This document shows, piece after piece, positions 1-64,000 of a stretch of DNA of 64,000 nt (the first letter of the stretch is position 1; each line of letters starts with the position of its first letter). The stretch is taken from contig CP047880.1 of assembly GCA_009911715.1 (NCBI GenBank), positions 124,001-188,000 on the forward strand, given 5' to 3'. Source of the DNA: Methanomassiliicoccaceae archaeon DOK (lineage in GTDB: Archaea; Thermoplasmatota; Thermoplasmata; Methanomassiliicoccales; Methanomethylophilaceae). Under the pieces are notes generated by a model. The model was not told the DNA's origin and did not search any database. It saw nothing but the letters and a program-made list of their open reading frames with translations. Both the position numbers and the translations under genes were made by a program.

Positions 1-3000
1 CGAGACTCCGACGGCCGACGACCTTTGGGTCGTGTTCGGCGGAACGGTCACCGACCAGGTCACCGGTTATCTCGTACCGGGCGACACGGTCGAAAGGCTG
101 GACATAACCCTGTTCGTTCCAGAGGATTCCGAGGACGTCTCCGAAACGCCCTACACGGTCGACGGAGACTGCGGGAACGGGAACTACGCGATAACCTTCA
201 CCCACGGGTCCCTGACCATCCGGCCGGTGGACCTGGAAACGCCGAATCCCACCATCGCGGCAGGCACAGGCCTCGTTTACAACAACACAGACTATGCGGT
301 GAGCGACTACATCACCGGGCTCCCTCAGTATACAGACGAGGGCGACCCGATCACCTGGACATTCAGCACCTCTGCGGACGGATCGTACAGTGAGGGTCTG
401 TCAGTGAGCGATGCGGACGACTACATAATCTACTACAGGGGTTCCGCCCCCAACCACAACGACTTCGTGAGTTCGGCCCAGACCACAGGCCAGTACCTTA
501 CACTGACCGTCGAGAAACGCCAGCTGATCATAACCCTGGAAGGTGTTCAAGTCGAGTACGGGGACGTACCGGTCTACGGAACCCCGGCGGTGAGCGGGTT
601 CGCCAAAGACGAGAACCAGAGCGGTCTGCACATGGTGGTCACCCCGTCCAGCGGTTACGAACAATGGGAGACAGCCGCTGGTGTAACCCTGGACATCACC
701 GTCGGTGTCACCGGTGACCTGGACAACTACACCTGGAAGTTCGGCGGTGCCGACCTCACAGTCACGGAACGCGGCATCACCGTGATTATCGATGACAAGA
801 GCTCCGGATACGGGGAGGATCTGGAAGATCTCACCTGTCATCGGGACACCGGATCCACCATCAGGGATGGAGATTCACTCAGCAGCATCGTATTCGTCGG
901 GTTCAAGAACGGCATCACTCCCACAGATGTCAGGGCGGGAGGATACCGCATCGTAGGAACCGATGTTCCGAACGACAACTACGACGTCACGTTCGTGGGT
1001 TCCGGGGACAGAAACAGGGACTACGGGATATACACCATAACTGCCGCCTCTGTGACGATCAGCTTCCTCGAGTTCACCGATGACGTCTATGACGGCGAAG
1101 AGAAGGTTTTCGGATACGAGCTCAGCGTCTCCGATGTTCCGCAGGATTCCGTCTCCGTCACCTACTACAGGCTAGTGGACGGAGCCCCGGCGGATCAGGT
1201 GGACAACGTCGTGGACGCCGGAACCTACAGGGTCACGGTCACGCTCAGCGGTAACTACACCGGTAGCGCGTCCAACGACTACACCATCTCTCCGGCGGAC
1301 TACGAGGAGTACTACGACATAAGCATCACCTTCACCGACTCACAGCCCACCTACAACCGCAAGATGCAGTATCCGAATCTCAACCTGGAGAGCATGGAAG
1401 ACTCTGCTCTGCACAGACTCGGATGGAGCTACTCGAAGGGTGCCACCAACGTCAGCGACGGTCGCGTGGAGGTGACAGTGACGTTCACGCTCCCCGACGA
1501 AATATCCGGGAACATCAGCGTCCCCGACTCCATGACGGCTTACGTCACGGTCCAGCCCGTCACGGTCGATGTTAATTGGGATAATGCCGATTTCGTCTAC
1601 GACGGGACAGAACAGACCGTCCTGGCATGGTACTACCATGTGGATGACACGGAACATACGTCTCCGGTGTACTTGGACACCTCTGATGTGCGCACCTACA
1701 TCGGAAACGAGGTTGCTGAGTTCAAGGATTGGGTCAACGGCGGGTATCTAATCACAGCCGATTTCAGGTCCGACGACAACCTGGAGAGGAACTACGCTCT
1801 CAGTCACTCCGACGACGTCAACGCAGAGAACTGTGACCGCAGCGTCTTCATTATGGCTCAGCGCCCCGTGACCGTGGTTGCGAACAGCTACACGATCACC
1901 TACGGCGATGAGCCTCCGGCCCTGTCCTGGCACTACCAGGAAGGCACCACAGATGCGGGGAAGTTCGTCCTGGACGGGGGCACCGTGGTCCAGGCCAGCG
2001 ACATGACCACGGGGATCGCCGTGACAACATCGCAGACGGTCGAGGTGGGGACTCCCGTAGGCAGTGTCTACGTCAACGCCAGTTGTTACGGGATGACAGG
2101 CCTATCCAACTTCGATGTGACCTACGAGCAGGGTACCCTGACCATCGAGAAGAGACAGATAACCATCGACATACACAACCAGTCGTCCGTGTACCATCAG
2201 GAGATTGTCGTCTCCTCCGAGAGGGGAGAGAGTGCCGACGAAGGCGCGTACCACGTGGTCTCCGGCACTCTGCCGGACATCGCGAACCATCCTGACCTGG
2301 ACCCGGCAATCGTGCTGGTGAAGGCGGAGGGAACTGACGCAGGCACATACGCCATCACTCTGGGAAGCTACAACCAGAACTACGAGGTGACCGTCCAGGA
2401 CAACGGAACGTACGAGATACGCCCCGCGCAGATCACGGGCATCTCCGTCAGTCACGATGATTTCGATTACGACGGCAGCACACACGACGGGACGGAGTTC
2501 GAGACAAGCGCCGTGACGGTTGACGGGTCCGCATACACGTTCACGTTCTCCTTCACCGGAGAAAACTATGTCGCAGGCGAGAGCCTGACGTTCTCCGATG
2601 CGGGAGACTACACTGTGTACTACCAGGTCTCCGCGCCCAACCACGGAACCGTCGACGATTCGTTCACGTTCTCCATAGGTACTGCCCAGATTCACATCTC
2701 GTACACCGAGGTTGATGACTGGATATACAGTGGAGAACCACCGAACGTCTCGGGGACCTTCGAGTTTGGAGACGCCGAGGTGAGCATTTACAGAGGGAAC
2801 TCCACATCCGCGGAGAATCTGGTCGAAGGAGGATTCACCACATCCACCGATGCGGATACGTACACCGTCCTGCTATACGTCCCGGAGAGCATCAGCTCAT
2901 GGGACCACAACACGCCGAACTACGGATACACCGAGGCCTCATACCTGGTTATCATCGACCCCCTGGAGGTGTCGGTGGAATGGGTCTATCCCTCTTTCGT

Positions 3001-6000
3001 GTACGACGGGTACAGCAAGACCAACACAATCACGATCGAGGATTACATGGAGTTCGGCACTGGTGGGGATCACGACCATTCGCCCGAGCCCGTCACCACG
3101 ACCTCCGGGAAAACGATGACCATGATTATCGCCACCGCCGGAACGTACCAAGTCTGGGTGGAACTCACCAGCGACAACTACTGCTGGGACAGCGACAACC
3201 CGGAGGAGAGGTGGTTCCCAGTCGTGTGGTTCATCTCCGAGGGCTCTAATGATTGGGTCAACGAACTAACCGAGTTCGGCGGCTGGGTCTACGACGGAGG
3301 ATACGACGAGCCGCAGGGCGTGACAGCGGAGCACGGAACGGTGTACTTCATGTACTCGGCGACTGAGGACGGGACCTACACCAGGGCCCCCTTCACCGAC
3401 GCCGGAACGTACTATATCGTGGCCGTGGTCGACGCCACCGAGAGCTACGGGGGGCTGAGGTCCGAACCCGTCGAGTACACCATCGAGAAGTGCCCCGTCG
3501 ACATCGTGGAGGCAACCGGCGACACCGAGTTCACATACGATGGCTCGGTCCACACAGTGGCCGTTTCGGAATACGATCCAAAGAAGGTCTCGGTCACCGG
3601 GACCTCGGCGACAAACGCCGGGAACTACACCGTCACGGTGTCGCTGGTCGACGGACGCAACTACGTCTGGAACGACGGCACAGGCTCGTCCGAGGACTAT
3701 ACCATCCCGTGGGCGATCAACAAGGTCATCCTTACGCTACCAACATACAGCTCTGGTCACATCGGTGATGACGGAGTCGGGTTCCTGGAGTACAACCTCT
3801 ACGAGCAGACCTATCCGTTCGTGTTCAATCCAGCCCTCGTAGAGGTGACTGGAGACACAGGCGCTGCAGCCAAGACCTACACGGCGGAGTTCAGGATCGT
3901 AGATTCCACCAACTATGCCTGGCCGGAGGACACACAGACCACGGATGGCGCATACGTCTTGGAATGGCGCATCGACCCGATGACGCTGACGGCCCCCACG
4001 CTGGACTCTGATACCACAGTTTACGACCCCGACGGCACGTACAACACCGTCACCAACTATGTGGCGGCGTACATGGGCCTGAGCACCAACTCCGTGTACG
4101 TGTCCGTGAGCATCGTCGGGGACGAAGTGACGCTCACGGCGGACAGGGTCAGCTCCGTACATGAGAGCGGACAGTACTGGATCGATGTGAGTTTCGCCTC
4201 TGACAACTTCCAATGGAATGATGGCACCCAGGAGGTCAAGCGTCTCTACTGGACCGTCACCCCCGTGCAGGCCACGCTGACTTCTGGAAACGACAGCTTC
4301 CTCTACGACGGGGAGGAGAAGACCTACAGACCGGGCGGGTTCGATGCAAATATGATGTTCATCGACGGCGACCGCAGGACCAACGCGGGGAGCTACGAGG
4401 CGAAGGTTACGCTCCGCGACACGCTCAACTATGTCTGGAGCGAGAACATGTCTGAGTACATCGGGGAAGACGGAAGCGCCTACATGCCCTGGAGCATCAC
4501 GGCTGAGACGTTCGACCTGGACAGTCTCGCTGTGAACCTCGAGTTCATATACGACGGAACGCCGCACGTCCCTGTGTTCACCGACCTGCCGTCCTGGCTC
4601 ACCGTCTCATTCGAAGGCGGTGTGACGGAAGCAGGCACCGGTGACGTCACGGTCACGTTCGCGACGGTCGGTCAGCCGGATTACACGCTGGAAACGACCG
4701 AGAAGACCTACACGGTAACCGTCGTCCAGCGCACCGTCACCATAGATGTGGCCGACGCCGAGATGACCTACGGCGGAGACGTCCCGAGCATAGGATGGTC
4801 CTACGCTGAAGGCTCCCTCGGTTTCGTCGAGTCCGACAGCGTGACCGTCGAGACGGGCACCGACTACAAGGGCGGAAACCGTGGAGAATACAATACGACC
4901 GCCACCACCACGGCGGACACCGGAAACTACAGCGTGAACATCAACCCGGGAACACTGACCGTGAACCCCATCGTGGTCTCGTACCCAGAGAACGACCAGG
5001 TCGAGTACACAGGGTCCGAAGTGGATTGCCCGTTCACTGGCCCCTTCACCGTGGTCTCCGGAGCCACAGCGACGTCCCTTGGCGACCACACCGCCACTAT
5101 CTGTCTCAACGACCCCGTGAACTACGTGTGGTGGGACGGTACCAACGGCGACAAGACGCTTACGTGGAGGATCGTCGCCGGGGACCAGCTCATGGAGGAC
5201 TACTTTGACGTGGACACGTCCGATGAGGTCTACACCGGTTCGGAGATTGAGAAGTCCGTCGTCAGTCTGAACCCCAACATCAGACAGGGCGAGGACTACA
5301 CCGTTACCTACAGCGACAACATCGACGCCGGGACGGCCACAATCACCATCACCGGAATCGGAGACTTCGAGGAAAGTGTGCTCACCTATGAGTTTACAAT
5401 CGGTCCGAGGCCGGTCTCTGTTCCGGAGCCTGTGTCCCTGGAGTATCAGGAGGGTGTGGAGCAGACCGCACCCTACTTGTCAAACGAGTACTACACCGTG
5501 TCCGGGGAGGTCTCCGGCACCGAGGTCGGGGATTACACCGTGACCTTCACGTTGAACAACACGGAATCGAGGAACTACGTCTGGTCCGACGGCACCTACG
5601 ACCCGAAGACAGTGACCTGGCGCATCGTGTCGGAGCACGTGCTCATCGACGGATTCTTCGTCATCGACACGTCCGATGAGATCTACACCGGTTCGGAGAT
5701 TGAGAAGTCCGTCGTCTGTGTTAACCCAGATCTGATTCTCGGCACCGACTACTCCGTGTCGTACAGCAACAACGTGGATGCCAGTACGACGGGGAACCCC
5801 GCGAGGATAACCATCACGGGTCTCGGAGACTACGAGGACAGCGTCCTGGAGTACACCTTCTGGATCGACAGGCTCGTACCCGTCCTGGAGTTTGTAGGGG
5901 ACGGGTTCAGGAGCTTCGAGGACGAGGGCACGTTCTCCCTGACCCCGTACATGTCTGGAATCGGCGCGGACGACATTGTCTGGACCTCCAGCGATCCGTC

Positions 6001-6334
6001 CGTGGCCGAGGTCGATCCGGAGACAGGAGTCGTGGCAATCCGTTCCGTGGGAACCGCGGAGATCACCGCGACCTTCCCTGGAGACGGGAACCGCGAGGCA
6101 GCGGAGGACAGCTACACCCTGAACGTGGACGAGGTCAGAACCGAGATCGTGGTCGTGCCTGGAGGATCTGGCGGTGCCGGAGGCGACTCCGAGGTCATCT
6201 ACGTGCCCACGGTCATAAGGCAGACCGTGGACGGTGGGATAAGCGACCTGACCTGGCTGCTGATTATCGCGTGTATCGTCGTCATTATGCTTGCCGTCAT
6301 CTGGCTGATCTGGACCAGGAGGGACGGCGAATGA
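1..6334 (+). CDS. Giant MBG-repeat surface (adhesin-like) protein, 5' end outside window
   Basis: The frame is open to the left edge, so the N-terminus is missing and the GTG at 32 is not the real start. About 2,110 residues remain. They are strings of beta-rich immunoglobulin-like modules of the MBG type seen in bacterial and archaeal surface proteins, recognisable by recurring YDG, YGD, AGTYTV-like and NYVW.DGT motifs. Before the C-terminus is a Big_2-like module (WTSSDPSVAEVD). The protein ends with one hydrophobic helix followed by WTRRDGE, a membrane anchor with a short cytoplasmic tail, so the repeats should face outside. Cysteine is scarce. Two 51-nt near-identical direct repeats lie at 5213-5263 and 5666-5716. 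The stop overlaps the next gene as ATGA. The surface role is inferred from architecture; the ligand is unknown. Confidence 0.85.
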   Translation, partial: ETPTADDLWVVFGGTVTDQVTGYLVPGDTVERLDITLFVPEDSEDVSETPYTVDGDCGNGNYAITFTHGSLTIRPVDLETPNPTIAAGTGLVYNNTDYAVSDYITGLPQYTDEGDPITWTFSTSADGSYSEGLSVSDADDYIIYYRGSAPNHNDFVSSAQTTGQYLTLTVEKRQLIITLEGVQVEYGDVPVYGTPAVSGFAKDENQSGLHMVVTPSSGYEQWETAAGVTLDITVGVTGDLDNYTWKFGGADLTVTERGITVIIDDKSSGYGEDLEDLTCHRDTGSTIRDGDSLSSIVFVGFKNGITPTDVRAGGYRIVGTDVPNDNYDVTFVGSGDRNRDYGIYTITAASVTISFLEFTDDVYDGEEKVFGYELSVSDVPQDSVSVTYYRLVDGAPADQVDNVVDAGTYRVTVTLSGNYTGSASNDYTISPADYEEYYDISITFTDSQPTYNRKMQYPNLNLESMEDSALHRLGWSYSKGATNVSDGRVEVTVTFTLPDEISGNISVPDSMTAYVTVQPVTVDVNWDNADFVYDGTEQTVLAWYYHVDDTEHTSPVYLDTSDVRTYIGNEVAEFKDWVNGGYLITADFRSDDNLERNYALSHSDDVNAENCDRSVFIMAQRPVTVVANSYTITYGDEPPALSWHYQEGTTDAGKFVLDGGTVVQASDMTTGIAVTTSQTVEVGTPVGSVYVNASCYGMTGLSNFDVTYEQGTLTIEKRQITIDIHNQSSVYHQEIVVSSERGESADEGAYHVVSGTLPDIANHPDLDPAIVLVKAEGTDAGTYAITLGSYNQNYEVTVQDNGTYEIRPAQITGISVSHDDFDYDGSTHDGTEFETSAVTVDGSAYTFTFSFTGENYVAGESLTFSDAGDYTVYYQVSAPNHGTVDDSFTFSIGTAQIHISYTEVDDWIYSGEPPNVSGTFEFGDAEVSIYRGNSTSAENLVEGGFTTSTDADTYTVLLYVPESISSWDHNTPNYGYTEASYLVIIDPLEVSVEWVYPSFVYDGYSKTNTITIEDYMEFGTGGDHDHSPEPVTTTSGKTMTMIIATAGTYQVWVELTSDNYCWDSDNPEERWFPVVWFISEGSNDWVNELTEFGGWVYDGGYDEPQGVTAEHGTVYFMYSATEDGTYTRAPFTDAGTYYIVAVVDATESYGGLRSEPVEYTIEKCPVDIVEATGDTEFTYDGSVHTVAVSEYDPKKVSVTGTSATNAGNYTVTVSLVDGRNYVWNDGTGSSEDYTIPWAINKVILTLPTYSSGHIGDDGVGFLEYNLYEQTYPFVFNPALVEVTGDTGAAAKTYTAEFRIVDSTNYAWPEDTQTTDGAYVLEWRIDPMTLTAPTLDSDTTVYDPDGTYNTVTNYVAAYMGLSTNSVYVSVSIVGDEVTLTADRVSSVHESGQYWIDVSFASDNFQWNDGTQEVKRLYWTVTPVQATLTSGNDSFLYDGEEKTYRPGGFDANMMFIDGDRRTNAGSYEAKVTLRDTLNYVWSENMSEYIGEDGSAYMPWSITAETFDLDSLAVNLEFIYDGTPHVPVFTDLPSWLTVSFEGGVTEAGTGDVTVTFATVGQPDYTLETTEKTYTVTVVQRTVTIDVADAEMTYGGDVPSIGWSYAEGSLGFVESDSVTVETGTDYKGGNRGEYNTTATTTADTGNYSVNINPGTLTVNPIVVSYPENDQVEYTGSEVDCPFTGPFTVVSGATATSLGDHTATICLNDPVNYVWWDGTNGDKTLTWRIVAGDQLMEDYFDVDTSDEVYTGSEIEKSVVSLNPNIRQGEDYTVTYSDNIDAGTATITITGIGDFEESVLTYEFTIGPRPVSVPEPVSLEYQEGVEQTAPYLSNEYYTVSGEVSGTEVGDYTVTFTLNNTESRNYVWSDGTYDPKTVTWRIVSEHVLIDGFFVIDTSDEIYTGSEIEKSVVCVNPDLILGTDYSVSYSNNVDASTTGNPARITITGLGDYEDSVLEYTFWIDRLVPVLEFVGDGFRSFEDEGTFSLTPYMSGIGADDIVWTSSDPSVAEVDPETGVVAIRSVGTAEITATFPGDGNREAAEDSYTLNVDEVRTEIVVVPGGSGGAGGDSEVIYVPTVIRQTVDGGISDLTWLLIIACIVVIMLAVIWLIWTRRDGE
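5213..5716 (+). repeat. 51-nt direct repeat pair inside the surface protein gene
   Basis: Positions 5213-5263 and 5666-5716 are identical except for one base (GAGGTC against GAGATC). Both encode DTSDE(V/I)YTGSEIEKSVV. The 453-nt spacing is one repeat module, so recombination between the copies would delete or duplicate a module in frame. Confidence 0.85.
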
Positions 6335-6606
6335 TGTACGACGACGCGTTCCAGCTTATGCAGGAGAAACACGTGCTGTCCATAGTTCTGTACCTGGCCG
6401 AGAACGGTCCCAGCAGGAAGTCGGACATCTATGGGGCCGTCTCCAGGGGTACGAGGATGCCCGACAAGCTGGAATATCTGGAGAGGACGGGGATAGTCCA
6501 GATCTCCAACAAGGACGGCCGCGGATCCCTCATCTCCCTGACGGAGAAGGGGGAGAAAGTAGGGGAACTGATATCCGAAATAAAGGAGATGATCGATCGG
6601 AATTGA
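6331..6606 (+). CDS. Small winged-helix DNA-binding protein
   Basis: This 91-residue protein reads as a single winged-helix domain. An N-terminal helix (FQLMQEKHVLSIVLYLAENG) leads into a helix-turn-helix (SRKSDIYGAVSR...MPDKLEYLERTG) and a wing ending LTEKGEKVGELI, as in small archaeal MarR/HxlR-like regulators. The start chosen is ATG 6331, which overlaps the surface protein stop by 4 nt (ATGA), so the two are probably translated together. Regulation of the surface gene is an inference from this coupling only. Confidence 0.75.
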   Translation: MMYDDAFQLMQEKHVLSIVLYLAENGPSRKSDIYGAVSRGTRMPDKLEYLERTGIVQISNKDGRGSLISLTEKGEKVGELISEIKEMIDRN

Positions 6607-6657
6607 TGATTCATTCGAAAATCGACAAACCATTGACTTCGCAAAGGAGTTAAACTA

Positions 6658-6705
6658 ATGGTCGAGCGGTAATTTCTATTGTTTCGTAGACTACCGCTCG
6701 ACCAT
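6658..6705. repeat. Perfect 14-bp inverted repeat with 20-nt loop
   Basis: Arms 6658-6671 (ATGGTCGAGCGGTA) and 6692-6705 are exact reverse complements around a 20-nt AT-rich spacer. It lies 52 nt past the stop of the upstream + strand gene. It could be a transcription terminator, a recombinase binding site or a mobile-element end. Confidence 0.75.
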
Positions 6706-6886
6706 CTTCATTTAATTAATCTAGTTTTGGATGACAGAAGATAATGACGAAGGTGGGGAGGTTGTCAAGTCTCTCATGTTGTATTCACATAGTTTCGACT
6801 GTTCATTAAAATGACTAGAACCATCTGGTCATTAAACATCTGTTTGCTATCCAACGAGATTTCAACGGTTTATTTATAAAACAAAG

Positions 6887-6915
6887 GGGGAGGGATTTTC
6901 TATCCACCCCTCCCC
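6887..6915 (-). terminator. Hairpin terminator of the recombinase gene
   Basis: GGGGAGGG (6887-6894) pairs with CCCTCCCC (6908-6915). Read on the minus strand it lies just past the recombinase stop and is followed by a T-rich run (TTTGTTTTATAAA). Confidence 0.6.
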
Positions 6916-6922
6916 TGGGGGC

Positions 6923-7546
6923 TCATGGGATCAGCCCCTCCTCCCGAGCAAGTTTGATCAGGGTTGCCCGAGATATCCCATCGAACTGCTCCGCCAGTTT
7001 CCTTTGGGAGATATCGGGGTTCTCGGCGAGTATCGCCAGCAGCTTCTCCCTCTGATAGGTAGTAAGATGCTTCGGCCTCCTGCCCATCTTCTTCCCTTCG
7101 TTTCTGGCACGGGCCTGCCCATCTATAACACGGTCCCGAATGAGCTCGCGTTCGAACTCGGCGATGGCACCAAGCACGGTTATGAGGAGCTGTCCAGAAG
7201 CCGAACCGGAGTCTATGGGCTGGTCCAGGAATTCGATCTCGACGCCGTAGCGTTTCAGATCCTGGAAGATGTTCAGGAGGTTTATTGTCGAACGGGCGAT
7301 GCGATCCAGCTTTGTAGCGATGATCTTGTCGAACTTGTGTTGTTTGGCATCTGCCATCATGCGATCCAGTTCCGGGCGATGCGATTTTGCACCGGATGCA
7401 ACGTCTGCATATTCATCGAAAACAACCATTCCACGGGTTTTAGCGAAGTCCCTCAGCCTTTCGATCTGGTTCTCTGTGGTTTGGCGGTTAGTCGAAACCC
7501 TGCTGTATATTGCAACCACAGTCGGATTGTCCTGGTTACCAACCAT
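6923..7546 (-). CDS. Small serine recombinase (resolvase/invertase family)
   Basis: This 207-residue protein has the usual Tn3-resolvase/Hin layout. The catalytic domain carries YSRVST with the nucleophile at about Ser18, the KLDRIARS arginine motif near residue 80, and the IAEFERELIRDR E-helix. A C-terminal Hin-like helix-turn-helix follows (GRRPKHLT...SQRKLAEQFDGISRATLIKLA). Length matches resolvases and invertases, not large serine integrases. No transposase or TnpB lies beside it, which argues against IS607. It sits alone in AT-rich DNA, suggesting transfer. The activity (resolution, inversion or element excision) is open; the giant repeat surface gene is the nearest large neighbour. Confidence 0.9.
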   Translation of the reverse strand: MVGNQDNPTVVAIYSRVSTNRQTTENQIERLRDFAKTRGMVVFDEYADVASGAKSHRPELDRMMADAKQHKFDKIIATKLDRIARSTINLLNIFQDLKRYGVEIEFLDQPIDSGSASGQLLITVLGAIAEFERELIRDRVIDGQARARNEGKKMGRRPKHLTTYQREKLLAILAENPDISQRKLAEQFDGISRATLIKLAREEGLIP

Positions 7547-7979
7547 GGCTAGTAATCTATCATGTCGACTTAGCGGTTGACTTTTGCATCATTTCAATCC
7601 AGTTAAGAGAATTTGGAGAGCATTACAATAAAATGGGTCTGTTAACTCAAATGCTGGATATAGCTGGCCATCAAGAACAAGTTAACAAAGTGAATGAAAT
7701 TAATTTCCAGATTTGTCTTCATAGGGTATCTGGTCCAGCCATGAATGTTATGAATTGTGATACAAGTGGTCAAAAACTTGGTGTTACTTTGCTTTTCAAA
7801 TGGCAATCGTACTTTCATGTAGCTGCATAACCATCCTGGATTTCAGCGGAAAGGGTTTGATAGTGAATGGAGTTAATTGAGTTAAACGAATTATACATGT
7901 GCAAAGATGAAAAAATCGACGGTTTACGCCACAAATCTGGGCGGGCCCACTTTCTGCATCCCTATCATCTGGTGTGAAC
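7547..7979. other. AT-rich intergenic island, possible gene remnant
   Basis: About 430 bp are AT-richer than the flanks. On the + strand a frame is open to 7830. From about 7600 it reads like protein (LREFGEHYNKMGLLTQMLDI and onward to FKWQSYFHVAA). I do not recognise a family, there is no ribosome-binding site at ATG 7633, and the frame begins inside the recombinase promoter. It may be the tail of a decayed mobile-element gene. Nothing else supportable was seen. Confidence 0.3.
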
Positions 7980-8408
7980 ATGCTCCGTTTCGTCGTATCT
8001 GACATTCTCACCGATGATGCCGCGCTCATCCGCAGGGAGGTTTTCATGGATGAGCAGGGTTTCGTCAACGAGTTCGACGAGACGGACGATGTGTCGCGCC
8101 ATATCGTCGCGTATGACGGTGACTCGCCCGTCGCCGTATGCCGCATCACCCCTGGGGAGGACGGAGTGTGCCATCTCGGCAGGGTCGCGGTCGTGTCCGA
8201 TCATCGGGGCAGGTCACTGGGATCCATCCTCCTGAGGGAAGCCGAGGCGCAGGCGTCAGACATCGGTCAGCGCCGCATGGTGCTGGGTGCGCAGGTCCGT
8301 GCCAAGGGGTTCTACGAGAGGCAGGGATACGTCGCATACGGTGAGGAGTACATGGACGAGTGGTGTCCCCACATCATGATGGGGAAGGACCTCCGATCAC
8401 ACCGTTGA
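7980..8408 (+). CDS. GNAT-family N-acetyltransferase
   Basis: This 142-residue protein has the GNAT core: a beta strand with CHLGRVAVVSDHRGRSLGS, i.e. the acetyl-CoA pyrophosphate loop R-x-x-G-x-G/S, then a helix and the C-terminal FYERQGYVAYGEEYMDE strand typical of ElaA-like members. It would transfer acetyl from acetyl-CoA to a small amine or protein substrate that cannot be named. ATG 7980 is preferred to the in-frame GTG 7974. Its last 35 bp overlap the 3' end of the convergent DUF3089 gene. Confidence 0.85.
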   Translation: MLRFVVSDILTDDAALIRREVFMDEQGFVNEFDETDDVSRHIVAYDGDSPVAVCRITPGEDGVCHLGRVAVVSDHRGRSLGSILLREAEAQASDIGQRRMVLGAQVRAKGFYERQGYVAYGEEYMDEWCPHIMMGKDLRSHR

Positions 8409-9402
8409 GTCGGCCGAGGAACGCCTCCGTCCTGACCGCGACGTTCCTCACAAGGTTGTCGTAGTACAGGCCGTAGTCCATGTTGTGCAGGCTGGCAGGG
8501 CCGAAGAGGGGCGTCTGGCCCACGTCTATGTAGAATTCAGATGCCGTCGTGCAGATGACGGATCCGCGCTCCGTGTCCACACGTGCGTCGCCGAATCCAG
8601 GGACGTGCTCGAAACGGCATTCCCCGTGCTTGACGAGGCTTCCGAGGTTGTCCTCCGCCGGGGCGTAGGTCCCGTCGCGCCTCCAGTTTATCGGGTTTAT
8701 GCACAGCGCTCCATCCCTGATCACGACGTTGTCCATGCCGACGTTCTCCGGTCCTTCGGTGTTCCAGGAGACGACGACCCCTGTGTCGTCCTCATGCTCC
8801 GCGAACCTCAGATGGGGGTTGGCCGACATGAACCTGCGGGTCACGGAGAATCCGATGACGTATGCGGCCACCATGCGGGAGTACTCCTCGGGATGTACGT
8901 CCATGTACTCGTCGAGTATCATCCCAGTCATTATGGAGCCCTGTGAATGCCCCGCGAGGATGAACGGGCGTCCGTCGTTCATGTGCTCGAAGTAATGGTC
9001 GAGGGCGGCGAAGACGTCCTCCCTCTGCGGGCCGTGCTGGAACTCGTACAGCTCGTCGTGTCCGAGGCGCTCCACCTTGAAGAGGTTGGTCTGTCTGTAG
9101 AACGGTGCGAAGACGTTCGTGGAACCTGAGAATGCGGATGCCTGTCCGATGAGCTTGTCCCGGGCGCCTGCGCGCATGACGGGGTTCGAGATCTCGCACA
9201 CGTCGGGGGCGCCGGGAGACGGGTCGATGTACGTGGTCGGGTAGAGGTAGAACGTGTCCACCCCGTGGACGACCTCCGGTATCTGCAGCCAGTTGTCTGG
9301 ATCGGAGTAGTCTGTTCTCGACAGGGCATCACCGTCGGAGAATCGACGTCCACGTAGATAACGTCCTGCCGTCCATATGGATGCTATCTCCATCTGTGCC
9401 AT
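8374..9402 (-). CDS. DUF3089 family alpha/beta-hydrolase (lipase-like)
   Basis: The 342-residue protein has the DUF3089 signature: an early DYSDPDNW, then VDTFYLYPTTYIDPS, NVFAPFYRQTN, and the nucleophile elbow AGHSQGS (GxSxG) near residue 150. A late HNMDYGLYYDNLVRNVAVR probably carries the catalytic His region. Members are alpha/beta hydrolases with presumed esterase or lipase activity on unknown substrates. No signal peptide is visible, so it is probably cytoplasmic. ATG 9402 lies inside a TATA-like element (ATATAAAT); ATG 9393 is an alternative start. The family is mainly bacterial, so acquisition by transfer is plausible. Confidence 0.85.
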   Translation of the reverse strand: MAQMEIASIWTAGRYLRGRRFSDGDALSRTDYSDPDNWLQIPEVVHGVDTFYLYPTTYIDPSPGAPDVCEISNPVMRAGARDKLIGQASAFSGSTNVFAPFYRQTNLFKVERLGHDELYEFQHGPQREDVFAALDHYFEHMNDGRPFILAGHSQGSIMTGMILDEYMDVHPEEYSRMVAAYVIGFSVTRRFMSANPHLRFAEHEDDTGVVVSWNTEGPENVGMDNVVIRDGALCINPINWRRDGTYAPAEDNLGSLVKHGECRFEHVPGFGDARVDTERGSVICTTASEFYIDVGQTPLFGPASLHNMDYGLYYDNLVRNVAVRTEAFLGRLNGVIGGPSPS

Positions 9403-9409
9403 TTATATC
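9402..9409 (+). promoter_or_regulatory. TATA box of TM2 protein gene
   Basis: TTTATATC lies 24 nt before ATG 9433, the spacing expected for a leaderless transcript. Confidence 0.55.
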
Positions 9410-9432
9410 GTTCAATCGCCATTTCTAAGACC

Positions 9433-9819
9433 ATGTACTGCCAGAACTGCGGTTCTCAACTGCCGGACAGTGCGAAGTTCTGTGACCGCTGCGGAGCCAA
9501 GGTGGGAACGGACACGGAGCGCAGCAACGGCAACACCGAGTACAACATGGCATCGATCATGGTCAACAAGAAGAGCGAGGCTCTGGCCCTGATCCTGTCA
9601 CTTCTGATTCCGGGTCTGGGGCAGATATACAACGGGCAGGTCTCGAAGGGTGCAATGATGATTGTCGCTGCGATCGTGTGCGCAGTTCTGATCTTCGTGT
9701 TCTTCCCCATAGGGATACTGTACATCGTGCTCTGGATCTACGCGATGTACGATGCGTTCAAGGACGCCAAGGAGTACAACCAGTACCTTCTCAGTCACAA
9801 CGGCAACCCGCCCTGGTGA
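9433..9819 (+). CDS. Zinc-ribbon plus TM2-domain membrane protein
   Basis: This 128-residue protein starts with a double-CxxC zinc ribbon (CQNCG...FCDRCG, residues 3-22). After a short polar linker comes a TM2-type hairpin: LSLLIPGLGQIYNGQVSKGA followed by a long hydrophobic segment and IYAMYDAFKDAKEYN. Two to three membrane helices are likely, with the ribbon in the cytoplasm. TM2 proteins have no established common function. It is transcribed divergently from the DUF3089 gene from a very short shared promoter region. Confidence 0.85.
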   Translation: MYCQNCGSQLPDSAKFCDRCGAKVGTDTERSNGNTEYNMASIMVNKKSEALALILSLLIPGLGQIYNGQVSKGAMMIVAAIVCAVLIFVFFPIGILYIVLWIYAMYDAFKDAKEYNQYLLSHNGNPPW

Positions 9820-9901
9820 GGGTGCCGGACTCCAAACTCCTTATTTTTCAATACGACTCACACGGACCGTGCATCCCGGTTCCACTGAGGGTGCGATGCA
9901 G

Positions 9902-10738
9902 TCAGCATCCGCGCTGTCTCTGGCATGAGGGACATGATACGCTGCTCCTCCCGCCGATGACCCTGCGGACGAGGGTCGTCCCGCAGACGGGACAGGGCTC
10001 GCCGCCATGGGCGTATATGCGGATGTAGGGGGTGTTGCGGTACTCCCTGCCCCTGCCCTCGAGCCAGTCCTCGGCGGAGATCTCGTTCTTCTCGACGAAG
10101 AACTCCAGTGTGCGCGGAATCTCATCCGCAAGGTGTGTCCAATCCCCGTGTCCTAGCAGATTGGCGGGACACGCTGGGTCGATGCCGGTGGCGAACAGGA
10201 TCTCGTCGGAGTAGATGTTGCCTATCCCCGCGACCACGCTCTGGTCGAGGAGACATTCTTTGATAGCCCTCCTGCTGCTGCCGATGCGGCCCTCCAGGTA
10301 TTCCGCGGTGAATGACGGGTCGAACGGCTCCGGTCCCAGCTTCGACAGGCCGGTGCAGTCGTCGTCCTCGCCCTCTGCGAGGAGCCAGAAGCGTCCGAAA
10401 CGGCGGGTGTCGGAGAACCGCAGCTCCATGCCGTCGTCAAGACGCACGACGATGTGGGTGTGGGGGTCTTCAGGGCGGTCATGCGGGGCAACCACCAGGC
10501 ACCCTGTCATGCGCATATGCATGACCATCCTTTCTCCGTCGTCGAGCTGGGCGGTCAGGATCTTGCCGCGACGGGTCAGGTCGGTGAACCTTCTGCCCGT
10601 CAGGCGCTGTACGAACCTGTCCGGATCCGGGCTCCCGATGACCTTGGGGTGTCTGACCGATACGGAGGCCACCCTGCGGCCTACGATCTGCGGTCCCACG
10701 ACACGTCTGACAGTCTCTATCTCCGGGAGTTCGGGCAT
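9902..10738 (-). CDS. mutM: Formamidopyrimidine-DNA glycosylase (Fpg/MutM)
   Basis: The 278-residue protein begins MPELPEIETVRR, with the catalytic Pro2 and Glu3 of the Fpg/Nei family. It has RRGKIL (the catalytic-lysine loop), HMRMTG (strand-insertion loop), the helix-two-turn-helix (VAGIGNIYSDEILF) and a C-terminal CxxC-CxxC zinc finger (CPVCG...CPSC). It should excise 8-oxoguanine and formamidopyrimidines in base excision repair. Length and motifs match bacterial MutM, a family uncommon in archaea, so bacterial origin is likely. It lies 7 bp after the truncated radical SAM gene on the same strand. Confidence 0.93.
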   Translation of the reverse strand: MPELPEIETVRRVVGPQIVGRRVASVSVRHPKVIGSPDPDRFVQRLTGRRFTDLTRRGKILTAQLDDGERMVMHMRMTGCLVVAPHDRPEDPHTHIVVRLDDGMELRFSDTRRFGRFWLLAEGEDDDCTGLSKLGPEPFDPSFTAEYLEGRIGSSRRAIKECLLDQSVVAGIGNIYSDEILFATGIDPACPANLLGHGDWTHLADEIPRTLEFFVEKNEISAEDWLEGRGREYRNTPYIRIYAHGGEPCPVCGTTLVRRVIGGRSSVSCPSCQRQRGC

Positions 10739-10745
10739 TCGGATC

Positions 10746-11390
10746 TCAGCTCCTCGATGACTTCCTTATCCGCTCGTGGTAGAAGTAGTTGACAACGATC
10801 GGAGGGGCGTCGAACGGCCTGGACATGCTGTCGTCGTTGGTCACGTACTCGAGTCCCTGATCCTCGGAGAATCTGCGCATCTCCTCGTCCAGGTCCTCCC
10901 AGTAGCTCAGGTCCCTGCGGTTGTATATGCGGTCGTACAGGGGGACTAGGTCCGGGCGCTTCTCCGCGATGTAGCCCAGTATGTCCGATTTGAACGACCC
11001 TCTCAGATTGAGGTTCTCCAGCCAGATCATGTTGCATATGTCCTTCGCACGCAGCACGATCTCCCGCGGGTCGGTTATACCCGGGAAATTGGGGGATATG
11101 AAACACGTCGTGCGGATGCCTGCGTCATGGAATCTCCTCATGGCCTCCAGACTCCTCTCCACGGGCACAGCCCTGTCCATGTCTTCGCGGAACCCCTCGT
11201 CCAAGGTGTTGATGGACCAGGAGACGCGGGCGTCGGGGAACGAGGCTATGAGGTCCAGGTCGCGGAGGACCAGATCGGATTTGGTGGCGATGCTGATTCT
11301 CGCTCCGCTGCCCTGCAGCTGCTTGAGCAGTGCGTGCGTCCGCCCGTGTTGACGATCACCTGGCGGCTCCCCCGTTTCCGTCGTTTGCAT
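10746..11390 (-). pseudogene. Radical SAM protein (SPL-like), N-terminal half missing
   Basis: From about residue 20 the sequence matches the middle and C-terminal part of SPL/Rv2578c-like radical SAM proteins: LLKQLQGSGARISIATKSDL, VSWSINTLDEGFREDMD, RSLEAMRRFHDAGI, and the W.ENLNLRGS segment. The N-terminal ~100 residues with the CxxxCxxC iron-sulfur motif are absent. Homology begins near 11350, inside the 3' end of the TetR gene, and the apparent ATG 11390 gives ~18 residues of unrelated sequence. A deletion probably fused the remnant to this spot. The protein cannot be a working radical SAM enzyme. MutM follows immediately. Confidence 0.75.
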
Positions 11391-12030
11391 CCGGGCAGTA
11401 TCTGTCCAGGCACATGACTATGAAGTCGCGGATGGCCTCCCTGAAGTCCAGCGGGTCCGTGCTGAGGTTTGCCATGTCCAGGGCCTTCCAGGCAGGGGGG
11501 CTCTTCAAGCAGTACGCGTTGAGGCCAACGGCTTGGAAGTACACGGTCGTGTACAGTTTCGTGGCCGAGTCCCTGTCGATGTGCAGCTGCCCCTGCAGCA
11601 TGTCGAGGATGCGCCCGAGGTCGTCGTAGTACTGCCTCTTGTACAGTGCCAGACGCTCCACGGATACGTTGGTCTCGATGATGGACAGCAGGATGTCCCC
11701 GTACCTCAGGAAGTCGCGGTGCGCGTTGAGAATGCCCGCCCACACCTCCGCGAAGACGTTGAGGGGATACGAGCATCCCTCGGGGAAGGCGGCCATCATG
11801 GCGTCGAAGTACTCCTTGCGCTTGTCGGAGGACAGCTCGAGGAAGATCTCCTCCTTCGTGGCGGCGTACTTGTATATCTGGGTGCGGGAGCAGCCGAGGG
11901 CATCCGCCAGGGCCGAGAGGGTGATCCTGTGGTAGGGTTCGCGGTTGAACATGGCGTCCGCCGCATCCTTGATCTCCTGCATGCGCTGTTCCTTCTGCTC
12001 GTCGCTCCTGGCTCTCTTGAAGTCGCTCAT
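11356..12030 (-). CDS. TetR-family transcriptional regulator
   Basis: The 224-residue protein has a TetR N-terminal DNA-binding domain (EIKDAADAMFNREPYHRITL, then SALADALGCSRTQIYKYAATKEEIF, residues ~18-65) and a helical ligand-binding domain ending in FIVMCLDRYCPDAND. ATG 12030 is chosen because it lies next to the TetR start; the frame extends upstream but codes for AT-rich non-protein-like sequence. It is divergent from the cupin and carboxymuconolactone decarboxylase genes and probably represses them and itself. Its C-terminal codons overlap the truncated radical SAM frame. Confidence 0.9.
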   Translation of the reverse strand: MSDFKRARSDEQKEQRMQEIKDAADAMFNREPYHRITLSALADALGCSRTQIYKYAATKEEIFLELSSDKRKEYFDAMMAAFPEGCSYPLNVFAEVWAGILNAHRDFLRYGDILLSIIETNVSVERLALYKRQYYDDLGRILDMLQGQLHIDRDSATKLYTTVYFQAVGLNAYCLKSPPAWKALDMANLSTDPLDFREAIRDFIVMCLDRYCPDANDGNGGAAR

Positions 12031-12060
12031 CGTACTGTCCCTTCCATCGGGATGACTAAT

Positions 12061-12160
12061 GATAAGGCTGTTCAGATATTTTATCTTATAAAACAAAAGA
12101 TATTTTAACAAGATATTAAGATTTATCATGTACTTTATACGGGAGAACATCCCGAGAGGT
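12061..12160. promoter_or_regulatory. Divergent promoter/operator region between TetR and cupin genes
   Basis: This AT-rich stretch holds three direct AGATATT copies (12074, 12098, 12111). The first is part of the palindrome AGATA-TTT-TATCT (12074-12086). TATA-like elements face both ways (CTTATAAAAC and CTTTATAC). Layout fits a TetR operator controlling both genes. Confidence 0.55.
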
Positions 12161-12167
12161 TGAGAAC

Positions 12168-12614
12168 ATGGACACGAAAGCCGGTGCATCGAAGGATGAC
12201 AAGTGCGCGGATGCCAGAGGAGGGATGTTCGGACTGGGGGAGCCCAACGACGCCTTCGCCCAGTACTTCATAGGCCAGAGCTATCTGAGCATCCTCACGA
12301 GAGAGGGCGTGTTCACAGCCAACGTCACATTCGAGCCCGGATGCAGGAACAACTGGCACATCCATCATGCCGAGACCGGCGGGGGACAGATCCTCCTCTG
12401 CACCAGCGGCAGGGGATGGTACCAGGCGTGGGGGGAGAAGGCCAGGGGGCTGCATCCCGGCGACGTCGTGTACATCCCCGCAGGGGTAAAGCACTGGCAC
12501 GGTGCGGCCAGGGACAGCTGGTTCTCGCACGTGGCGATCGAGGTCCCGGGCAAGGGCACCCGTAACGAATGGCTCGAGCCCGTGGACGACAAGCAGTACG
12601 CGGAGCTTGAGTGA
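12168..12614 (+). CDS. Cupin-domain protein linked to carboxymuconolactone decarboxylase
   Basis: This 148-residue single-domain cupin has NNWHIHHAETGGGQILLCTSG (metal-binding H-x-H...E, residues ~61-75) and PGDVVYIPAGVKHWHGA (second motif with His). It matches cupins encoded beside carboxymuconolactone decarboxylase-family proteins, usually as quinone- or redox-responsive pairs; the substrate is unknown. ATG 12168 is preceded by GAGAGGTTGAG. It is the first gene of a likely two-gene operon opposite the TetR regulator. It lacks a signal peptide. Confidence 0.88.
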   Translation: MDTKAGASKDDKCADARGGMFGLGEPNDAFAQYFIGQSYLSILTREGVFTANVTFEPGCRNNWHIHHAETGGGQILLCTSGRGWYQAWGEKARGLHPGDVVYIPAGVKHWHGAARDSWFSHVAIEVPGKGTRNEWLEPVDDKQYAELE

Positions 12615-12696
12615 TTCCAGCCATCCGGCGTAGAGCGCGGCCATGGCGCATGGGATGCCGGATCGTCGAGACGAATGTAGACAGGAGTGGGTCGAA

Positions 12697-13401
12697 ATGA
12701 AGCATGCTTCGTTTTTCAGAGATCAGGACAAGGAGATCTCGGGTATAGTCTCGAGGTTCCTGGACGAATCCATGTCGGAGTCCGGCGACGCACTGGATGC
12801 GCGCAGGGCGCATCTCGCCGTGCTGGCGTCGCTGATCGGATGCCAGGGGCTGGACGCGTTCCGTGCGGAGCTCGCGGTGGCGCTGGACGACGGGCTGAGG
12901 CCGGAGGAGGCCAGGGAGGTCGTCTGCCAGTCGATCGCGTATCTGGGTGTCGGGAGGTCCGCGCCGTTCGTCACCGCAATGTACGACGTGTTCGCCGAGC
13001 ACGGCGTCAAAGCTCTGGAGAGCGCTGGGATGCTGCCGGACGACGAGAGGGTCGGACGCGGGTCCAGTATCCAGGCGGAGATGTTCGGGGATTTCATGAA
13101 GGATGCCTGGAAGGCGGGGACCGTCAACCGCTGGCTGGCGGCCAACTGCTTCGGGGACTACTACACCCGTGGGAATCTGACCCTGGCGGATCGCGAGATG
13201 GCCACGTTCTGCTATCTCATGGCGCAGGGAGGCTGCGAGCCACAGCTCGAGGCGCACATCAAGGGGAACATGAACATGGGGAACGACACGGGGGTCCTGC
13301 GCGAGGTCGTGCTCCGCTGTCTTCCGTATCTGGGGTATCCGCGCAGCCTCAACGCCATGGCGTGCATCGCCCGTGTGGAAGCCGAGGGGCAGGAGAGTTG
13401 A
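12697..13401 (+). CDS. Carboxymuconolactone decarboxylase-family protein
   Basis: The 234-residue protein contains two copies of the AhpD/CMD helical unit. The first is LASLIGCQGLDAFRAELAVA...EEAREVVCQSIAYLGVG, the second TLADREMATFCYLMAQGGCE through EVVLRCLPYLGYPRSLNA. Such fusions are usually annotated as 4-carboxymuconolactone decarboxylase, but many act as AhpD-like peroxidase or unknown redox enzymes, and no aromatic catabolism gene is nearby. ATG 12697 is chosen because GGAG sits upstream and the protein-like sequence begins there. It follows the cupin gene in the same orientation. Confidence 0.85.
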   Translation: MKHASFFRDQDKEISGIVSRFLDESMSESGDALDARRAHLAVLASLIGCQGLDAFRAELAVALDDGLRPEEAREVVCQSIAYLGVGRSAPFVTAMYDVFAEHGVKALESAGMLPDDERVGRGSSIQAEMFGDFMKDAWKAGTVNRWLAANCFGDYYTRGNLTLADREMATFCYLMAQGGCEPQLEAHIKGNMNMGNDTGVLREVVLRCLPYLGYPRSLNAMACIARVEAEGQES

Positions 13402-13558
13402 GGAGGATGCTCTCCTGTCTCTCGATATATACCATGACGTCCAAGATATGTATCACTATGTAATGTAAGCAGGAAAGCTTCAACACACACGTATCACGTT
13501 TCCCATTCAAGGTGTTCGTCTGAAAGGATCTGGTCGCGGGGATGGTGTCCATGAGGAG

Positions 13559-14317
13559 ATGGAACGCTACAGGGACGCCATCGACAGACGGTCCAACGCC
13601 CGCATGGCCAGGGAGGAGGCTGACGGCACCGTATTCTTCAAAGGTCCCGTCGAGACCCTCACCCAGGAGCTGAAGCTTGTCGACGGGGACCTGATCCTCA
13701 TACAGTGGGTCGCCGGAGGTGACAGCGACGGCGGAGACAACCACGGCTACAGACTGAGGAGGCTCGACGGCTACAGGTGGGGCAGGAGGACCATAAGGAT
13801 GTCAGGAGAGTTCCACTACCAGTGGGCGGTGAACCTGCACCGGGTGAACGTGCGGAAGGCCCGCATCGTCAGGAAGACCGTCCGTGTCAGGCTCCCGGTC
13901 GAGAACGAGCACATCCTCAGGGCGGAGTTGGAGAGGGCACTCCGTCGGTCCGAGACTGTTGGCCGGACCCCGGCATCCGTCAGAGCCGGCCAGTACCTCG
14001 AGATGGAGATCGCCCCGATCGGGCGCGCCCTGGCGATCACCGCGAGGCTTCCGGGGAAGGCGGTCCACTGGATCCGCTACAGGGATGTCGACGGGGTGCT
14101 GCTGGGATTCGAGGAGTCCGACGGGAAGCACTATCCCTGCTACTCGTTCTCCCTTCCCGACGGGACCGAGACCGTCAGAGTGGACACCCATGCTGCCGTC
14201 GAGGACCTGGTGGACGAGCAGATGGCGATGCGCATCCTGCACAGGAAGTGCCCGAGGGACGTCAGGGTCAGGTGCTCCAGGCGCGATCCCGGGGACAGCC
14301 GCTGCGTCTACGTCTGA
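13559..14317 (+). CDS. Hypothetical protein, tandem paralogue A
   Basis: I do not recognise this 252-residue basic protein. It has no membrane segment or signal peptide. Conserved points shared with the next gene are GTVFFxGPVETLxxELKL (residues ~23-42), a RLD-x-x-x-SGEF stretch, a VR.P.ENE..LR helix, then EMEI, a GFE...HYP.(Y/F)SF strand, and a C-terminal RDVRVR..R..P.D..CVYV. The pattern suggests two beta-rich halves joined by a helix. It starts at ATG 13559 after an AGGAG-like sequence. Confidence 0.7.
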   Translation: MERYRDAIDRRSNARMAREEADGTVFFKGPVETLTQELKLVDGDLILIQWVAGGDSDGGDNHGYRLRRLDGYRWGRRTIRMSGEFHYQWAVNLHRVNVRKARIVRKTVRVRLPVENEHILRAELERALRRSETVGRTPASVRAGQYLEMEIAPIGRALAITARLPGKAVHWIRYRDVDGVLLGFEESDGKHYPCYSFSLPDGTETVRVDTHAAVEDLVDEQMAMRILHRKCPRDVRVRCSRRDPGDSRCVYV

Positions 14318-14391
14318 TTCCCGACTATATACGGTATGGAGAATCCCCAGACAACCATCAACTAAGCGTCCGTGCATTTCGTGACGGTCGC

Positions 14392-15171
14392 ATGTTCGGT
14401 GGTTCCAGAGAGCGCAGGGAGAAGGCGATGGCCGACTACCAGGCACGTATCCGTTCGAGGATGGACGAGGAGGTCGGAGAAGGCACCGTGTTCTTCTGCG
14501 GGCCTGTGGAAACCCTCCGCAGGGAACTGAAGCTCACTCCGAAGGGCGATCTGGTGTACATCGAACGTGTGTGCACCGGAGCCGAGGACATGGATGAGAC
14601 GAGGGCGTACAAACTCATAAGGCTGGATTCATGGGAGCTGACCGAAAAGGGGTTGAAGTTCTCGGGGGAGTTCATGTACGACCACGATGACCATCTCTGG
14701 GGCGTTAGAGACAGTCGTTCCCGTCCCGTTCGCAGGAGGATCAGGGTGCCGCCGCCTCTGGAAAACGTCGATGCGCTACGGGATGTTCTGGGCACGATTT
14801 CCAAGTCATCAGGGGCATGCACCTCCGGCGGGGAGTCCGGAAGTCTGTTCGTGGAGATGGAGGTTCTCGAGCCGATTGCGGGAATCGGTCTCTCGACGGT
14901 TGCGCCACCCATATGGCTCTCGTCTGCACTGCTTTATGCCAGAACCGAAGGGGCCCTCGAAGGGTTCGAGGTCATAAGAGGCAGGCACCATCCAAGGTTC
15001 AGTTTCACCGACAGGGGAGGTTCCAGGCACTCATCTGTCGATCTGCGCCACCCTCTGGAGGACTCATACGATGACGTGGTCATCATGCTTATGGTCCGCG
15101 GTGACTTTCCTCGCAGGATCTCTGTGAGGTACAGGCGCAGCAATCCTGATGATTGTTATTGCGAACTATGA
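14392..15171 (+). CDS. Hypothetical protein, tandem paralogue B
   Basis: This 259-residue protein aligns along its whole length with the preceding gene: GTVFFCGPVETLRRELKL, KLIRLDSWELTEKGLKFSGE, ENVDALRDVL, LEGFEVIRGRHHPRFSF, and the C-terminal RRISVRYRRSNPDDCYCEL. The two have diverged well below half identity by eye, so the duplication is old. ATG 14392 is used; ATG 14428 is a possible shorter start. Function is unknown. It ends next to an AT-rich inverted-repeat region. Confidence 0.7.
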   Translation: MFGGSRERREKAMADYQARIRSRMDEEVGEGTVFFCGPVETLRRELKLTPKGDLVYIERVCTGAEDMDETRAYKLIRLDSWELTEKGLKFSGEFMYDHDDHLWGVRDSRSRPVRRRIRVPPPLENVDALRDVLGTISKSSGACTSGGESGSLFVEMEVLEPIAGIGLSTVAPPIWLSSALLYARTEGALEGFEVIRGRHHPRFSFTDRGGSRHSSVDLRHPLEDSYDDVVIMLMVRGDFPRRISVRYRRSNPDDCYCEL

Positions 15172-15240
15172 TAGTCAAGATGACGTCGATTAACATTATA
15201 CTTGAAATATTCAATTATCTAACCATGTTAAAAACATATT

Positions 15241-15290
15241 CGATAGTGATTAATTTATAAAACAGACAATTGTTTAAAAAATCACTATCG
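15241..15290. repeat. 11-bp inverted repeat in a convergent intergenic gap
   Basis: CGATAGTGATT (15241-15251) pairs with AATCACTATCG (15280-15290) across an AT-rich loop containing a TTTATAAAAC element. It lies between paralogue B and the convergent winged-helix gene. It could be a bidirectional terminator or a protein-binding site. Confidence 0.6.
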
Positions 15291-15373
15291 ATAGTAACTT
15301 AGTGACAGTCGTGAGCAGATGATGCTTCTATGACTTGTCGTTTTTTTTGCAAAATGTAAGGTCTTCAGGGGCA

Positions 15374-15679
15374 TTAGAGGAGTTTTCTGAGCTCCTCTAT
15401 CTTCCCAGCGAGGTCGTCGATATACCGCGAGATCTCGTTCATGAATCCGTCGTAGCGGTCGGTGACGGTGGCGCCGTCGGGCGTGGCGTGGATGATCCCC
15501 TGCTGTTCGAGAAGTTTCAGGGAGTACCTCACCCTGTGCTTCGGTATTCCCGTCATCTCCGACAGTCTGATCAGACCGACGGGCTGGTTCTCCCTGACGG
15601 TCTTCAGGATGGATATGTGCCTCTCAAGGAGTTCGACGTCCTCACTGAGCGATCCGACTGGATCTCTGTTCTCAGTCAT
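15374..15679 (-). CDS. Small winged-helix transcriptional regulator
   Basis: This 101-residue protein has a helix-turn-helix at residues ~32-65 (VGLIRLSEMTGIPKHRVRY, SLKLLEQQGII) followed by a short wing (ATPDGATVTD) and a C-terminal helix (NEISRYIDDLAGKIEELRKL) that looks like a dimerising coiled coil. It resembles small archaeal PadR/MarR-like regulators of unknown target. It lies downstream of the 55-residue Cys/Trp-rich gene on the same strand. Confidence 0.75.
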   Translation of the reverse strand: MTENRDPVGSLSEDVELLERHISILKTVRENQPVGLIRLSEMTGIPKHRVRYSLKLLEQQGIIHATPDGATVTDRYDGFMNEISRYIDDLAGKIEELRKLL

Positions 15680-15750
15680 GTGACGTCATACCTCCGGCCA
15701 TAATCTCCGATAATGGATTGAAAAGGAAGGGTTTGAGGAAGGGTCCCGGC

Positions 15751-15918
15751 TCAGCGGCCGTACCACTTCTGCTTGCCCCACTTGTTGTAGTTTGCCCACC
15801 ATCCCTGGACGATGGATCCGCAGCAGTCCAGAGCCTTCTGCTCGGCGTCCGGGCCCTTGTAGGTCTTGTGGCAGTTCAGGCACTGCCACACGAGTTCGGG
15901 CTGTTTCTCAGCTTTCAT
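15751..15918 (-). CDS. Small Cys/Trp-rich protein, 55 residues
   Basis: The minus strand from ATG 15918 to TGA 15751 encodes 55 residues. They include WQCLNCHKTYKGPD, LDCCGSIVQGWWANYNKWG and the end KQKWYGR. The CxxC plus CC pair could form a small zinc site, and the tryptophan-rich tail is unusual. The composition is protein-like: no rare codons were noticed and the frame uses G/C third positions like its neighbours. I do not recognise a family. It probably shares a transcript with the winged-helix gene downstream. Confidence 0.65.
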   Translation of the reverse strand: MKAEKQPELVWQCLNCHKTYKGPDAEQKALDCCGSIVQGWWANYNKWGKQKWYGR

Positions 15919-16091
15919 CGGCGTGGAATTAGGGAGGACGATATTAAAGCTTACGCGTCATCTGGCGCTGGCACAGCAGTCCGGTCAATGACCCAGGGTA
16001 CGTAAATCCGACAACCCGGGCGGCGTTCCGTCGGTTGTCAATCTGCATCGTCCGTTCTATGGACTGGCAATGTGGCTGGTCAAAAAATTCA

Positions 16092-16099
16092 TTATATAC
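16092..16099 (+). promoter_or_regulatory. TATA box of regulator gene at 16123
   Basis: TTATATAC lies 23 nt before ATG 16123, consistent with a leaderless mRNA. Confidence 0.6.
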
Positions 16100-16122
16100 T
16101 TTCGAACCCATCAACTAGGACC

Positions 16123-16623
16123 ATGAACAGAATCAAGGTCATCAACGAACCGTCTGAGCTGGTCCCGATGCTCAGGTCCGTTGATACACCCGTCAAAAGA
16201 GACGTTTTGAAAGAGGTGACCTTGGAGTGGAGAACAGCGGACGAGATCGAGCAGAAATACGGTCCCGAGGGCAGGGACGCCATCATCTTCTTCGAGAAGA
16301 TGAAACTGGTCGAGACACGCTGGCTGTCCAAGGACGGAGGGTACCCGGAGAAATCCTACCACACCTACTACACGTCTTTCAGCATCAACGCCCAGTGGCC
16401 GGTATATGAGATCAGCGATGTTCTCACCGCGGCGATGATGAGCGACGAGGAGTACGCGGAGATCGAGACCAAGATCCTAGAAGAGGTGGGGAAGGACGGA
16501 AGGTTCTCAGGCGACATAGCCGAGTCCCTGGGCCTCTCCTCAACTATGCTGAAGAGCCTTGTCCGCAGGTCCGTCAAGATGGATTACCGCGGACACAGGA
16601 TAGAACTGATCCACGAAGAGTAA
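16123..16623 (+). CDS. ArsR-like archaeal transcriptional regulator
   Basis: This 166-residue protein begins NRIKVINEPSELVPMLR and continues with SVDTPVKRDVLKEVTLEWR, TADEIEQKYGPEGRDAIIFFEKM as the winged-helix region, a central YHTYYTSFSINAQW strand pair, and a second helical unit (GDIAESLGLSSTMLKSLVRR). I place it in a group of archaeal ArsR-like regulators found in methanogens; the signal is unknown. It is the first gene of an apparent operon with trm56, 4 bp downstream, and an HD-domain protein. Confidence 0.75.
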   Translation: MNRIKVINEPSELVPMLRSVDTPVKRDVLKEVTLEWRTADEIEQKYGPEGRDAIIFFEKMKLVETRWLSKDGGYPEKSYHTYYTSFSINAQWPVYEISDVLTAAMMSDEEYAEIETKILEEVGKDGRFSGDIAESLGLSSTMLKSLVRRSVKMDYRGHRIELIHEE

Positions 16624-16627
16624 GCCG

Positions 16628-17149
16628 ATGTCCAACATCTGGATTATGAGGATCGGCCATCGCCCCCAGAGGGACAAGAGGGTGACCACGCATGTGGCGC
16701 TCTCCTCCAGGGCCCTCGGGGCGAAGGGCATCTACGTGGATACCGAGGACCCCGTGCTGGAGGAGAACGTCCGCAGCGTCGTCCAGAGGTTCGGGGGAGA
16801 CTACTCCATCAAGACCGGAGTGAGCTGGAAGGAGGCCACGAAGGACTTCCAGGGCAAGGTCGTCCATCTCACGATGTACGGTCAGAGGGTCGACGAGGCC
16901 CTGCCCAAGATCCCCCGCGACGAGGACATCATGATCATCGTCGGGGCGGAGAAGGTCCCGGCGGAAGTCTACCAGCGCGCGGACTTTAACGTGTCCGTGG
17001 GGAACCAGCCACATTCGGAGATTGCGGCACTGGCGATCTTCCTGGACAGGTTCACAGAGGGCAAGGCCCTGTACGCGGACCGCGGGGGAGAGCTCGAGGT
17101 GGTGCCGAACGAGAGGGGGAAGACTGTTGTCGAGCACCATACCGAATGA
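16628..17149 (+). CDS. trm56: tRNA (cytidine(56)-2'-O)-methyltransferase Trm56
   Basis: The 173-residue protein matches archaeal Trm56, a SPOUT methyltransferase that methylates the ribose of C56 in the T-loop of tRNA. Recognisable segments are MRIGHRPQRDKRVTTHVALS, RALGAKGIYVDTED, the knot region MIIVGAEKVPAEVYQRADFN and VSVGNQPHSEIAALAIFLDR. Length is typical. It follows the regulator by 4 bp and overlaps the next gene by ~23 bp if that starts at TTG 17127. Confidence 0.93.
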   Translation: MSNIWIMRIGHRPQRDKRVTTHVALSSRALGAKGIYVDTEDPVLEENVRSVVQRFGGDYSIKTGVSWKEATKDFQGKVVHLTMYGQRVDEALPKIPRDEDIMIIVGAEKVPAEVYQRADFNVSVGNQPHSEIAALAIFLDRFTEGKALYADRGGELEVVPNERGKTVVEHHTE

Positions 17150-17711
17150 GACGGAATGCGTCGAGCTCCTCATCGAGGCGGGATGCAAACGCAGGGTCAT
17201 AATACACTGCTGCACCGTGGAGGCCGTGGCGAAGGAGATGTCGTCCCGCATCGCGGGGGTCGACAGGGACCTCGTCCTCGCAGGATCGCTCCTCCACGAC
17301 ATCGGCCGCTCGGTCGACCATTCGATCATGCACGCCTACATAGGGTCGCAGATCGTGAAGGGTCACGGGCTGTCGCCGGCACTCGTCGACATCGTTCGCA
17401 AGCACACCGGCGCGGGTCTCGACGACGAGGATGTGGCCGAGATGGGCCTGCCCCAGGCGGACTACATGCCGAGGACGCTGGAGGAGAAGATCGTCGCCCA
17501 CGCGGACAACCTGGTCAGCGACAACAAGGTGGTAACCCATCTGCACTCGGTTGAGAAGCTGAGGAACAAGGGTGCCGACCGCGGCGCAGACAGGATCGAG
17601 GCGCTGCACAGGGAGCTCTCCGAGCTCTACGGGGAGGACCTCGATGTGCTGCCGGACCGCATCGGCCAGTATCCGGACCTTCCGCTCGCCAGGAGCTTCG
17701 ACCTGGTCTGA
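17127..17711 (+). CDS. HD-domain phosphohydrolase, TIGR00295-like
   Basis: The protein is 194 residues if it starts at TTG 17127, which is preceded by a GAGGGGGA Shine-Dalgarno sequence 6 nt upstream. No closer ATG or GTG exists in frame. The HD motif is visible: H in IIHCCTVEAVA, then GSLLHDIGRSVDHSIMHAYI (HD plus following His), and IVRKHTGAG. A late VAHADNL gives the distal Asp. The domain binds divalent metals and hydrolyses phosphoesters; the archaeal family's substrate is not established. It overlaps trm56, suggesting a tRNA- or nucleotide-related role. Confidence 0.8.
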   Translation: MSSTIPNETECVELLIEAGCKRRVIIHCCTVEAVAKEMSSRIAGVDRDLVLAGSLLHDIGRSVDHSIMHAYIGSQIVKGHGLSPALVDIVRKHTGAGLDDEDVAEMGLPQADYMPRTLEEKIVAHADNLVSDNKVVTHLHSVEKLRNKGADRGADRIEALHRELSELYGEDLDVLPDRIGQYPDLPLARSFDLV

Positions 17712-17769
17712 GGTCGGAGGCTGAAACTTCTTTTTTAAATCATATTCACATACGGAGTCAGTGATTCAA

Positions 17770-18081
17770 ATGGTTACAGAGCTCAACGAATCCAACTTCG
17801 ATTCCTTCGTGGAGTCGAACCACATCGCCATCATCGACTGCTGGGCGCCCTGGTGCGGACCCTGCAGGCGCATGGGACCCATTATCGAGGAGGTCGCCAA
17901 CGACCTCGCCGGAAAGGCAGGGGTCGCTAAGCTCAACACCGACGAGAACCAGGCCATCGCGGTCAGGTTCAACATCAACGCCATCCCCACGCTCCTCGTC
18001 TTCAAGGACAGGGTCCTCGTCGACGCGCTCGTGGGACTCAGGCCCAAGGAAGACATCCTGTCGTACGTGAGCGGTCTCTGA
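17770..18081 (+). CDS. trxA: Thioredoxin
   Basis: This 103-residue thioredoxin has the active site WAPWCGPCRRMGP (CGPC) at residues ~28-32 and the cis-proline INAIPTLLVFKD. It is a cytoplasmic dithiol-disulfide exchange protein. ATG 17770 is preferred over GTG 17761. The stop TGA overlaps the start of the reductase gene by one base, so the pair is translationally coupled. Confidence 0.93.
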   Translation: MVTELNESNFDSFVESNHIAIIDCWAPWCGPCRRMGPIIEEVANDLAGKAGVAKLNTDENQAIAVRFNINAIPTLLVFKDRVLVDALVGLRPKEDILSYVSGL

Positions 18082-18965
18082 TGGAGACAGACGTACTGGT
18101 CATCGGATCCGGGCCCGCGGGCATCCAGGCCGCGATCCACGCATCGAGGCGCAAGGTCTCCGTCGTAGTCGCCGGGAGGCCGTCCGCCAGCGCCGCCGCC
18201 GGCACGGAGGTGGACAACTACTTCGGTACAGGGCTCGTGTCGGGCGACAGGCTCATCGAGGAGGGCGTCCGCCAGGCCGAGTCCACAGGGGCCGTCTTCT
18301 CAGGACAGAACGTCATCTCGTCCTCCCGGGACGGGGAGGCGTTCCGCTTCGTCCTCGAGGACGGCACGGAGGTGGTCTCGAAAGCAGTGGTCATCGCCAC
18401 CGGGATATCCAGGAAGAAGCTGGGGATCCCCGGGGAGAAGGAGCTCTTCGGCAAAGGCGTGAGCTACTGCGCGGTCTGCGACTGCAACTTCTACAAGGGC
18501 CGCAGGGCCGTCATCGTCGGGAACGAGTCCGAGGCGGCGACCTCGGCGGAGATGATGACGGGATACGCCTCGGAGACGTCCTGGGTCGCCTGGGATGTGC
18601 AGGCCAGTCCTGTTCTGGTGGAGAAGGCGGAGGCGGCGGGGGTCAGGTTCTACGGCTCGAAGCCGCGCGCCATCGTCGGTGAGACCAAGGTGGAGGCGCT
18701 GGAGCTCGAGGACGGCACGACGATCCCCACGGACGGGGTGTTCATAGAACTCGGCGCCAGATCAGCGGCGGACATAGCCATGGACCTGGACGTGATGCCC
18801 GAGATGGACGACACCATCAAGGTGGGCACCGACTGTGCCACCGAGGTCCCGGGGGTCTACGCATGCGGCGATGTCACGGGCAAGCCGTGGCAGGTCGCCA
18901 AGGCCGTCGGCCAGGGCTGTGTGGCGGGAACCAACGCCGCGGCATTCGTGAAGGGAGAGAGATGA
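18081..18965 (+). CDS. trxB: Thioredoxin reductase-like flavoprotein
   Basis: The 294-residue flavoprotein has an FAD-binding GSGPAGIQAAIHA motif near the N-terminus, the redox pair CAVC at about residue 131-134, and GVYACGDVTGKPWQVAKAVG at the C-terminus. The second dinucleotide-binding region reads VIVGNESEAATSAEM in place of GxGxxA, and the HRRxxFRA NADPH motif is missing. Methanogens have deazaflavin-dependent thioredoxin reductases, so F420H2 or another donor is possible; that is inference. It is coupled to trxA upstream and to the XRE regulator downstream (ATGA overlap). Confidence 0.88.
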   Translation: METDVLVIGSGPAGIQAAIHASRRKVSVVVAGRPSASAAAGTEVDNYFGTGLVSGDRLIEEGVRQAESTGAVFSGQNVISSSRDGEAFRFVLEDGTEVVSKAVVIATGISRKKLGIPGEKELFGKGVSYCAVCDCNFYKGRRAVIVGNESEAATSAEMMTGYASETSWVAWDVQASPVLVEKAEAAGVRFYGSKPRAIVGETKVEALELEDGTTIPTDGVFIELGARSAADIAMDLDVMPEMDDTIKVGTDCATEVPGVYACGDVTGKPWQVAKAVGQGCVAGTNAAAFVKGER

Positions 18966-19474
18966 CTGTTTCCGATCTAATCAACGGAATGCTCAGGGAG
19001 GACGGGGGGTTCCAGAAGGCCTTCCGCAGCATCCTCGACGACGAGCTGAACATGTCTCTGAACGAGTTCTGCCAGCTATCCGGCATCTCGCAGAGCACGA
19101 TGTACAAGATACTGGAGGACAAACGCGAGCCAAACCTTCGCACCGTGCGCCAGGTGATCAAGAGCCTGAAGGTCCTGATGGAGCCGGAGGACTCCCACTT
19201 CATCGGGGTGATCGCATTCACCACGGTCCTGGAGAACCTCCCGAAGTCCATAGACATGGACGGGTTGACCGTGAACGTCAGGGAGTATCCGGTCTCCACG
19301 GTGGAGGACGCCATCATCGCGGCCGTCCGCGCCGAGCGCGACGGCGCCCTTGGGGTCGTGTGCGCGCCCATCGTCGCACCCACCATCGAGAAGATCCTGT
19401 CCATTCCGGTGTCCCGTGTCATACCCACGACAAGCGTCCTGCTGGCCATCGACAGGCTCAAGGACCTGGTCTGA
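18962..19474 (+). CDS. XRE-type regulator with C-terminal sensor domain
   Basis: This 170-residue protein has a helix-turn-helix of the Cro/CI type (MSLNEFCQLSGISQSTMYKI, LEDKREPNLRTVRQVIKSL) at residues ~30-75. The alpha/beta C-terminal domain (FIGVIAFTTVLENLPK, then GALGVVCAPIVAPTIEKIL and VSRVIPTTSVLLAIDRL) resembles those of conserved methanogen regulators. It overlaps the stop of the thioredoxin reductase gene (ATGA), so it probably senses or controls the thioredoxin system. The ligand is unknown. Confidence 0.8.
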   Translation: MTVSDLINGMLREDGGFQKAFRSILDDELNMSLNEFCQLSGISQSTMYKILEDKREPNLRTVRQVIKSLKVLMEPEDSHFIGVIAFTTVLENLPKSIDMDGLTVNVREYPVSTVEDAIIAAVRAERDGALGVVCAPIVAPTIEKILSIPVSRVIPTTSVLLAIDRLKDLV

Positions 19475-19520
19475 AAACCCCTTCCCAATAACATTTCAGT
19501 TTAGCTACTCTAATAATAAG

Positions 19521-19528
19521 TTAATATA
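19521..19528 (+). promoter_or_regulatory. TATA box of regulator gene at 19559
   Basis: TTAATATA sits 30 nt before ATG 19559 in an AT-rich gap, giving a leaderless or nearly leaderless transcript. Confidence 0.5.
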
Positions 19529-19558
19529 CCAGCTTAACCGTGGTCATCTCTCGGTACC

Positions 19559-20008
19559 ATGTTCGAGCTGCAGGTCGTTAGCAACACGCCCATGACGGGT
19601 GTGGACGATGTCAACGTCGTCGCCGAGACCCTTCTAGTGCAGATTGGATACCTTCCCAAGGGGTACGATCCCAAGACGGGTGCGATAACCGTGAGGGACA
19701 GCGTGCCGTACCGCCTGTTCATGGACCATCTGATGGCCCACCCCTCCAAGGCCTGGACCGTCGAGGAGCTGGCATCGCTCCTGGGGACCACCAAGCCCAC
19801 CATATACAGGCACATAAACAAGCTCAAGTCGATGGATCTGCTGGAGGCCATGGACGTCGAGTACGACGGGCAGATCCGCAAGGGGTACCGCATAAGGTTC
19901 GGGGATCTGGTCAAGGCCTGGAGCTTCACCGAGGCCAACGTCAACATGGCCATGGAGAACTACCGCAAGACCATTGTCCATTTCCAGGAGCTTTCTCAGA
20001 AGAGGTGA
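19559..20008 (+). CDS. Winged-helix transcriptional regulator
   Basis: The 149-residue protein carries a helix-turn-helix at residues ~55-95 (VPYRLFMDHLMAHPSKAWTV, EELASLLGTTKPTIYRHINK, LKSMDLLEAM) followed by a wing (YDGQIRKGYRIRFG) and a C-terminal helix. The N-terminal ~45 residues (NTPMTGVDDVNVVAETLLVQ) form a separate beta-rich piece. It is the first gene of a likely operon with an 84-residue protein and Elp3. Confidence 0.75.
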   Translation: MFELQVVSNTPMTGVDDVNVVAETLLVQIGYLPKGYDPKTGAITVRDSVPYRLFMDHLMAHPSKAWTVEELASLLGTTKPTIYRHINKLKSMDLLEAMDVEYDGQIRKGYRIRFGDLVKAWSFTEANVNMAMENYRKTIVHFQELSQKR

Positions 20009-20012
20009 TTCG

Positions 20013-20267
20013 ATGGAGAACGAGTACGTGGTCGCGCCCGGCGCGAGGTTCGCTGTTTCTTGGAGGTACTCCCGCGACGAGTGCAGGGAGTTCGAGGGCG
20101 TCTACAAGGGTCTGTCGGCCATCGGGACCGACACCGCCATGGTCTTCGACGTGGACGGTACCGTCAGGTTCCTCTCCGCATCATCGATCGTGTGCATGGA
20201 CCAGCTCGAGGCTGCTCCTGAGAAGAACGACAAGAAGTCCGACGCCGGCAGCGTTTTCTATGGCTGA
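20013..20267 (+). CDS. Small hypothetical protein upstream of Elp3
   Basis: This 84-residue protein is beta-rich by eye (RFAVSWRYSRDECREFEGVY, KGLSAIGTDTAMVFDVDGTV, RFLSASSIVCMDQL) with a charged tail, which could be a small SH3- or Sm-like barrel. ATG 20013 follows GAGGTGATT, a good Shine-Dalgarno sequence. It overlaps the Elp3 start by 8 bp, so a link to tRNA modification or to the upstream regulator is plausible. No family was recognised. Confidence 0.65.
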   Translation: MENEYVVAPGARFAVSWRYSRDECREFEGVYKGLSAIGTDTAMVFDVDGTVRFLSASSIVCMDQLEAAPEKNDKKSDAGSVFYG

Positions 20268-21813
20268 ACCGGACATCGTCGCGTTCTCGCGCGAGATCAT
20301 CGACGCCGTCAAGACCGGCAGGGTCTCGGACCGCGACCAGCTCCAGAATCTCAAGCTGAAGCTCTGCAAGGCCTACGGCTTCGGGGACGTGCCTCCGAAC
20401 TCGGACATCCTGGCCAACGTCGAGCCCGGGGAGAGGAAGCTGCTCACCCCGTTCCTGGTCAAAAAACCGACCCGTACCATCAGCGGTGTGGCCGTGGTCG
20501 CGGTGATGACGTCGCCGCATGACTGCCCCCACGGACGCTGCTCGTTCTGTCCCGGCGGCGTGCAGAACGACTCGCCGCAGTCCTACACGGGCAAGGAGCC
20601 GGCGGCCAGGAGGGCGGGGCGGAACAGGTTCGATCCGTGGATGCAGGTCACCGACAGGGTGACCCAGCTCACAGAGATAGGGCACAAGACGGACAAGATA
20701 GACCTGATAATCATGGGCGGCACCTTCACCAGCCGCGAGCCCGAGTACCAGGAGTGGTTCGTCCGCAGGTGCTTCGACGCTCTCAACGGCGTCGACTCAG
20801 ATACGCTGGAGGAGGCGCAGAGGCTCAACGAGTCGTCCGAGCACAGGTGCGTGGGGCTCACCGTGGAGACGCGTCCTGACGTCTTCACCCCGGAGCAGAT
20901 CGAGAGGGTGATGGGGTTCGGAGCGACAAGGGTGGAGCTCGGAGTGCAGATCCTCGACGACGACGTGCTCGCAGGGGTGGACAGGGGACACGGTACCGCG
21001 GAGGTCCGCAGATGCACCCGCGACTGCAAGGAGCACGGCCTCAAGGTATGCTATCACATCATGCCGGGGCTGCCGGGGTCATCGCCGGAGAACGATCTCC
21101 GCTGCTTCAGACGGGTGTTCGAAGACCCGGACTACCGGCCGGACATGCTGAAGTTCTACCCGGTGCTCGTGGTGGAGGGCACGAAGCTCTACGACATGTG
21201 GCGGAGGGGCGAGTACTCCCCGTACCTGGAGGACACCGCCACCGAGCTACTGGCACAGATGAAGCAGCTCGTCCCGGAATACGTCCGCATACAGCGCATA
21301 CAGAGGGACATCCCTGTCACGGAGATCTCCGCGGGCATACACAAGAGCAACATCCGTCAGCTGGTGGCGGACTACATGCGCGACAACGGGATGGAGTGCA
21401 GATGCATCCGCTGCAGGGAGGTCGGCCACAAGGGCACAGTCCTGAGGGACCCGTCCAAGGTCGTCCTCAAGGACACGGTGTACGACTCATGCGGCGGAAC
21501 TGAGCACTTCATAGCCCTGGAGTACGAGGATGCCGTGGTTGGCTACATAAGGGTGAGGCTGGACTCCAACCCCGAGGCGACCATCAGGGAGCTCAAGGTC
21601 TTCGGCAAGGTCGCATCCATCGGCGACGAGGGCGAGGACTGGCAGCACAGGGGCTTCGGAAGGGAGCTCGTGGCCGAGGCCGAGAGGGTGGCCCGCGAGG
21701 CCGGCAGGACGAGGATAAGGGTCACCAGCGGAGTCGGCGTCAGGGGCTACTACAGGTCCCTGGGCTTCGACTACGACCTTCCGTACATGGCGAAGGACCT
21801 CCGATCCCGGTAA
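20260..21813 (+). CDS. elp3: Elp3-type tRNA uridine-34 modification enzyme
   Basis: This 517-residue protein has an N-terminal helical region, a radical SAM domain with CPHGRCSFCPGGVQ (CxxxxCxxC type of Elp3, residues ~86-96), motifs TVETRPDVFTPEQIERVMGFG and TRVELGVQILDDDVL, the KSNIRQLV segment, and a C-terminal GNAT acetyltransferase domain (RELKVFG...QHRGFGRELVAEAERVA). It should add a carboxymethyl-type group to the wobble uridine of tRNAs using acetyl-CoA and SAM. Archaeal Elp3 works without the other Elongator subunits. ATG 20260 overlaps the preceding gene. Confidence 0.95.
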   Translation: MAEPDIVAFSREIIDAVKTGRVSDRDQLQNLKLKLCKAYGFGDVPPNSDILANVEPGERKLLTPFLVKKPTRTISGVAVVAVMTSPHDCPHGRCSFCPGGVQNDSPQSYTGKEPAARRAGRNRFDPWMQVTDRVTQLTEIGHKTDKIDLIIMGGTFTSREPEYQEWFVRRCFDALNGVDSDTLEEAQRLNESSEHRCVGLTVETRPDVFTPEQIERVMGFGATRVELGVQILDDDVLAGVDRGHGTAEVRRCTRDCKEHGLKVCYHIMPGLPGSSPENDLRCFRRVFEDPDYRPDMLKFYPVLVVEGTKLYDMWRRGEYSPYLEDTATELLAQMKQLVPEYVRIQRIQRDIPVTEISAGIHKSNIRQLVADYMRDNGMECRCIRCREVGHKGTVLRDPSKVVLKDTVYDSCGGTEHFIALEYEDAVVGYIRVRLDSNPEATIRELKVFGKVASIGDEGEDWQHRGFGRELVAEAERVAREAGRTRIRVTSGVGVRGYYRSLGFDYDLPYMAKDLRSR

Positions 21814-21826
21814 GCTGTTTAGCAAA

Positions 21827-21868
21827 TCCGTATATACGGATATTCTGTTTAAGCAATCACTTAAACAG
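21827..21868 (+). promoter_or_regulatory. Palindromic operator region of the ArsR/NifX-like gene
   Basis: A perfect 14-bp palindrome TCCGTATATACGGA (21827-21840) contains the likely TATA element. A second inverted repeat follows: CTGTTTAAG (21845-21853) with CTTAAACAG (21860-21868). A third half-site CTGTTTAGC is at 21815-21823. ATG is at 21876. ArsR dimers bind such sites, so autoregulation is likely. Confidence 0.65.
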
Positions 21869-21875
21869 TGACACC

Positions 21876-22664
21876 ATGGACGACATCACAGGCATCCTGA
21901 GGGCTCTATCCGATGAGACCAGGTTCTCGATCGTCACGATCCTGCTGAACCACGACATCTGCGCAGGAGCTGTCGCCAGGAGGCTCGGGGTGTCCGACGC
22001 CGCCGTGTCCCAGCATATGAAGGTGCTCCGCGACGCGGGGCTGGTCGAGTCCGAGAGGCGCGGATACTTCACGCACTACCGCGTGAACGTCGGTCTTCTC
22101 GAGGAGACCGCCGCCAGTCTGTCGGAGATGGCCGGATGGGTCCGCAGCCCATGCGACCCGGATCTGGAGGGATGCACCGAGGTCAGACGCGGCAGATGCC
22201 CAGCGGATAAGTGCAGCGGCGGATGTCCGAGGTCGGACGGCGACAGGTGCCCGGGATGCACAATGGGGTCATGCAATTCTGGAGATGCGACAATGAAGGT
22301 AGCAGTGACATATGAGAACGGGGAGATCTTCCAGCATTTCGGCAGGACCGAGCAGTTCAAGGTCTACGAGATCCAGGACGGGAGGGTGGTCTCCTCGGAG
22401 GTCGTCGGGAACGAGGGCAGGGGCCACGGCGAGCTGGTCGGGGTGCTCAGGCAGCTGGGGGTCTCCGTGCTCATCTGCGGCGGTCTCGGGATGGGTGCCA
22501 GGCAGGGCCTGGAGGCATCCGGTATCAGGGTCTGCTCCGGCAACGTCGGAAGTGCCGACGACGCCGTATCGAGGTTCGCCGACGGCACTCTGGAGATTCA
22601 CTCCGAGGCCACCTGCCACCATCATGACGGCGAGGAGCACCAGTGCACCTGCGGCAGGCACTGA
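21876..22664 (+). CDS. ArsR regulator fused to NifX/NifB-like (Fe-Mo cofactor) domain
   Basis: The 262-residue protein joins three parts. Residues 1-80 are an ArsR winged helix (LSDETRFSIVTILLNHDICA, GAVARRLGVSDAAVSQHMKV, LRDAGLVESERRGYFTHYRV). Residues ~90-137 are a Cys-rich linker with about nine cysteines. Residues ~140-245 are a NifX/NifB C-terminal-like domain (FQHFGRTEQFKVYEI, LICGGLGMGARQGLEASGIR), ending in a His/Cys tail (CHHHDGEEHQCTC). Such domains bind Fe-S or Mo-Fe cluster precursors. A metal- or cluster-responsive regulator is inferred. An in-frame ATG at 22293 has GGAG 8 nt upstream, so the NifX-like part may also be made alone. Confidence 0.8.
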   Translation: MDDITGILRALSDETRFSIVTILLNHDICAGAVARRLGVSDAAVSQHMKVLRDAGLVESERRGYFTHYRVNVGLLEETAASLSEMAGWVRSPCDPDLEGCTEVRRGRCPADKCSGGCPRSDGDRCPGCTMGSCNSGDATMKVAVTYENGEIFQHFGRTEQFKVYEIQDGRVVSSEVVGNEGRGHGELVGVLRQLGVSVLICGGLGMGARQGLEASGIRVCSGNVGSADDAVSRFADGTLEIHSEATCHHHDGEEHQCTCGRH

Positions 22665-24866
22665 TCATCCGTAGAACGGGATGGTGTCCCAGCTGGTGCG
22701 GCGCTTCTTGATGTCGCGACCCATCTTCCGGTAGTTCTCGAAGAGGGCCTCGTCCACGGACGGGCCGACCCTCTCCAGCGCTCTGACGAAATGGGCGGTC
22801 GTGACGCGTTCTGCGTCACGGTCCTCGCGGTAGGCGCACAGACCCGCCTCCCTGCAGAGGGCGGCGAGGTCTGCGCCGACATAGCCGTCCGTGACAGAAG
22901 CGAGCCATCCCAGGTCCACGCCGTCTAGGGGCATGCCCCTGGTGTGGACCTCAAGGATGCGCAGGCGGGAGGCCTCGTCGGGCTTGCCCACCAGGACCAT
23001 CCTGTCGAACCTGCCTGGCCTCAGGAGGGCCGGGTCGATCATGTCGGGCCTGTTGGTGGCCGCCATCACTGTCACGTTCTTCATGCTCTCGACACCGTCC
23101 ATTGATGTCAGGAGCTGCGCCACAACCCTCTCCCAGGCGGATCCGTCGCCCCCGCCGCGGATCGGGGCGATCGAATCGATCTCGTCGAAGAATATGATGC
23201 AGGGGGCCATCTGCTTGGCCCTTTTGAATATCTGACGAATGGCCCTCTCGCTCTCGCCCATCCACTTGTTCGCGACCTCCGGGCCGTTCACCGAGATGAA
23301 GTTGGTCCCGGACTCGTTGGCTATCGCCTTGGCGATGAGGGTCTTCCCGGTCCCGGGCGGGCCGTAGAGCAGGATGCCCCTCCCGGGCTCGATCCCCAGT
23401 CTCTCGTACGCCTTGTTCCCCTCCTCGGGGACGAAGACCTCCTCGATCTCCCTGCGGACGTCGTCCAGTCCGCCCACGTCGTTCCAGGTGACCTTGGGGA
23501 TCTCCACGAGGACCTCCCTCATGCCGCTGGGTTCGACGTCGTTCAGGGCCTCGCGGAAGTCGTTCATGGACACCCTCATGCCCTCTAGTATCTGGGACGG
23601 GACGGGTTTGTCCAGGTCTATGGAGCTCATGCGGGAGCTGAGGCAGCGCATGGCGGCCTCCCTGCAGAGGGCGGCGAGGTCCGCACCCACGAACCCCTGG
23701 GTCAGTCCCGCAAGGACATCGACGTCCACATCGTCGGTCAGCGGCATGTCCCTGGTGTGCACGTTCAGGATGTCCGCCCTGCCTTTGCGTCCCGGGACAC
23801 CTATCTCTATCTCCCTGTCGAACCTCCCAGGCCTCCTCAGAGCGGGGTCTATGGAGTCCTCTCTGTTTGTCGCGCCGATCACGATGACGTTCCCGCGGTC
23901 GCCGAGGCCGTCCATGAGCGTCAGGAGCTGGGCCACGACCCTCCTCTCGACCTCGCCGGACACCGAGTCCCTGTTCGGAGCGATGGAGTCTATCTCGTCC
24001 AGGAACACTATGCTCGGCGAGTTCTCGGAGGCCTCCTTGAAGATGTCCCTGAGCCTCTCCTCGCTCTGGCCGTAGTACTGGCCCATGATCTCGGGACCCC
24101 TCACAGAGTAAAGCGAAGCCCCGGATTCGTTGGCCACGGCCTCTGCGATGAGGGTCTTCCCGGTCCCGGGCGGGCCGTAGAGGAGCACGCCCCTGGGTGC
24201 GCCTATGCCGAGCCTGTCGAACAGCTCGGGGTGCTTGAGGGGCAGCTCGATCATCTCCCTGATGCGCTTCAGCTCCTCGTCCAGGCCGCCGACGTCGTCG
24301 TAGGTGATCTGCTGGCCGGTGTTCCCCTTCTTGGTCTTCTCCTTTCTCGGGGAGTCCCTGAGGACGATCTGCGTGCCCCCGGTGACGAGGACTGGCCCCT
24401 GGGGGACCGTGGAGACGACGGTGAAGGTCGACCTGTTTCCCATGAGGGCTATGTTCGGGACGATGATGTCCGTGCCGGCGACCAGGGGCCTCGCCATGAG
24501 TCCCCTGAGGAAGATGTCCTCGATGCCCTTCTCGAACTTGATGGTCTTCCCCTCGGGGATGTTGGGTGCCAGGACGACCTGCTCCGCCATCAGGGGGTCG
24601 CACCTCCGGACCGTGACGTTCTCGTCGACGCTGACGCCGGCGCTGGTCCTGGTCAGACCGTCTATGAAGATCATCCCCTTGCCCTCGTCCTCCGGATCGC
24701 ACTTGAACACCTTGGCGACCACCTTCCTCTTTCCCACTATCTCTATGGTGTCGCCTATGTCGAGTCCCAGCGCCCTGCGGGACTCCGTGTCTATCCTTGC
24801 GCGGCCGTACCCGGCCTCGGACTGCCTCTGGGCCATGCCGACCTTGAGGACGATGGATTCTGTCAT
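22665..24866 (-). CDS. cdc48: CDC48/VAT-type AAA ATPase
   Basis: The 733-residue protein has the VAT/p97 layout: an N-terminal double-psi-barrel and four-stranded domain (residues 1-180), D1 with Walker A GPPGTGKT (231-238) and Walker [16 protein letters not shown], and D2 with GPPGTGKT near 505 and [16 protein letters not shown], each with arginine fingers in R-PGRFDR. It unfolds proteins for degradation or remodelling in the cytosol. The C-terminus SWDTIPFYG ends in hydrophobic/aromatic residues that could dock on a proteasome. Length is typical. Confidence 0.96.
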
Positions 24867-24953
24867 CGTCCGCCGTATTGGTCTGGCACATCATAAAGCA
24901 CACGCGCGTGCCCGCGCGTAGGGTTAATAAGAGAGGGGAACCATGGCTTCAGC

Positions 24954-25193
24954 ATGACGATCGTCGAGATCAGAATCGAGCTCAAGAAGGGGGTCGCGGA
25001 CCCCGAGGGCAAGAACACAATGAAGACCCTCCAGTCCCTTGGCTTCCAGGGGATCTCCGGGGTCAAGACCGTGAAGCTCTTCGAGGTGGAGCTTGACGCC
25101 CCCGCCGACAAGGCCCAGGCCGAGGCGGAGGAGATGTGCAGGAAGCTCCTGGCCAACCCCGTGATCCAGAACTACCGCGTCACCGTGAGATGA
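24954..25193 (+). CDS. purS: FGAM synthase subunit PurS
   Basis: This 79-residue PurS has the usual fold and landmarks: VEIRIELKKGVADPEGKNT, LQSLGFQGISGVKTVKLFEV and LLANPVIQNYRV. It is the small bridging subunit of formylglycinamidine ribonucleotide synthase, linking PurQ glutaminase to PurL. It is the first gene of a purS-purL-purQ operon and lies 4 bp before purL. Confidence 0.95.
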   Translation: MTIVEIRIELKKGVADPEGKNTMKTLQSLGFQGISGVKTVKLFEVELDAPADKAQAEAEEMCRKLLANPVIQNYRVTVR

Positions 25194-25197
25194 TACG

Positions 25198-27528
25198 ATG
25201 GCCGGACCGATGATCAAACGCGACGTTCCGTTCGAGCTGTACGACGTGGACATCCTGTCGGCCTCGGACGACGTCCTGGTATCCGTCTCGAAGGACATGA
25301 GCCTCGGGCTGTCCCTCGACGAGATGAAGAGGATCAGAGAATACTTCAAGGCCGAGGGCAGGAACCCCACCGACGTGGAGCTCCAGGCGCTCGGCCAGGC
25401 ATGGAGCGAGCACTGCTGCTACAAGAGCTCCAAGCCCATCCTCAAGGAGTTCGTCTTCGGGCTGGACAGGGAGGACATCCTGTCCAGGGGGGACGCGGGC
25501 GTCATGGTCTTCGATGACGATTACGGCTACGCCCTGAGGATCGAGAGCCACAACCATCCCTCCGCGATCGAGCCCTACGGCGGCGCGGCCACAGGGATTG
25601 GGGGCATCCTGAGGGACGTCGTCTGCATGGGCGCGCAGCCCATCGGGCTGGCGGACCCTCTCTGCTTCGGGCCCATCGACAGGAAGGGCGATCTCCCGCC
25701 GGGGGTCAAGCATCCCAGGTACCTCGTCAGCGGCGTCGTATCGGGGATCAGGGACTACGGGAACCGCGTGGGAATACCCACGATCACGGGAGGGTTCTTC
25801 TTCGACGAGAAGTACACAGGCAACTGCCTGGTCAACGTCGCCTGCCTGGGAATCGTCAAGCGCGACGACCTGGCGAAGAACTACGCCGGGGGCCCCGGCG
25901 AGGTCATGATCCTGATCGGCGGACGCACCGGGCGCGATGGGATCCACGGCGTGAACTTCGCATCCGCGGACCTCACCGCCACATCCGACGAGGACTCCAG
26001 AGGAGCCGTCCAGCTGGGCGACCCCATCACGAAGGAGCCGGTCATGCACGCGTGCTTCGAGGTCAACGCCAGGCACCTCATCACGGGGATGAAGGACCTG
26101 GGAGGCGGAGGACTGAGCTGTGTCGTGGGCGAGATGGCCCTCGACGCGGGCTGCGGTGCCGATGTGGACCTGGAGAACGTGCCCCTGAAGGAGCCCGGAC
26201 TGGCCCCGTGGGAGATCTGGGTGTCCGAGTCCCAGGAGCGCATGATGTGCACATGCAAGCCCGAGAACGTGGAGGAGGTCCTGCAGATCTTCGAGATGTG
26301 GGACGTCCTGGCCACGCCCATCGCGAGGACCACCGACCAGAAGCGCACCCGTCTGTTCTGGAACGGCGAGATGATATTCGACATGGACCTGGAGTTCCTC
26401 ACAGGCGGCCCCGTCTACAACAGGCCCTATGTGCTCCCGGACGTGTACACCAAGGAGAGGGAGAGGTTCCCGGAGCTGCCAGACGACAGAGAGGTCATAC
26501 TGGACCTCCTTTCCGACCCCAACGTGGCCTCCAAGGAGTGGGCCATCAGGCAGTACGACCACGAGGTCCGCGCATCCACCGTCGTGCACCCGCTCGTCGG
26601 ACCCCTCAACGAGGCCGGACCCGGCGACGCGTCCGTCCTCATGCCTGTCCCCGGAAGGTGGAAGGGCCTTGCGGCGGCCATCGGATGCAACCCGTGGTTC
26701 ACCGAGGCCGATCCGTACAAGGGCGGGATGGCATGCATCGACGAGACCTGCAGGAACCTGGTCGCCGTCGGCGCCAGGCCGAACGCTTTCACGGACTGCC
26801 TCAACTTCGGCAACCCCGAGAAGCCCGAGAGGCTGGGCGAGTTCAGGGAGGCGGTCAGGGGCATTGGCGAGATCGCCAGGGCCCTGAACATCCCGATACC
26901 CTCCGGAAACGTCAGTCTCTACAACGAGGCCCCCGGAGGACATCACATCCTGCCGACGCCCATGATACTCGGCTGCGGACTCATCGACGACGTCAGGAAG
27001 GCCGTGACCGCCGACTTCAAGAAGATCGGCAGCTGCATCTTCGTCGTCGGGAAGACCCGTGACGAGATGGGCATGTCCCTCCTGTTCAGGAGGTTCGGCG
27101 GAGAGCAGGGCGCTGTGCCCGGAGTCGACGTCGACGCCCTCAAGAGGTACATGGACGAGCTGCTGCAGGCCATGGACGAGGGCATCGTCCTGAGCTGCCA
27201 CGACTGCTCGGACGGCGGCATCGCCGTCGCGGTGGCGGAGATGTGCATCTCCGGTCACGTCGGGGCCGAGATCACTCTGGACGGGATCGACGGAATGGAT
27301 CTCAGGAGGAAGCTGTACTCCGAGAGCAACAGCCGCTGGATCGTCGAAGTCGACGGCATGGACGTCACCAGGTTCACGGAGATCATGGGCGACGACGCCG
27401 TCCTGCTCGGAATCACCAAGGGCGACGGTCTGAAGATCAAGGACAACGGCACGTTCGTGCCGCTTGACGAGATGAGGCGTGCATGGAACGACCCCATCTG
27501 GAACATCATGGGAGGTGCTGCGGAATGA
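25198..27528 (+). CDS. purL: FGAM synthase subunit PurL (small form)
   Basis: The 776-residue protein is the ATP-dependent synthase subunit that converts formylglycinamide ribonucleotide to the amidine in purine synthesis. Seen are QAWSEHCCYKSSKP near the N-terminus, ESHNHPSAIEPYGGAATGIG (residues ~115-134), DLGGGGLSC, and the second-half PSGNVSLYNE and CHDCSDGGIAVA. It lacks the glutaminase domain of large PurL, as expected with separate PurS and PurQ. The stop overlaps purQ (ATGA). Confidence 0.96.
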   Translation: MAGPMIKRDVPFELYDVDILSASDDVLVSVSKDMSLGLSLDEMKRIREYFKAEGRNPTDVELQALGQAWSEHCCYKSSKPILKEFVFGLDREDILSRGDAGVMVFDDDYGYALRIESHNHPSAIEPYGGAATGIGGILRDVVCMGAQPIGLADPLCFGPIDRKGDLPPGVKHPRYLVSGVVSGIRDYGNRVGIPTITGGFFFDEKYTGNCLVNVACLGIVKRDDLAKNYAGGPGEVMILIGGRTGRDGIHGVNFASADLTATSDEDSRGAVQLGDPITKEPVMHACFEVNARHLITGMKDLGGGGLSCVVGEMALDAGCGADVDLENVPLKEPGLAPWEIWVSESQERMMCTCKPENVEEVLQIFEMWDVLATPIARTTDQKRTRLFWNGEMIFDMDLEFLTGGPVYNRPYVLPDVYTKERERFPELPDDREVILDLLSDPNVASKEWAIRQYDHEVRASTVVHPLVGPLNEAGPGDASVLMPVPGRWKGLAAAIGCNPWFTEADPYKGGMACIDETCRNLVAVGARPNAFTDCLNFGNPEKPERLGEFREAVRGIGEIARALNIPIPSGNVSLYNEAPGGHHILPTPMILGCGLIDDVRKAVTADFKKIGSCIFVVGKTRDEMGMSLLFRRFGGEQGAVPGVDVDALKRYMDELLQAMDEGIVLSCHDCSDGGIAVAVAEMCISGHVGAEITLDGIDGMDLRRKLYSESNSRWIVEVDGMDVTRFTEIMGDDAVLLGITKGDGLKIKDNGTFVPLDEMRRAWNDPIWNIMGGAAE

Positions 27529-28340
27529 AGCCGGAAGACGTGAAGGTGTGCGTTGTCAGGATCGAGGGTACGAACTGCGAGGACGAGATGGCCTACGCGT
27601 TCAGATCCGTCGGCGCCCAGGCCGAGGAGGTCCACCTCAAGCAGCTGATCAAGCAGGCGCCGGCCGGCATGTGCCGCGACCTGGAGGACTACGATGTCCT
27701 GGCCTTCCCCGGAGGGTTCTCCGCGGGCGACTACGTCCGCGCGGGAGCGATCTTCGCCGCGAGGATAAAGGCGGCGATCGGCGGGGAGGTCAAGAGGTTC
27801 GTCGAGGCGGAGAAGCCCGTCCTGGGGGTCTGCAACGGCTTCCAGATCCTGGTCGAGATGGGACTGCTCCCGGCCTTCGAGGAGACGATGACCGAGCAGC
27901 CTGCCGCGGCCCTGTACACCAACGATTCCGGAAGGTTCGAGTGCCGTCCGACGGTACTGAGGAACGACAACCGCGGGAAGTGCATGTTCACCAGAGAGAT
28001 CCCCGAGAAGAGGATGCTGATGATCCCGTCCGCTCATGCGGAGGGGAAGCTGATGAGCATGGACCCCGACTTCGTGCAGAAGCTCGAGGACAACGACCAG
28101 GTCGTGTTCAGGTACGTCTGTCCCGACGGATCCAAGGCCGTCTATCCCTGGAACCCCAACGGGTCCCCCTCGGACATCGCGGGGATCTGCAACCCTGCAG
28201 GTAACGTCCTGGGCATGATGCCGCACCCGGAGCGTGTGATCACGAGGTTCACGCATCCTGACTGGACCCGCGGATACACCGACGAGGAGGGTGACGGCAA
28301 GGTCATCTTCCGCTCGGTGATCTCGGCTCTCACAAACTGA
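27525..28340 (+). CDS. purQ: FGAM synthase glutaminase subunit PurQ
   Basis: This 271-residue class I glutamine amidotransferase has the nucleophile elbow PVLGVCNGFQILVEMGLLP (Cys about residue 100) and the distal catalytic pair in MMPHPERVI (His, Glu). It releases ammonia from glutamine for PurL. It begins at ATG 27525, overlapping purL by 4 bp, and is followed by a strong hairpin at 28349-28368. Confidence 0.95.
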   Translation: MKPEDVKVCVVRIEGTNCEDEMAYAFRSVGAQAEEVHLKQLIKQAPAGMCRDLEDYDVLAFPGGFSAGDYVRAGAIFAARIKAAIGGEVKRFVEAEKPVLGVCNGFQILVEMGLLPAFEETMTEQPAAALYTNDSGRFECRPTVLRNDNRGKCMFTREIPEKRMLMIPSAHAEGKLMSMDPDFVQKLEDNDQVVFRYVCPDGSKAVYPWNPNGSPSDIAGICNPAGNVLGMMPHPERVITRFTHPDWTRGYTDEEGDGKVIFRSVISALTN

Positions 28341-28348
28341 TTTTCAAA

Positions 28349-28368
28349 GCCCCCGGGCGACCGGGGGC
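28349..28368 (+). terminator. Hairpin after purQ
   Basis: GCCCCCGG (28349-28356) pairs with CCGGGGGC (28361-28368) around a GCGA loop, 8 nt past the purQ stop. No long T tract follows. Confidence 0.55.
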
Positions 28369-28446
28369 GAACATATGGACGGTCGGACGAGCAGTCCTGC
28401 CGGTGATAGTTTCTGAAGAATCCTGCATTCGCCACAGGGGAGGCGG

Positions 28447-29103
28447 TCAGATGTTGACCTTCACATCGATGTGGTCGCCATCCTCCAGGCTCAGTGTCCT
28501 CCTGAGGTGGTACTGGCAGATGATCTCGATGGTGTCGACGTAATGCGACCTCTCCGGGACGACGATGGCGCAGTCGATGTTGCGGATCTTGGCCTTGTAG
28601 GCGATGACCTCCCCGAAGCTCCTCCCGTCACTGGAGAAGCCGTTGATCGTGATCCCGGCGATGCTCCTGACGACGTCCAGCTTGCCGACGTCCTCTGGGT
28701 CGACCTGGATGTTGAGCGTTCCCTGGAAGGGGGTGAATCCGAGCTTCGACTGGAACTGGGTCTTGTACCCGTCCTGGCAGATGTAGTATCCTCCCTCGCC
28801 CATACCGGACACGACATTGCCGTGTATGGTGATGTGGTCGGTGAGCTCGAAGATCCTGCGGTACTCGTTGTACTCCTTCTTCAGGTCGTCGATCCCCTTC
28901 TGGGTGAGCTTGATGCGCTGTCTGCGGGCCCCCAGGTCACGGACGATGTACTTCTCGTCCAGAAGCTCCAGGATCCTCTTGGATGCGGACTGCTGGCTCA
29001 TCTCCAGTGCCTCCCCTAGCTCTCTGGAAGAAATCGCTATGTAATCGTCCATGGCTCCTAGCAGGGCGAGCTTCCTGAGTGCGAAGGAGTACTTCTCATC
29101 CAT
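28447..29103 (-). CDS. ribK: CTP-dependent riboflavin kinase with winged-helix domain
   Basis: This 218-residue protein joins an N-terminal winged helix (ISSRELGEALEMSQQSASKR, ILELLDEKYIVRDLGARRQR) at residues ~20-85 to a C-terminal DUF120 riboflavin kinase domain (HGNVVSGMGEGGYYICQDGY, FTPFQGTLNIQVDPED, and ERSHYVDTIEIICQYHLR). The enzyme makes FMN from riboflavin using CTP. The fusion suggests it also represses flavin genes, as proposed for archaeal RbkR proteins. The gene converges on purQ. Confidence 0.93.
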   Translation of the reverse strand: MDEKYSFALRKLALLGAMDDYIAISSRELGEALEMSQQSASKRILELLDEKYIVRDLGARRQRIKLTQKGIDDLKKEYNEYRRIFELTDHITIHGNVVSGMGEGGYYICQDGYKTQFQSKLGFTPFQGTLNIQVDPEDVGKLDVVRSIAGITINGFSSDGRSFGEVIAYKAKIRNIDCAIVVPERSHYVDTIEIICQYHLRRTLSLEDGDHIDVKVNI

Positions 29104-29200
29104 GGGTGGGGGAATCTGTTCCGCCGATTTAAACGTACTGAGAACTCGGTAGATGGGGTTTCCAGCAGGCGCTTTTCAGAATAATCGGATAAGAAAGGAA

Positions 29201-29216
29201 AGGCCCCGAGGGGCCT
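29201..29216 (-). terminator. Hairpin terminator of the four-helix membrane protein gene
   Basis: AGGCCC (29201-29206) pairs with GGGCCT (29211-29216). On the minus strand it sits 10 nt past the stop and is followed by a pyrimidine-rich TTCCTTTCTT run. Confidence 0.6.
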
Positions 29217-29226
29217 GTTTTCCGGG

Positions 29227-29592
29227 TCAGATCCTCTGGGCGTCGACCCACGTGGTGACGGTGGGGCAGGCGGCGAAGAGGATGTTGACGGCGCCGATGA
29301 CGGCGAGCACGAGGTTCAGCCAGATGTAGGATCCCTCGTAGAGGATGGACAGGATGACCACGGCCTCGCAGACGGCTGCGAGAACGAGGATTGTGCTGCC
29401 CTGGACGGGGGTGAACTTGGTGAATCCTCCAGCGACGGCGAAGAACATGCATGCGACGAGCAGGTTCAGTCCGACGAGCGGCATGGAGTCGAGGGTTCCG
29501 TCCCAGGCGGCGGCGACAGCGCACAGAGCGATGATGCCTCCGATGAGACCGAGTGCGGCTCCGAAGACCATTTTCTTTGGAACGGGTGTCAT
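29227..29592 (-). CDS. Small four-helix membrane protein
   Basis: The 121-residue protein from ATG 29592 is almost entirely hydrophobic, with four predicted membrane helices (FGAALGLIGGIIALCAVAAA, GLNLLVACMFFAVAGG, STILVLAAVCEAVVILSIL, LNLVLAVIGAVNILFAA). It has no recognisable catalytic residues. It follows the DUF998-like gene by 23 bp and probably shares its transcript. The family is not identified. Confidence 0.7.
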   Translation of the reverse strand: MTPVPKKMVFGAALGLIGGIIALCAVAAAWDGTLDSMPLVGLNLLVACMFFAVAGGFTKFTPVQGSTILVLAAVCEAVVILSILYEGSYIWLNLVLAVIGAVNILFAACPTVTTWVDAQRI

Positions 29593-29615
29593 TTTGGTAC
29601 CTTCCTTTGATTGAT

Positions 29616-30194
29616 TTACGCCTTCTTCGGAACGATCATCTTGGCGCTGATGGCAGCGAGCCAGACGATGCCGCAGGCGACGGTGATGACCTCGAGTGCC
29701 GCGATGCTCATTCCGACAGCGCATCCGAGGATGATCAGGATGAGGACGACTGTGATCGCGGAGTTGATCCTGGCTCCGTCCCTCCAGTCTCCGATGGCCG
29801 AGAGGACCATGGCGATGAACAGGAACAGGAAGAGGAGGATGGCGATGGTGTCGTGCGTGTTGCCGTTTCCGAAGTCGCTGTGGATGTATCCGGCGAGGAT
29901 CAGGAAGATGGCGGAGATGGCGAGGATGCATCCGCTGGCGCGGTTGCACTCGGTCTCGCAAACGGCTTTGCCGAGTCCGCACACGAACACGAGGATTCCG
30001 ACGATCATGCATCCGTAGTTGAAGAGATCAGCCGACATCTGGACGTCGGAGATGCCCAGGTCGGACAGCATGTTCTCCCCGTAGACCCAAGCCGAGTCGC
30101 CGTTGATCGCGACGATGAGAACGACCGCGAAGGCGAATGCGGCGAGCAGCCCGATAGCCGCGAACGGTCCGGGGTGGCGATTACTCACATTCAT
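29616..30194 (-). CDS. DUF998-like membrane protein
   Basis: This 192-residue protein has about six membrane helices. The first is followed by GENMLSDLGISDVQMSADLF, then NYGCMIVGILVFVCGLGKAV and ILAISAIFLILAGYIHSDFG. The order (LSDLG after the first helix, N-x-G-C in the next) is that of DUF998 proteins, whose function is unknown. ATG 30194 is preferred to the longer frame because a TATA box (ATATAAAAA, about 30215-30223) lies ~22-25 nt upstream, giving a leaderless mRNA. Confidence 0.75.
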   Translation of the reverse strand: MNVSNRHPGPFAAIGLLAAFAFAVVLIVAINGDSAWVYGENMLSDLGISDVQMSADLFNYGCMIVGILVFVCGLGKAVCETECNRASGCILAISAIFLILAGYIHSDFGNGNTHDTIAILLFLFLFIAMVLSAIGDWRDGARINSAITVVLILIILGCAVGMSIAALEVITVACGIVWLAAISAKMIVPKKA

Positions 30195-30275
30195 GGAGGA
30201 CGTGTAGAAGTCCAATTTTTATATTGATTTCGTCCGTGGGGGTAATGTGGCTCTTGCCATCGGAGTGTGGATTTG

Positions 30276-31040
30276 GTGAAGAACCTGTTCTTCGTGGGAA
30301 CCGCGGGCAGCGGTAAGAGCACCCTGGTGGGTGCGTACAGGGATTGGCTCGACGACGCGGGAGTCGACTCCATCGTGATCAACATGGATCCGGGCGCGGA
30401 CTCGGTCCCCTACGAGCCGGATGTGGACATCCGCGAGTGGATCTCGCTTGACGAGGTCATGCAGGAGTACTCCCTCGGGCCCAACGGCGCCCAGATCGTC
30501 GCCGCGGACCTGATGGCCGTGAACATCCGCAAGATGATGGACGTCGTCAACACCTACAAGACGGACTACGCCCTCATCGACACGCCCGGGCAGCTAGAGC
30601 TCTTCGCCTTCAGGGAGTCCTCCGAGGTGACGGTCAAGGCCTTCGGGAGGGACGACTCGATGATCGTCTACCTGTCCGACCCCTCGCTCTGCAGGTCCCC
30701 CAACGGATTCATCTCGGCCATGACCCTCGGCGCCCTGGTCCAGTTCAGGCTCCAGCTCCCGATGCTGAACCTCCTGTCCAAGTGCGACACCCTGTCGGAG
30801 GACGACGAGCAGAGGATGCTCGACTGGTACTCGGTGCCGGATGTCCTCTACGGCGATCTCCTCGACTCCGATTCCATCCCCCAGACGGTCGTCGGCATGG
30901 AGCTCTTCAAGGCCATGGAGAACACCGGCGTGTTCGGGGAGATAAGGGCGGTGTCCGCTCAGGACTTCATAGGTCTGGAGGAGATCTACGCCGCATCCCA
31001 GCTGACGTTCTTCGGCGGAGAGGACAACGAGAGAGAGTGA
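30276..31040 (+). CDS. GPN-loop GTPase
   Basis: The ~254-residue GTPase has the P-loop FVGTAGSGKST, INMDPGADSVPYEPDVDIRE, the family GPN triad in SLGPNGAQIVAADL, a switch-II-like IDTPGQLELFAF and a base-specificity LLSKCDTL. Eukaryotic GPN relatives assist RNA polymerase II assembly; the archaeal role is unproven. The start is uncertain: GTG 30267, TTG 30273 and GTG 30276 are in frame, and the GGAG at 30262-30265 favours the later two. Confidence 0.9.
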   Translation: MKNLFFVGTAGSGKSTLVGAYRDWLDDAGVDSIVINMDPGADSVPYEPDVDIREWISLDEVMQEYSLGPNGAQIVAADLMAVNIRKMMDVVNTYKTDYALIDTPGQLELFAFRESSEVTVKAFGRDDSMIVYLSDPSLCRSPNGFISAMTLGALVQFRLQLPMLNLLSKCDTLSEDDEQRMLDWYSVPDVLYGDLLDSDSIPQTVVGMELFKAMENTGVFGEIRAVSAQDFIGLEEIYAASQLTFFGGEDNERE

Positions 31041-31122
31041 CGCTGAGTCCCGTCCCGCGGTCGGTCAGGTGCAACCCGGTCCGAAACGCGCGGAGAACGG
31101 GGTCAGTAAAGTCAGAATGAGA

Positions 31123-31161
31123 GGATGACGGGTCTGGCGGTTCTCCCGTCGCCCGTCATCC
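31123..31161. terminator. Convergent-gene hairpin terminator
   Basis: A perfect 10-bp stem, GGATGACGGG (31123-31132) with CCCGTCATCC (31152-31161), lies between the convergent GPN GTPase and PAN genes. It may terminate both. Confidence 0.5.
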
Positions 31162-31228
31162 TTGGAGTTTCATACCATGGCCCGCAGGGGTCATGGCCGT
31201 TTCTTTGCTTGCTTCCCGCGGTCCGGAA

Positions 31229-32434
31229 TCATCCGAACATGTACGCGGGGGCGGGCTTGGCCTTGTTCCTGCCTGCCTCGAGGACCTTGTCCTTCGCGTT
31301 AAGGAAGTCCTTCTCGGTGACATGGTCGCGGTCGTTCCTGATCGCGAGCATTCCGGCCTCGGTGCAGATGCTCTTGATCTCGGCACCTGAAACGCCCTCC
31401 GTGATCTCGGCGAGCTTCTTCGCGGAGACCTTCTTGTCGACGTTCATGTGGGCCAGGTGGATCTCGAAGATCTGCTTTCTGCCGTCCACGTCGGGCAGTC
31501 CGACGTCGATGATCCTGTCGAACCTTCCGGGCCTCAGGAGAGCGTCGTCCAGGATGTCGGGCCTGTTGGTGGCGCCGATGATCTTGACGTCGCTGGTGGG
31601 GGTGAAGCCGTCCAGCTCGGACAGCAGCTGCATGAGGGTCCTCTGGACCTCCCTGTCGCCGGACGTCGCCACGTCGAGCCTCCTGGCTCCGACCGAGTCG
31701 AGCTCGTCGATGAAGATGATGCTGGGGGCCTTCTCCTTGGCCAGCTGGAACAGCTCGCGGACGAGTCTGGCACCCTCCCCGATGTACTTCTGGACCAGCT
31801 CGGACCCTACCAGCCTGATGAACGTGGCCTGGGTGGCGTTGGCGACGGCCTTCGCCATGAGGGTCTTGCCCGTTCCGGGGGGACCGACGAGGAGCACGCC
31901 CTTGGGAGGCTCTATGCCGACCTTCGCGTAGAGCTCGGGTCTCAGCAGGGGGTCCTCCACGGCTTCGCGGAGCTCCAGCATCTGCTGCTTCAGTCCGCCG
32001 ATGTCCTCGTAGCTGACGTCGGGCTTGTCGATGATCTCCGCACCGGAGACGACAGGGTCGATGGGTGCGGGGAGAACGCTCATCACGGAGAGGGTCTGCT
32101 TGTTCAGCGACACCCTGCATCCGGGGACCAGGTCGCTCTCAGGCACGTACTCGGAGACCGACACGACGAAGTCGGGTCCCGTGGAGCTCTTGACGACAAC
32201 GCGGTTGTCGGGCAGGACGTCCTTGACGGCGCCTATGATGAGCGGCGGGCTCTTGAGTCTCTCGAGCTCGTTCCTGAGCCTCGAGATGTCCTTCTGCAGC
32301 CTGAAGAGCTCACTCTCGGAGTAGCGCTTCTCGGTCTCGGCGTTCTGGAGGTCCTCCATAAGCCTGACGTTCCTCTCCTCGAGGGTCACAATCTTCGCCT
32401 TCAGTTCAGCGACCTCATCGTTCGTGTCCGTCAT
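31229..32434 (-). CDS. pan: Proteasome-activating nucleotidase PAN
   Basis: The 401-residue AAA ATPase has an N-terminal coiled coil (residues ~5-70, heptads through RLQKDISRLRNELERLKSP), an OB-like domain, the SYEDIGGLKQQMLELREAVE start of the AAA module, Walker A GPPGTGKT, Walker B IIFIDELDSVGARR and R-PGRFDR. It unfolds substrates and feeds them to the 20S proteasome. The last residues are YMFG; the MFG end is a variant of the HbYX docking motif. It is divergent from MBF1. Confidence 0.95.
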   Translation of the reverse strand: MTDTNDEVAELKAKIVTLEERNVRLMEDLQNAETEKRYSESELFRLQKDISRLRNELERLKSPPLIIGAVKDVLPDNRVVVKSSTGPDFVVSVSEYVPESDLVPGCRVSLNKQTLSVMSVLPAPIDPVVSGAEIIDKPDVSYEDIGGLKQQMLELREAVEDPLLRPELYAKVGIEPPKGVLLVGPPGTGKTLMAKAVANATQATFIRLVGSELVQKYIGEGARLVRELFQLAKEKAPSIIFIDELDSVGARRLDVATSGDREVQRTLMQLLSELDGFTPTSDVKIIGATNRPDILDDALLRPGRFDRIIDVGLPDVDGRKQIFEIHLAHMNVDKKVSAKKLAEITEGVSGAEIKSICTEAGMLAIRNDRDHVTEKDFLNAKDKVLEAGRNKAKPAPAYMFG

Positions 32435-32506
32435 GTGTCCTCCCCCGGGGCAATGAGGCGCACGTTATTAATCGTTTGTCAATACCACGCGTGCCCGGTA
32501 CCATAG

Positions 32507-32515
32507 TTAAATAAA
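32507..32515 (+). promoter_or_regulatory. TATA box of MBF1 gene
   Basis: TTAAATAAA lies 21 nt before ATG 32537, which fits a leaderless mRNA. Confidence 0.55.
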
Positions 32516-32536
32516 AGCGCGGGTATCAGAGGGGCC

Positions 32537-33025
32537 ATGATTTGCGAGATGTGCGGCAAGGACGTTCCGCAGACACGTGCGGTCATCGTCGAGGGTACGA
32601 AGCTCAACGTCTGCCCCGGATGCGCCAAGTTCGGAGAGGACTACAGGTCCCCGTCAGCCGGAGGCGCTCCTGTCAGCCAGACCGTGATCGACCAGAGGCT
32701 CGAGAGGCGCGAGAGGAGGATGAAGTCCAAGGACATCTACGCCGGGACCACCTCCGTCGAGCTCATCGAGGACTACGGCGGAGCCATCAGGGAGGCCCGC
32801 GAGGCGAAGGGGATGGACCTCGAGCAGTTCGCGGCATCGATCCAGGAGAAGAAGGGTCTGCTCGCCAAGGTGGAGGCCAACAACCTCGTCCCCGACGACA
32901 AGCTCATCAAGAAGATCGAGAAGGCCCTGGACATCAAGCTGATGGAGACCGTGCAGTCCGGCACAACCGTCGGCGGGTCCAGGTCCGACAAGATGACGCT
33001 GGCCAACTTCATCAAGAAGGAGTGA
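32537..33025 (+). CDS. mbf1: Multiprotein bridging factor 1 (archaeal MBF1)
   Basis: The 162-residue protein has an N-terminal zinc ribbon (CEMCGKDV...NVCPGCAKFG, four cysteines in residues 3-28), a basic linker, and a C-terminal Cro/CI helix-turn-helix (REAREAKGMDLEQFAASIQE, LLAKVEANNLVPDDKLIKKI). This is the archaeal MBF1 (TIGR00270) layout. MBF1 links regulators to TBP in eukaryotes and associates with ribosomes in some archaea. The gene ends 2 bp before the convergent DUF2240 gene. Confidence 0.93.
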   Translation: MICEMCGKDVPQTRAVIVEGTKLNVCPGCAKFGEDYRSPSAGGAPVSQTVIDQRLERRERRMKSKDIYAGTTSVELIEDYGGAIREAREAKGMDLEQFAASIQEKKGLLAKVEANNLVPDDKLIKKIEKALDIKLMETVQSGTTVGGSRSDKMTLANFIKKE

Positions 33026-33027
33026 GT

Positions 33028-33546
33028 TCAGCTACCTTTGACCGAATCATAAACGGCGTCGAGGTAGGGGGAGACGTCAGCACCCGCGTCCCTGAGGACG
33101 ATGAGGGCGGCGACCCCTATCTCGATGTCCAACCTCTTCTGTATCCTGTTGCAGCTCTGGATGAAGTCCCTGCGCTGCATCCCCGCTTCCACGGCCCTCT
33201 CCATGAGCATCGGGAACACGTCCGTCGCGTCCGCCTGGGCTTTGGAGGAGGCCTTGTTCTCGGACGTCTGGCTCTTTGATCCGTGAAGGGATTCCACAAG
33301 TTCCTTCGGCGGTCTGTACGCAAGGGGCAGGTCGATGGCCCCGAGATCCGATGCGGGGCGGATGTACCCGTCCTTCTGGGTCACGACGCCGGCCCTGACC
33401 ATCGCCGACAGCAGGAGCTTCGAGTCCGAGGGGGACATCCATTTGAGTTCGAGGGAGGTGCCCATGACGAACTCCTCCGGTGTTGTCACATCCTTTCCGA
33501 TGCTGCGGAAGTACGCCGCGGCACAGACTGTCAGCTCGTCTGCCAT
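33028..33546 (-). CDS. DUF2240-like archaeal protein
   Basis: This 172-residue protein resembles the archaeal DUF2240 family. It begins MADELTVCAAAYFRSIGKDV and has LELKWMSPSDSKLLLSAMVR, AGVVTQKDGYIRPASDL, a charged linker, then RRDFIQSCNRIQKRLDIEIG and AALIVLRDAGADVSPYLDAV. The N-terminal helical part looks like a winged-helix-type fold. Function is unknown. It is cytoplasmic and convergent with MBF1. Confidence 0.7.
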   Translation of the reverse strand: MADELTVCAAAYFRSIGKDVTTPEEFVMGTSLELKWMSPSDSKLLLSAMVRAGVVTQKDGYIRPASDLGAIDLPLAYRPPKELVESLHGSKSQTSENKASSKAQADATDVFPMLMERAVEAGMQRRDFIQSCNRIQKRLDIEIGVAALIVLRDAGADVSPYLDAVYDSVKGS

Positions 33547-33652
33547 GTCGCGGAGGATGCGGTGCTAATTGAAAACCCTTGTCCGCCGTTCGGCCGCTCT
33601 ATATATTACGCGCGTGCGTTATTAGTTATTTCCACTAACAAGTAGGGATAGG

Positions 33653-33660
33653 TTTATATG
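33653..33660 (+). promoter_or_regulatory. TATA box of the rpoK-rpsB transcript
   Basis: TTTATATG lies 41 nt before ATG 33702, placing transcription start near 33684 and leaving a short leader with GGTGA. Confidence 0.55.
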
Positions 33661-33701
33661 CACCATCCTTAATGGGGCGGACATCCCGTATGGTGACCCA
33701 T

Positions 33702-33872
33702 ATGAAGTACACAAGATTCGAGAAGGCAAGGATCATCGGCGCCAGGGCGCTGCAGATCTCTTATGGAGCCCCCGTGCTCGTGGACTATCCCGAGGACATG
33801 CTGGACCCCATCGACATCGCCATGCTGGAGTTTGACAAGGATCTCATTCCTATCACTGTCGTAAGAAACTAA
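33702..33872 (+). CDS. rpoK: DNA-directed RNA polymerase subunit K
   Basis: This 56-residue protein is archaeal RpoK (Rpb6/omega homologue): [27 protein letters not shown], then [20 protein letters not shown]. RpoK helps assemble and stabilise the polymerase. ATG 33702 is chosen because GGTGA lies 5 nt upstream and the family usually starts just before TRFEKARI; ATGs at 33690 and 33672 are in frame. It precedes the uS2 gene by 13 bp, a common archaeal order. Confidence 0.94.
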
Positions 33873-33885
33873 AGGAGACTTTCAG

Positions 33886-34515
33886 ATGACCGACGAGGAA
33901 ATCCAACCTGTGAACAACGGCGACCTTCTGGTCGCAGAAGACATCTACCTGACCTCTGGAGTGCACATCGGTACCCAGCAGAAGTCCGCCGACATGAAGG
34001 ACTTCATCTACAAGGTCAGGCAGGACGGACTGTACGTTCTCGACGTCAAGAAGACCGACGAGAGGATCAGGGCCGCCGCATCCTTCCTGAGCCGCTACGA
34101 CCCCAAGAGGATCCTCGTGGTCTCCGCCAGGCAGTACGGACAGAAGCCCGCCAGGGAGTTCTCCAAGGCCATCGGCGCTCCCGCCTTCGCCGGACGTTTC
34201 GTCCCCGGAACCCTGACCAACCCCACCAACCCTGCCTTCATCGAGCCCGAGATCATCGTCATCACCGATCCCGCCGCCGACAAGCAGGCCCTCAACGAGG
34301 CCCTCAACCTCGGAATTCCGATCATCGCCATGTGCGACGCCAACAACGAGACCCGCAACGTCGATCTCGTCATCCCCACCAACAACAAGGGAAGGCGCGC
34401 GCTCGCCTGCATCTACTGGCTCCTGTCCAGGCAGGTCCTCTTCGAGAGGGGCGACCTCAAGGACCCCGAGGACTTCAACATGGAGATCGAGGACTTCGAG
34501 GCCAAGCTGGTCTGA
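33886..34515 (+). CDS. rpsB: 30S ribosomal protein uS2
   Basis: The 209-residue protein matches archaeal uS2: [55 protein letters not shown] and [20 protein letters not shown]. It binds the head-body junction of the small subunit. It follows rpoK closely, and codon choice is strongly biased to C-ending codons as expected of a highly expressed gene. Confidence 0.96.
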
Positions 34516-34561
34516 ATTCAGATACAAACAAACTTCTTCTCAAACCCCTTTCCACCTTCTC

Positions 34562-35386
34562 ATGAGACAGCCTGCAGTGGCGGGACGCTTCTATCCCGAC
34601 GATCCGGAAGATTTGGAGGAGATGATATCCTGGTGCTTCACGCACAGGCTCGGCCCCGGGCTCCCGGCACGCGTCGGGGACTCCAGGAGGATCTCAGGGG
34701 CCATGGCTCCCCACGCCGGATACATGTGTTCGGGGATGACCGCCGCGCGCACCTACAGGGCGCTGAAGGAGGACGGGCTGCCGGAGCTCTACGTGATCAT
34801 CGGTCCCGACCACTACGGCACGGCCATGGGCAGGACCGTTATCTGTTCGGAGGATTTCGCGACCCCGCTGGGTGTGTGCAGGAGCGACAGGGAGGTGTGC
34901 TCGAGACTTGCCAGAAGGTTCCCGGACGATCCGCGTGCCCATTCCAGGGAGCATGCGATCGAGGTCCAGGTCCCGTTCATACAGTACATCGACCCCGATC
35001 CAAGGATAGTCGCGGTGACCATGGGGGTCCAGTCTCCCGGAAGCGCGGCGGAGCTGGCACAGGCCCTGAGGGAGGCTTGCGCCGACCGCGACACCGTGGT
35101 GATTGCGTCCACGGACATGTCACACTACATCCCCAAGTCGGAGGCCGCCAGGCTCGACGGAATGGTGCTAGACAGGGTCTCGGAGATGGATGTGGAGGGT
35201 ATGTACAGGACGGTTTACGGGAGCAGGGTGACCATGTGCGGATACGGCCCGACAGCCGTGGCCATGCTGTTCTCGGAGGGTTGCGAATCCCGGATGCTCG
35301 GTCATACAGACTCATACGATGCGTTGGGGATGGATCCGGACGCTGTCGTCGGCTACGCTTCGGCGGTTTTCGAGCGTCGGAACTAA
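34562..35386 (+). CDS. MEMO1-family protein (AmmeMemoRadiSam B)
   Basis: The 274-residue protein is a MEMO family member: RQPAVAGRFYPDDPEDLEEM at the start, APHAGYMCSGMTAARTYRAL, VIIGPDHYGTAMGRTVI, REHAIEVQVPFIQYI, STDMSHYIP and MCGYGPTAVAML. Conserved His residues (APHAGY, PDHYG, SREHAIE) line a metal-like site related to extradiol dioxygenases. The archaeal function is unknown; it often occurs beside an AMMECR1 and radical SAM protein, neither of which is here. Confidence 0.92.
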   Translation: MRQPAVAGRFYPDDPEDLEEMISWCFTHRLGPGLPARVGDSRRISGAMAPHAGYMCSGMTAARTYRALKEDGLPELYVIIGPDHYGTAMGRTVICSEDFATPLGVCRSDREVCSRLARRFPDDPRAHSREHAIEVQVPFIQYIDPDPRIVAVTMGVQSPGSAAELAQALREACADRDTVVIASTDMSHYIPKSEAARLDGMVLDRVSEMDVEGMYRTVYGSRVTMCGYGPTAVAMLFSEGCESRMLGHTDSYDALGMDPDAVVGYASAVFERRN

Positions 35387-35388
35387 AC

Positions 35389-35396
35389 TTTATAGT
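35389..35396 (+). promoter_or_regulatory. TATA box of zinc-ribbon membrane protein gene
   Basis: TTTATAGT lies 19 nt before ATG 35416 and just after the MEMO gene stop, so the next gene has its own leaderless promoter. Confidence 0.5.
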
Positions 35397-35415
35397 TCAT
35401 CGTCCATTCATCCTC

Positions 35416-35982
35416 ATGGAAGACAACCAGAACTTCTGTGTGCAGTGCGGACAGATCCTGGCGGAAGACGCCAAGTTCTGCCCGTCCTGCGGTGCGAGGG
35501 TCCCGGGAAGGAACCCGGAACTGGTTGAGCAGGACAGGCAGGCGGTGCGCGACGTCATGAAGTACCGCATGTACTGGGCCATCGCCCTGATGCTCATCTA
35601 CTCCATCCCGTTCCTCATCATCGGCGTCTACCTGGCCGTCGATCTGGACAGCATCGTCAACATGATCATGACGGACCCGCTGTACGCCGACTACGTCGAC
35701 TACTACGGATGGACCTACGACCAGCTGCACGACGTGCTCTACTACGCCAGCTTCGTGTACATCCTCTCCTCGGTCTGCGGAATCGTCTCCGCGGCGCTGT
35801 GCTGGAAGAGGACCCACTACTGGGTGGCGCTCATCCTGTGCGTCGTGTCCATGTTCACCGGCGCCATGGGCCTCTTCGCCCTGTTCATGGGGATGTTCGC
35901 CTTCTGGACCATCCTCACAAGCAAGCTCTCCTTCAGGGAGTATGAGGATCAGCTCGAGGGCGAGCTGAACAAGATCCAGTGA
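35416..35982 (+). CDS. Zinc-ribbon membrane protein
   Basis: This 188-residue protein starts with a zinc ribbon (FCVQCGQ...KFCPSCGARV, residues ~8-28). It continues with about four membrane helices: YWAIALMLIYSIPFLIIGVY, a helix near YYASFVYILSSVCGIVSAA, YWVALILCVVSMFTGAMGLF and ALFMGMFAFWTILTS. It has the same general plan as the TM2 protein at 9433 but no TM2 signature. Function unknown. Confidence 0.78.
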   Translation: MEDNQNFCVQCGQILAEDAKFCPSCGARVPGRNPELVEQDRQAVRDVMKYRMYWAIALMLIYSIPFLIIGVYLAVDLDSIVNMIMTDPLYADYVDYYGWTYDQLHDVLYYASFVYILSSVCGIVSAALCWKRTHYWVALILCVVSMFTGAMGLFALFMGMFAFWTILTSKLSFREYEDQLEGELNKIQ

Positions 35983-36006
35983 TCGAAAACCGGTAAAACG
36001 TTTTCA

Positions 36007-36026
36007 GGGGAGGGTCTCCCCTCCCC
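36007..36026. terminator. Bidirectional hairpin terminator
   Basis: GGGGAGGG (36007-36014) pairs with CCCTCCCC (36019-36026) around TCTC. T-rich tracts lie on both sides, between the convergent membrane protein and RPA-partner genes. Confidence 0.65.
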
Positions 36027-36037
36027 GTCATATTTTC

Positions 36038-36943
36038 TCAGATGCGCTTCAGGTACCTGAGGTTGGGTTCGTAGACGAGTCCCTTGTCCATGAGGACGTT
36101 GGATATCTCCTCGAGCTCGATGCTGCTGATGCCCTCGGCCTCGGCGCGCCTCTCCAGTTCGTCCCTGGGTGCGCCCTTGCCGTCGGTGTCCAGCTCCTCG
36201 AGCATGTTGAGGATGATGTCCTCCAGCTGTCCGTGGTTGTGCTCCTCGGAGCCGCCGTTGTCGATGTCGATCTCGTCCGGCTCGTTGGACAGGTCCTCGG
36301 GGAATCCGAAGTCCACATCCCTCTCGGGCAGGAGCATGCGGAGGGCGTTCTGGATGGTCTTGAGGTACATCGCCGAGTCCGGAAGCTGTCCGTAGTTGTC
36401 CAGGGCGTAGAGCAGTCCCTCGGCCTCCGCCTCCGTCATGCCCATGGCGAGCAGGTCCGGGACCTTCGCGTCGGGCATCCCGAGGACGGTCTTGGCGTTC
36501 TTCAGCCTCCTCCACGTGGATTTGGCGGTCTCCAGCAGCCACTCGTTGCGGGTCTGCTCGTCGATCTTGATTATGTGCTCCGGCCTGACGGACACGAAGA
36601 CCCTCTGGTCGTCGGTCGTGTAGGTCCTGACCCTGCCGACGGCCGCCACGAAGCACGGAGCCTCCAGGTCGGCCATCGCTGCGGACGCCTCGGGCTGGTA
36701 CCTGCCGACGTTGATGTAGTAGTTCCCGCTGACGTCCTGCACCCTGACCTTCCACATCGGCTCGTCGGGCGATCCGATGTTCTCCTTCTCGGTCATGACC
36801 CCGGCGATGAGGACCCTGTTCATCTTGGCGCCGAGCGGCGACACGACGTAGGACGGCATCTTCTCCTCAGTGGCCTTGATCTCCAGCGAGGAGCCGTTGA
36901 GCTCCGTCGCGAAGACCCTCCATGCTGTCTCCCTCGAGTTCAT
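36038..36943 (-). CDS. rpap: RPA-associated OB-fold protein
   Basis: The 301-residue protein fits the archaeal RPA-associated family. It has an OB fold (NRVLIAGVMTEKENIGSPDE, WKVRVQDVSGNYYINVGRYQ, FVAAVGRVRTYTTDDQRVFV) and a helical C-terminal region ending in a winged-helix-like unit (LERRAEAEGISSIELEEISN, VLMDKGLVYEPNLRYLKRI). These proteins bind RPA and single-stranded DNA. It overlaps the rpa stop by 4 bp and is co-transcribed with it. Confidence 0.88.
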   Translation of the reverse strand: MNSRETAWRVFATELNGSSLEIKATEEKMPSYVVSPLGAKMNRVLIAGVMTEKENIGSPDEPMWKVRVQDVSGNYYINVGRYQPEASAAMADLEAPCFVAAVGRVRTYTTDDQRVFVSVRPEHIIKIDEQTRNEWLLETAKSTWRRLKNAKTVLGMPDAKVPDLLAMGMTEAEAEGLLYALDNYGQLPDSAMYLKTIQNALRMLLPERDVDFGFPEDLSNEPDEIDIDNGGSEEHNHGQLEDIILNMLEELDTDGKGAPRDELERRAEAEGISSIELEEISNVLMDKGLVYEPNLRYLKRI

Positions 36944-38262
36944 ATTGCCGCCTCCACCTCTGCGAGGAGCTTCTCTGCCTCCTCCTCAATGTTGACCTCG
37001 ACGTTGTCGGCGGACCTGACTATCATGTTGGGTCCGTAGTCGTCGCTCATGACGTTGCCGGTGATGGTGATCCTGTGCATCAGGATCCTGCCCATGAGCT
37101 CCCTGGCGACGACGCCCTCGCCCTTCGCCGCGGCGAGGCCCTCGGCGGCCTTCATGGAGACGCCTGTGAGCTTCTCGGTGTCGGCCCTGTTGACGACTGC
37201 GCCGATGGCGCCGGTCCCGTCGTCAATGACTATCTTCATCCTGAGGTCAGGCACGCCGTCGACCTGTCCGTGCGCGGTGCACACCCCGTTGAGGATCGAC
37301 CTGTTGCACTGGGGGCACCTCTTGATGAGCCCGCTGCCGCCCTTCATGTCGACGACGAGGCCCTCGAGTGTGATGTCGAGTCCCCCTCCGATTCTGGCTA
37401 TCTCCGCGACGGTCTTCTTCGTGGACCCGGAGTCCACGATGTCGAACACGGCGTCGACCCTGCTGACCTCGCAGCGGTCGCCCATGTTCAGCTGGGGGAT
37501 GCCCTTCCATGCGCGGATGTACGCGTTCTTGGCGCAGATGGTCTCCCCGACCTTGAGCTCGAAGTCGTGCCAGGCAGAGTACTGGATCTTGCCGGTGTCG
37601 TCGGCGATCAGTCCGGAGTAGACGGTCTTGGCCTCACCCCTGACGGTGATCTTCCTGGCCTCCGTGGAGACGATCTGTCCCGTGACGGTGACGTTCCCCA
37701 TGCCCTCGCGGATGTCCCCGATCTTGCACTCCTGCGCGGAGAGCGATATTGTGCGGTCCGGCACGTCGAGGGTGACGCCGGGGGCCGGCTCGACCCTTCC
37801 GCGGTTGCCCAGGTTGATCTGCACCCTCTCGTTCCAGAGCTTGCAGTAGCAGTTCCTGAAGTAGTAGACGGAGCCCTTCTCCAGCATGACGCTGCCGGGC
37901 TCCCAAAGTGTGAACGAGGCCGTCGACGTCTCGTCCCCGAGGATTCCGGAGACGATGGTCTTGTTGAGCCCCTTGACCGTGATGTTCTTGCTCTCGACGT
38001 ACACCACCTTGGCGAGGACGTCGACGTTCTGCTCCGTGCCGGAGAGGTCGGCGATCTTCTTCACCACCGAGGACGCGGTCACGAAAGAGGAGCTGTCGGA
38101 GCCGCCGTACTTCCTGATGATCCCGCGCTTGGCGGACTCGATGTTCACGTGGTAGTCGTTGAGGTACTTGTTCAGCTCGGCCTCGAGCTGTTCGTCGTCG
38201 ATCTTGTCTCCGAGCACCCTTTTCATCTCTTCAATATGGGGTGTTAGTTCTGTTCTATCCAA
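36940..38262 (-). CDS. rpa: Replication protein A (single-stranded DNA-binding)
   Basis: This 440-residue protein has at least three OB folds (from ~65, ~170 and ~275) and a zinc finger in CPQCNRSILNGVCTAHGQVD. Repeated motifs are VVYVESKNITVKGLNKTIVS, TGQIVSTEARKITVRGEAKT and W.PGSV. It protects single-stranded DNA in replication and repair. The start is TTG 38262 with GGGAGG about 8 nt upstream; no ATG suits the N-terminal helix. The gene is divergent from purP. Confidence 0.93.
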   Translation of the reverse strand: MDRTELTPHIEEMKRVLGDKIDDEQLEAELNKYLNDYHVNIESAKRGIIRKYGGSDSSSFVTASSVVKKIADLSGTEQNVDVLAKVVYVESKNITVKGLNKTIVSGILGDETSTASFTLWEPGSVMLEKGSVYYFRNCYCKLWNERVQINLGNRGRVEPAPGVTLDVPDRTISLSAQECKIGDIREGMGNVTVTGQIVSTEARKITVRGEAKTVYSGLIADDTGKIQYSAWHDFELKVGETICAKNAYIRAWKGIPQLNMGDRCEVSRVDAVFDIVDSGSTKKTVAEIARIGGGLDITLEGLVVDMKGGSGLIKRCPQCNRSILNGVCTAHGQVDGVPDLRMKIVIDDGTGAIGAVVNRADTEKLTGVSMKAAEGLAAAKGEGVVARELMGRILMHRITITGNVMSDDYGPNMIVRSADNVEVNIEEEAEKLLAEVEAAI

Positions 38263-38402
38263 TGTATCGACCTCCCGCGAACGGGATGAATCACCATCGG
38301 TGAGGACCTATTTAATCCAAAGGAGGGGGTGTCCGAACAACCCCCGCCGGGGCCGAAAAACCCCTGAAACCACGTAGTCCACACGGTCCGGAGCCAACAT
38401 AG

Positions 38403-38410
38403 TTAAATGG
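38403..38410 (+). promoter_or_regulatory. TATA box of purP
   Basis: TTAAATGG lies 19 nt before ATG 38430, giving a leaderless transcript. Confidence 0.5.
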
Positions 38411-38429
38411 GCTAACGCAATAACTGGAC

Positions 38430-39503
38430 ATGGTTCCCAAGAGCAAAATCGAAGAGATTCTGGACGGGTACGACACCAGCGACATCACCATCGCCACGCT
38501 GTGCTCTCACTCGTCGCTTCAGATCTTCCACGGCGCGAGGAAGATGGGCTTCAAGACCCTTGGGCTCACCATAACTCATAGCACGAAGTACTACGACGCG
38601 TTTCCGCTCGCCAAGCCCGACGAGATCCTCAGGTACAAGGACTTCGACGACTTCGACGAGCGCACCGGGGAGCTGCTGGACAGGAACGTCATCATCATTC
38701 CCCACGGCTCCTTCGTGGAGTACATGGGGTCCCGCAGGTTCTCCGACATGGAGGTCCCCTCGTACGGGAACCGCGCGGTCCTGAACTGGGAGTCCGACAG
38801 GGACATGCAGAGGCAGTGGATCACCGGCGCCGGTGTCCCCATGCCCCGCCTGATCACAGACGCAAGGGAGATCGACGAACCCGTGATGGTCAAGTACCAC
38901 GGCGCCAAGGGCGGAAGGGGGTACTTCATAGCAATGGACTATCCCGACTTCAAGATGTCAATCGACCCCACCCAGCCGTACACGATCCAGGAGTACTGTC
39001 TCGGGACCAGGTACTACATGCACTTCTTCTACGACCCGTTCAAGACCGACGGGTACAGGTGCGAGCAGGGCGGGTCCCTGGAGCTGCTCTCGATGGACAG
39101 GAGGGACGAGTCCAACATCGACGAGATGTACAAGCTCGGCTCCATAGAGGAGTCCAAGAGGCACGGCCTGTACCCCTCGTTCGTGGTCACAGGCAACACG
39201 CCGGTCGTCCTGAGGGAGTCGCTGCTCCCGAAGGCATTCGAGATGGCGGAGAAGATCGTCAACAAGTCCTACGAGCTCTTCGGAGGCATGTGGGGCCCGT
39301 TCTGCCTGGAGACCGTCGTCAACGACAAGCTGCAGTTCAAGGTCTTCGAGATATCCACGAGGATCGTCGCTGGAACGAACCCGTTCATCTCCGGGTCCCC
39401 GTACGCCGACCTGATCTACCCCGGCCTGAGCACCGGTGCCAGGATGGCCATGGAGATCAAGGACTCCATCACGCAGGGCCACTTCAAGGACATAATGTCC
39501 TGA
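38430..39503 (+). CDS. purP: FAICAR synthetase PurP
   Basis: The 357-residue ATP-grasp enzyme uses formate and ATP to formylate AICAR to FAICAR, the archaeal form of the ninth purine step. Seen are ATLCSHSSLQIFHGARKMGF, IPHGSFVEYMG, PVMVKYHGAKGGRGYFIAMD, the QEYCLGTRYYMHFFYDPFK core and RIVAGTNPFISGSPY. Length fits the family. The window also encodes a full PurH with a transformylase domain, so this step appears to be duplicated. Confidence 0.95.
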   Translation: MVPKSKIEEILDGYDTSDITIATLCSHSSLQIFHGARKMGFKTLGLTITHSTKYYDAFPLAKPDEILRYKDFDDFDERTGELLDRNVIIIPHGSFVEYMGSRRFSDMEVPSYGNRAVLNWESDRDMQRQWITGAGVPMPRLITDAREIDEPVMVKYHGAKGGRGYFIAMDYPDFKMSIDPTQPYTIQEYCLGTRYYMHFFYDPFKTDGYRCEQGGSLELLSMDRRDESNIDEMYKLGSIEESKRHGLYPSFVVTGNTPVVLRESLLPKAFEMAEKIVNKSYELFGGMWGPFCLETVVNDKLQFKVFEISTRIVAGTNPFISGSPYADLIYPGLSTGARMAMEIKDSITQGHFKDIMS

Positions 39504-39595
39504 GCCGGGTCACGGTACGCATCCGTTCGACAGCATCTGCCGTCAGCGTCAGCTCCGGCCACGCGCGGCCCGGGTTCTTCCCAGACGGTGTGCTG

Positions 39596-40495
39596 TCATC
39601 CGGCGGCGTTCTGTCTTCTGGGCTTTCCCGCGAACTCCGAAATGGCCAGTCCGGCAAGCGTCATCGCGGTTCCTACGACCATCAGCCAGGTCACCTCCTC
39701 GCCGAGGAATGCGGCGGAGGACACAACCGTCACGACCGGGATCATGTAGATGTACACGCTGGTCTCCACGGCCCCGAGGTTGCGGGTGGCGAGGCCCCAG
39801 GTCACGAAGCACATCGCCGACGCCACGATTCCCAGGAAGAGCATGTGGCCGAGCATCGACGGGTCGGCCAGGAGCCCGAGGTCGGGGTCGAACCCGAGGA
39901 CCATGGCAGCGGGGATCATGAACAGCAGGCCGTAGGCGAAGGTCCTGCGCGTGGTCTGGACGGTCCCGTACCCGAATGTGCTGATCTTCCTGAGGATTAC
40001 CGAGTAGACGGCCCAGACTAGCGCCGCCAGGAACGCGAGGGCGTCCCCGAGGGGGTCGAGGTGCATGTCCTGGCCGTTGAACATTATGAGGCATATCCCG
40101 GAGATGGCGACTACGAAACCGACGACGAACCCTCTGCCCAGGCGGTCGACGTACAGGACGCGCATCAGGATCGCGGTGAATAGCGGTGCCACAGCCACGA
40201 TCACGCCCACGTTGGACGCCATGGTGTACGTGAGCGCTATGTTCTCCAGCAGGTAATACAGGCAGATCCCGCACAGCCCGGCACCGGCGAACCACAGCTC
40301 CTGCCGCCTGTCGGTCACGTGCATCAGCCTGGGGCAGATTATGCACAGGACGACGAACCCGATGCCCATCCTTATCAGGAGTATCTCCACGGGCTCGAAG
40401 CCCTCCAGCAGGGCCTTCGTCGACACGAAAGTGACTCCCCACACGAGGACCGAGAACAGCGCGGCGGCGTGCCCTGTCCAAACGGATTCGTCCAT
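39596..40495 (-). CDS. EamA/DMT-superfamily transporter
   Basis: This 299-residue protein has ten hydrophobic segments in two five-helix EamA repeats (HAAALFSVLVWGVTFVSTKA and ALAFLAALVWAVYSVILRKI mark each start). The last repeat ends EEVTWLMVVGTAMTLAGLAI. It belongs to the drug/metabolite transporter group that exports small metabolites; the substrate cannot be predicted. It stands alone between purP and the aminotransferase. Confidence 0.9.
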   Translation of the reverse strand: MDESVWTGHAAALFSVLVWGVTFVSTKALLEGFEPVEILLIRMGIGFVVLCIICPRLMHVTDRRQELWFAGAGLCGICLYYLLENIALTYTMASNVGVIVAVAPLFTAILMRVLYVDRLGRGFVVGFVVAISGICLIMFNGQDMHLDPLGDALAFLAALVWAVYSVILRKISTFGYGTVQTTRRTFAYGLLFMIPAAMVLGFDPDLGLLADPSMLGHMLFLGIVASAMCFVTWGLATRNLGAVETSVYIYMIPVVTVVSSAAFLGEEVTWLMVVGTAMTLAGLAISEFAGKPRRQNAAG

Positions 40496-40621
40496 GAGTC
40501 CCCGAAGGACGCCGTGTATTTGGATGTCACCGCGGGTCCCGTCCGGTCACCGCATCCCCTTGACGGCCCGTCCGAAGCCTTTAAGATTAAACGCGTGCAT
40601 GGGCGCGAACGAGGCATCCCA

Positions 40622-41776
40622 ATGGTATCCAAGAGACTTCAGGAGATCCCCGCTTCAGGAACGATCGCAATATCAAATCTGGTAAGCCAGATGAAATCCG
40701 AGGGCATCGACATAGTCTCATTCTCGATGGGCGAGCCCGACTTCACCACCCCGGAGAACATCATCGACGCCTGCTGCGACTCGCTTCACAGGGGCTTCAC
40801 CCACTACACCCCCTCGATGGGGATCCCGGAGCTCAGGAAGGCCATCGCCGACATGACGCGCACCAACAACAACGTGCCCTGCGACGCGTCCAACGTCCTG
40901 GTCACCCCGTGCAAGCAGGCCATCTTCATGACCATGCTGGCATACATCGATCCCGGCGATGAGGTCATACTGGCGGACCCGTCATGGGTTTCCTACGAGG
41001 CCTGCGTGCGTCTGGCCGGAGGGGTCCCCGTGTACGTTCCCACCAGGTTCGAGGACAACTTCGTCCTAGATCCCGCACTGGTGGAGGCGGCCATCACCCC
41101 CAGGACCAAGATGATCATCCTGAACACCCCCTCCAACCCCACGGGGGCCGTGATCCCCGCCGACGTCCTGAAGCAGATCGCGGACATCGCCATGGCCCAC
41201 AACATCAAGGTGTTCTCCGACGAGATCTACGAGGCCATCGTGTACGAGGGCAAGCACACCTCCATCGCATCATTCCCCGGCATGTTCGAGAACACGATCA
41301 TCGTGTCCGGGCTGTCCAAGAGCTACGCCATGACCGGATGGAGGCTCGGATGGGCCATCGCCCCCAAGGAGGACATCGCCAACATCAACAAGCTCCAGTC
41401 CCACTCCATCTCCTGCTGCGTCTCGTTCACCCAGGAGGCCGCGGTGGAGGCCATCACGGGACCGCAGGACTCCAAGATCGCGATGGTGAAGGAGTTCAGG
41501 AAGCGCCGCGATCTGGCACTGGACCTGATCTCGGAGATCCCCGGCATGGAGTGCAACGTGCCCCAGGGGGCCTTCTACCTGTTCCCCAAGTACTCCGTGG
41601 ACATGCCCTCGGCCAAGCTGGCGGAGGTCCTGCTCAGGGAGGGCCATGTGGCCGTCACCCCCGGAACCGCGTTCGGGCCCGGAGGGGAGGGATTCTTCAG
41701 GGTCTCCTACGCCGCCTCCGAGGAGCAGATCCGCGAGGGACTCGGCAGGATCAAGAGGACGCTGGCACAGCTCTGA
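40622..41776 (+). CDS. Class I/II pyridoxal-phosphate aminotransferase
   Basis: The 384-residue protein is an aspartate aminotransferase-like fold-type I enzyme. Landmarks are SFSMGEPDFTTPENIIDACC, GFTHYTPSMGIPELRKAIAD, ILNTPSNPTGAVIPADVL, FSDEIYEAIVYEGKHTSIAS and the PLP lysine in GLSKSYAMTGWRLGWAI; the phosphate-binding RVSYA is near the end. The substrate (aspartate, aromatic or alanine) cannot be told apart. It is followed by a strong terminator. Confidence 0.92.
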   Translation: MVSKRLQEIPASGTIAISNLVSQMKSEGIDIVSFSMGEPDFTTPENIIDACCDSLHRGFTHYTPSMGIPELRKAIADMTRTNNNVPCDASNVLVTPCKQAIFMTMLAYIDPGDEVILADPSWVSYEACVRLAGGVPVYVPTRFEDNFVLDPALVEAAITPRTKMIILNTPSNPTGAVIPADVLKQIADIAMAHNIKVFSDEIYEAIVYEGKHTSIASFPGMFENTIIVSGLSKSYAMTGWRLGWAIAPKEDIANINKLQSHSISCCVSFTQEAAVEAITGPQDSKIAMVKEFRKRRDLALDLISEIPGMECNVPQGAFYLFPKYSVDMPSAKLAEVLLREGHVAVTPGTAFGPGGEGFFRVSYAASEEQIREGLGRIKRTLAQL

Positions 41777-41788
41777 TCCATTTCAAAA

Positions 41789-41811
41789 CGCCGATGGTCC
41801 GGCCATCGGCG
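41789..41811 (+). terminator. Terminator after the aminotransferase
   Basis: CGCCGATGG (41789-41797) pairs with CCATCGGCG (41803-41811), followed by GATCCTTTTT. Confidence 0.7.
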
Positions 41812-41933
41812 GATCCTTTTTCCACAGACCCGTCCGTCCCCACTTCGGAGAACAGGCGGGCCGGCACGCGCGCGCGTTTCTTATAGGACCTCTCAGATTA
41901 CCTGACGTCGCCCTTCGGGCATGAGGGATTATA

Positions 41934-42998
41934 TTGAGCAGGACTCTTTTCACGGTGGGACCCGTCTATGTGGCCCCGGACACTCTCGAATCGATGAACA
42001 AGCCGATGATCACGCACAGGTCCAAGGAGTACAAGGAGCTCCACGCCGACATCGTCGAGAAGATCAAGAAGACCCTCGACACCGACATGGAGGTGTTCCT
42101 CGTCGCCGGTTCCGCCACAGCCTTCCTCGAGGGGGTCATCAGGAACGGCGTGAGGGAGAAGTCCCTTGGCATCACAAACGGATCCTTCGGGAACAGGTCC
42201 ATCGAGATCGGGGAGCTCAACGGAAAGACCGTGGAGAAGGTCCAGGTCGAGTGGGGCAAGGCGATGAAGCCCGCCGACATCGAGGGCAAGGTCACAAAGG
42301 ACATCGAGATGGTCCACTGGGTCAGCAACGAGTCCTCCACCGGAGTGTTCAGCGACTCTGTCGCCCTGGCCAACGCCGTCAGGGAGCAGAACCCCGACGC
42401 CCTGATGATGGTCGACGCCGTCACATCCGCATACGCTATGGACATCAAGGTCAAGGAGATGGACGTCGACGCCGTCGTCTTCGGGACGCAGAAGGCTCTC
42501 GCCCTCCCGCCCGGACTCGCCATCCTGCTCTGCTCCGAGAGGCTCCTGGAGAAGGCCAAGACGGTCCCCAACCGCGGATTCTACACCGACCTGCTGAAGA
42601 TCAAGAAGCAGAGCGACAACAACTACGCCCTCACCACGCCTCCCGTGTCCATCATGTACGGTCTGGACTACCAGCTGGACAAGGCCCTCAGGGAGGGCAT
42701 GTCCGCCCGCTACGAGCGCCACCAGAAGATGGCCGACATGGTCCGCGCCTGGGCAGACAAGAACATGGAGGGCATCTTCCCCGAGAAGGGATACCAGTCC
42801 AACTCCATCGGGGTCATCAACAAGGGGGCGCTGGACTTCGACGCGTTCCATTCCAAGCTGAAGGCCAGGGGATACGAGATCTCCAACGGCTACGGCGACA
42901 TCAAGGAGAAGACTTTCAGGATCGGACACCTGGGCGACACCACGCCCGAGATGGTCGCCGATCTCCTGTCCGTAATGGACGAAATTATGGAGGAATGA
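41934..42998 (+). CDS. SerC-like class V aminotransferase
   Basis: The 354-residue protein is a class V aminotransferase related to alanine-glyoxylate transaminase: LFTVGPVYVAPDTLESMNKP, ITHRSKEYKELHADIVEKIK, VFLVAGSATAFLEGVIRNGV, MMVDAVTSAYAMDIKVKEMD and the PLP lysine in FGTQKALALPPGLAILL. In archaea this type converts 3-phosphohydroxypyruvate to phosphoserine. The placement immediately before serA supports that. It starts at TTG 41934 with GAGGGAT upstream. Confidence 0.88.
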   Translation: MSRTLFTVGPVYVAPDTLESMNKPMITHRSKEYKELHADIVEKIKKTLDTDMEVFLVAGSATAFLEGVIRNGVREKSLGITNGSFGNRSIEIGELNGKTVEKVQVEWGKAMKPADIEGKVTKDIEMVHWVSNESSTGVFSDSVALANAVREQNPDALMMVDAVTSAYAMDIKVKEMDVDAVVFGTQKALALPPGLAILLCSERLLEKAKTVPNRGFYTDLLKIKKQSDNNYALTTPPVSIMYGLDYQLDKALREGMSARYERHQKMADMVRAWADKNMEGIFPEKGYQSNSIGVINKGALDFDAFHSKLKARGYEISNGYGDIKEKTFRIGHLGDTTPEMVADLLSVMDEIMEE

Positions 42999-43000
42999 AG

Positions 43001-44581
43001 ATGACATCAAAGATTCTGGTTTCCGACCCCCTCTCCGACGAGGGAATCGAGATCCTCAAGAACTCGGGTTTCCCGGTCGACGTGAAACCCGGACTCTCCG
43101 AGGACGAGCTCTGCGCCATCATCGGCGACTACGACTGTCTGATCATCAGGTCCGGCACCAAGGTGACCCCCAAGGTCATCGAGGCCGGGAAGAACCTGAA
43201 GGTCATCGGACGCGCCGGTGTCGGTGTGGACAACATCGACGTGCCCTGCGCCACCGACAAGGGGATCCTCGTCATGAACACACCCTCCGCGAACATCCTG
43301 TCCGCGGCGGAGCACTCCTGCGCCATGCTCCTCGCCCTTGCCAGGAACATCCCCTTCGCCCACGAGTCCATGCACAAGGGCGAGTGGAAGAGATCCAAGT
43401 ACACCGGGGTCGAGCTCAACGGCAAGGTCCTGGGAATCATCGGTGTCGGTCGTGTCGGAGGCGAGGTCGCCAAACGCATGAAGGCGTTCAACATGACCAT
43501 GATCGGATACGACCCCTTCCTCCCGAAGGAGGTCGCCGACTCTCTCGGCGTCAGGCTGACCACCCTGGAGGAGGTCATCACCACCGCCGACTTCATGACC
43601 ATCCACACCCCGCTCCTGCCGGACACCAGGAACATGATCTCCCTGTCCCAGTTCAAGATGATGAAGCCCAACGCCAGGCTCGCCAACGTGGCCCGCGGCG
43701 GCATCGTCAACGAGGAGGACCTCTACACCGCACTGAAGGAGAAGATCATCGCCGGAGCCGCGTTCGACGTCTGGTGCAACGAGCCTCTCAGCGACGACGA
43801 GAAGAAGCTCCTGGAGCTGGACAACCTGGTCACCACCCCCCACCTGGGAGCTTCCACCGTCGAGGCCCAGGAGAGGGTCGCAGTCGAGATCGCCGAGCAC
43901 GCCGTCATGTACCTGAAGGACGGCATCGTCTCCAACGCGATCAACGCGCCCCGCGGAAAGCTGGACGCCGAGACCGAGCCCTACATGCCCCTCATGGACA
44001 GGATGGGCAACCTCGTCCAGCAGATGGTCGGCAACCACCCGCTCGAAAAGCTGGAGCTCATCTACTGCGGCGGGCTCGCCGGCAAGCAGACCAAGCTGCT
44101 GACCGTCACAGCCGTCATCGGCTACCTCAGGAACATCATCGGAACCGCCAACATCATCAACGCCCTGCCCATCGCCAAGGCCAAGGGCATCGAGATCGCG
44201 GAGACCAGCAACGACACCGCCAAGGACTACGCCAGCGTCGTCGAGATCAAGTTCACCTCCCAGGGCAAGACCCGCTCCATCAGGGGAACCGTCATCGGCG
44301 GTCAGCCCAGGCTTGTCGGCGTCGACCAGTTCTCGTTCGACATCCCCATGAGCGGGGACATGATGTACCTGAGCTACAACGACGAGCCCGGAGTCATTGG
44401 AATCGTCGGAAACACGCTCGGAACGGCCGGGATCAACGTCGCGCAGATGACCGTCGGAAGGGACGGCGGCCGCGCCCTGATGTTCCTGACCGTCGACCAG
44501 AACATCCCCGAGGAAATCGTGGCGAAGGTCGCCAAGAACGTCGGCACCGACGACATCAAGTTCCTCGACCTGGTGGAGTGA
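43001..44581 (+). CDS. serA: D-3-phosphoglycerate dehydrogenase
   Basis: The 526-residue enzyme has the long SerA layout. A catalytic domain is split around an NAD-binding fold (GIIGVGRVGGEVAKRMKAFN, with LANVARGGIVNEEDLYTALK and the catalytic HLGAST). The ASB-type intervening domain spans ~315-450, and a C-terminal ACT domain (SYNDEPGVIGIVGNTLGTAG, INVAQMTVGRDGGRALMFLT) is the usual serine-feedback site. It oxidises 3-phosphoglycerate, committing carbon to serine. ATG 43001 has GGAGG 7 nt upstream. Confidence 0.95.
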   Translation: MTSKILVSDPLSDEGIEILKNSGFPVDVKPGLSEDELCAIIGDYDCLIIRSGTKVTPKVIEAGKNLKVIGRAGVGVDNIDVPCATDKGILVMNTPSANILSAAEHSCAMLLALARNIPFAHESMHKGEWKRSKYTGVELNGKVLGIIGVGRVGGEVAKRMKAFNMTMIGYDPFLPKEVADSLGVRLTTLEEVITTADFMTIHTPLLPDTRNMISLSQFKMMKPNARLANVARGGIVNEEDLYTALKEKIIAGAAFDVWCNEPLSDDEKKLLELDNLVTTPHLGASTVEAQERVAVEIAEHAVMYLKDGIVSNAINAPRGKLDAETEPYMPLMDRMGNLVQQMVGNHPLEKLELIYCGGLAGKQTKLLTVTAVIGYLRNIIGTANIINALPIAKAKGIEIAETSNDTAKDYASVVEIKFTSQGKTRSIRGTVIGGQPRLVGVDQFSFDIPMSGDMMYLSYNDEPGVIGIVGNTLGTAGINVAQMTVGRDGGRALMFLTVDQNIPEEIVAKVAKNVGTDDIKFLDLVE

Positions 44582-44583
44582 AG

Positions 44584-44973
44584 ATGGGCGTAGTGACCGT
44601 CGACGAGCTCACGCTCGCCATCAAGAACAGCATCGATTCCTCCCACGGGATGGTCGAGGAGCAGGCGTACATGCTCGCCCACCACGTGCTGAACTTCTTC
44701 GGGTACTCCGACAGGATCATCGACAACATCCTGGAGCCCGAGGACCGTGACGCCTTCTACATGCTGGAGGACGCGGGCATCCTCACCACCGAGAGGGAGG
44801 AGACCACGCTCTACGACGGAAGGGAGTGGAGGATCCACTACTGGCTGTTCAGAAGGGACAAGATCGAGACGATGCTGGTGAGGCCGCAGTCCGACGACAC
44901 CGAGACCCAGCAGGAGGAGTCCGTCTACGCGGATCTGCCGGACGACATCTGGCAGCGCGGCGGCTCCGAGTGA
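44584..44973 (+). CDS. DUF6015-like small protein
   Basis: This 129-residue protein begins with VDELTLAIKNSIDSSHGMVE and continues EEQAYMLAHHVLNFFGYSDR, IIDNILEPEDRDAFYMLEDA. That is a helical, possibly winged-helix unit, followed by a strand-rich REWRIHYWLFRRDKIETML. It matches a family I know from Thermoplasmata and related methanogens as DUF6015. It sits 2 bp after serA and overlaps the helicase start by 4 bp, but its role is unknown. Confidence 0.7.
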   Translation: MGVVTVDELTLAIKNSIDSSHGMVEEQAYMLAHHVLNFFGYSDRIIDNILEPEDRDAFYMLEDAGILTTEREETTLYDGREWRIHYWLFRRDKIETMLVRPQSDDTETQQEESVYADLPDDIWQRGGSE

Positions 44974-46862
44974 AACCCGACATGCAGAGAGCGGACCTGT
45001 TCCCGTACGAGTACCGTCCCGGTCAGAGGGAGCTGGTCCGCTTCATTTCCAACACAGTTGACGACGGGATGAGTCCCGTCGTCGAGGCCGGCACGGGGAC
45101 CGGCAAGACCGTCTCCGCGCTGGCCGCCACCCTCCCCACTGTTCTGGAGAGGGGGATGAAGGTCATCTACCTCACACGCACCAAGTCGCAGCAGAAACAG
45201 GTCATACGTGAAGCGGCGGCGATCGGCCACGGGATCCTCTGCGTGGGCCTCCAGGGCCGCACCGCGGCGTCATGCCCCATGATGAGGGACGATCCGGACC
45301 TCGCATCCGGAACGTCCGAGGAGATATCCAAGCTGTGCTCGGAGTACAAGCGCAGGGACGCCGGCGAGTGCAGGTGCAGGTTCTACGCTAACATCGAGCA
45401 CACGGACATCGACTCCTGGGTCGAGAGGATCAGGGAGGAGCATCCGGAGCCGGAGGGCTTCGCGAGGATGTGCGAGGAGGCGGAGCTGTGCCCCTACGAG
45501 ATGCTGAAGTACGCACTCCCCCATGCGGACGTCATAGCAGCATCGTACCCGTTCGTGTTCATGCCGCAGATCCTGGCCAGGCTCGTGGACTGGATCGGCA
45601 TCCCACTGCACAGGACGGTCATCGTGGTGGACGAGGCACACAACCTCCCGGACTACCTCCGCGACGTCCAGACCTTCGAGTACAGCAGGGCGGCGCTGGA
45701 TCTGGCCGAGAAGGAGGCCAGGGAGAACGGCGACAGCGAGGTCCACGAGGGGCTCACGGTGACAGACATCGTGGGGGTTCTCAGGGAGGTCCTCGGATAC
45801 GCCGTCAAGGAGTATCTGATAGACGACGACGGGATCCTCCCCCCGTACTTCCTGGAGGACGAGCTCATGAGCCGCCTGGGGATGACGTCGGTCAGCATCA
45901 TGCGCATCGTTCAGGCCCTGGAGGACATCGGCGACTCCGTCGCCGAGAGGAAGAAGCAGAGGCGCAAGCTCCCGCGCTCCTACATCGGGAGCATGGGGCG
46001 TTTCATGCGCGCCTGGCTGACGGGTTCGGAGGACTGCCACGTCAGACTTGTCCTGGGCGGGGACAATCCCTGCTTCCAGTCGTACTGCATGGATCCCTCC
46101 GGCGCCTCCGATCCTCTAAACGAGTGCTTCGCATCCGTCCACATGTCCGGCACCCTGGAGCCCATCGACGCCTACATCCGGGACATAGGCCTCGACCGTG
46201 CCGTCCCGACGACCCTCAACGGCTTCTTCCCCAGGGAGAACCTCCTGACGCTGTACAGTGACGAGGTCTCCATGAGGTACGAGGACCGTTTCATCGAGTC
46301 GAACTACGCCAGGCTCAGGCAGCTGCTCTACGACACGGTCAACTCGGTGAGGGTCAACACGGCCGTCTTCTTCCCGTCCTACCAGTTCATGGACCGTATG
46401 CTCGACGACGGCGTGGCGTCCGATCTGGGACGCGACATCTACTACGAGCGCAGGGACATGCCCCAAGAGGAGCTTATGGAGGTGTTCGACAGCTTCAGAA
46501 CCTCGGAGGGCAGCGTCCTCTTCTGCGTGACCGGGGGGAGGATCAGCGAGGGGCTGGACTTCCCCGACAAGAGTCTGGAGCTGGCTGTGCTGATAGGCAT
46601 CCCGTATCCCAAGCCCACGGCCAAGATGAGGGCCATGACGCGCTACTACGACGCCAAGTTCGGTGACGGGAGGCTCTATGTCTCAATCATCCCCGCGTCC
46701 AGGAAGATGAGGCAGTCGATTGGGCGCCTCATAAGGTCCGAGACAGATCGCGGCGTGGCCGTCATACTGGACCGCAGGGCTGCGAGCCTGAGAGACATCT
46801 CCCCGATGCTATGTGGGGACATCCCGGCGGCCGTGACCTCGTTCTTCTCCCAAGACCGCTGA
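44970..46862 (+). CDS. XPD/Rad3-type DNA helicase
   Basis: This ~630-residue protein is a superfamily 2 helicase of the XPD/DinG group. It has Walker A VEAGTGTGKTVSALA, DEAH-box IVVDEAHNLPDYLRD, and late motifs GGRISEGLDFPDKSLELAVL and RKMRQSIGRLIRSETDRGVA. The iron-sulfur cluster domain is present: cysteines in TAASCPMM, GECRCRF and AELCPYE. XPD unwinds DNA 5' to 3' in repair. Starts GTG 44970 (overlapping DUF6015) and ATG 44982 are both possible. Confidence 0.92.
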   Translation: MKPDMQRADLFPYEYRPGQRELVRFISNTVDDGMSPVVEAGTGTGKTVSALAATLPTVLERGMKVIYLTRTKSQQKQVIREAAAIGHGILCVGLQGRTAASCPMMRDDPDLASGTSEEISKLCSEYKRRDAGECRCRFYANIEHTDIDSWVERIREEHPEPEGFARMCEEAELCPYEMLKYALPHADVIAASYPFVFMPQILARLVDWIGIPLHRTVIVVDEAHNLPDYLRDVQTFEYSRAALDLAEKEARENGDSEVHEGLTVTDIVGVLREVLGYAVKEYLIDDDGILPPYFLEDELMSRLGMTSVSIMRIVQALEDIGDSVAERKKQRRKLPRSYIGSMGRFMRAWLTGSEDCHVRLVLGGDNPCFQSYCMDPSGASDPLNECFASVHMSGTLEPIDAYIRDIGLDRAVPTTLNGFFPRENLLTLYSDEVSMRYEDRFIESNYARLRQLLYDTVNSVRVNTAVFFPSYQFMDRMLDDGVASDLGRDIYYERRDMPQEELMEVFDSFRTSEGSVLFCVTGGRISEGLDFPDKSLELAVLIGIPYPKPTAKMRAMTRYYDAKFGDGRLYVSIIPASRKMRQSIGRLIRSETDRGVAVILDRRAASLRDISPMLCGDIPAAVTSFFSQDR

Positions 46863-46944
46863 GCCCGTTTGTGCATGCTCTATTACAAAAAGGATATTTT
46901 TCCATCGTCAAAATAATAAAGTACGCAACGATAACGGGCGTTCC

Positions 46945-47217
46945 ATGGAGATAACAGTCGACGAGGATGTCAGACAGTACATCGCATCGCAGGGATGCGA
47001 CTTCCGCATCTGCACTGCGTGCATGGGCCCGGCCCTCGTACCGGTCAGTGTCAAGGCCCCTAAGGAGACCGACATAAGGATCCCCGTGGGCGATCAGACC
47101 CTGTACATCTCCAGGATACAGGCCAGGTACATCACCAACGTCTCCATGGACATGATCTACGATGAGGACGACATCGACTCATGTCCCGCGTTCTACACGA
47201 GGGGCCGCTACTACTGA
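46945..47217 (+). CDS. Small conserved hypothetical protein
   Basis: The 90-residue protein begins MEITVDEDVRQYIASQGCDF and has a CDFRICTACMGPALVP segment with three cysteines, then IRIPVGDQTLYISRIQARYI. Its look is that of a small HesB/IscA-like or thiol protein, but the family is not recognised. The gap upstream has a TATA-like element (AAATAATAAAG). It is convergent with the thiI-like gene. Confidence 0.65.
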   Translation: MEITVDEDVRQYIASQGCDFRICTACMGPALVPVSVKAPKETDIRIPVGDQTLYISRIQARYITNVSMDMIYDEDDIDSCPAFYTRGRYY

Positions 47218-47235
47218 ATCGGTATCGTAGTAGGA

Positions 47236-47859
47236 TCAGACGAGCCTGGCGGCATCGGCGGAGGCGCGTGCCAGCGCGTCGATGTCGATCTTCTCGCTGA
47301 AGGCTGAGACCTTCTCGGGGTTGGCCTCGGTTATGGGTTTCATGGGAACGATGCTGCATCCATGTCCCGGTCTTATCGAGATCTCGTAGGTGCCGATGTC
47401 CTTGGCGATCTCCTCTATCTCCAGCTTGTCCATGCCGATGAGGGGTCTGACAACGGGGAAGTCCAGTCCGATGTTCTCCGACCTTATGTTCCTCAGGGTC
47501 TGAGAAGCCACCTGTCCGAGGGAGTCGCCCATGACGATCCCGGCGCATCCCAGTTTCTTCCCAAGCTCCCTCGCTGTCCTCTGCATCACGCGCTTGCACA
47601 TGACGCACTGGTACGGCCTGTCGCATCCGCGGGCGATGGCGTCCTGGGACGGACCGTGCGGTGCGAAGTATAAGGGCATATCCTTGCCGGTGGCCTTTCT
47701 GAGCTGTTCGGCGAGGGCGATGGCGTCATCGGAGCTGGCATCCTCCGCATAGGGACGGTTGTCCATATGGAGGAGGATCACCTCCGCACCCTGCTGCGCC
47801 ATCTTGTACGCGGCGACCGGGGAGTCGATCCCGCTGGACATCAGAGCTATGAGCTTCAT
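47236..47859 (-). CDS. ThiI-like PP-loop sulfurtransferase (core domain only)
   Basis: The 207-residue protein is the PP-loop (AANH) domain of ThiI: SSGIDSPVAAYKMAQQGAEV, HGPSQDAIARGCDRPYQCVM, CKRVMQRTARELGKKLGCAG, VMGDSLGQVASQTLRNIRSE and VVRPLIGMDKLEIEEIAKDI. ThiI adenylates U8 of tRNA and adds sulfur. The N-terminal ferredoxin-like and THUMP tRNA-binding domains are absent, so another protein may supply tRNA binding, or the substrate differs. It overlaps the csl4 stop by 1 bp. Confidence 0.85.
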   Translation of the reverse strand: MKLIALMSSGIDSPVAAYKMAQQGAEVILLHMDNRPYAEDASSDDAIALAEQLRKATGKDMPLYFAPHGPSQDAIARGCDRPYQCVMCKRVMQRTARELGKKLGCAGIVMGDSLGQVASQTLRNIRSENIGLDFPVVRPLIGMDKLEIEEIAKDIGTYEISIRPGHGCSIVPMKPITEANPEKVSAFSEKIDIDALARASADAARLV

Positions 47860-48416
47860 CAGAGCTTCACGTCACCGTAATCGTCGGCCAGCTTCCTGGG
47901 CATGCTGTACTTGCACTCGGGGCAGTAGAGCCCGGTGCCCTTCTTGACCATCTCGGTCTTGCACTTGGAGCAGAGCGCCCTGATGCATCCGAGGTGGTCG
48001 TCCTTGGTGGTGAGCTGCAGGGACGGCTTGATGCCGGTGACCCTTGCCCTGATCATGTCCCCCTTCCTGAGCTCCTTGGAGACATCGTCGGTGTACTTGG
48101 GGGAAATCTTGGAGACGTGGATGGTGGCGTAGGTCTCTCCGCCGAGGGTCCTGTCGACGCCGTCCTTGGCCACGACGTCCGCGGTGGCCATGGTGTTCCT
48201 GATGTCGGCGACCACCGCATAGACTATGTCGCCCTCCTTCAGCACGTTCGGGGGGTTGGGGGAGACGACCTTCACGATGCACTCCTCGTCGTCGAACTCG
48301 ACGACACCGACCTGGGATGCGTAGACCGTCCCGTCATCGGAGAACGTGCCCTCTCCTCCCATGTACTCCTCCTCGATCGCAACCTCGTCTCCGGGAAAAA
48401 CCAGTTCTGAACTCAT
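47859..48416 (-). CDS. csl4: Exosome RNA-binding subunit Csl4
   Basis: The 185-residue protein has an N-terminal barrel (FPGDEVAIEEEYMGGEGTFS), an S1 RNA-binding domain (EGDIVYAVVADIRNTMATAD, KGDMIRARVTGIKPSLQLTT) and a C-terminal zinc ribbon (ALCSKCKTEMVKKG...LYCPECKY). This is archaeal Csl4, which caps the RNA exosome and recruits partners. It is followed immediately by the ThiI-like gene and preceded by the METTL5-like gene. Confidence 0.93.
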   Translation of the reverse strand: MSSELVFPGDEVAIEEEYMGGEGTFSDDGTVYASQVGVVEFDDEECIVKVVSPNPPNVLKEGDIVYAVVADIRNTMATADVVAKDGVDRTLGGETYATIHVSKISPKYTDDVSKELRKGDMIRARVTGIKPSLQLTTKDDHLGCIRALCSKCKTEMVKKGTGLYCPECKYSMPRKLADDYGDVKL

Positions 48417-48422
48417 GATGAA

Positions 48423-49016
48423 TCACCTTATGTTGACGACCGCGACGTCAACGCTCATTTTCGCCTTCTTATGGAATGAAAACGTATGCGGGATTTCGTA
48501 CTTATAGGTTTTACGCCACGTCACCGTGCGTCCGCGGTCCCTGCAGAAGCCCTCGACGAACTCCAGCGTCTCGGCCATGTGTATGGAATAGACGCACTCG
48601 GAGCACTCCATCGCCTTATCCAGGAACGCGCGGTCGGCGTTGCGGTTCTGGCATCCGAACGGGGGGTTCATGAAGACAGTGTCCGCGCCCTCCTTGACGT
48701 CCCTGATGTCGGACAGGCGGAACTCCACGTCCGCGCCCGACGATTCGGCATTGATCCTGGCTACCCGCAGAGCGGATTCGGAGACGTCGTATCCCACGAC
48801 CATACCGGCCCCGAGCATCCACGCGCCGATGGAGAACATTCCCGTTCCGCATCCGAGGTCCACGACCTTCAGGCCCTCTATGTCCCCGTTGCCGTACGCC
48901 GTGTACAGGATGTCCGCCGCGATGGTCGCCGGTGTCATGTACTGCTCCAGCGACGGGTCCGGATCTTCGAAGTTGCGGACGGACTGCAGCCTGATCTCGA
49001 GGTCCCTCTTCCTCAT
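48423..49016 (-). CDS. METTL5-like rRNA/DNA adenine methyltransferase
   Basis: This ~197-residue SAM methyltransferase starts MRKRDLEIRLQSVRNFEDPD, then PSLEQYMTPATIAADILYTA, the SAM loop VVDLGCGTGMFSIGAWMLGA and the NPPF catalytic motif (TVFMNPPFGCQNRNADRAFL). The family includes human METTL5, which methylates 18S rRNA. ATG 49016 is preferred to the longer ATG 49091 because family members start there and a TATA box (ATATATGA near 49040) is only ~25 nt upstream. Its transcript would be leaderless. Confidence 0.9.
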   Translation of the reverse strand: MRKRDLEIRLQSVRNFEDPDPSLEQYMTPATIAADILYTAYGNGDIEGLKVVDLGCGTGMFSIGAWMLGAGMVVGYDVSESALRVARINAESSGADVEFRLSDIRDVKEGADTVFMNPPFGCQNRNADRAFLDKAMECSECVYSIHMAETLEFVEGFCRDRGRTVTWRKTYKYEIPHTFSFHKKAKMSVDVAVVNIR

Positions 49017-49091
49017 CCTCTTAGGGTAGGGTGAACACTCATATATCGGGCACGGTTCAAGGTGATATTCGGGTATGGAGGCAACTTCCAA

Positions 49092-49466
49092 CCAATACTT
49101 CGATTTTCAGACGTGTGGCACATGACCCAGACATGCCTCCAGAGTCGTCGACAGTAAACGTCCAGTCTAAACAATTAAATACCATTCCAAACGTAAGGGT
49201 TGATTAGAAGTGCCTATCGGGTTCAGATGTCGAAGATAGGCGCGTTCGACCCTTACAAACGATTTACCGGAATCCGTTCGCGGGTTCCGGGAGCTTCGTT
49301 TCTTCTGATAATCCATGTCCCCACAGTCCGTTCGGACATGGGTCGGTTTCGTTTTTCGTCGCAGAACTGCGGTATTCGTACCGGTGCTGTGACAGATTTA
49401 TTAAGAGGTACCCGATTCGAATCACGCATACAATGTTATGCGCACCTCGATTGAGGGGGTATACCA
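49092..49466. other. Intergenic region before purH
   Basis: About 370 bp separate the METTL5-like gene from purH. It holds a TATA-like TTAAATA near 49171 and four hairpins between 49212 and 49383, described separately. A second AT-rich element (ATTTATTAAG) lies at ~49396. No credible coding sequence was seen. Confidence 0.6.
49200..49400 (+). ncRNA. Candidate structured RNA or purH leader
   Basis: Four helices can form on the + strand. They are GCCTATC/GATAGGC (49212-49218 with 49235-49241); a 10-bp stem capped by UUCG (49267-49276 with 49281-49290, one G-U pair); CATGTCC/GGACATG (49314-49320 with 49334-49340); and CGGTA/TACCG capped by UUCG (49370-49374 with 49379-49383). Two UUCG loops in 120 nt are unusual and mark the + strand as the likely RNA. 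A TATA-like element at ~49171 fits a start near 49198. It could be a separate small RNA or the leader of purH. No known family was recognised. Confidence 0.35.
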
Positions 49467-49469
49467 CTG
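49454..49469 (+). promoter_or_regulatory. Shine-Dalgarno and CTG start of purH
   Basis: GAGGGGG at ~49454-49459 sits 7 nt before CTG 49467. In frame, a stop TGA at 49452-49454 precedes, and the only codons between are GGG GGT ATA CCA CTG. The first ATG is 78 nt further on. Confidence 0.55.
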
Positions 49470-51020
49470 TCAAAAATCAGCAGAGCCATCATCAGCGTCT
49501 CGGATAAGACCGGCATCGTCGACTTCGCCAAGGAGCTGGCTGCCATGGGTGTCGAGATTATCTCGACGGGCGGGACGTACAAACTTCTGAAAGAGAACGG
49601 GATCGCGGTGACCGAGGTGGCCGAGGTCACGGGATTCCCTGAGATGCTGGACGGACGCGTCAAGACGCTCCACCCAATGATCCACGCAGGCATACTCGCC
49701 CGCAGGGACGTCAAGGAGCACATGGACGCCATCGCCGCCAAGGGGATCAAACCCATTGACATGGTCGTGGTGAACCTCTACCCCTTCAAACAGACGGTCC
49801 TCAAGGAGGGAGTCACGTTCGACGAGGTCGTCGAGAACATCGACATCGGCGGGCCCAGCATGATCCGCGCCGCCGCCAAGAACTACAAGTCCGTAGCGGT
49901 GGTCACGGACCCGAGGCAGTACTCCGACATCATCGCGGAGCTGAAGGACAAGGGTGAGATCTCCGACGAGCTCCACGGGAAGCTCATGGCGGAGGCCTTC
50001 GTGGACACCGCCAACTACGACAGCATGATCGCCTCCCAGATGTACAAGCACTTCTGCACAGGGTTCCCCGAGTCCTTCCCCATCCCGCTCGAGAAGGTCG
50101 AGGACCTCAGGTACGGCGAGAACCCCAACCAGGCCGCCGCGTTCTACAAGGACCCCTTCACACCCGGACCCACAGTGGCAAGGGCGGAGCACCTCCAGCA
50201 CGGCAAGCAGCTGTCCTACAACAACATCCTCGACCTGGACAAGGCCATGGACATCTGCATGGACTTCGAGAGGCCCACCGCGGTGGTCATGAAGCACACC
50301 AACCCCTGCGGGCTGGCATCCGCGGACAACATCTACGACGCGTTCATGACGGCGTACAACGTCGACCCCCTCTCCGCCTTCGGATGCGTCATATGCCTCA
50401 ACAGGCCCTGCACCGTGGAGGTCGCGAAGGAGATCTCCCAGCACTTCGTCGAGGCCGTCATCTGTCCCGACTACGAGGACGGCGCTATCGAGATCATGGA
50501 GGTCAAGAAGAACATCCGCCTGCTGAGGACCAACTGCCCCATCGGCCCCTCCGAGAGGGTCAGGGAGTACAAGATGAAGAAGGTCCAGGGCGGCATGCTC
50601 GTGCAGACCGACGAGGACGTCGTCATCGACCCCAAGAACCTCAAGGTCGTGACCAACCGCGCCCCCACCGAGGAGGAGGTCCACTCCCTGCTCTTCGCTT
50701 GGAAGCTGGCGAAGCACGTCACATCCAACGCCGTCGTCTACGTCAGGGGCGAGCGCGCCGTCGGAATCGGAGCCGGCCAGATGAGCCGCGTGGATTCCGC
50801 GAAGATCGCCACCATGAAGGCCAACGAGCCCACGCAGGGCTGCGTCATGGCCTCCGATGCATTCTTCCCGTTCAGGGACGGAGTCGACGAGGCCGCCAAC
50901 GCGGGCGTCACCGCCATTATCCAGCCCGGAGGCAGCATCAGGGACCAGGAGGTCATCGATGCCGCCAACGAGCACAACATGGCGATGGTGTTCACCGGCT
51001 GTCGCGTGTTCAGGCACTGA
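49467..51020 (+). CDS. purH: Bifunctional AICAR transformylase/IMP cyclohydrolase PurH
   Basis: The 517-residue protein has an N-terminal IMP cyclohydrolase domain (SKISRAIISVSDKTGIVDFA, GVEIISTGGTYKLLKENGIA, LDGRVKTLHPMIHAGILARR) and a C-terminal AICAR transformylase domain with KHTNPCG (catalytic Lys and His), DAFFPFRDGVDEA and the usual ending FTGCRVFRH. It would complete the last two steps to IMP. The start must be CTG 49467: the next ATG (49545) would remove the conserved SDKTG motif. It coexists with PurP in this window. Confidence 0.93.
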   Translation: MSKISRAIISVSDKTGIVDFAKELAAMGVEIISTGGTYKLLKENGIAVTEVAEVTGFPEMLDGRVKTLHPMIHAGILARRDVKEHMDAIAAKGIKPIDMVVVNLYPFKQTVLKEGVTFDEVVENIDIGGPSMIRAAAKNYKSVAVVTDPRQYSDIIAELKDKGEISDELHGKLMAEAFVDTANYDSMIASQMYKHFCTGFPESFPIPLEKVEDLRYGENPNQAAAFYKDPFTPGPTVARAEHLQHGKQLSYNNILDLDKAMDICMDFERPTAVVMKHTNPCGLASADNIYDAFMTAYNVDPLSAFGCVICLNRPCTVEVAKEISQHFVEAVICPDYEDGAIEIMEVKKNIRLLRTNCPIGPSERVREYKMKKVQGGMLVQTDEDVVIDPKNLKVVTNRAPTEEEVHSLLFAWKLAKHVTSNAVVYVRGERAVGIGAGQMSRVDSAKIATMKANEPTQGCVMASDAFFPFRDGVDEAANAGVTAIIQPGGSIRDQEVIDAANEHNMAMVFTGCRVFRH

Positions 51021-51027
51021 AACTCAA

Positions 51028-51046
51028 GGCGGGGCCTGCCCCCGCC
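51028..51046 (+). terminator. Hairpin after purH
   Basis: GGCGGGG (51028-51034) pairs with CCCCGCC (51040-51046), 8 nt past the purH stop, followed by AAAACTCTTC. Confidence 0.6.
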
Positions 51047-51083
51047 AAAACTCTTCATCCAATCCCGATCATTCCTGCATTCT

Positions 51084-51091
51084 CTTATATC
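51084..51091 (+). promoter_or_regulatory. TATA box of gene at 51113
   Basis: CTTATATC lies 21 nt before ATG 51113, consistent with a leaderless mRNA. Confidence 0.5.
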
Positions 51092-51112
51092 TCGGTCATC
51101 GGATTAACGGTC

Positions 51113-52129
51113 ATGGCTTGCACATGCGGATGCGGCAACAGTTACGACTTCAGGCCCATAGGCCATTGGATATGCCACAGGTGTCATGCGATCAACGACG
51201 CCGGCCCTTACGGCAGTCAGAGGCGGAGCAGCGTCATGGATCCCGACGAGGTGGACCGGATGGTCGTGGAGGGCATCGAGTTCGCAGAGCATGCCGACGC
51301 ATCCGTGAGGGCGCATCCGGATTCATGGCAGGCGTGGTATTCGCTCGGAGCCACCTACGCCGCACGCGGCAATCTCATGGAGGCGGGGCTGGTCTGGACG
51401 AAGGCGGGGACCCTCGCAGGAACCGACGACGTGCTCGAGAAGCTCGTGGAACGCTGCTCCGAAAGGATGTCAGGATGTCTGTCGACGGTCGTCAAGAGCG
51501 GAGGGAAGACCAACCAGCCTTACATGTACGGCTTGGAGCACATGGCCCTAAGCCGCTTGGGAGGGCGTGTCTCATTCTGCAGGCGCACGTACGATGGTGT
51601 CTGCAGGGAGATAACCGGCATGCCGCCCAGAGAGGCCTTCGGGCTCAGGAACATGGCCTCGCTGATCCTGTTGCAGAGGACGATGGTCCTTCCGGACATC
51701 CGTGAGCATGTGCCGCTGCTCAGAACGGTGGTCGAAGATGCGGACGTCTTCCGCGAAGCATCCAAAAAGGGCTCTAATCCGATCAAGCGGATGATCTCCA
51801 GGAAGTCCTCCGAGTACACAGACCATCTCTCCGAGCCGTACCGTCTGGCCTTGGATGAGGTGGAGGGGGCCATCTCCGGTGTCGGCTCCGAAGAGCTGGA
51901 CCGTCTCGCGTCTCTTCAACGTGACGACGGCACCGCCGCATTCGTGGGCAGGCTGTCCGCAGCCGTGAAAGCCGGTGCCGAGGTGGCGTATCTCCGCGCT
52001 ACCAAGGCAGGTCAGTCCGAGATATCGGAAAAGGAGTCGGAGATGAGGGCGGACATCGACGCGTACGTGTCCATGTACATGTCAGGAGACGCCTCTGTCG
52101 TCAACGATCCGCCGATTTACATCGGCTGA
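51113..52129 (+). CDS. Zinc-ribbon protein with TPR-like helical repeats
   Basis: The 338-residue protein starts with a Cys-rich ribbon (ACTCGCGNSY...WICHRCHAIN, residues 2-27). A TPR-like unit follows (HPDSWQAWYSLGATYAARGN, LMEAGLVWTKAGTLAG), then mostly helical sequence with basic patches (KKGSNPIKRMISRKSSEY). No catalytic motif, membrane helix or known family was recognised. It could be a scaffold. It is transcribed from its own promoter and converges on the ferritin gene. Confidence 0.65.
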   Translation: MACTCGCGNSYDFRPIGHWICHRCHAINDAGPYGSQRRSSVMDPDEVDRMVVEGIEFAEHADASVRAHPDSWQAWYSLGATYAARGNLMEAGLVWTKAGTLAGTDDVLEKLVERCSERMSGCLSTVVKSGGKTNQPYMYGLEHMALSRLGGRVSFCRRTYDGVCREITGMPPREAFGLRNMASLILLQRTMVLPDIREHVPLLRTVVEDADVFREASKKGSNPIKRMISRKSSEYTDHLSEPYRLALDEVEGAISGVGSEELDRLASLQRDDGTAAFVGRLSAAVKAGAEVAYLRATKAGQSEISEKESEMRADIDAYVSMYMSGDASVVNDPPIYIG

Positions 52130-52147
52130 GAGCCGATTGGGGTTTGA

Positions 52148-52165
52148 GGCCGGGTGTCCCCGGCC
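52148..52165. terminator. Bidirectional hairpin between convergent genes
   Basis: GGCCGGG (52148-52154) pairs with CCCGGCC (52159-52165), between the TPR-like gene and ferritin. Confidence 0.55.
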
Positions 52166-52171
52166 ACGGGA

Positions 52172-52666
52172 TCACTCGGATGCCCTGGATTTCATCTCGC
52201 TGTCGAGGTGGTAGAGGCCGAATCCGCCTTCCTTGGCGAAGAGCTGGTATTTGTCCACCAGTCCCTTGGCGTTCTTCTCCTCCTCGCACTGCTCGGCGAT
52301 GAACCATTCCATGAACTGCATCGTGCGGTAGTCCTTCGCCTCGATGGCAGCGGCGTAGATCGCATGGATCAGTGATGTCACGTACTGCTCATGCTCGTAG
52401 GCGACCTTGAGGGGGTCGTCCAGCTCGGAGTAGGTCTTGTCAGGTTTGGCGATGGCCTCCAGGACGACCTTCTGGTCGTTGTCGTGGAGGTAGCGGTAGA
52501 TCCTCATCCCGTGCTCCATCTCCTCGGCGGCCTGCACCTCGAACCAGTGGGCGAAGCCGTCCAGGTTCCTGTCGGTGTAGAAGTTGGCCATGTCGAGGTA
52601 GAGGTACGCCGAGTACATCTCCTTGTTGATCTGGTCGTTAAGAAGCTCATATACTTTCTTGTCCAT
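52172..52666 (-). CDS. ftnA: Ferritin
   Basis: This 164-residue ferritin has the four-helix core with ferroxidase ligands visible in DQINKEMYSAYLYLDMANFY (Glu), WFEVQAAEEMEHGMRIYRYL (E-x-x-H) and WFIAEQCEEEKNAKGLVDKY. It oxidises Fe(II) and stores iron as a mineral core in a 24-mer. ATG 52666 is chosen because GGAGAAGTGAAG lies upstream. The coding sequence ends near a hairpin shared with the convergent gene. Confidence 0.94.
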   Translation of the reverse strand: MDKKVYELLNDQINKEMYSAYLYLDMANFYTDRNLDGFAHWFEVQAAEEMEHGMRIYRYLHDNDQKVVLEAIAKPDKTYSELDDPLKVAYEHEQYVTSLIHAIYAAAIEAKDYRTMQFMEWFIAEQCEEEKNAKGLVDKYQLFAKEGGFGLYHLDSEMKSRASE

Positions 52667-52765
52667 GTTCTTCACTTCTCCTCCGACGACTGTATTCCGA
52701 GGGGTGGATGGGCAGCGACCGATAAACGGGTGTCGGTCGTCCGGCACATGCCGGACGGCTATGGA

Positions 52766-52981
52766 TCACCTCTTGTTCAGCTCATCTGCGACCTCTTCCA
52801 GGTCGGCGGGGATGATGGGCTTTCCCTCGGCCTTCCTCTTCATATGTCCGCCCGGGCCGCCGCGGTCGATCCTCGCCTTCTCGAGGCATTCGGGGTCGTC
52901 GCAGACGAACGCGGCGTAGACGATGTTCTTGCAGGGTTTGCCGCAGTACTCGCAGACGTAGTCTTCCAGGTTCAGTACCAT
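52766..52981 (-). CDS. Small zinc-ribbon hypothetical protein
   Basis: The 71-residue protein has two cysteine pairs, YVCEYCGKPCKNIVYAAFVC and DDPECLEKARIDRGGPGGHM, then a charged KRKAEGKPIIPADLEEVADE tail. It may bind one zinc ion. I do not recognise the family. It is followed, about 100 bp away, by the ferritin gene on the same strand. Confidence 0.65.
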   Translation of the reverse strand: MVLNLEDYVCEYCGKPCKNIVYAAFVCDDPECLEKARIDRGGPGGHMKRKAEGKPIIPADLEEVADELNKR

Positions 52982-53091
52982 GCGTCCGTAATCTCGGAAT
53001 GGGGATTAAAATTAGTCGGAGCTGGATCGTCCAGTCCGAATGGGCTGTCCGAAGGGCGGGACCGTCGCACGGCTCCCGCCCTCGGTACACA

Positions 53092-53892
53092 TCAGTTTAT
53101 GTCCATCGAGAACTGGATTGCGGGAGCGGAGTGGGTGAGGCATCCCATCGAGACGATGTCGGCCTTTCCGATGTACTCGGGGATCCTCTCGATGGTCATG
53201 TCGCCGGAGGCCTCGACCAGGATGCGGTCGTTGACCTTCCTCACGGCGTCGCGGATCTCCCCGGTGAGCTCGGGGCCGACGTTGTCTGCCATGATTATGT
53301 CCGCGCCCATCTCGGCGGCGGTCACGGCGTCTGCGACGTTGTCCACCTCGACCTCGACCTTGAGCGAGAAGGACGCTTTGGCGACCTTCTCCATCGCCGT
53401 CTTGACGGATCCGCAGGCGCGAATGTGGTTGTCCTTCACGAGGATCATGGAGTCCAGGTCGGCCCTGTGGGGGTCCCCTCCGGCGACCGCCACCGCCTTC
53501 TTCTGGAGCGGTCCGAATCCGGGCACGGTCTTGCGGGTGGCCGCGACGATCAGCTTCCCGTCGGCGGCCTCGACCGCACGGGCGGTGAGCGTGGCGACGC
53601 CGCTCATCGTCATGAGTATGTTGAGGGCGGTCCTCTCGGCGGTGATCATGCCGGCCAGCGGTCCGGATACGGACATGATGCGGGAACCCGCTTTGACGCG
53701 GTCCCCGTCCCTGTACATGGATGTCGCGTCCGCGCCGACGATGGCGAAGACCTCCTCGGCCTCCTCGATCCCGGCGACGACTGCATCTGCCTCGCAGGTG
53801 ATGTATGCGGTGCCATCGGTGTCCGGGACGGTCAGGCGTGTGGTGACGTCGCCCTTCCCGACATCGGCTTTGAGAAACGCTCCCAGGTCCAT
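53092..53892 (-). CDS. nadC: Nicotinate-nucleotide pyrophosphorylase NadC
   Basis: The 266-residue enzyme converts quinolinate and PRPP to nicotinate mononucleotide in NAD synthesis. Seen are GKGDVTTRLTVP, ERTALNILMTMSGVATLTAR, ATRKTVPGFGPLQKKAVAVA, GGDPHRADLDSMILVKDNHI and the KVEVEVDNVADAVTAAEMGA / ILVEASGDMTIERIPEYIGK barrel strands. ATG 53892 lies 3 bp past the beta-CASP stop; the pair is probably one transcript. Confidence 0.95.
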   Translation of the reverse strand: MDLGAFLKADVGKGDVTTRLTVPDTDGTAYITCEADAVVAGIEEAEEVFAIVGADATSMYRDGDRVKAGSRIMSVSGPLAGMITAERTALNILMTMSGVATLTARAVEAADGKLIVAATRKTVPGFGPLQKKAVAVAGGDPHRADLDSMILVKDNHIRACGSVKTAMEKVAKASFSLKVEVEVDNVADAVTAAEMGADIIMADNVGPELTGEIRDAVRKVNDRILVEASGDMTIERIPEYIGKADIVSMGCLTHSAPAIQFSMDIN

Positions 53893-53894
53893 GT

Positions 53895-55129
53895 TCACAC
53901 GTCCAGCTCGAACTCCTCGCCGGTCTGGGGGAGGATGACGTTGTAGTCGCTGAGGTCGTCGAGGAACGCCTCCCTGTTCTCGGAGTGCATGATGATGACG
54001 TTGTCGGGGTCGCATCCCTTGACGAAGTCGACGATCTGGCTGTGGTCGGCGTGGGCGGAGAAGTCGTACTTCTGGAGCTCGCACTCGATCTTGACGATCT
54101 CGCCGTCGATGCTGACGCAGCCCTGCTCCATGAGCATCCTGCCGTTGGTGTCCTCCGCCTGGTATCCGACCAGGAGGATGGCGCTCTTGGGGTCGTTCCT
54201 GAGCTGGTTGAGGTACCTGAGGACCGGTCCTCCGTCGAGCATTCCGCCGGTGGTGACGATGATCTGTCCCTTGATCGCGGCGTCTCTGTTGGCGGGCCTC
54301 CTGACCTCGTGGAATCTCTTCTTGGCGTTCCTAAGCTGCCTGGCGTCCCTGAGGTACTCAGGGTAGTCCAGGAACAGGCGGGTCACGGCCCTTCCCATTC
54401 CATCGACCCACATCTCGTAGCCGAGGTCCTTCAGCAGGAGCATGATCTCCTGGGTCCTTCCGACTGCGAAGCAGGGGATCAGGACGGTCCCGCCACGGTC
54501 GATGACCTCGTCGATCTTCGCGATGAAGTCCTCCTCGGTCTGCTTTCTCGGAGGGTGGTTGCGTCCACCGTAGGTTCCCTCGATGAAGAGGTTGGTGCAG
54601 TCCCTGGGCTTGGCTCCGCCGACGAGCCTCTGGGTCTCGGTGTGGATGTCTCCGGAGTAGATGGTGGTGCTGTCGCGGCTGAACTCGAACATCGCGGCAC
54701 CGGGGATGTGTCCGGCGTCGAGCATGCTGACGTCCACGTGGTTGATCGTTATGTCGTCCCCGTAGGTCATGGGGACCACGCTCTGCATCGTCTTCTCGAT
54801 GTCGTCCATCGAGTAGGGCTGGACGTAGTCCTCCGCCTTGGCGATCTTGAGCGTGTCTTTCATCATGAGCTCGGAGATCTCAGCGGTGAGCGGGGTGGTG
54901 AACAGGTCGCACCTGTCCCTTCCGACGACCTGGGGCACCATGCCGCAGTGGTCGAGGTGGGAGTGGGTTAGGAACATGTAGTCGATCTTCGGTGCAGGGA
55001 TGGGGAACTCCGGGGGTTTAGTGGGGCTAAGTCCGTACTCCACCAGGACGGTCATGCGTCCCCCTCCATCGTCATTCCCATGCGGCCGACCATGTCAGCG
55101 CCGCCGAGGAACTTGAATCTCATTTTCAT
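53895..55129 (-). CDS. Beta-CASP metallo-beta-lactamase ribonuclease, frame break near N-terminus
   Basis: The long frame (ATG 55055 down) encodes 386 residues. It has FLTHSHLDHCGMVPQVVGRD (HxHxDH metal site), IYSGDIHTET, the beta-CASP region (GTYGGRNHPPRKQTEEDFIA, PCFAVGRTQEIMLLLKDLGY) and YDFSAHADHSQIVDFVKGCD. These are RNA-processing nucleases of the archaeal CPSF/aRNase J group. The expected N-terminal strand (MKMRFKFLGGADMVGRMGMT) lies just upstream in a different frame (ATG 55129, after AGGAGATGA, to TGA 55052). One extra G in the GGGGG run at 55060-55064 would join them. Confidence 0.85.
55060..55064 (-). other. G-run at the beta-CASP frame break
   Basis: On the minus strand the first frame reads ATG GAG GGG GAC GCA TGA, and the second starts ATG ACC inside the last codons. 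A -1 slip or one added G on this five-G run yields the continuous junction MTMEGGRMTVLVEYGL. Confidence 0.6.
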
Positions 55130-55473
55130 TCGTCTCATCTCCTTTTCGTAATGCCTCCGAGGAGGGCTTTGTGAAAGGGGGCGAACCCCCCTTGACTGTG
55201 ATTGATGATACAGGATGCGCATCCCGTATTATAAGGATGTAAAAAGGGTAGCGGGAATCCATATATCAACTTTGGGGGAGAACCTTCAGTAATGGACACT
55301 GTCAGTTCAACATAGCCAGACATCCCTAAACGGGGGTTCAACGGACGAACGCGTTCCGATATGGATGAACGTTTAATCCAGGGTCATGTGCGGATGCGAA
55401 TGAGCCAGACGTTCCAGTTTCACGCACTCGCGCGTGATAACCGTTAAATGTGCCATCAGCCTTATAGCGGGGC
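55130..55473. promoter_or_regulatory. Divergent promoter region with structured beta-CASP leader
   Basis: The 344-bp gap serves two genes. On the minus strand a TATA-like TTATAAT (about 55228-55235) is followed by a GGGGG-UUCG-CCCCC hairpin (minus-strand reading of 55177-55190) and a small CCTC/GAGG hairpin (~55154-55165). They lie in what would be a leader of some 75-80 nt for the beta-CASP gene. On the + strand GTTAAATG (55443-55450) lies 23 nt before ATG 55474. No credible gene was seen. Confidence 0.45.
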
Positions 55474-57972
55474 ATGGGAGCGCTCGATAAGAGGATATTC
55501 AGCGGCGTGGCTATAGTGTCCGCGTTGCTCTTCGTCGTGGCGGCGGTGATGCTCCTCGCCAACGGTGGCGAGGTGGTCGACGACGCCAACGACATCGCAC
55601 TATACATCGTGACCGTGGCCGGGATCATGGCCGTCGTTTATGCCGTGGCCCTGATGATGGACCGTTCCAGCTTCGTCAGGACCATGAGCGGTGTGCTCAC
55701 GGCGATAGCAGGCATAATGTTCCTGGCCGTTCCGTTCGTCGGCGAGAGCACAGGCATGCTTCTCGCGGCGGCGTCCATCGTCGCCGCCATAGCGATCGTC
55801 GCCGACATGCTCGCCCTCTGGGTGTCGCGCATATACGGTGCCATGTACGTGGCCGCCGTCCTCGCCGCGGTCGATCTCGCGATGGGCGTACTCTACTTCG
55901 CCGGCAGCCCCCAGATCACTTATCACGCAATCACGTTCATAGCGTTCGGAGTCTGGCTCGCCCTCTCCGCATACGTCACAGGCTTCGTGAAGGTCGAGTC
56001 CGCGGTCAAGACCAGGGAAGTCAAGGAGGACAAGCAGTCCAACAAGGCCAGCAAACCCCAGGCTAAGAACACGAAGGCCACGAAGAAGGCCAAGAAGCCC
56101 GAGAAGAGGCCCGAGGAGAAGCCGAAGACGGCGGAAGTCCCCAAGGACGAGGCCAAGGAGGCTCCGAAGGAGGAGCCCAAGGCCGCGGAACCCAAGAGGG
56201 AGGAGGCCCCCAAGGAGGAGCCCAAGTCCGAGCCGGCAGCCGAGGAGAAACCCAAACAGAGGCCCGCACCCAGGCCGGTAACTCTTCCGAACAGGCAGAA
56301 GCCCGAGGAGAAGCCGAAGACGGCGGAAGTCCCCAAGGACGAGGCCAAGGAGGCTCCGAAGGAGGAGCCCAAGGCCGCGGAACCCAAGAGGGAGGAGGCC
56401 CCCAAGGAGGAGCCGAAGTCCGAGCCCGTCGGAGAGAAGAAGGCCGCCGAGAGCGCTGACGGCCAGAAGCCCCCTGCGAAGTCCATGAACGACTTCATGA
56501 AGAAGCTCATGTCCTCGGAGAACGCCAACAGGGTCAAACACGACGCTCCGAGAGAGGTTCCCAAGGAGGAGCCCAAGGCCGCGGAACCCAAGAGGGAGGA
56601 GGCCCCCAAGGAGGAGCCGAAGTCCGAGCCCGTCATCGAGCAGACCGCTGTCCGCGAGGTCTCGGAGCCTGTCGTCGAGGAGCAGCCCGTCATCGTCGAG
56701 GAGCAGCTCGAGGATGTCGCTGTCGAGGAGCCCATCGTTGAAACAATCGAGGAGCCGGAGGGGGCCCCCATCGAGGATACCCCAGAGCCAGAGGAACACG
56801 AGTCTGAGGAGTCTGCAGTGGAGGCCGTCGTAGCCGAGCCGATCCAGGACGTTGTCATGGACGAGGCCTCCGAGGAGCCCGAAGCCGTCCCCGAGGATTC
56901 CGTCCCGGAGCCCGTCGTCATCGAGCAGGAGCCCGAGGAAATCACAACGGAGGAGCCTGCCGAGTCCCAGCCCGACTGGTCCATGGTGAGCCATGACGCA
57001 TCACAGGTGGACGAGCCTGTCGAGGACATGGCTGACGACGTATCCGACGAACAGGAGGCAGTCGAGGAGACCGTCCCCGAGGAACCGGTCGTCCAGGAGG
57101 AGTCCGAGCCCGTCATCGACGAGCCAGAGGCCGCGTATCCGGACGATGCCGAAGAGGCAGCAGAGGATGCACCGATCCAGGAGGCCGTCGTAGCCGAGGC
57201 CGTCATTGAGCAGGAGATTCAGCCCGAGGCCGAGGTCATTGCCGAGGAGCCAATCACCGAAGCCATTGACGAGTCCGAGGAAGCTCCAGTCGAGGAGCAG
57301 GCAGGCGAACCGGTCGATGCTTCCACAGCAGACGAGGCCTCCGAGGAGCCCGAAGCCGTCCCCGAGGAGCCTGCCGAGTCCCAGCCCGACTGGTCCATGG
57401 TGAGCCATGACGCATCGCAGGTGGACGAGCCCGCCGAGGAGCCAATCACCGAAGCCATCGACGAGCCCGAGGAAGCTCCAGTCGAGGAGCCTGTCATGCA
57501 GGAGTCCGAGATGCCTTCCGAGAATGTCGCAGAGGCGCCCGAGCAGATCGTCGAGCCCGAGGCCCCGCAGCAGAGTTCCGAGCAGATCCAGTCATCCGGA
57601 GAGATGGACGTCGAGTCCGGGGCTGTCACGGAATCAGGAGAGGAGGTCCTCGGCGAGGACCTGTACACGGACTACTCGCCCGAGGCGGTCGTCCGCAGAG
57701 CGGCATGGAACAAGGGCCTGAGATGCAGGCGCGGATACGGACCTTACAACATCCCGGTCGCCTTCGTGAAGGGCAAGGTCGCCGTATTCGTCGACGACGG
57801 GGACGCCGACACATCCATCGACTCCAAGCTGAGGGAAGAGGGATGGACGGTCCTCAGGTACGATTCGTCCACGATCACCGACGGAAAGGCCCAGGGGGAG
57901 GAGATCGCCGCGGCGGTCAAGTCCAACCTGCGCAGCGCCAAGGCCGCTTCCAAGAAGAAGTCCAGGAAGTGA
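55474..57972 (+). CDS. Membrane protein with acidic repeat linker and Vsr/DUF559-like domain
   Basis: The 832-residue protein has three parts. Residues ~8-180 contain about six membrane helices. Residues ~185-725 are a low-complexity linker rich in Glu, Pro, Lys and Ala. Its first part repeats PKAAEPKREEAPKEEPKSEP; its second part is very acidic and includes two copies of AESQPDWSMVSHDASQVDEP. Residues ~730-820 (SPEAVVRRAAWNKGLRCRRG, KGKVAVFVDDGDAD, LREEGWTVLRYD) resemble the Vsr/DUF559 endonuclease fold, but the usual PDIVF aspartate is replaced (IPVAFV), so it may be catalytically dead. The function is unknown; the C-terminal domain is probably cytoplasmic. Confidence 0.75.
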   Translation: MGALDKRIFSGVAIVSALLFVVAAVMLLANGGEVVDDANDIALYIVTVAGIMAVVYAVALMMDRSSFVRTMSGVLTAIAGIMFLAVPFVGESTGMLLAAASIVAAIAIVADMLALWVSRIYGAMYVAAVLAAVDLAMGVLYFAGSPQITYHAITFIAFGVWLALSAYVTGFVKVESAVKTREVKEDKQSNKASKPQAKNTKATKKAKKPEKRPEEKPKTAEVPKDEAKEAPKEEPKAAEPKREEAPKEEPKSEPAAEEKPKQRPAPRPVTLPNRQKPEEKPKTAEVPKDEAKEAPKEEPKAAEPKREEAPKEEPKSEPVGEKKAAESADGQKPPAKSMNDFMKKLMSSENANRVKHDAPREVPKEEPKAAEPKREEAPKEEPKSEPVIEQTAVREVSEPVVEEQPVIVEEQLEDVAVEEPIVETIEEPEGAPIEDTPEPEEHESEESAVEAVVAEPIQDVVMDEASEEPEAVPEDSVPEPVVIEQEPEEITTEEPAESQPDWSMVSHDASQVDEPVEDMADDVSDEQEAVEETVPEEPVVQEESEPVIDEPEAAYPDDAEEAAEDAPIQEAVVAEAVIEQEIQPEAEVIAEEPITEAIDESEEAPVEEQAGEPVDASTADEASEEPEAVPEEPAESQPDWSMVSHDASQVDEPAEEPITEAIDEPEEAPVEEPVMQESEMPSENVAEAPEQIVEPEAPQQSSEQIQSSGEMDVESGAVTESGEEVLGEDLYTDYSPEAVVRRAAWNKGLRCRRGYGPYNIPVAFVKGKVAVFVDDGDADTSIDSKLREEGWTVLRYDSSTITDGKAQGEEIAAAVKSNLRSAKAASKKKSRK
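56109..56414 (+). repeat. Exact 114-bp direct repeat in the linker
   Basis: 56109-56222 and 56301-56414 are identical (offset 192 nt). A third, shorter copy begins near 56562. The identity at the DNA level points to recent duplication or continuing conversion. Confidence 0.85.
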
Positions 57973-58041
57973 CGTCAAACGACGGGGGCATCCCCCGTCT
58001 TCCCCCTTATATTTTAGTCGCACACGGACGTGCGCTATCTC

Positions 58042-58049
58042 TTTATAGG
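58042..58049 (+). promoter_or_regulatory. TATA box of the TFS-PCNA transcript
   Basis: TTTATAGG lies 32 nt before ATG 58082, with a GAGG ribosome-binding sequence in between. Confidence 0.5.
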
Positions 58050-58081
58050 GACATTCAATCCACCCGCTAGAGGCTGATAAA

Positions 58082-58381
58082 ATGTTTTGTCCATCATGCG
58101 GATCGATGATGTTCCCGAAGGAGGGGAAGTACGTCTGCAACTCCTGCGGTGCCACCAAGGACATCGGGGAGAAGGCCGAAGTCATCGTGACGGATTCAAA
58201 GGACAGGATGATGAGGGTCATCGAGGATGACGTCGCCACCCTTCCCAAGACGCGTATCCTTTGTCCGGAGTGCGGACACACAGAGGCATTCTTCGTCATC
58301 AGGCAGACGCGTGCCGCGGATGAGCCTGAGACCAGGATCTACCGTTGCTGCAAGTGCAACCACTCCTGGAGGGAGTACTGA
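58082..58381 (+). CDS. tfs: Transcription factor S
   Basis: The 99-residue protein has an N-terminal zinc ribbon (FCPSCGSMMFPKEGKYVCNSC) and a C-terminal ribbon (CPECGHTEAFFVIRQTRAAD, YRCCKCNHSWREY). The acidic DE pair in RAADEPETRIY is the TFIIS-type catalytic hairpin that triggers RNA cleavage by stalled RNA polymerase. The length is typical. The stop overlaps the PCNA start by one base (TGATG). Confidence 0.95.
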   Translation: MFCPSCGSMMFPKEGKYVCNSCGATKDIGEKAEVIVTDSKDRMMRVIEDDVATLPKTRILCPECGHTEAFFVIRQTRAADEPETRIYRCCKCNHSWREY

Positions 58382-59115
58382 TGTTCAGTGCGGACCTCAA
58401 GTCCGACACCCTGAAGGGTCTGGTGAACATCATATCCACGCTCATCGACGAAGTCAAGTTCACAATCACGCCAGAGGGGATGACCCTCAAGGCTGTCGAC
58501 GCCGCCCATGTCGCGATGATCGAGATGGAGGTAGAGAAGTGCGCGTTCGACAAGTACGAGGCAGAGGACTGCGAGATAGGCCTCGACCTCGACAAGGTCA
58601 AGGACGTTCTGAAGCTCGCCGCATCCGGCGACGTCATCGGAATGGAGCAGGACGACACCCACGGCAGGCTCGTGTTCAAGGTCGGCAACATCACCAGGCG
58701 CATGAACCTGGTCGACACGACAACAATGAGCGACCCCAAGGTCCCCCAGCTGTCCCTCACCGCCAAGATCAGCCTGCCGGTGGACGAGCTCCAGAAGGGC
58801 ATCCGTGCGGCGGACAAGATCTCGGACCACATCACGCTCAAGGCCGGCCCCGGGTACTTCGACATGTTCTGCGAGGGGGACACCGACTCAGTGAGCCTCC
58901 ATCTGGACGGGGCGTCCGTCGAGGTGGACTCGGACTCCGAGGTCTGCAGCATGTTCCCGCTCGACTACTTCTCCAACATCATCAAGGCCATCCCCGCCGG
59001 AACGACGGTCATGGTAGAGCTCGACAACGACTACCCCGTCAAGCTCGTGTTCTCGCTGGCCGACGGAAACGCCAGGGTCAACTACCTCCTGGCACCCAGG
59101 ATTGAGAGCGAGTGA
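58381..59115 (+). CDS. pcn: DNA polymerase sliding clamp PCNA
   Basis: The 244-residue PCNA has two similar domains: FSADLKSDTLKGLVNIISTL, VKFTITPEGMTLKAVDAAHV, LDLDKVKDVLKLAASGDVIG, the linker and MFPLDYFSNIIKAIPAGTTV. It forms a trimeric ring that tethers polymerase and repair enzymes to DNA. Translational coupling to TFS links transcript cleavage and replication genes. It overlaps the next gene region by 4 bp if that starts at GTG 59112. Confidence 0.96.
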   Translation: MFSADLKSDTLKGLVNIISTLIDEVKFTITPEGMTLKAVDAAHVAMIEMEVEKCAFDKYEAEDCEIGLDLDKVKDVLKLAASGDVIGMEQDDTHGRLVFKVGNITRRMNLVDTTTMSDPKVPQLSLTAKISLPVDELQKGIRAADKISDHITLKAGPGYFDMFCEGDTDSVSLHLDGASVEVDSDSEVCSMFPLDYFSNIIKAIPAGTTVMVELDNDYPVKLVFSLADGNARVNYLLAPRIESE

Positions 59116-59117
59116 CC

Positions 59118-59948
59118 ATGAAGGACATCAGCGTGGCCGAGCTCGAGGAGATCGCCAACAGGCTTAGGATCCATGTGGTGGAGATGACCACCGCGGCAGG
59201 CTCCGGGCATCCGGGAGGGTCCCTCTCGGCCGCGGACCTGATGGCCGTCCTGTACTTCCGCAACCTCAACCACGACCCGAGCAACCCCCAGTGGGAGGAC
59301 AGGGACAGGTTCGTGCTCTCGAAGGGGCACGTCGCTCCGGTCCTGTACGCCGCCCTGGCGGAGTCCGGGTACTTCCCGGTCGAGGACCTCGTGACCCTCA
59401 GGAAGATGGGCTCGAAGCTCCAGGGACACCCCGTGCGCGGGAAGGTCCCAGGCGTCGAGATGTCCACCGGGTCCCTCGGACAGGGGCTCAGCATGTCATG
59501 CGGCATAGCGCTCGCTGGCAGGATGGACGGCAAGGAGTACAAGACGTACTGTCTCCTCGGGGACGGGGAGCTGCAGAGCGGCCAGAACTGGGAGGCGGCG
59601 ATGTTCGCCAGCCACAACGGGCTCAGCAACCTGATCGCCATCGTGGACAGGAACAGGCTCCAGATCACAGGCAGCACAGAGGACGCCGTCAGCCTCGAAC
59701 CACTTCCGGAGAAGTGGAGGGCGTTCGGCTGGAATGTCATAGTCATCAACGGCCACAACATCAGGCAGATCTCGGAGGCCCTGGACAAGGCGGCCGAGTC
59801 CAAGAGGAGGCCCACCGTCATCATCATGAACACGATCAAGGGGAAGGGCGTGTCGTTCATGGAGAACAACGTCGGCTTCCACGGCAAGGCCTGCAACCAG
59901 AATGAGTACGAGCAGGCCATGTCCGAACTGAAGGGGGAGTCCGAATGA
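59118..59948 (+). CDS. Transketolase, N-terminal subunit
   Basis: This ~276-residue protein is the N-terminal thiamine diphosphate-binding half of transketolase: TTAAGSGHPGGSLSAADLMA, RFVLSKGHVAPVLYAALAES, LGQGLSMSCGIALAGRMDGK, LLGDGELQSGQNWEAAMFAS and IVDRNRLQITG. With the next gene it makes a split enzyme, usual in archaea, that transfers two-carbon ketol units. ATG 59118 is used; GTG 59112 is an alternative. It overlaps the C-terminal subunit by 4 bp. Confidence 0.94.
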   Translation: MKDISVAELEEIANRLRIHVVEMTTAAGSGHPGGSLSAADLMAVLYFRNLNHDPSNPQWEDRDRFVLSKGHVAPVLYAALAESGYFPVEDLVTLRKMGSKLQGHPVRGKVPGVEMSTGSLGQGLSMSCGIALAGRMDGKEYKTYCLLGDGELQSGQNWEAAMFASHNGLSNLIAIVDRNRLQITGSTEDAVSLEPLPEKWRAFGWNVIVINGHNIRQISEALDKAAESKRRPTVIIMNTIKGKGVSFMENNVGFHGKACNQNEYEQAMSELKGESE

Positions 59949-60886
59949 GCGAGAAGCTCGCACAGCGCAACTACTACGGCAAGGCCCTCGCCGAACTCGC
60001 GGGGGAGAATCCGAACGTCGTCGTCCTCGACGCGGACCTGGCGGGATCCACCAAGACCTCCGACTTCCAGAAGGTCTGCCCCGAGAGGTTCGTCGAGGTC
60101 GGGATAGCGGAGCAGAACATGATCGGCATCGCCGCCGGCCTCGCGGCGTCCGGCAAGGTGGCATTCGCATCCACATTCGGGGTGTTCGCCACCGGCAGGT
60201 GCTGGGAGCAGATCAGGCTCGCCGTCGCCTATCCGAGACTCAACGTCAAGGTCGTCGCAACCCACTGCGGGATCAGCGTCGGGGAGGACGGGGCGTCACA
60301 CCAGGCCCTGGAGGACATGGCGGTCATGCGCGCGCTCCCCAATATGACGGTCATATCGCCGGCGGACGCCTACGAGGCGTACTCCGCCACGAAGGCCATA
60401 GCGGACTACGACGGTCCCGTCTACATGAGGATGGGCCGTGCGGAGTTCCCGACCATCACGGAGGAGGGCGCTCCGTTCACCATCGGCAAGGCCACGGTCA
60501 TGAGGGAGGGCGGCGACGTCACCCTCGTCGGATGCGGCCAGATGGTCTCGTTCTGCCTGGACGCGGCCGAGGAGCTTTCGAAGGAGGGCATCGAGGCCGA
60601 GGTCATCAACATGTCAACTATCAAGCCCCTGGACACGGAGACGCTCGTGGCGTCCGTATCCAAGACGGGCTGCTGCGTCACCGCCGAGGAGCACAGCATC
60701 ATCGGCGGTCTCGGTTCCGCGGTCGCGGAGGCTCTCTCCGAGAGCGTCGTCGCCCCGCTGGAGAGGGTCGGCACCCGCGACACCTTTGGGGAGTCGGGGA
60801 AGCCGGCAGAGCTCATGGAGAAGTACGGGCTCACGGCCGCGCACATCGCCGAGGCGGCCAGGAAAACGATATCGAGGAGGAGCTGA
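59945..60886 (+). CDS. Transketolase, C-terminal subunit
   Basis: The 313-residue protein is the C-terminal transketolase half: [60 protein letters not shown] (catalytic Glu), [20 protein letters not shown] and [20 protein letters not shown]. It starts at ATG 59945 overlapping the N-terminal subunit stop (ATGA) and precedes the transaldolase by 1 bp, forming a pentose/ribose production unit. Confidence 0.94.
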
Positions 60887-60887
60887 G

Positions 60888-61535
60888 ATGAAGATATTCA
60901 TAGACACTGCGAACCTTGACATGATCAAGGACATCAACAGCTGGGGGATCCTTGACGGGGTCACCACCAACCCCAGCCTCATCGCCAAAGAGGGCGTCGA
61001 CGTCAGGACCCGCGTCAGGGAGATCGCCGAGGTCGTCGACGGGCCCATCTCCGCCGAGGCCATGTCAACCACCTGCGACGAGATGGTCAGGGAGGGACGC
61101 GAGCTCGCCTCCATCCACCCCAACATCAACGTCAAGCTCCCCATGTGCATCGAGACGCTGAAGGCCACGAAGATCCTGTCCTCGGAGGGCATCAAGGTCA
61201 ACGTCACCCTGATCTTCTCCCCGCTGCAGGCCCTGCTCGCCGCCAAGGCCGGAGCGGCCTTCGTGTCCCCCTTCGTCGGACGTCTGGACGACATCGGAGA
61301 GCACGGAATCGACCTCGTCTCCCAGATAAGGACCATATTCGACAACTACGGGTACGACACGGAGATCATCGCGGCATCCATCCGCGGCCCCGCGCACGTG
61401 TTGGACGCCGCGCTCATCGGAGCCGACATCGCCACCATACCCTACGACACCCTCAAGCTGATGATCAAGCACCCCAAGACGGACGAGGGAGTCGCGAAGT
61501 TCATCGCGGACTACGAGAAGTCCAAGAAGAGCTGA
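60888..61535 (+). CDS. Transaldolase-like protein (MipB/TalC group)
   Basis: This 215-residue enzyme has the short transaldolase layout: [60 protein letters not shown] (catalytic Lys), [20 protein letters not shown] and [20 protein letters not shown]. It either acts as transaldolase or as fructose-6-phosphate aldolase; the group does not separate them by sequence alone. Context with transketolase favours transaldolase and ribose-5-phosphate supply. Confidence 0.92.
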
Positions 61536-61539
61536 GCAG

Positions 61540-62682
61540 ATGCGTGACGTCGTGGTCGTCGGCGGCGGTCCAGCCGGAAGCCGCTCGGCGGCCCTGCTTG
61601 CACGGGACGCGGACGTGGTCGTGCTCGAGGAGCACCCCCGCTCCGGAGTCCCGATGCAGTGTGCGGGCCTGATAACCGACGACGTCATCGAACTGTCCGG
61701 CGTGAGGCCGGACATCCTTTCCACGCTTTTCGGGGCGGAGGTCGTCTTCCCGGACGGCACCGCCCTCACCGTGCGTTCCGATAGTCCCAAGGCCCGCGCG
61801 GTGGACCGTGCGGACCTCGACTCCAAGATGGCAGACGCCGCCATGGCGGCCGGCGCCGAGTACATGTTCGGCACAAGGTTCCTGTCCAGCAGGGTCTCCG
61901 ACCGTGTCTCCGTCGACACCACGGCTGGAGGGATCGAGGCGGCCCTGGTCGTGGGTGCGGACGGTCACACATCCAGTGTCTCCGCGGGCATACCCGGCAG
62001 TGGTCCCCGTGAGTACCTCCGCGGCATCCAGGCGGATGTGGCCTGGAGGCCGGACCACGACGACCTGTTCAGGATCCATCTGGGGAGCAGATACGCTCCC
62101 GGCTTCTTCACATGGGAGATCCCATGCGGCGACTTCACACGTGTCGGCCTCTGCGCATCATGGGAGGCGGGCCCGCCCATGCAGTATCTCAGAAGACTTC
62201 TCGAGGACCTTGGAGCGGAGGAAAGGGTGGTCGGCATGCACAGCGGCAAGATCCCCCTTCATGGTCGCGGACGGATCGTCGGGGACAGGACGATGCTGGT
62301 CGGGGACGCCGCCAGCCAGGTGAAGCCGGTCTCAGGCGGAGGCCTCTACCCTGGACTGACAGCCGCGGGCATACTGGCGGATGTTGCGGGGAGGGCCCTC
62401 TCCGATGGCGATCTGTCGGCCGGCAGTCTGTCCGAGTACGAGAGGCGTTGCGACCGGGACTTCGGCTCAGAGCTCCGCAGGGGATACACTCTCAGACGCA
62501 TGTTCGTCCGCATGTCCGATGAGGATCTCACCGCCGCGGGCAGGTTCGCGTCCCGTGACGACGTCCGCTCCGTGCTGGACGACATCGACATAGATCATCC
62601 ATCCGCTGTTGTCAGGGGACTCCTGGCACATCCATCGGCGGCCCTCTCGGCCGTGCCGCTCGTGCTGAGGTGTCTCGTATGA
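61540..62682 (+). CDS. Geranylgeranyl reductase-family flavoprotein
   Basis: The 380-residue flavoprotein has the N-terminal FAD motif VVVGGGPAGSRSAALLARDA, EEHPRSGVPMQCAGLITDD (the C of the GGR family), the RADLDSKMADAAMAAGAEYM stretch, GADGHTSSVSAGI and GDRTMLVGDAASQVKPVSGG, then GLYPGLTAAGILA. Such enzymes reduce geranylgeranyl chains of archaeal lipids. A close paralogue acting on other polyprenoids cannot be excluded. It ends with an overlap into taw2 (ATGA). Confidence 0.9.
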   Translation: MRDVVVVGGGPAGSRSAALLARDADVVVLEEHPRSGVPMQCAGLITDDVIELSGVRPDILSTLFGAEVVFPDGTALTVRSDSPKARAVDRADLDSKMADAAMAAGAEYMFGTRFLSSRVSDRVSVDTTAGGIEAALVVGADGHTSSVSAGIPGSGPREYLRGIQADVAWRPDHDDLFRIHLGSRYAPGFFTWEIPCGDFTRVGLCASWEAGPPMQYLRRLLEDLGAEERVVGMHSGKIPLHGRGRIVGDRTMLVGDAASQVKPVSGGGLYPGLTAAGILADVAGRALSDGDLSAGSLSEYERRCDRDFGSELRRGYTLRRMFVRMSDEDLTAAGRFASRDDVRSVLDDIDIDHPSAVVRGLLAHPSAALSAVPLVLRCLV

Positions 62683-63725
62683 AGCGGGTGACCTTCGCAA
62701 AGATCCCCTCGGAGGGTGCGGGACCCAGGATCAGGGAGCTGATGGACCGCGGATGGGTGGACCTGCATGCCAAGATCTCGAAGGATGAATGCTACCGTTA
62801 CGTCCCGATCCTGCCGGAACACATCGGCGAGGTCGTCGAGGAGGGCTACGAGACGGTAGACGGGGATGCCCACACACTGGACCGCAGGAGTCCGCAGGAA
62901 CGCATACGTGAGGCTCTGTCCGACCATCCGGATCTGCTGGAGATGCTCCCGGAACGCTGGGAGTTCGTCGGTGACATCGTCATCCTGAAGATGGACCCAC
63001 GCTGCCGCCCGTACGGCCCCCTCATAGGCGAGACCTATGCCAGGGTCCTGGGGGCGAAGACCGTCTGCGCCGATGTCCGCGGGGTGTCCGGCGAGTTCCG
63101 CCAGCCCAGCATGGAGGTTCTATATGGGACGGACACCGAGTCCGTTCGTCTGGAGAACGGGATAAGGTACGGTTTCGATGTGACCAAGGTGATGTACGCA
63201 TCGGGCAACACGGATGAGCGCATGCGCATGAGGAGATTGGACTGCAGGGGCGAGACCGTGGTCGACATGTTCGCGGGCATAGGGTACTTCACCCTGCCAC
63301 TGGCCAAATTCTCCGGTGCCAGGAGGGTATTCGCATGCGAGAAGAACCCTGACTCCTACAGGTTCCTGGTCCGCAACATTCGTGACAACGAGGTCTCCGA
63401 CGTGGTCATCCCGATCCTGGGGGACAACAGGGACCTCCTCGGAAAAGGGTTCGCCGACAGAATCCTGATGGGATATGTGCAGACGACGGCGGACTTCCTT
63501 CCAGCGGCGCTGAGGATGATCAGGCCCGGTGGCATAATACACTATCACGACACCTTCTATGTCAGCGAGTACCGCGAGCGCATCGAGTCCATATTCGGTG
63601 AGAACTGCGGGGAAGGGGGTTATGAGGTTTTGGGGATCCGCGAGGTGAAGTCCTTCGCCCCCGCGGTGTCCCATTATGTGGCGGATGTGAGGATCACACC
63701 TTCTCGTTCGCGGAGCTCGCAGTGA
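62679..63725 (+). CDS. taw2: tRNA wybutosine-synthesis transferase Taw2
   Basis: The 348-residue protein is a Trm5/Taw2-type enzyme with an N-terminal domain and a SAM-binding fold (ETVVDMFAGIGYFTLPLAKF, VFACEKNPDSYRFLVRNIRD). The key loop reads LMGYVQTTADFLPAALRMI, as in Taw2, where Trm5 has an NLP motif. Taw2 moves the aminocarboxypropyl group of SAM to the wyosine base at position 37 of tRNA-Phe. Starts at ATG 62679. Its last ~30 bp overlap the convergent gene. Confidence 0.87.
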   Translation: MKRVTFAKIPSEGAGPRIRELMDRGWVDLHAKISKDECYRYVPILPEHIGEVVEEGYETVDGDAHTLDRRSPQERIREALSDHPDLLEMLPERWEFVGDIVILKMDPRCRPYGPLIGETYARVLGAKTVCADVRGVSGEFRQPSMEVLYGTDTESVRLENGIRYGFDVTKVMYASGNTDERMRMRRLDCRGETVVDMFAGIGYFTLPLAKFSGARRVFACEKNPDSYRFLVRNIRDNEVSDVVIPILGDNRDLLGKGFADRILMGYVQTTADFLPAALRMIRPGGIIHYHDTFYVSEYRERIESIFGENCGEGGYEVLGIREVKSFAPAVSHYVADVRITPSRSRSSQ

Positions 63726-64000
63726 GAAGCGTGTTCATCTCGTCCCTGTACTTATCGCCCTGAGCGTCGACCACGTTCTTCACGAACGGCACCAGGTACT
63801 GGGCGAAGTCCAGCTCGTCGGCGGACAGCTTCACGGGAGCATCCTCGCCGGCGGCGATCGAGAACGCTGCGGCCACGACGCGGGACTTACTGTCCTTCAG
63901 AGGGGTCTTCGATATGGTCTCCAGGACCATCCTGCCGCCTCCGACCTTGGAAGCCTTTGCGAGCTTGTCGGCGATGGTCGTGATCGGCCCGGGCTTCTTG
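63694..64000 (-). CDS. Hypothetical protein, 5' end beyond the window
   Basis: The frame is open to the right edge, so the start is missing; about 101 residues are visible (KKPGPITTIADKLAKASKVG, RMVLETISKTPLKDSKSRVV, AAAFSIAAGEDAPVKLSADE, LDFAQYLVPFVKNVVDAQGD, ending LLTASSANEKV). It is helical with no membrane segment in the visible part. The family is not recognised. It converges on and overlaps taw2. Confidence 0.6.
   Translation of the reverse strand, partial: KKPGPITTIADKLAKASKVGGGRMVLETISKTPLKDSKSRVVAAAFSIAAGEDAPVKLSADELDFAQYLVPFVKNVVDAQGDKYRDEMNTLLTASSANEKV

Follow-up and report, generated by a model that had tools for sequence, protein, structure and literature searches.

A candidate thiol-responsive autorepressor joining an ArsR-type winged helix to a NifX-type domain behind a conserved inverted repeat in a Methanomassiliicoccaceae archaeon

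The window, that is, the whole stretch of 64,000 nucleotides analyzed here, comes from Methanomassiliicoccaceae archaeon DOK, a gut-type methanogen, the genome of which is a single contig of 1,889,135 bases. At positions 21876-22664 of the forward strand, the list of open reading frames together with the Pfam and NF profiles showed a gene that starts with ATG and encodes an ArsR–NifX fusion protein of 262 amino acids. The gene is solitary: an Elp3-type radical SAM gene upstream of it ends at 21813, and the stop of a convergent Cdc48 gene abuts it at 22665. A thioredoxin gene and a thioredoxin-reductase-like gene (17761-18965) precede it by about 3 kb on this strand; no copy of the full inverted repeat described below was found near them.

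The fusion protein consists of four parts. Residues 1-88 (21876-22139, forward strand, as are the parts that follow) are an ArsR/SmtB-type winged helix containing an invariant C29. PF01022 (HTH_5) covers residues 13-59 of this part with 38.9 bits against a cut-off of 22, and NF033788 (HTH_metalloreg) gave 72.7 bits against a cut-off of 55, which places it among the ArsR/SmtB winged helices. Residues 89-139 (22140-22292) are a Cys-rich linker in which the motif CDPxxExC, containing C93 and C100, is invariant. The NifX-type domain, residues 140-240 (22293-22595), starts at a retained Met and is matched by PF02579 (Nitro_FeMo-Co) over residues 148-235 with 67.1 bits (cut-off 26.3). The last 22 residues (241-262; 22596-22661) are a His/Cys-rich tail that terminates in ...CHHHDGEEHQCTCGRH, and similar tails are also found on separate NifX genes. 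An earlier sequence-only reading had proposed this same layout, and the Pfam and NF profiles confirmed it. Its figure of about nine linker cysteines also agrees with ours, since eight are located in residues 89-139 and nine precede the NifX domain when C29 is included.

The AlphaFold model of the fusion protein has a mean pLDDT of 65.5. The values are mostly 70-92 in the NifX part and below 50 in the linker and the tail, and we therefore make no claim about the arrangement of the domains. A Foldseek search with this predicted model gave NifX-fold matches to PH0822 (E 1.3e-09), TM1816, MJ0327 and ORP, and the ArsR structures 6j05 and 2oqg, CadC and SmtB were among its fold neighbours.

Elsewhere in the genome, a NifB-type radical SAM protein carries a NifX domain of its own (L003 553-1812; TIGR01290, 433.8 bits against a cut-off of 343.65), and a third NifX-type protein adjoins a gene for an Mrp/NBP35-type ATPase (PF10609; L002 1447-2632). 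NifX-fold proteins are carriers of unusual metal–sulfur clusters. A NifX-type domain in a genome that contains a NifB homologue might suggest a regulator of nitrogenase-type cofactor assembly. However, PF00148 had only one partial match in the entire genome, the fusion protein scored 14.5 bits with the nifX equivalog TIGR02663 (cut-off 112), and the closest relatives of the domain outside the family belonged to gut-type Firmicutes (best 80 of 304 relatives). With the NifB equivalog TIGR01290 the fusion protein scored 19.6 bits (cut-off 343.65). The statement made beforehand that no nitrogenase gene is nearby thus holds genome-wide, where we found the NifB homologue and only the one partial PF00148 match. 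On the PF00148 and TIGR02663 results we rejected the nitrogenase link, and we regard such a role as extremely improbable.

The 62-bp intergenic stretch before the fusion gene contains two repeats. One is a perfect 16-bp palindrome, ATCCGTATATACGGAT, at 21826-21841, which holds a TATA-like core at 21831-21836. The other is the inverted repeat CTGTTTAAG-CAATCA-CTTAAACAG at 21845-21868, with the core TTAAG-N6-CTTAA; the full repeat ends 7 bases before the ATG. A palindrome over the TATA box had been predicted and is indeed present, but it is 16 bp long and perfect, and not of 14 bp as described. It had also been taken as part of a palindromic operator. We compared ten orthologous promoters, namely those in which ArsR is fused to NifX or lies directly upstream of NifX, and ATCCGTATATACGGAT was found in one of them, that of the own genome. 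We therefore rejected the palindrome as an operator; it is probably just promoter. In contrast, the 9-bp inverted repeat predicted downstream of the TATA box is both present and conserved: its core is exact in nine of the ten promoters, and in the tenth (G122) one base is changed. The spacer of the repeat varies, and thus the arms are the conserved part. The archaeal transcription start is expected about 25 bases downstream of a TATA-like core, so that the expected start of this gene falls inside the inverted repeat.

When the intergenic stretch was shuffled by a first-order Markov model, palindromes with arms of at least 8 appeared in 3 of 2000 shuffles, as did inverted repeats with arms of at least 9 and a spacer of 2-8 (again 3 of 2000). 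Over the whole window, one such palindrome was found against a shuffle mean of 1.3, and seven distinct inverted repeats of this kind (eight rows) against a mean of 2.7. Neither class is thus rare over the 64 kb, and the case for an operator has to rest on where a repeat lies and how well it is conserved, and not on how long it is. Only the inverted repeat gains support from conservation.

A genome search for the same repeat, which had been suggested as a check, was run. The full inverted repeat, allowing up to 3 mismatches in its 18 arm bases, was found at a single place in the genome, before the fusion gene, and no second copy at this threshold was found in the window. The core with at most one mismatch occurs at two places in the genome; with two mismatches there were 11 matches, fewer than the 34 of the reversed control. 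At the genome's own peroxiredoxin locus (L164), which is away from the fusion gene, no operator was found at one mismatch or less. With no second strong operator found, a regulon in the own genome is unsupported. Since the full inverted repeat occurs only once in the genome, the evidence favours autoregulation, not a regulon, and the earlier proposal of autoregulation is thus supported by a conserved, genome-unique candidate operator at the gene's own promoter.

The operator search across relatives took in 14 genomes. In four of them (G057, G120, G122 and G117), the sole match of the genome stands before the arsR gene, and in G003 and G012 one of two matches does. The sole match of G121 is located elsewhere, and the site at its own arsR has two mismatches; both matches of G021 are elsewhere. 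G010 had 5 matches, one of them at arsR–peroxiredoxin, with a high control count (14). Five genomes that had been chosen because earlier searches gave no arsR copy in them had 0-2 matches.

A search of 147 genomes of the order (E<=1e-14) found the ArsR part in 12. In eight of these 12 (G000, G003, G057, G120, G121, G122, G124 and G012), it is fused in frame to NifX. In two others the halves are separate adjacent genes: the ArsR stop overlaps the NifX start in G117 (TGATG), and the NifX start is located 5 bases past the ArsR stop in G123. In the remaining two, G010 and G021, the ArsR and NifX genes are dispersed. The window's genus accounts for seven fused genomes and for both genomes with adjacent genes; the eighth fused genome, G012, belongs to another genus and has different neighbour genes. 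The setting with Elp3 upstream and Cdc48 downstream was read both in the fused G122 and around the separate genes of G117 and G123. Cdc48 is downstream also in G120 and G121, and in G121 a permease-like gene takes the upstream place of Elp3. In a search of the phylum (389 genomes, E<=1e-25), 19 genomes gave matches, and within this sample both halves were in one frame only in G000, G057, G003 and G012. The loci L034, L035 and L036, which appear identical to G122, G120 and G057, were counted once.

It had been asked whether the fusion might be an assembly artefact. This is ruled out, because the host genome is a single contig and the fusion recurs in seven further genomes; the fusion is a real gene. 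The occurrence of adjacent genes and of a fusion at one locus, the so-called Rosetta-stone pattern, argues that the ArsR and NifX halves work together. Trees of the 12 sequences had weak inner support, with many nodes below 70, so that they do not fix the number of fusion or fission events. All eight fused copies have retained a Met where the halves join; of these, only G000 and G122 show a clear GGAG directly ahead of it.

The usual stop is missing from the fusion ORF in G121 (L158 5250 onward) and G124 (L159 5384 downward), and the frame runs on for about 1000 codons; where cdc48 was read, it lies antisense to this frame. The separate NifX genes with neighbours that were read mostly have no adjacent ArsR, and their neighbours are varied, some being metal transporters. 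For example, separate NifX genes at L124 (4181-5368), L122 and L119 stand beside a ZIP transporter (by Pfam), a NikR-like gene or metal ABC transporters (both by reading).

We then considered what the conserved cysteines may indicate. C29, C93 and C100 are invariant in all 12 ArsR copies, CDPxxExC is found in 11 of 11 rows of an 11-row alignment, and C108 and C117 are nearly invariant in that alignment. The other linker cysteines are variable, and G012 is without most of them. The Cys-x-Cys motif of helix alpha3 is a metal site of the ArsR/SmtB family. It appears as ELCVCD in Lmo1102, and C29 aligns with the first Cys of ELC; the fusion protein has C29-A30-G31 (CAG) there, with A30 and G31 nearly invariant. 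A cysteine in helix alpha2 of BigR, SqrR and HlyU has a role in persulfide sensing. In the fusion protein, the position of the Cys of HlyU ILC falls on T21, and the profile NF040642, which represents these persulfide sensors, gave 36 bits (cut-off 155). The alpha5 metal motif of ArsR proteins is given as DxHx10HxxE/H in the accessible part of PMC8960804; residues 71-88 of the fusion protein contain no His. Cys95 and Cys96 of AfArsR, which are essential according to the accessible part of PMC8470949, fall on A86 and G87 by alignment, and only Cys102 of AfArsR would land on C93, by ungapped extension.

These results bear on the metal or Fe-S-cluster sensing that the earlier sequence-only reading had proposed, and in particular on whether the protein is a classical ArsR-type sensor of soft metals or arsenite, with the Cys linker as the metal site and the NifX domain as a metal buffer. 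The fold neighbours obtained with the predicted model include the As(III)-responsive 6j05, CadC and SmtB; the alignment of C29 and the metal transporters beside some separate NifX genes also fit such a sensor. However, the protein has neither the alpha3 pair nor the alpha5 His site nor the AfArsR site, so that a classical ArsR metal site is unsupported, and the flanking genes that were read or scanned included no identified efflux or ars gene. We therefore consider a classical metal sensor unlikely. What the cysteines may form instead is a thiol switch or an atypical thiolate site.

The relatives with an unfused ArsR show a different setting. In G010, one strand carries, in this order, the ArsR gene (the protein has a Cys-rich tail of its own), an AhpC/TSA peroxiredoxin gene, a gene read as TPR-like and a rubrerythrin gene. 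One copy of TTAAG-N6-CTTAA stands in the gap after ArsR, before peroxiredoxin, and a second in the gap that separates the TPR-like gene from rubrerythrin; two such sites occurred in none of 1000 shuffles of this 9,001-base stretch. G021, the sister of G010, has the same gene order; the copy of the operator ahead of peroxiredoxin is degenerate there, and the search gave no copy ahead of rubrerythrin. That is, the gene order of both genomes supports a probable role in oxidant defence, and the operators support it in one. Since the own genome has no second strong operator and none at its own peroxiredoxin, the link to stress rests on one related genus.

This setting suggests an alternative, namely that the protein is a thiol redox or peroxide repressor only, like MsvR or RexT, and that NifX is a co-regulated passenger which became fused through a shared operon. 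The adjacent genes in G117 and G123 agree with it, as does the retained junction Met, which would allow free NifX to be made. MsvR and RexT are precedents: the accessible parts of PMC3729527 and PMC8960804, respectively, describe their regulation as thiol-switched. However, the MsvR profile NF053755 scored 17.6 bits with the fusion protein (cut-off 220), and the protein is without the vicinal Cys pair of RexT. Furthermore, as described below, this NifX subfamily occurs with DUF134 as well, behind a different palindrome, and such a second pairing would be odd for a mere passenger. Taken together, we think that a purely redox reading deserves attention as the less probable account.

The pairing with DUF134 was found among the bacterial relatives. 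The sample is the best 80 of 304 relatives, ranked by similarity to the fusion protein, a ranking that favours the NifX half. In this sample 77 of the 80 loci are bacterial, nearly all from Firmicutes by title. An in-frame DUF134-type domain precedes NifX in 58 of the 77; 18 are without it and one is truncated. DUF134 was assigned by an in-frame motif and checked with Pfam in two loci, one fused and one separate: L037 has PF02001 and PF02579, and L071 has PF02001 alone, as the gene before NifX. PF02001 is absent from the ArsR–NifX protein by Pfam. L090 (1-2025) has an unfused arrangement, in which a DUF134-type gene is followed by a gene that reads as sulfite/nitrite-reductase-like and then by a NifX gene.

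Within 150 bases upstream of the 58 DUF134-type ORFs of this sample, the palindrome GACATATGTC is exact in 27 and has at most one mismatch in 48; all 58 were counted, including some with a start that was not placed, and seven of the ten ORFs without the site are such. Only one of the 18 NifX genes without an in-frame DUF134 is preceded by it (at most one mismatch). Over 646,594 bases, GACATATGTC occurs 50 times, against 0-2 in five shuffles. The palindrome, which often lies within TTATTGACATATGTCAATAA, precedes DUF134–NifX genes in L037-L113 and also stands at L170 4724-4733. An archaeon of the same order as our host, G076, has a DUF134-type version by reading, and GACATATGTC too. DUF134 is listed by Pfam as of unknown function, and it is annotated as a predicted DNA-binding protein. 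Because of this annotation and the palindrome, DUF134 presumably binds DNA, and GACATATGTC is a candidate for its operator.

Since the sample was ranked by similarity to the fusion protein, the counts of neighbours at its 77 bacterial loci describe that sample. The recurrent ones, with redox and sulfur genes among them, were regulators of the CRP/FNR type (15), rhodanese (14), chromate transporter (8), thioredoxin (7) and proteins resembling rubredoxin or rubrerythrin (6); four of these names come from Pfam on one representative each, and thioredoxin was named by reading.

From the above results, we lean towards the reading that the fusion protein is a thiol-switched autorepressor with a built-in cluster-carrier domain, in which the NifX half would carry or sense a metal–sulfur ligand. 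Repression by the fusion protein is suggested because of the position of the operator and the habit of the family; sensing by the NifX half is suggested because of its repeated pairing with DNA-binding domains and because IssA, according to the accessible part of PMC5524996, binds Fe and S. The ArsR dimer would bind CTGTTTAAG-N6-CTTAAACAG over the expected transcription start and keep transcription of its own gene from initiating. A stress signal directed at thiols, such as an oxidant, sulfane sulfur or a thiophilic metal or metal–sulfur species, would then alter C29, C93, C100 and the Cys linker, or load the NifX domain. The repressor would release the DNA and more ArsR–NifX protein would be made, and its NifX half may bind or carry the metal–sulfur species until free repressor builds up again. 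In this autorepressor model we infer the DNA binding, the repression, the nature of the ligand and the direction of the switch.

We also speculate, more tentatively, that NifX domains of the His/Cys-tailed subfamily serve as a sensor module that can be moved between regulators. That is, it may have been captured by ArsR in Methanomethylophilaceae and by DUF134 in Firmicutes and one archaeon, in each case as adjacent genes or a fusion, and each product may control its own gene through its own palindrome. The signal would be metal–sulfur or sulfane-sulfur stress in gut anaerobes. If this is true, a cluster carrier would itself be the sensor of its own regulator. The carrier is joined to two unrelated DNA-binding domains with putative operators, so that the idea can be tested directly on short DNA probes with two small proteins, and GACATATGTC offers a candidate operator for a domain of unknown function in Pfam.

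A search of the open literature by title and abstract, with subscription papers outside its scope, gave no report of an ArsR–NifX fusion or of a function of DUF134–NifX, and the accessible parts of the literature examined do not describe NifX-fold proteins as signal receivers. Like the ArsR/SmtB metalloregulators, the fusion protein has a winged helix and a palindromic candidate operator at its own promoter, but it lacks their alpha3 Cys pair and alpha5 His site and has an added Cys linker and NifX domain. It resembles MsvR in having a methanogen host, and MsvR is a Cys-modulated repressor of its own gene in the accessible part of PMC3729527; MsvR has a V4R domain in contrast to the NifX domain here. 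With IssA and ORP it has the NifX fold and the domain family in common, by structure comparison and the accessible part of PMC5524996, but these two are without a DNA-binding domain, and the tail of IssA is Gly-rich and cationic in that source, in contrast to the 22-residue His/Cys tail here. The fusion protein also resembles the DUF134 (UPF0251)–Nitro_FeMo-Co proteins of Firmicutes, which have a DNA-binding domain, often a Cys-bearing linker, a His/Cys tail and a palindrome before the start. The NifX subfamily is common to both and is 49-64% identical over the domain (best 80 of 304 relatives), whereas the N-terminal domain here is ArsR, and TTAAG-N6-CTTAA stands here in the place of their GACATATGTC.

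Follow-up and report, generated by a model that had tools for sequence, protein, structure and literature searches.

Gene locus and genomic context

Why should a nuclease-like domain be carried at the end of a long arm on a predicted membrane protein? The question is raised by a gene for an 832-aa protein in the window, the whole 64,000-nucleotide stretch analyzed, which lies within one 1.89-Mb contig (Table 1). The gene is followed directly by TFS and then PCNA, as the first-pass annotation had stated. Wherever a contig reaches far enough, the membrane-type gene is found between a divergent beta-CASP gene and a TFS-PCNA-transketolase block; the exception is a short two-helix membrane form (L144), which was not placed at this locus. 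In four genomes that have neither carrier of the domain described below (G001, G006, G017, and G026), the beta-CASP gene adjoins TFS.

Table 1. Features of the locus and of the encoded 832-aa protein (coordinates are those of the window).
Feature	Coordinates	Strand	Basis or remark
Divergent beta-CASP metallo-hydrolase gene, left edge of the conserved locus	53895..55055	-	Pfam, synteny
Gene of the tethered membrane protein with the pseudo-Vsr domain, 832 aa	55474..57972	+	ATG start; orthologues at the same place in the family
Predicted six-helix membrane anchor, residues 1-180, fast evolving	55474..56013	+	Hydropathy; AlphaFold2, pLDDT 90.9
First part of the tether, Lys-rich, charge-balanced, residues 181-330	56014..56463	+	Composition
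Second part of the tether, strongly acidic, residues 331-722	56464..57639	+	Net charge over residues 331-720
Short conserved tether motif, NDFMKKLMSSENANRV region, residues 337-356	56482..56541	+	Counts against shuffled tethers
Pseudo-Vsr domain, residues 727-822, predicted EDxHD/PD-(D/E)XK-type fold, almost certainly catalytically dead	57652..57939	+	Predicted structure, Foldseek, alignment, hhalign
Basic C-terminal tail KAASKKKSRK	57940..57969	+	Lys-rich tail kept in single-copy relatives
TFS (TFIIS-like Zn ribbon), right edge of the conserved locus	58082..58381	+	Pfam, synteny
PCNA	58381..59115	+	Pfam, NCBIfam; ORF 58345-59115, internal ATG likely the true start

A different protein of ~260-370 aa with two to four hydrophobic segments lies between beta-CASP and TFS in other families of the order and in some genera of the window's family (L263, L268, L269, and L270-L276), mostly with a conserved DWEFI/DFEYI-like C-terminus; some genomes with the membrane carrier have a gap of similar size ahead of TFS. 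At the left end of the window, positions 32-6334 hold an ORF of 2100 aa.

Membrane anchor and tether

The first-pass annotation had described six membrane helices followed by an acidic tether of about 540 residues, and both parts were recovered by direct computation. Residues 1-180 contain six hydrophobic segments (starting at residues 4, 38, 67, 88, 115, and 152), matching six helices in the AlphaFold2 model (mean pLDDT 90.9), and residues 181-722 form a 542-aa low-complexity arm that is 80% E/P/K/A/V/D/S with a net charge of -112. The charge is unevenly spread, with +4 over residues 181-330 and -116 over residues 331-720. The protein probably resides at the membrane. The fold search returned no convincing relative of the six-helix part, the best matches being a designed 6-helix barrel and then TMEM45A at TM 0.48. 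Among 33 membrane parts, four matched the DUF998 profile (PF06197; best E 7.6e-8), the window copy not being one of them, and no Pfam match to an HdrE-like cytochrome b-type family was obtained. Proteins of the ZipA/FtsK type also combine a membrane anchor, a long P/E- or P/Q-rich linker, and a C-terminal binding domain, the arrangement that the 832-aa protein would share; their terminal domain is a different one, and the likeness is one of architecture.

The three parts of the protein evolve at different rates. Identity of the membrane part falls to 15-24% across genera, against 43-62% for the C-terminal domain, and near relatives are 79-92% identical in the domain and 46-57% in the tether. 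The domain also shows few differences at codon positions 1 and 2. Together with the presence of the domain in 84 genomes, the low rate of change at these codon positions and the contrast between domain and tether identity indicate that the feature is not a product of chance. The tether retains one short motif (NDFMKKLMSSENANRV in the window, LPKLKVMSSREAAAARD in other genera). Of 41 membrane-type tethers, 28 contain it, each a single time, and all 26 HdrD tethers lack it; shuffled membrane-type tethers gave a mean of 0.06 with the motif and a maximum of 2, a comparison that serves as a guide and not as a blind test, since the pattern was written after the sequences had been inspected. The conservation of the motif in side-by-side alignment is the stronger point.

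Elsewhere in the family the tether takes other forms. In two proteins of genus g22 (L195:6389-9856 and L194:6303-9284), a coiled-coil-like repeat of ~800 residues, rich in A/E/K/Q, replaces it, and in three others (L134:1668-2825, L153:3-986, and L197:8166-10130) it contains repeated units of ~45 residues (MSDEEIMAVIREEDEDLYNKIAEATGL), which are possibly small helical domains. An NCBIfam match to NF041620 (22.6 bits against a cut-off of 200) lay mostly over the low-complexity tether and was taken as compositional.

Fold and descent of the C-terminal domain

The kinship with Vsr and DUF559 proteins that had been read from the domain's motifs was borne out. SPEAVVRRAAWNKGLRCRR at the start and the strands AVFVD and GWTVLRYD are all present, and an hhalign comparison of 61 domain rows with 22 Vsr proteins of the same order gave a probability of 98.6 (E 1.2e-15, 34% identity over 83 columns). 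The domain thus descends from the Vsr mismatch endonuclease. Its AlphaFold2 model, built on a 61-copy alignment (mean pLDDT 84.5), runs helix, strands, helix, strand, and long helix, and the predicted fold is of the Vsr type. Foldseek returned three confident PDB matches, each with probability 1.00, namely the catalytic domain of the homing endonuclease I-Bth0305I (TMq 0.65), a T. gondii mitoribosomal chain, and the putative endonuclease NGO0050; their E-values of 1.5e-3 to 1.3e-2 make the fold evidence moderate by that measure. Named matches in a viral structure library were mostly Vsr, DUF559, and homing endonucleases. Compared with Vsr (PF03852) and the EDxHD enzyme I-Bth0305I, the domain has the same fold and order of elements, the SPE/IE..LR..W..GLR.R helix and strand, the KVAVF strand, and the L...GWTVLRF strand.

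No Pfam or NCBIfam family exceeds its cut-off for the window protein. The domain scores 13.7 bits against Pfam Vsr (cut-off 27) and 12.9 bits against NCBIfam TIGR00632 (cut-off 97.85). DUF559 (PF04480) matches 27 of the 61 domain rows weakly (best E 0.0021), with no match listed for the window copy, and the RAP domain (PF08373) is absent from the Pfam families listed for these rows. A profile search against PDB sequences yielded no match.

A DUF559 search of the window's own genome found other nucleases and not this domain. Outside the window, a region of ~45 kb (G000:C1:1544875-1590312; L001, L002, and L293) holds two Vsr matches, one of them full-length with PDI and FWH, and a 1247-aa ORF bearing DUF559; this cluster is perhaps a defence island.

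Loss of the catalytic residues

The first-pass annotation had pointed out that the usual PDIVF aspartate is missing and had proposed that the domain may be pseudo-enzymatic; both statements hold. P761 falls in the column where the PDI motif of Vsr has its catalytic Asp (D51 in the E. coli enzyme), and this column is Pro in 97% of the membrane copies and 93% of the HdrD copies. Membrane and HdrD copies alike also carry a deletion of ~29 residues in the hhalign alignment at Vsr FWHG...KIERN, which includes the catalytic His. In the tandem copies described below, the Asp column is mostly Thr or Asn and sometimes Asp, and the FWH segment is also missing. Weak matches to the domain profile outside the main set proved mostly to be genuine Vsr enzymes, which match in two halves and thereby reveal the place of the deletion.

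The Asp-to-Pro exchange and the FWH-to-ERN deletion imply that the domain is almost certainly not a nuclease. Conserved acidic residues among homologues, which the first-pass annotation had suggested looking for, were found in part: E737 (the Vsr Glu position) and D779 (the last Asp) are kept in the window copy and in many relatives, and neither is invariant. Their retention would suit an active nuclease with a rearranged site, a reading that we regard as extremely improbable, given that both main groups have Pro for the essential Asp and lack the His segment, that the Glu and Asp positions vary, and that a membrane-held nuclease on a redox enzyme is unlikely.

Every copy in the membrane, HdrD, tandem, and true Vsr groups has R741, W745, V769, and W791; R750 and R752 are nearly invariant, and N746, K747, C751, Y755-G756, and T802-D803-G804 are conserved specifically in the family. 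The first half of the domain (residues 741-768) is basic, with a mean charge of +6.9 in membrane copies, +7.0 in HdrD copies, +8.8 in tandem copies, and +6.2 in true Vsr. The second half is acidic, and over the whole domain the charges nearly cancel (mean net +0.1 to +0.6). Single-copy proteins have a Lys-rich tail beyond the domain.

Distribution and carriers of the domain

Of the 147 genomes of the order, 84 have a strong match to the domain, and every one of these belongs to the window's family. Two further genomes of the order gave weak Vsr-type matches, and a class-wide sample of 400 genomes gave one weak match only outside the family. There are two main carriers, the membrane protein (almost always with six helices when full-length) and HdrD, where in sister genera the domain ends a shorter A/P/E/K arm with a median of 78 residues. 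In the window's genus the membrane form alone was observed, and HdrD lacks the domain, having a short tail after VTAP (e.g., VTAPKKEEPASE). G032, G034, and G035 have the HdrD form alone, at single-sequence level, and both carriers occur in G033 and 14 assemblies. Genus g23 carries four to seven tandem domains on HdrD; its HdrD-like subunits (L186-L192, e.g., L186:4010-7279) represent the most extreme form of the module. HdrD fusion and tandem arrays are, like the anchor and the tether, read directly from the computed architectures. In a tree of the domain, copies group strongly by carrier: the HdrD and membrane labels need 2 and 3 changes, where shuffled labels need 25 and 32 on average. L136 was counted as HdrD from its tree position alone, as its bases are masked. 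The tree has few columns and open deep forks, and no order of events is therefore inferred.

Some genomes have neither carrier although HdrD is present, and the domain is cleanly absent from several members of the window's genus. This clean absence within one genus would fit an idle relic kept by drift, which is nevertheless very improbable for a domain that is highly conserved over the whole archaeal family, shows few differences at codon positions 1 and 2, and keeps a fixed place in the genome.

Possible functions of the domain

Two unrelated carriers bear, at the end of a flexible arm, the same conserved, basic-faced, catalytically dead domain. The best reading is a binding module common to both, and a non-catalytic binding role is very probable. 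In the explanation favored here, the degenerate domain would have lost cleavage along with its catalytic Asp and FWH segment while keeping the core fold and the basic half, and would now act as a binding module at the end of a long, disordered arm. The fast-evolving six-helix bundle would anchor this arm in the membrane in the window's genus, and the same module would stand at the end of the HdrD arm in sister genera. On either carrier it would most likely keep a common cytoplasmic partner close by, the most likely partner being DNA or RNA, as for the Vsr-like RAP domain. For this explanation as a whole, a Vsr-derived non-catalytic module tethering a shared partner that is most likely nucleic acid, we consider the chances to be about even. 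The binding of DNA, or the tethering of a partner to the membrane, as first proposed for the window protein, is plausible.

The closest known parallel, in which this fold is used but does not cleave, is the RAP domain. FASTKD4, which carries it (PF08373), is an RNA-binding protein with a Vsr-like cavity and an inactive site, and its target RNA was unaffected when the putative catalytic Asp was mutated (PMC11879112, PMC8190603). Like the present domain, it is a Vsr-like, C-terminal, non-cleaving module; unlike FASTKD4, the archaeal proteins have no listed PF08373 match and no FAST partner domains, and their carriers are a membrane protein and HdrD. This parallel favors nucleic acid as the ligand, as do the Lys tail and the preservation of the basic half; we hold the proposition to be evenly balanced. 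Several points weigh against it. The basic half may be an inheritance from Vsr, the domain is near neutral overall, and the deletion falls where Vsr carries FWH. A nucleic-acid anchor is also without obvious purpose on HdrD, an electron-transfer enzyme. Furthermore, RecC, whose inactivated nuclease-like domain has taken a non-catalytic role, though in another nuclease lineage and another setting, shows that dead nuclease folds can bind unpredictably (PMC1185551).

The fusion to HdrD favors a role in positioning heterodisulfide reductase. The main rival to nucleic-acid binding is accordingly protein docking in energy metabolism, in which the pseudo-Vsr domain would bind either HdrD or a protein at the membrane, such as the headless Fpo complex, so that HdrE-less HdrD stays near the membrane through either the HdrD fusion or the membrane-anchored version. 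The order has no HdrE, and its HdrD is presumed to make direct contact with a headless Fpo-like complex (PMC4153887, PMC7374477, PMC10804542). The division of carriers between sister genera and the window's genus, where HdrD ends in the short tail, and the co-occurrence of both carriers in 14 assemblies and G033 are consistent with docking. If it were correct, HdrD would gain a membrane link as it does from HdrE, the membrane anchor of HdrDE, although here with six helices and a tether, no heme subunit, and no domain on HdrD in the window's genus. However, some genera have one carrier only and some genomes neither despite having HdrD, the HdrD gene neighbors show no functional link, with no obvious fpo genes beside HdrD in L073/L074 as judged by eye, and docking does not need the strong retention of the basic half. 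We regard it as possible but tentative.

The charge dipole and the multivalency of the four- to seven-copy arrays in one genus would also fit homotypic assembly, in which the domain binds itself through its basic and acidic halves and clusters HdrD, the membrane protein, or both. This seems improbable: a hetero-bridge is superfluous in genera that have just one carrier, and true Vsr enzymes are already dipolar (+6.2/-5.0), so the dipole is not a new trait.

Implications

The Vsr fold and repurposed dead nuclease domains are already known; compared with Vsr and I-Bth0305I, what is unusual is a domain with Pro for the catalytic Asp and FWH deleted, scoring below the Pfam and NCBIfam cut-offs and tethered to a membrane protein or HdrD, at times in tandem arrays. 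No published description of the pseudo-Vsr domain or of the HdrD fusion was found in the literature searched. With the same module occurring on HdrD and in tandem arrays, what calls for explanation is no longer a single odd protein but a module shared between carriers. It offers an instance, restricted to one lineage, of a Vsr-type nuclease that has become a binding module, much like the RAP domain of eukaryotes. A more far-reaching view, which we consider unlikely, is that a DNA-repair nuclease was domesticated in one methanogen family as a docking module organizing the terminal enzyme of methanogenesis, so that HdrD arms with up to seven tandem copies and the membrane arm would fix the cellular position of heterodisulfide reduction (at the membrane, nucleoid, or polysome), HdrE being lost. 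The module is tied to HdrD, which in this gut and rumen order of methanogens is presumed to dock at the membrane without HdrE, in an unexplained way, and a domain of ~100 residues with named residues provides a concrete handle on how HdrD is positioned.
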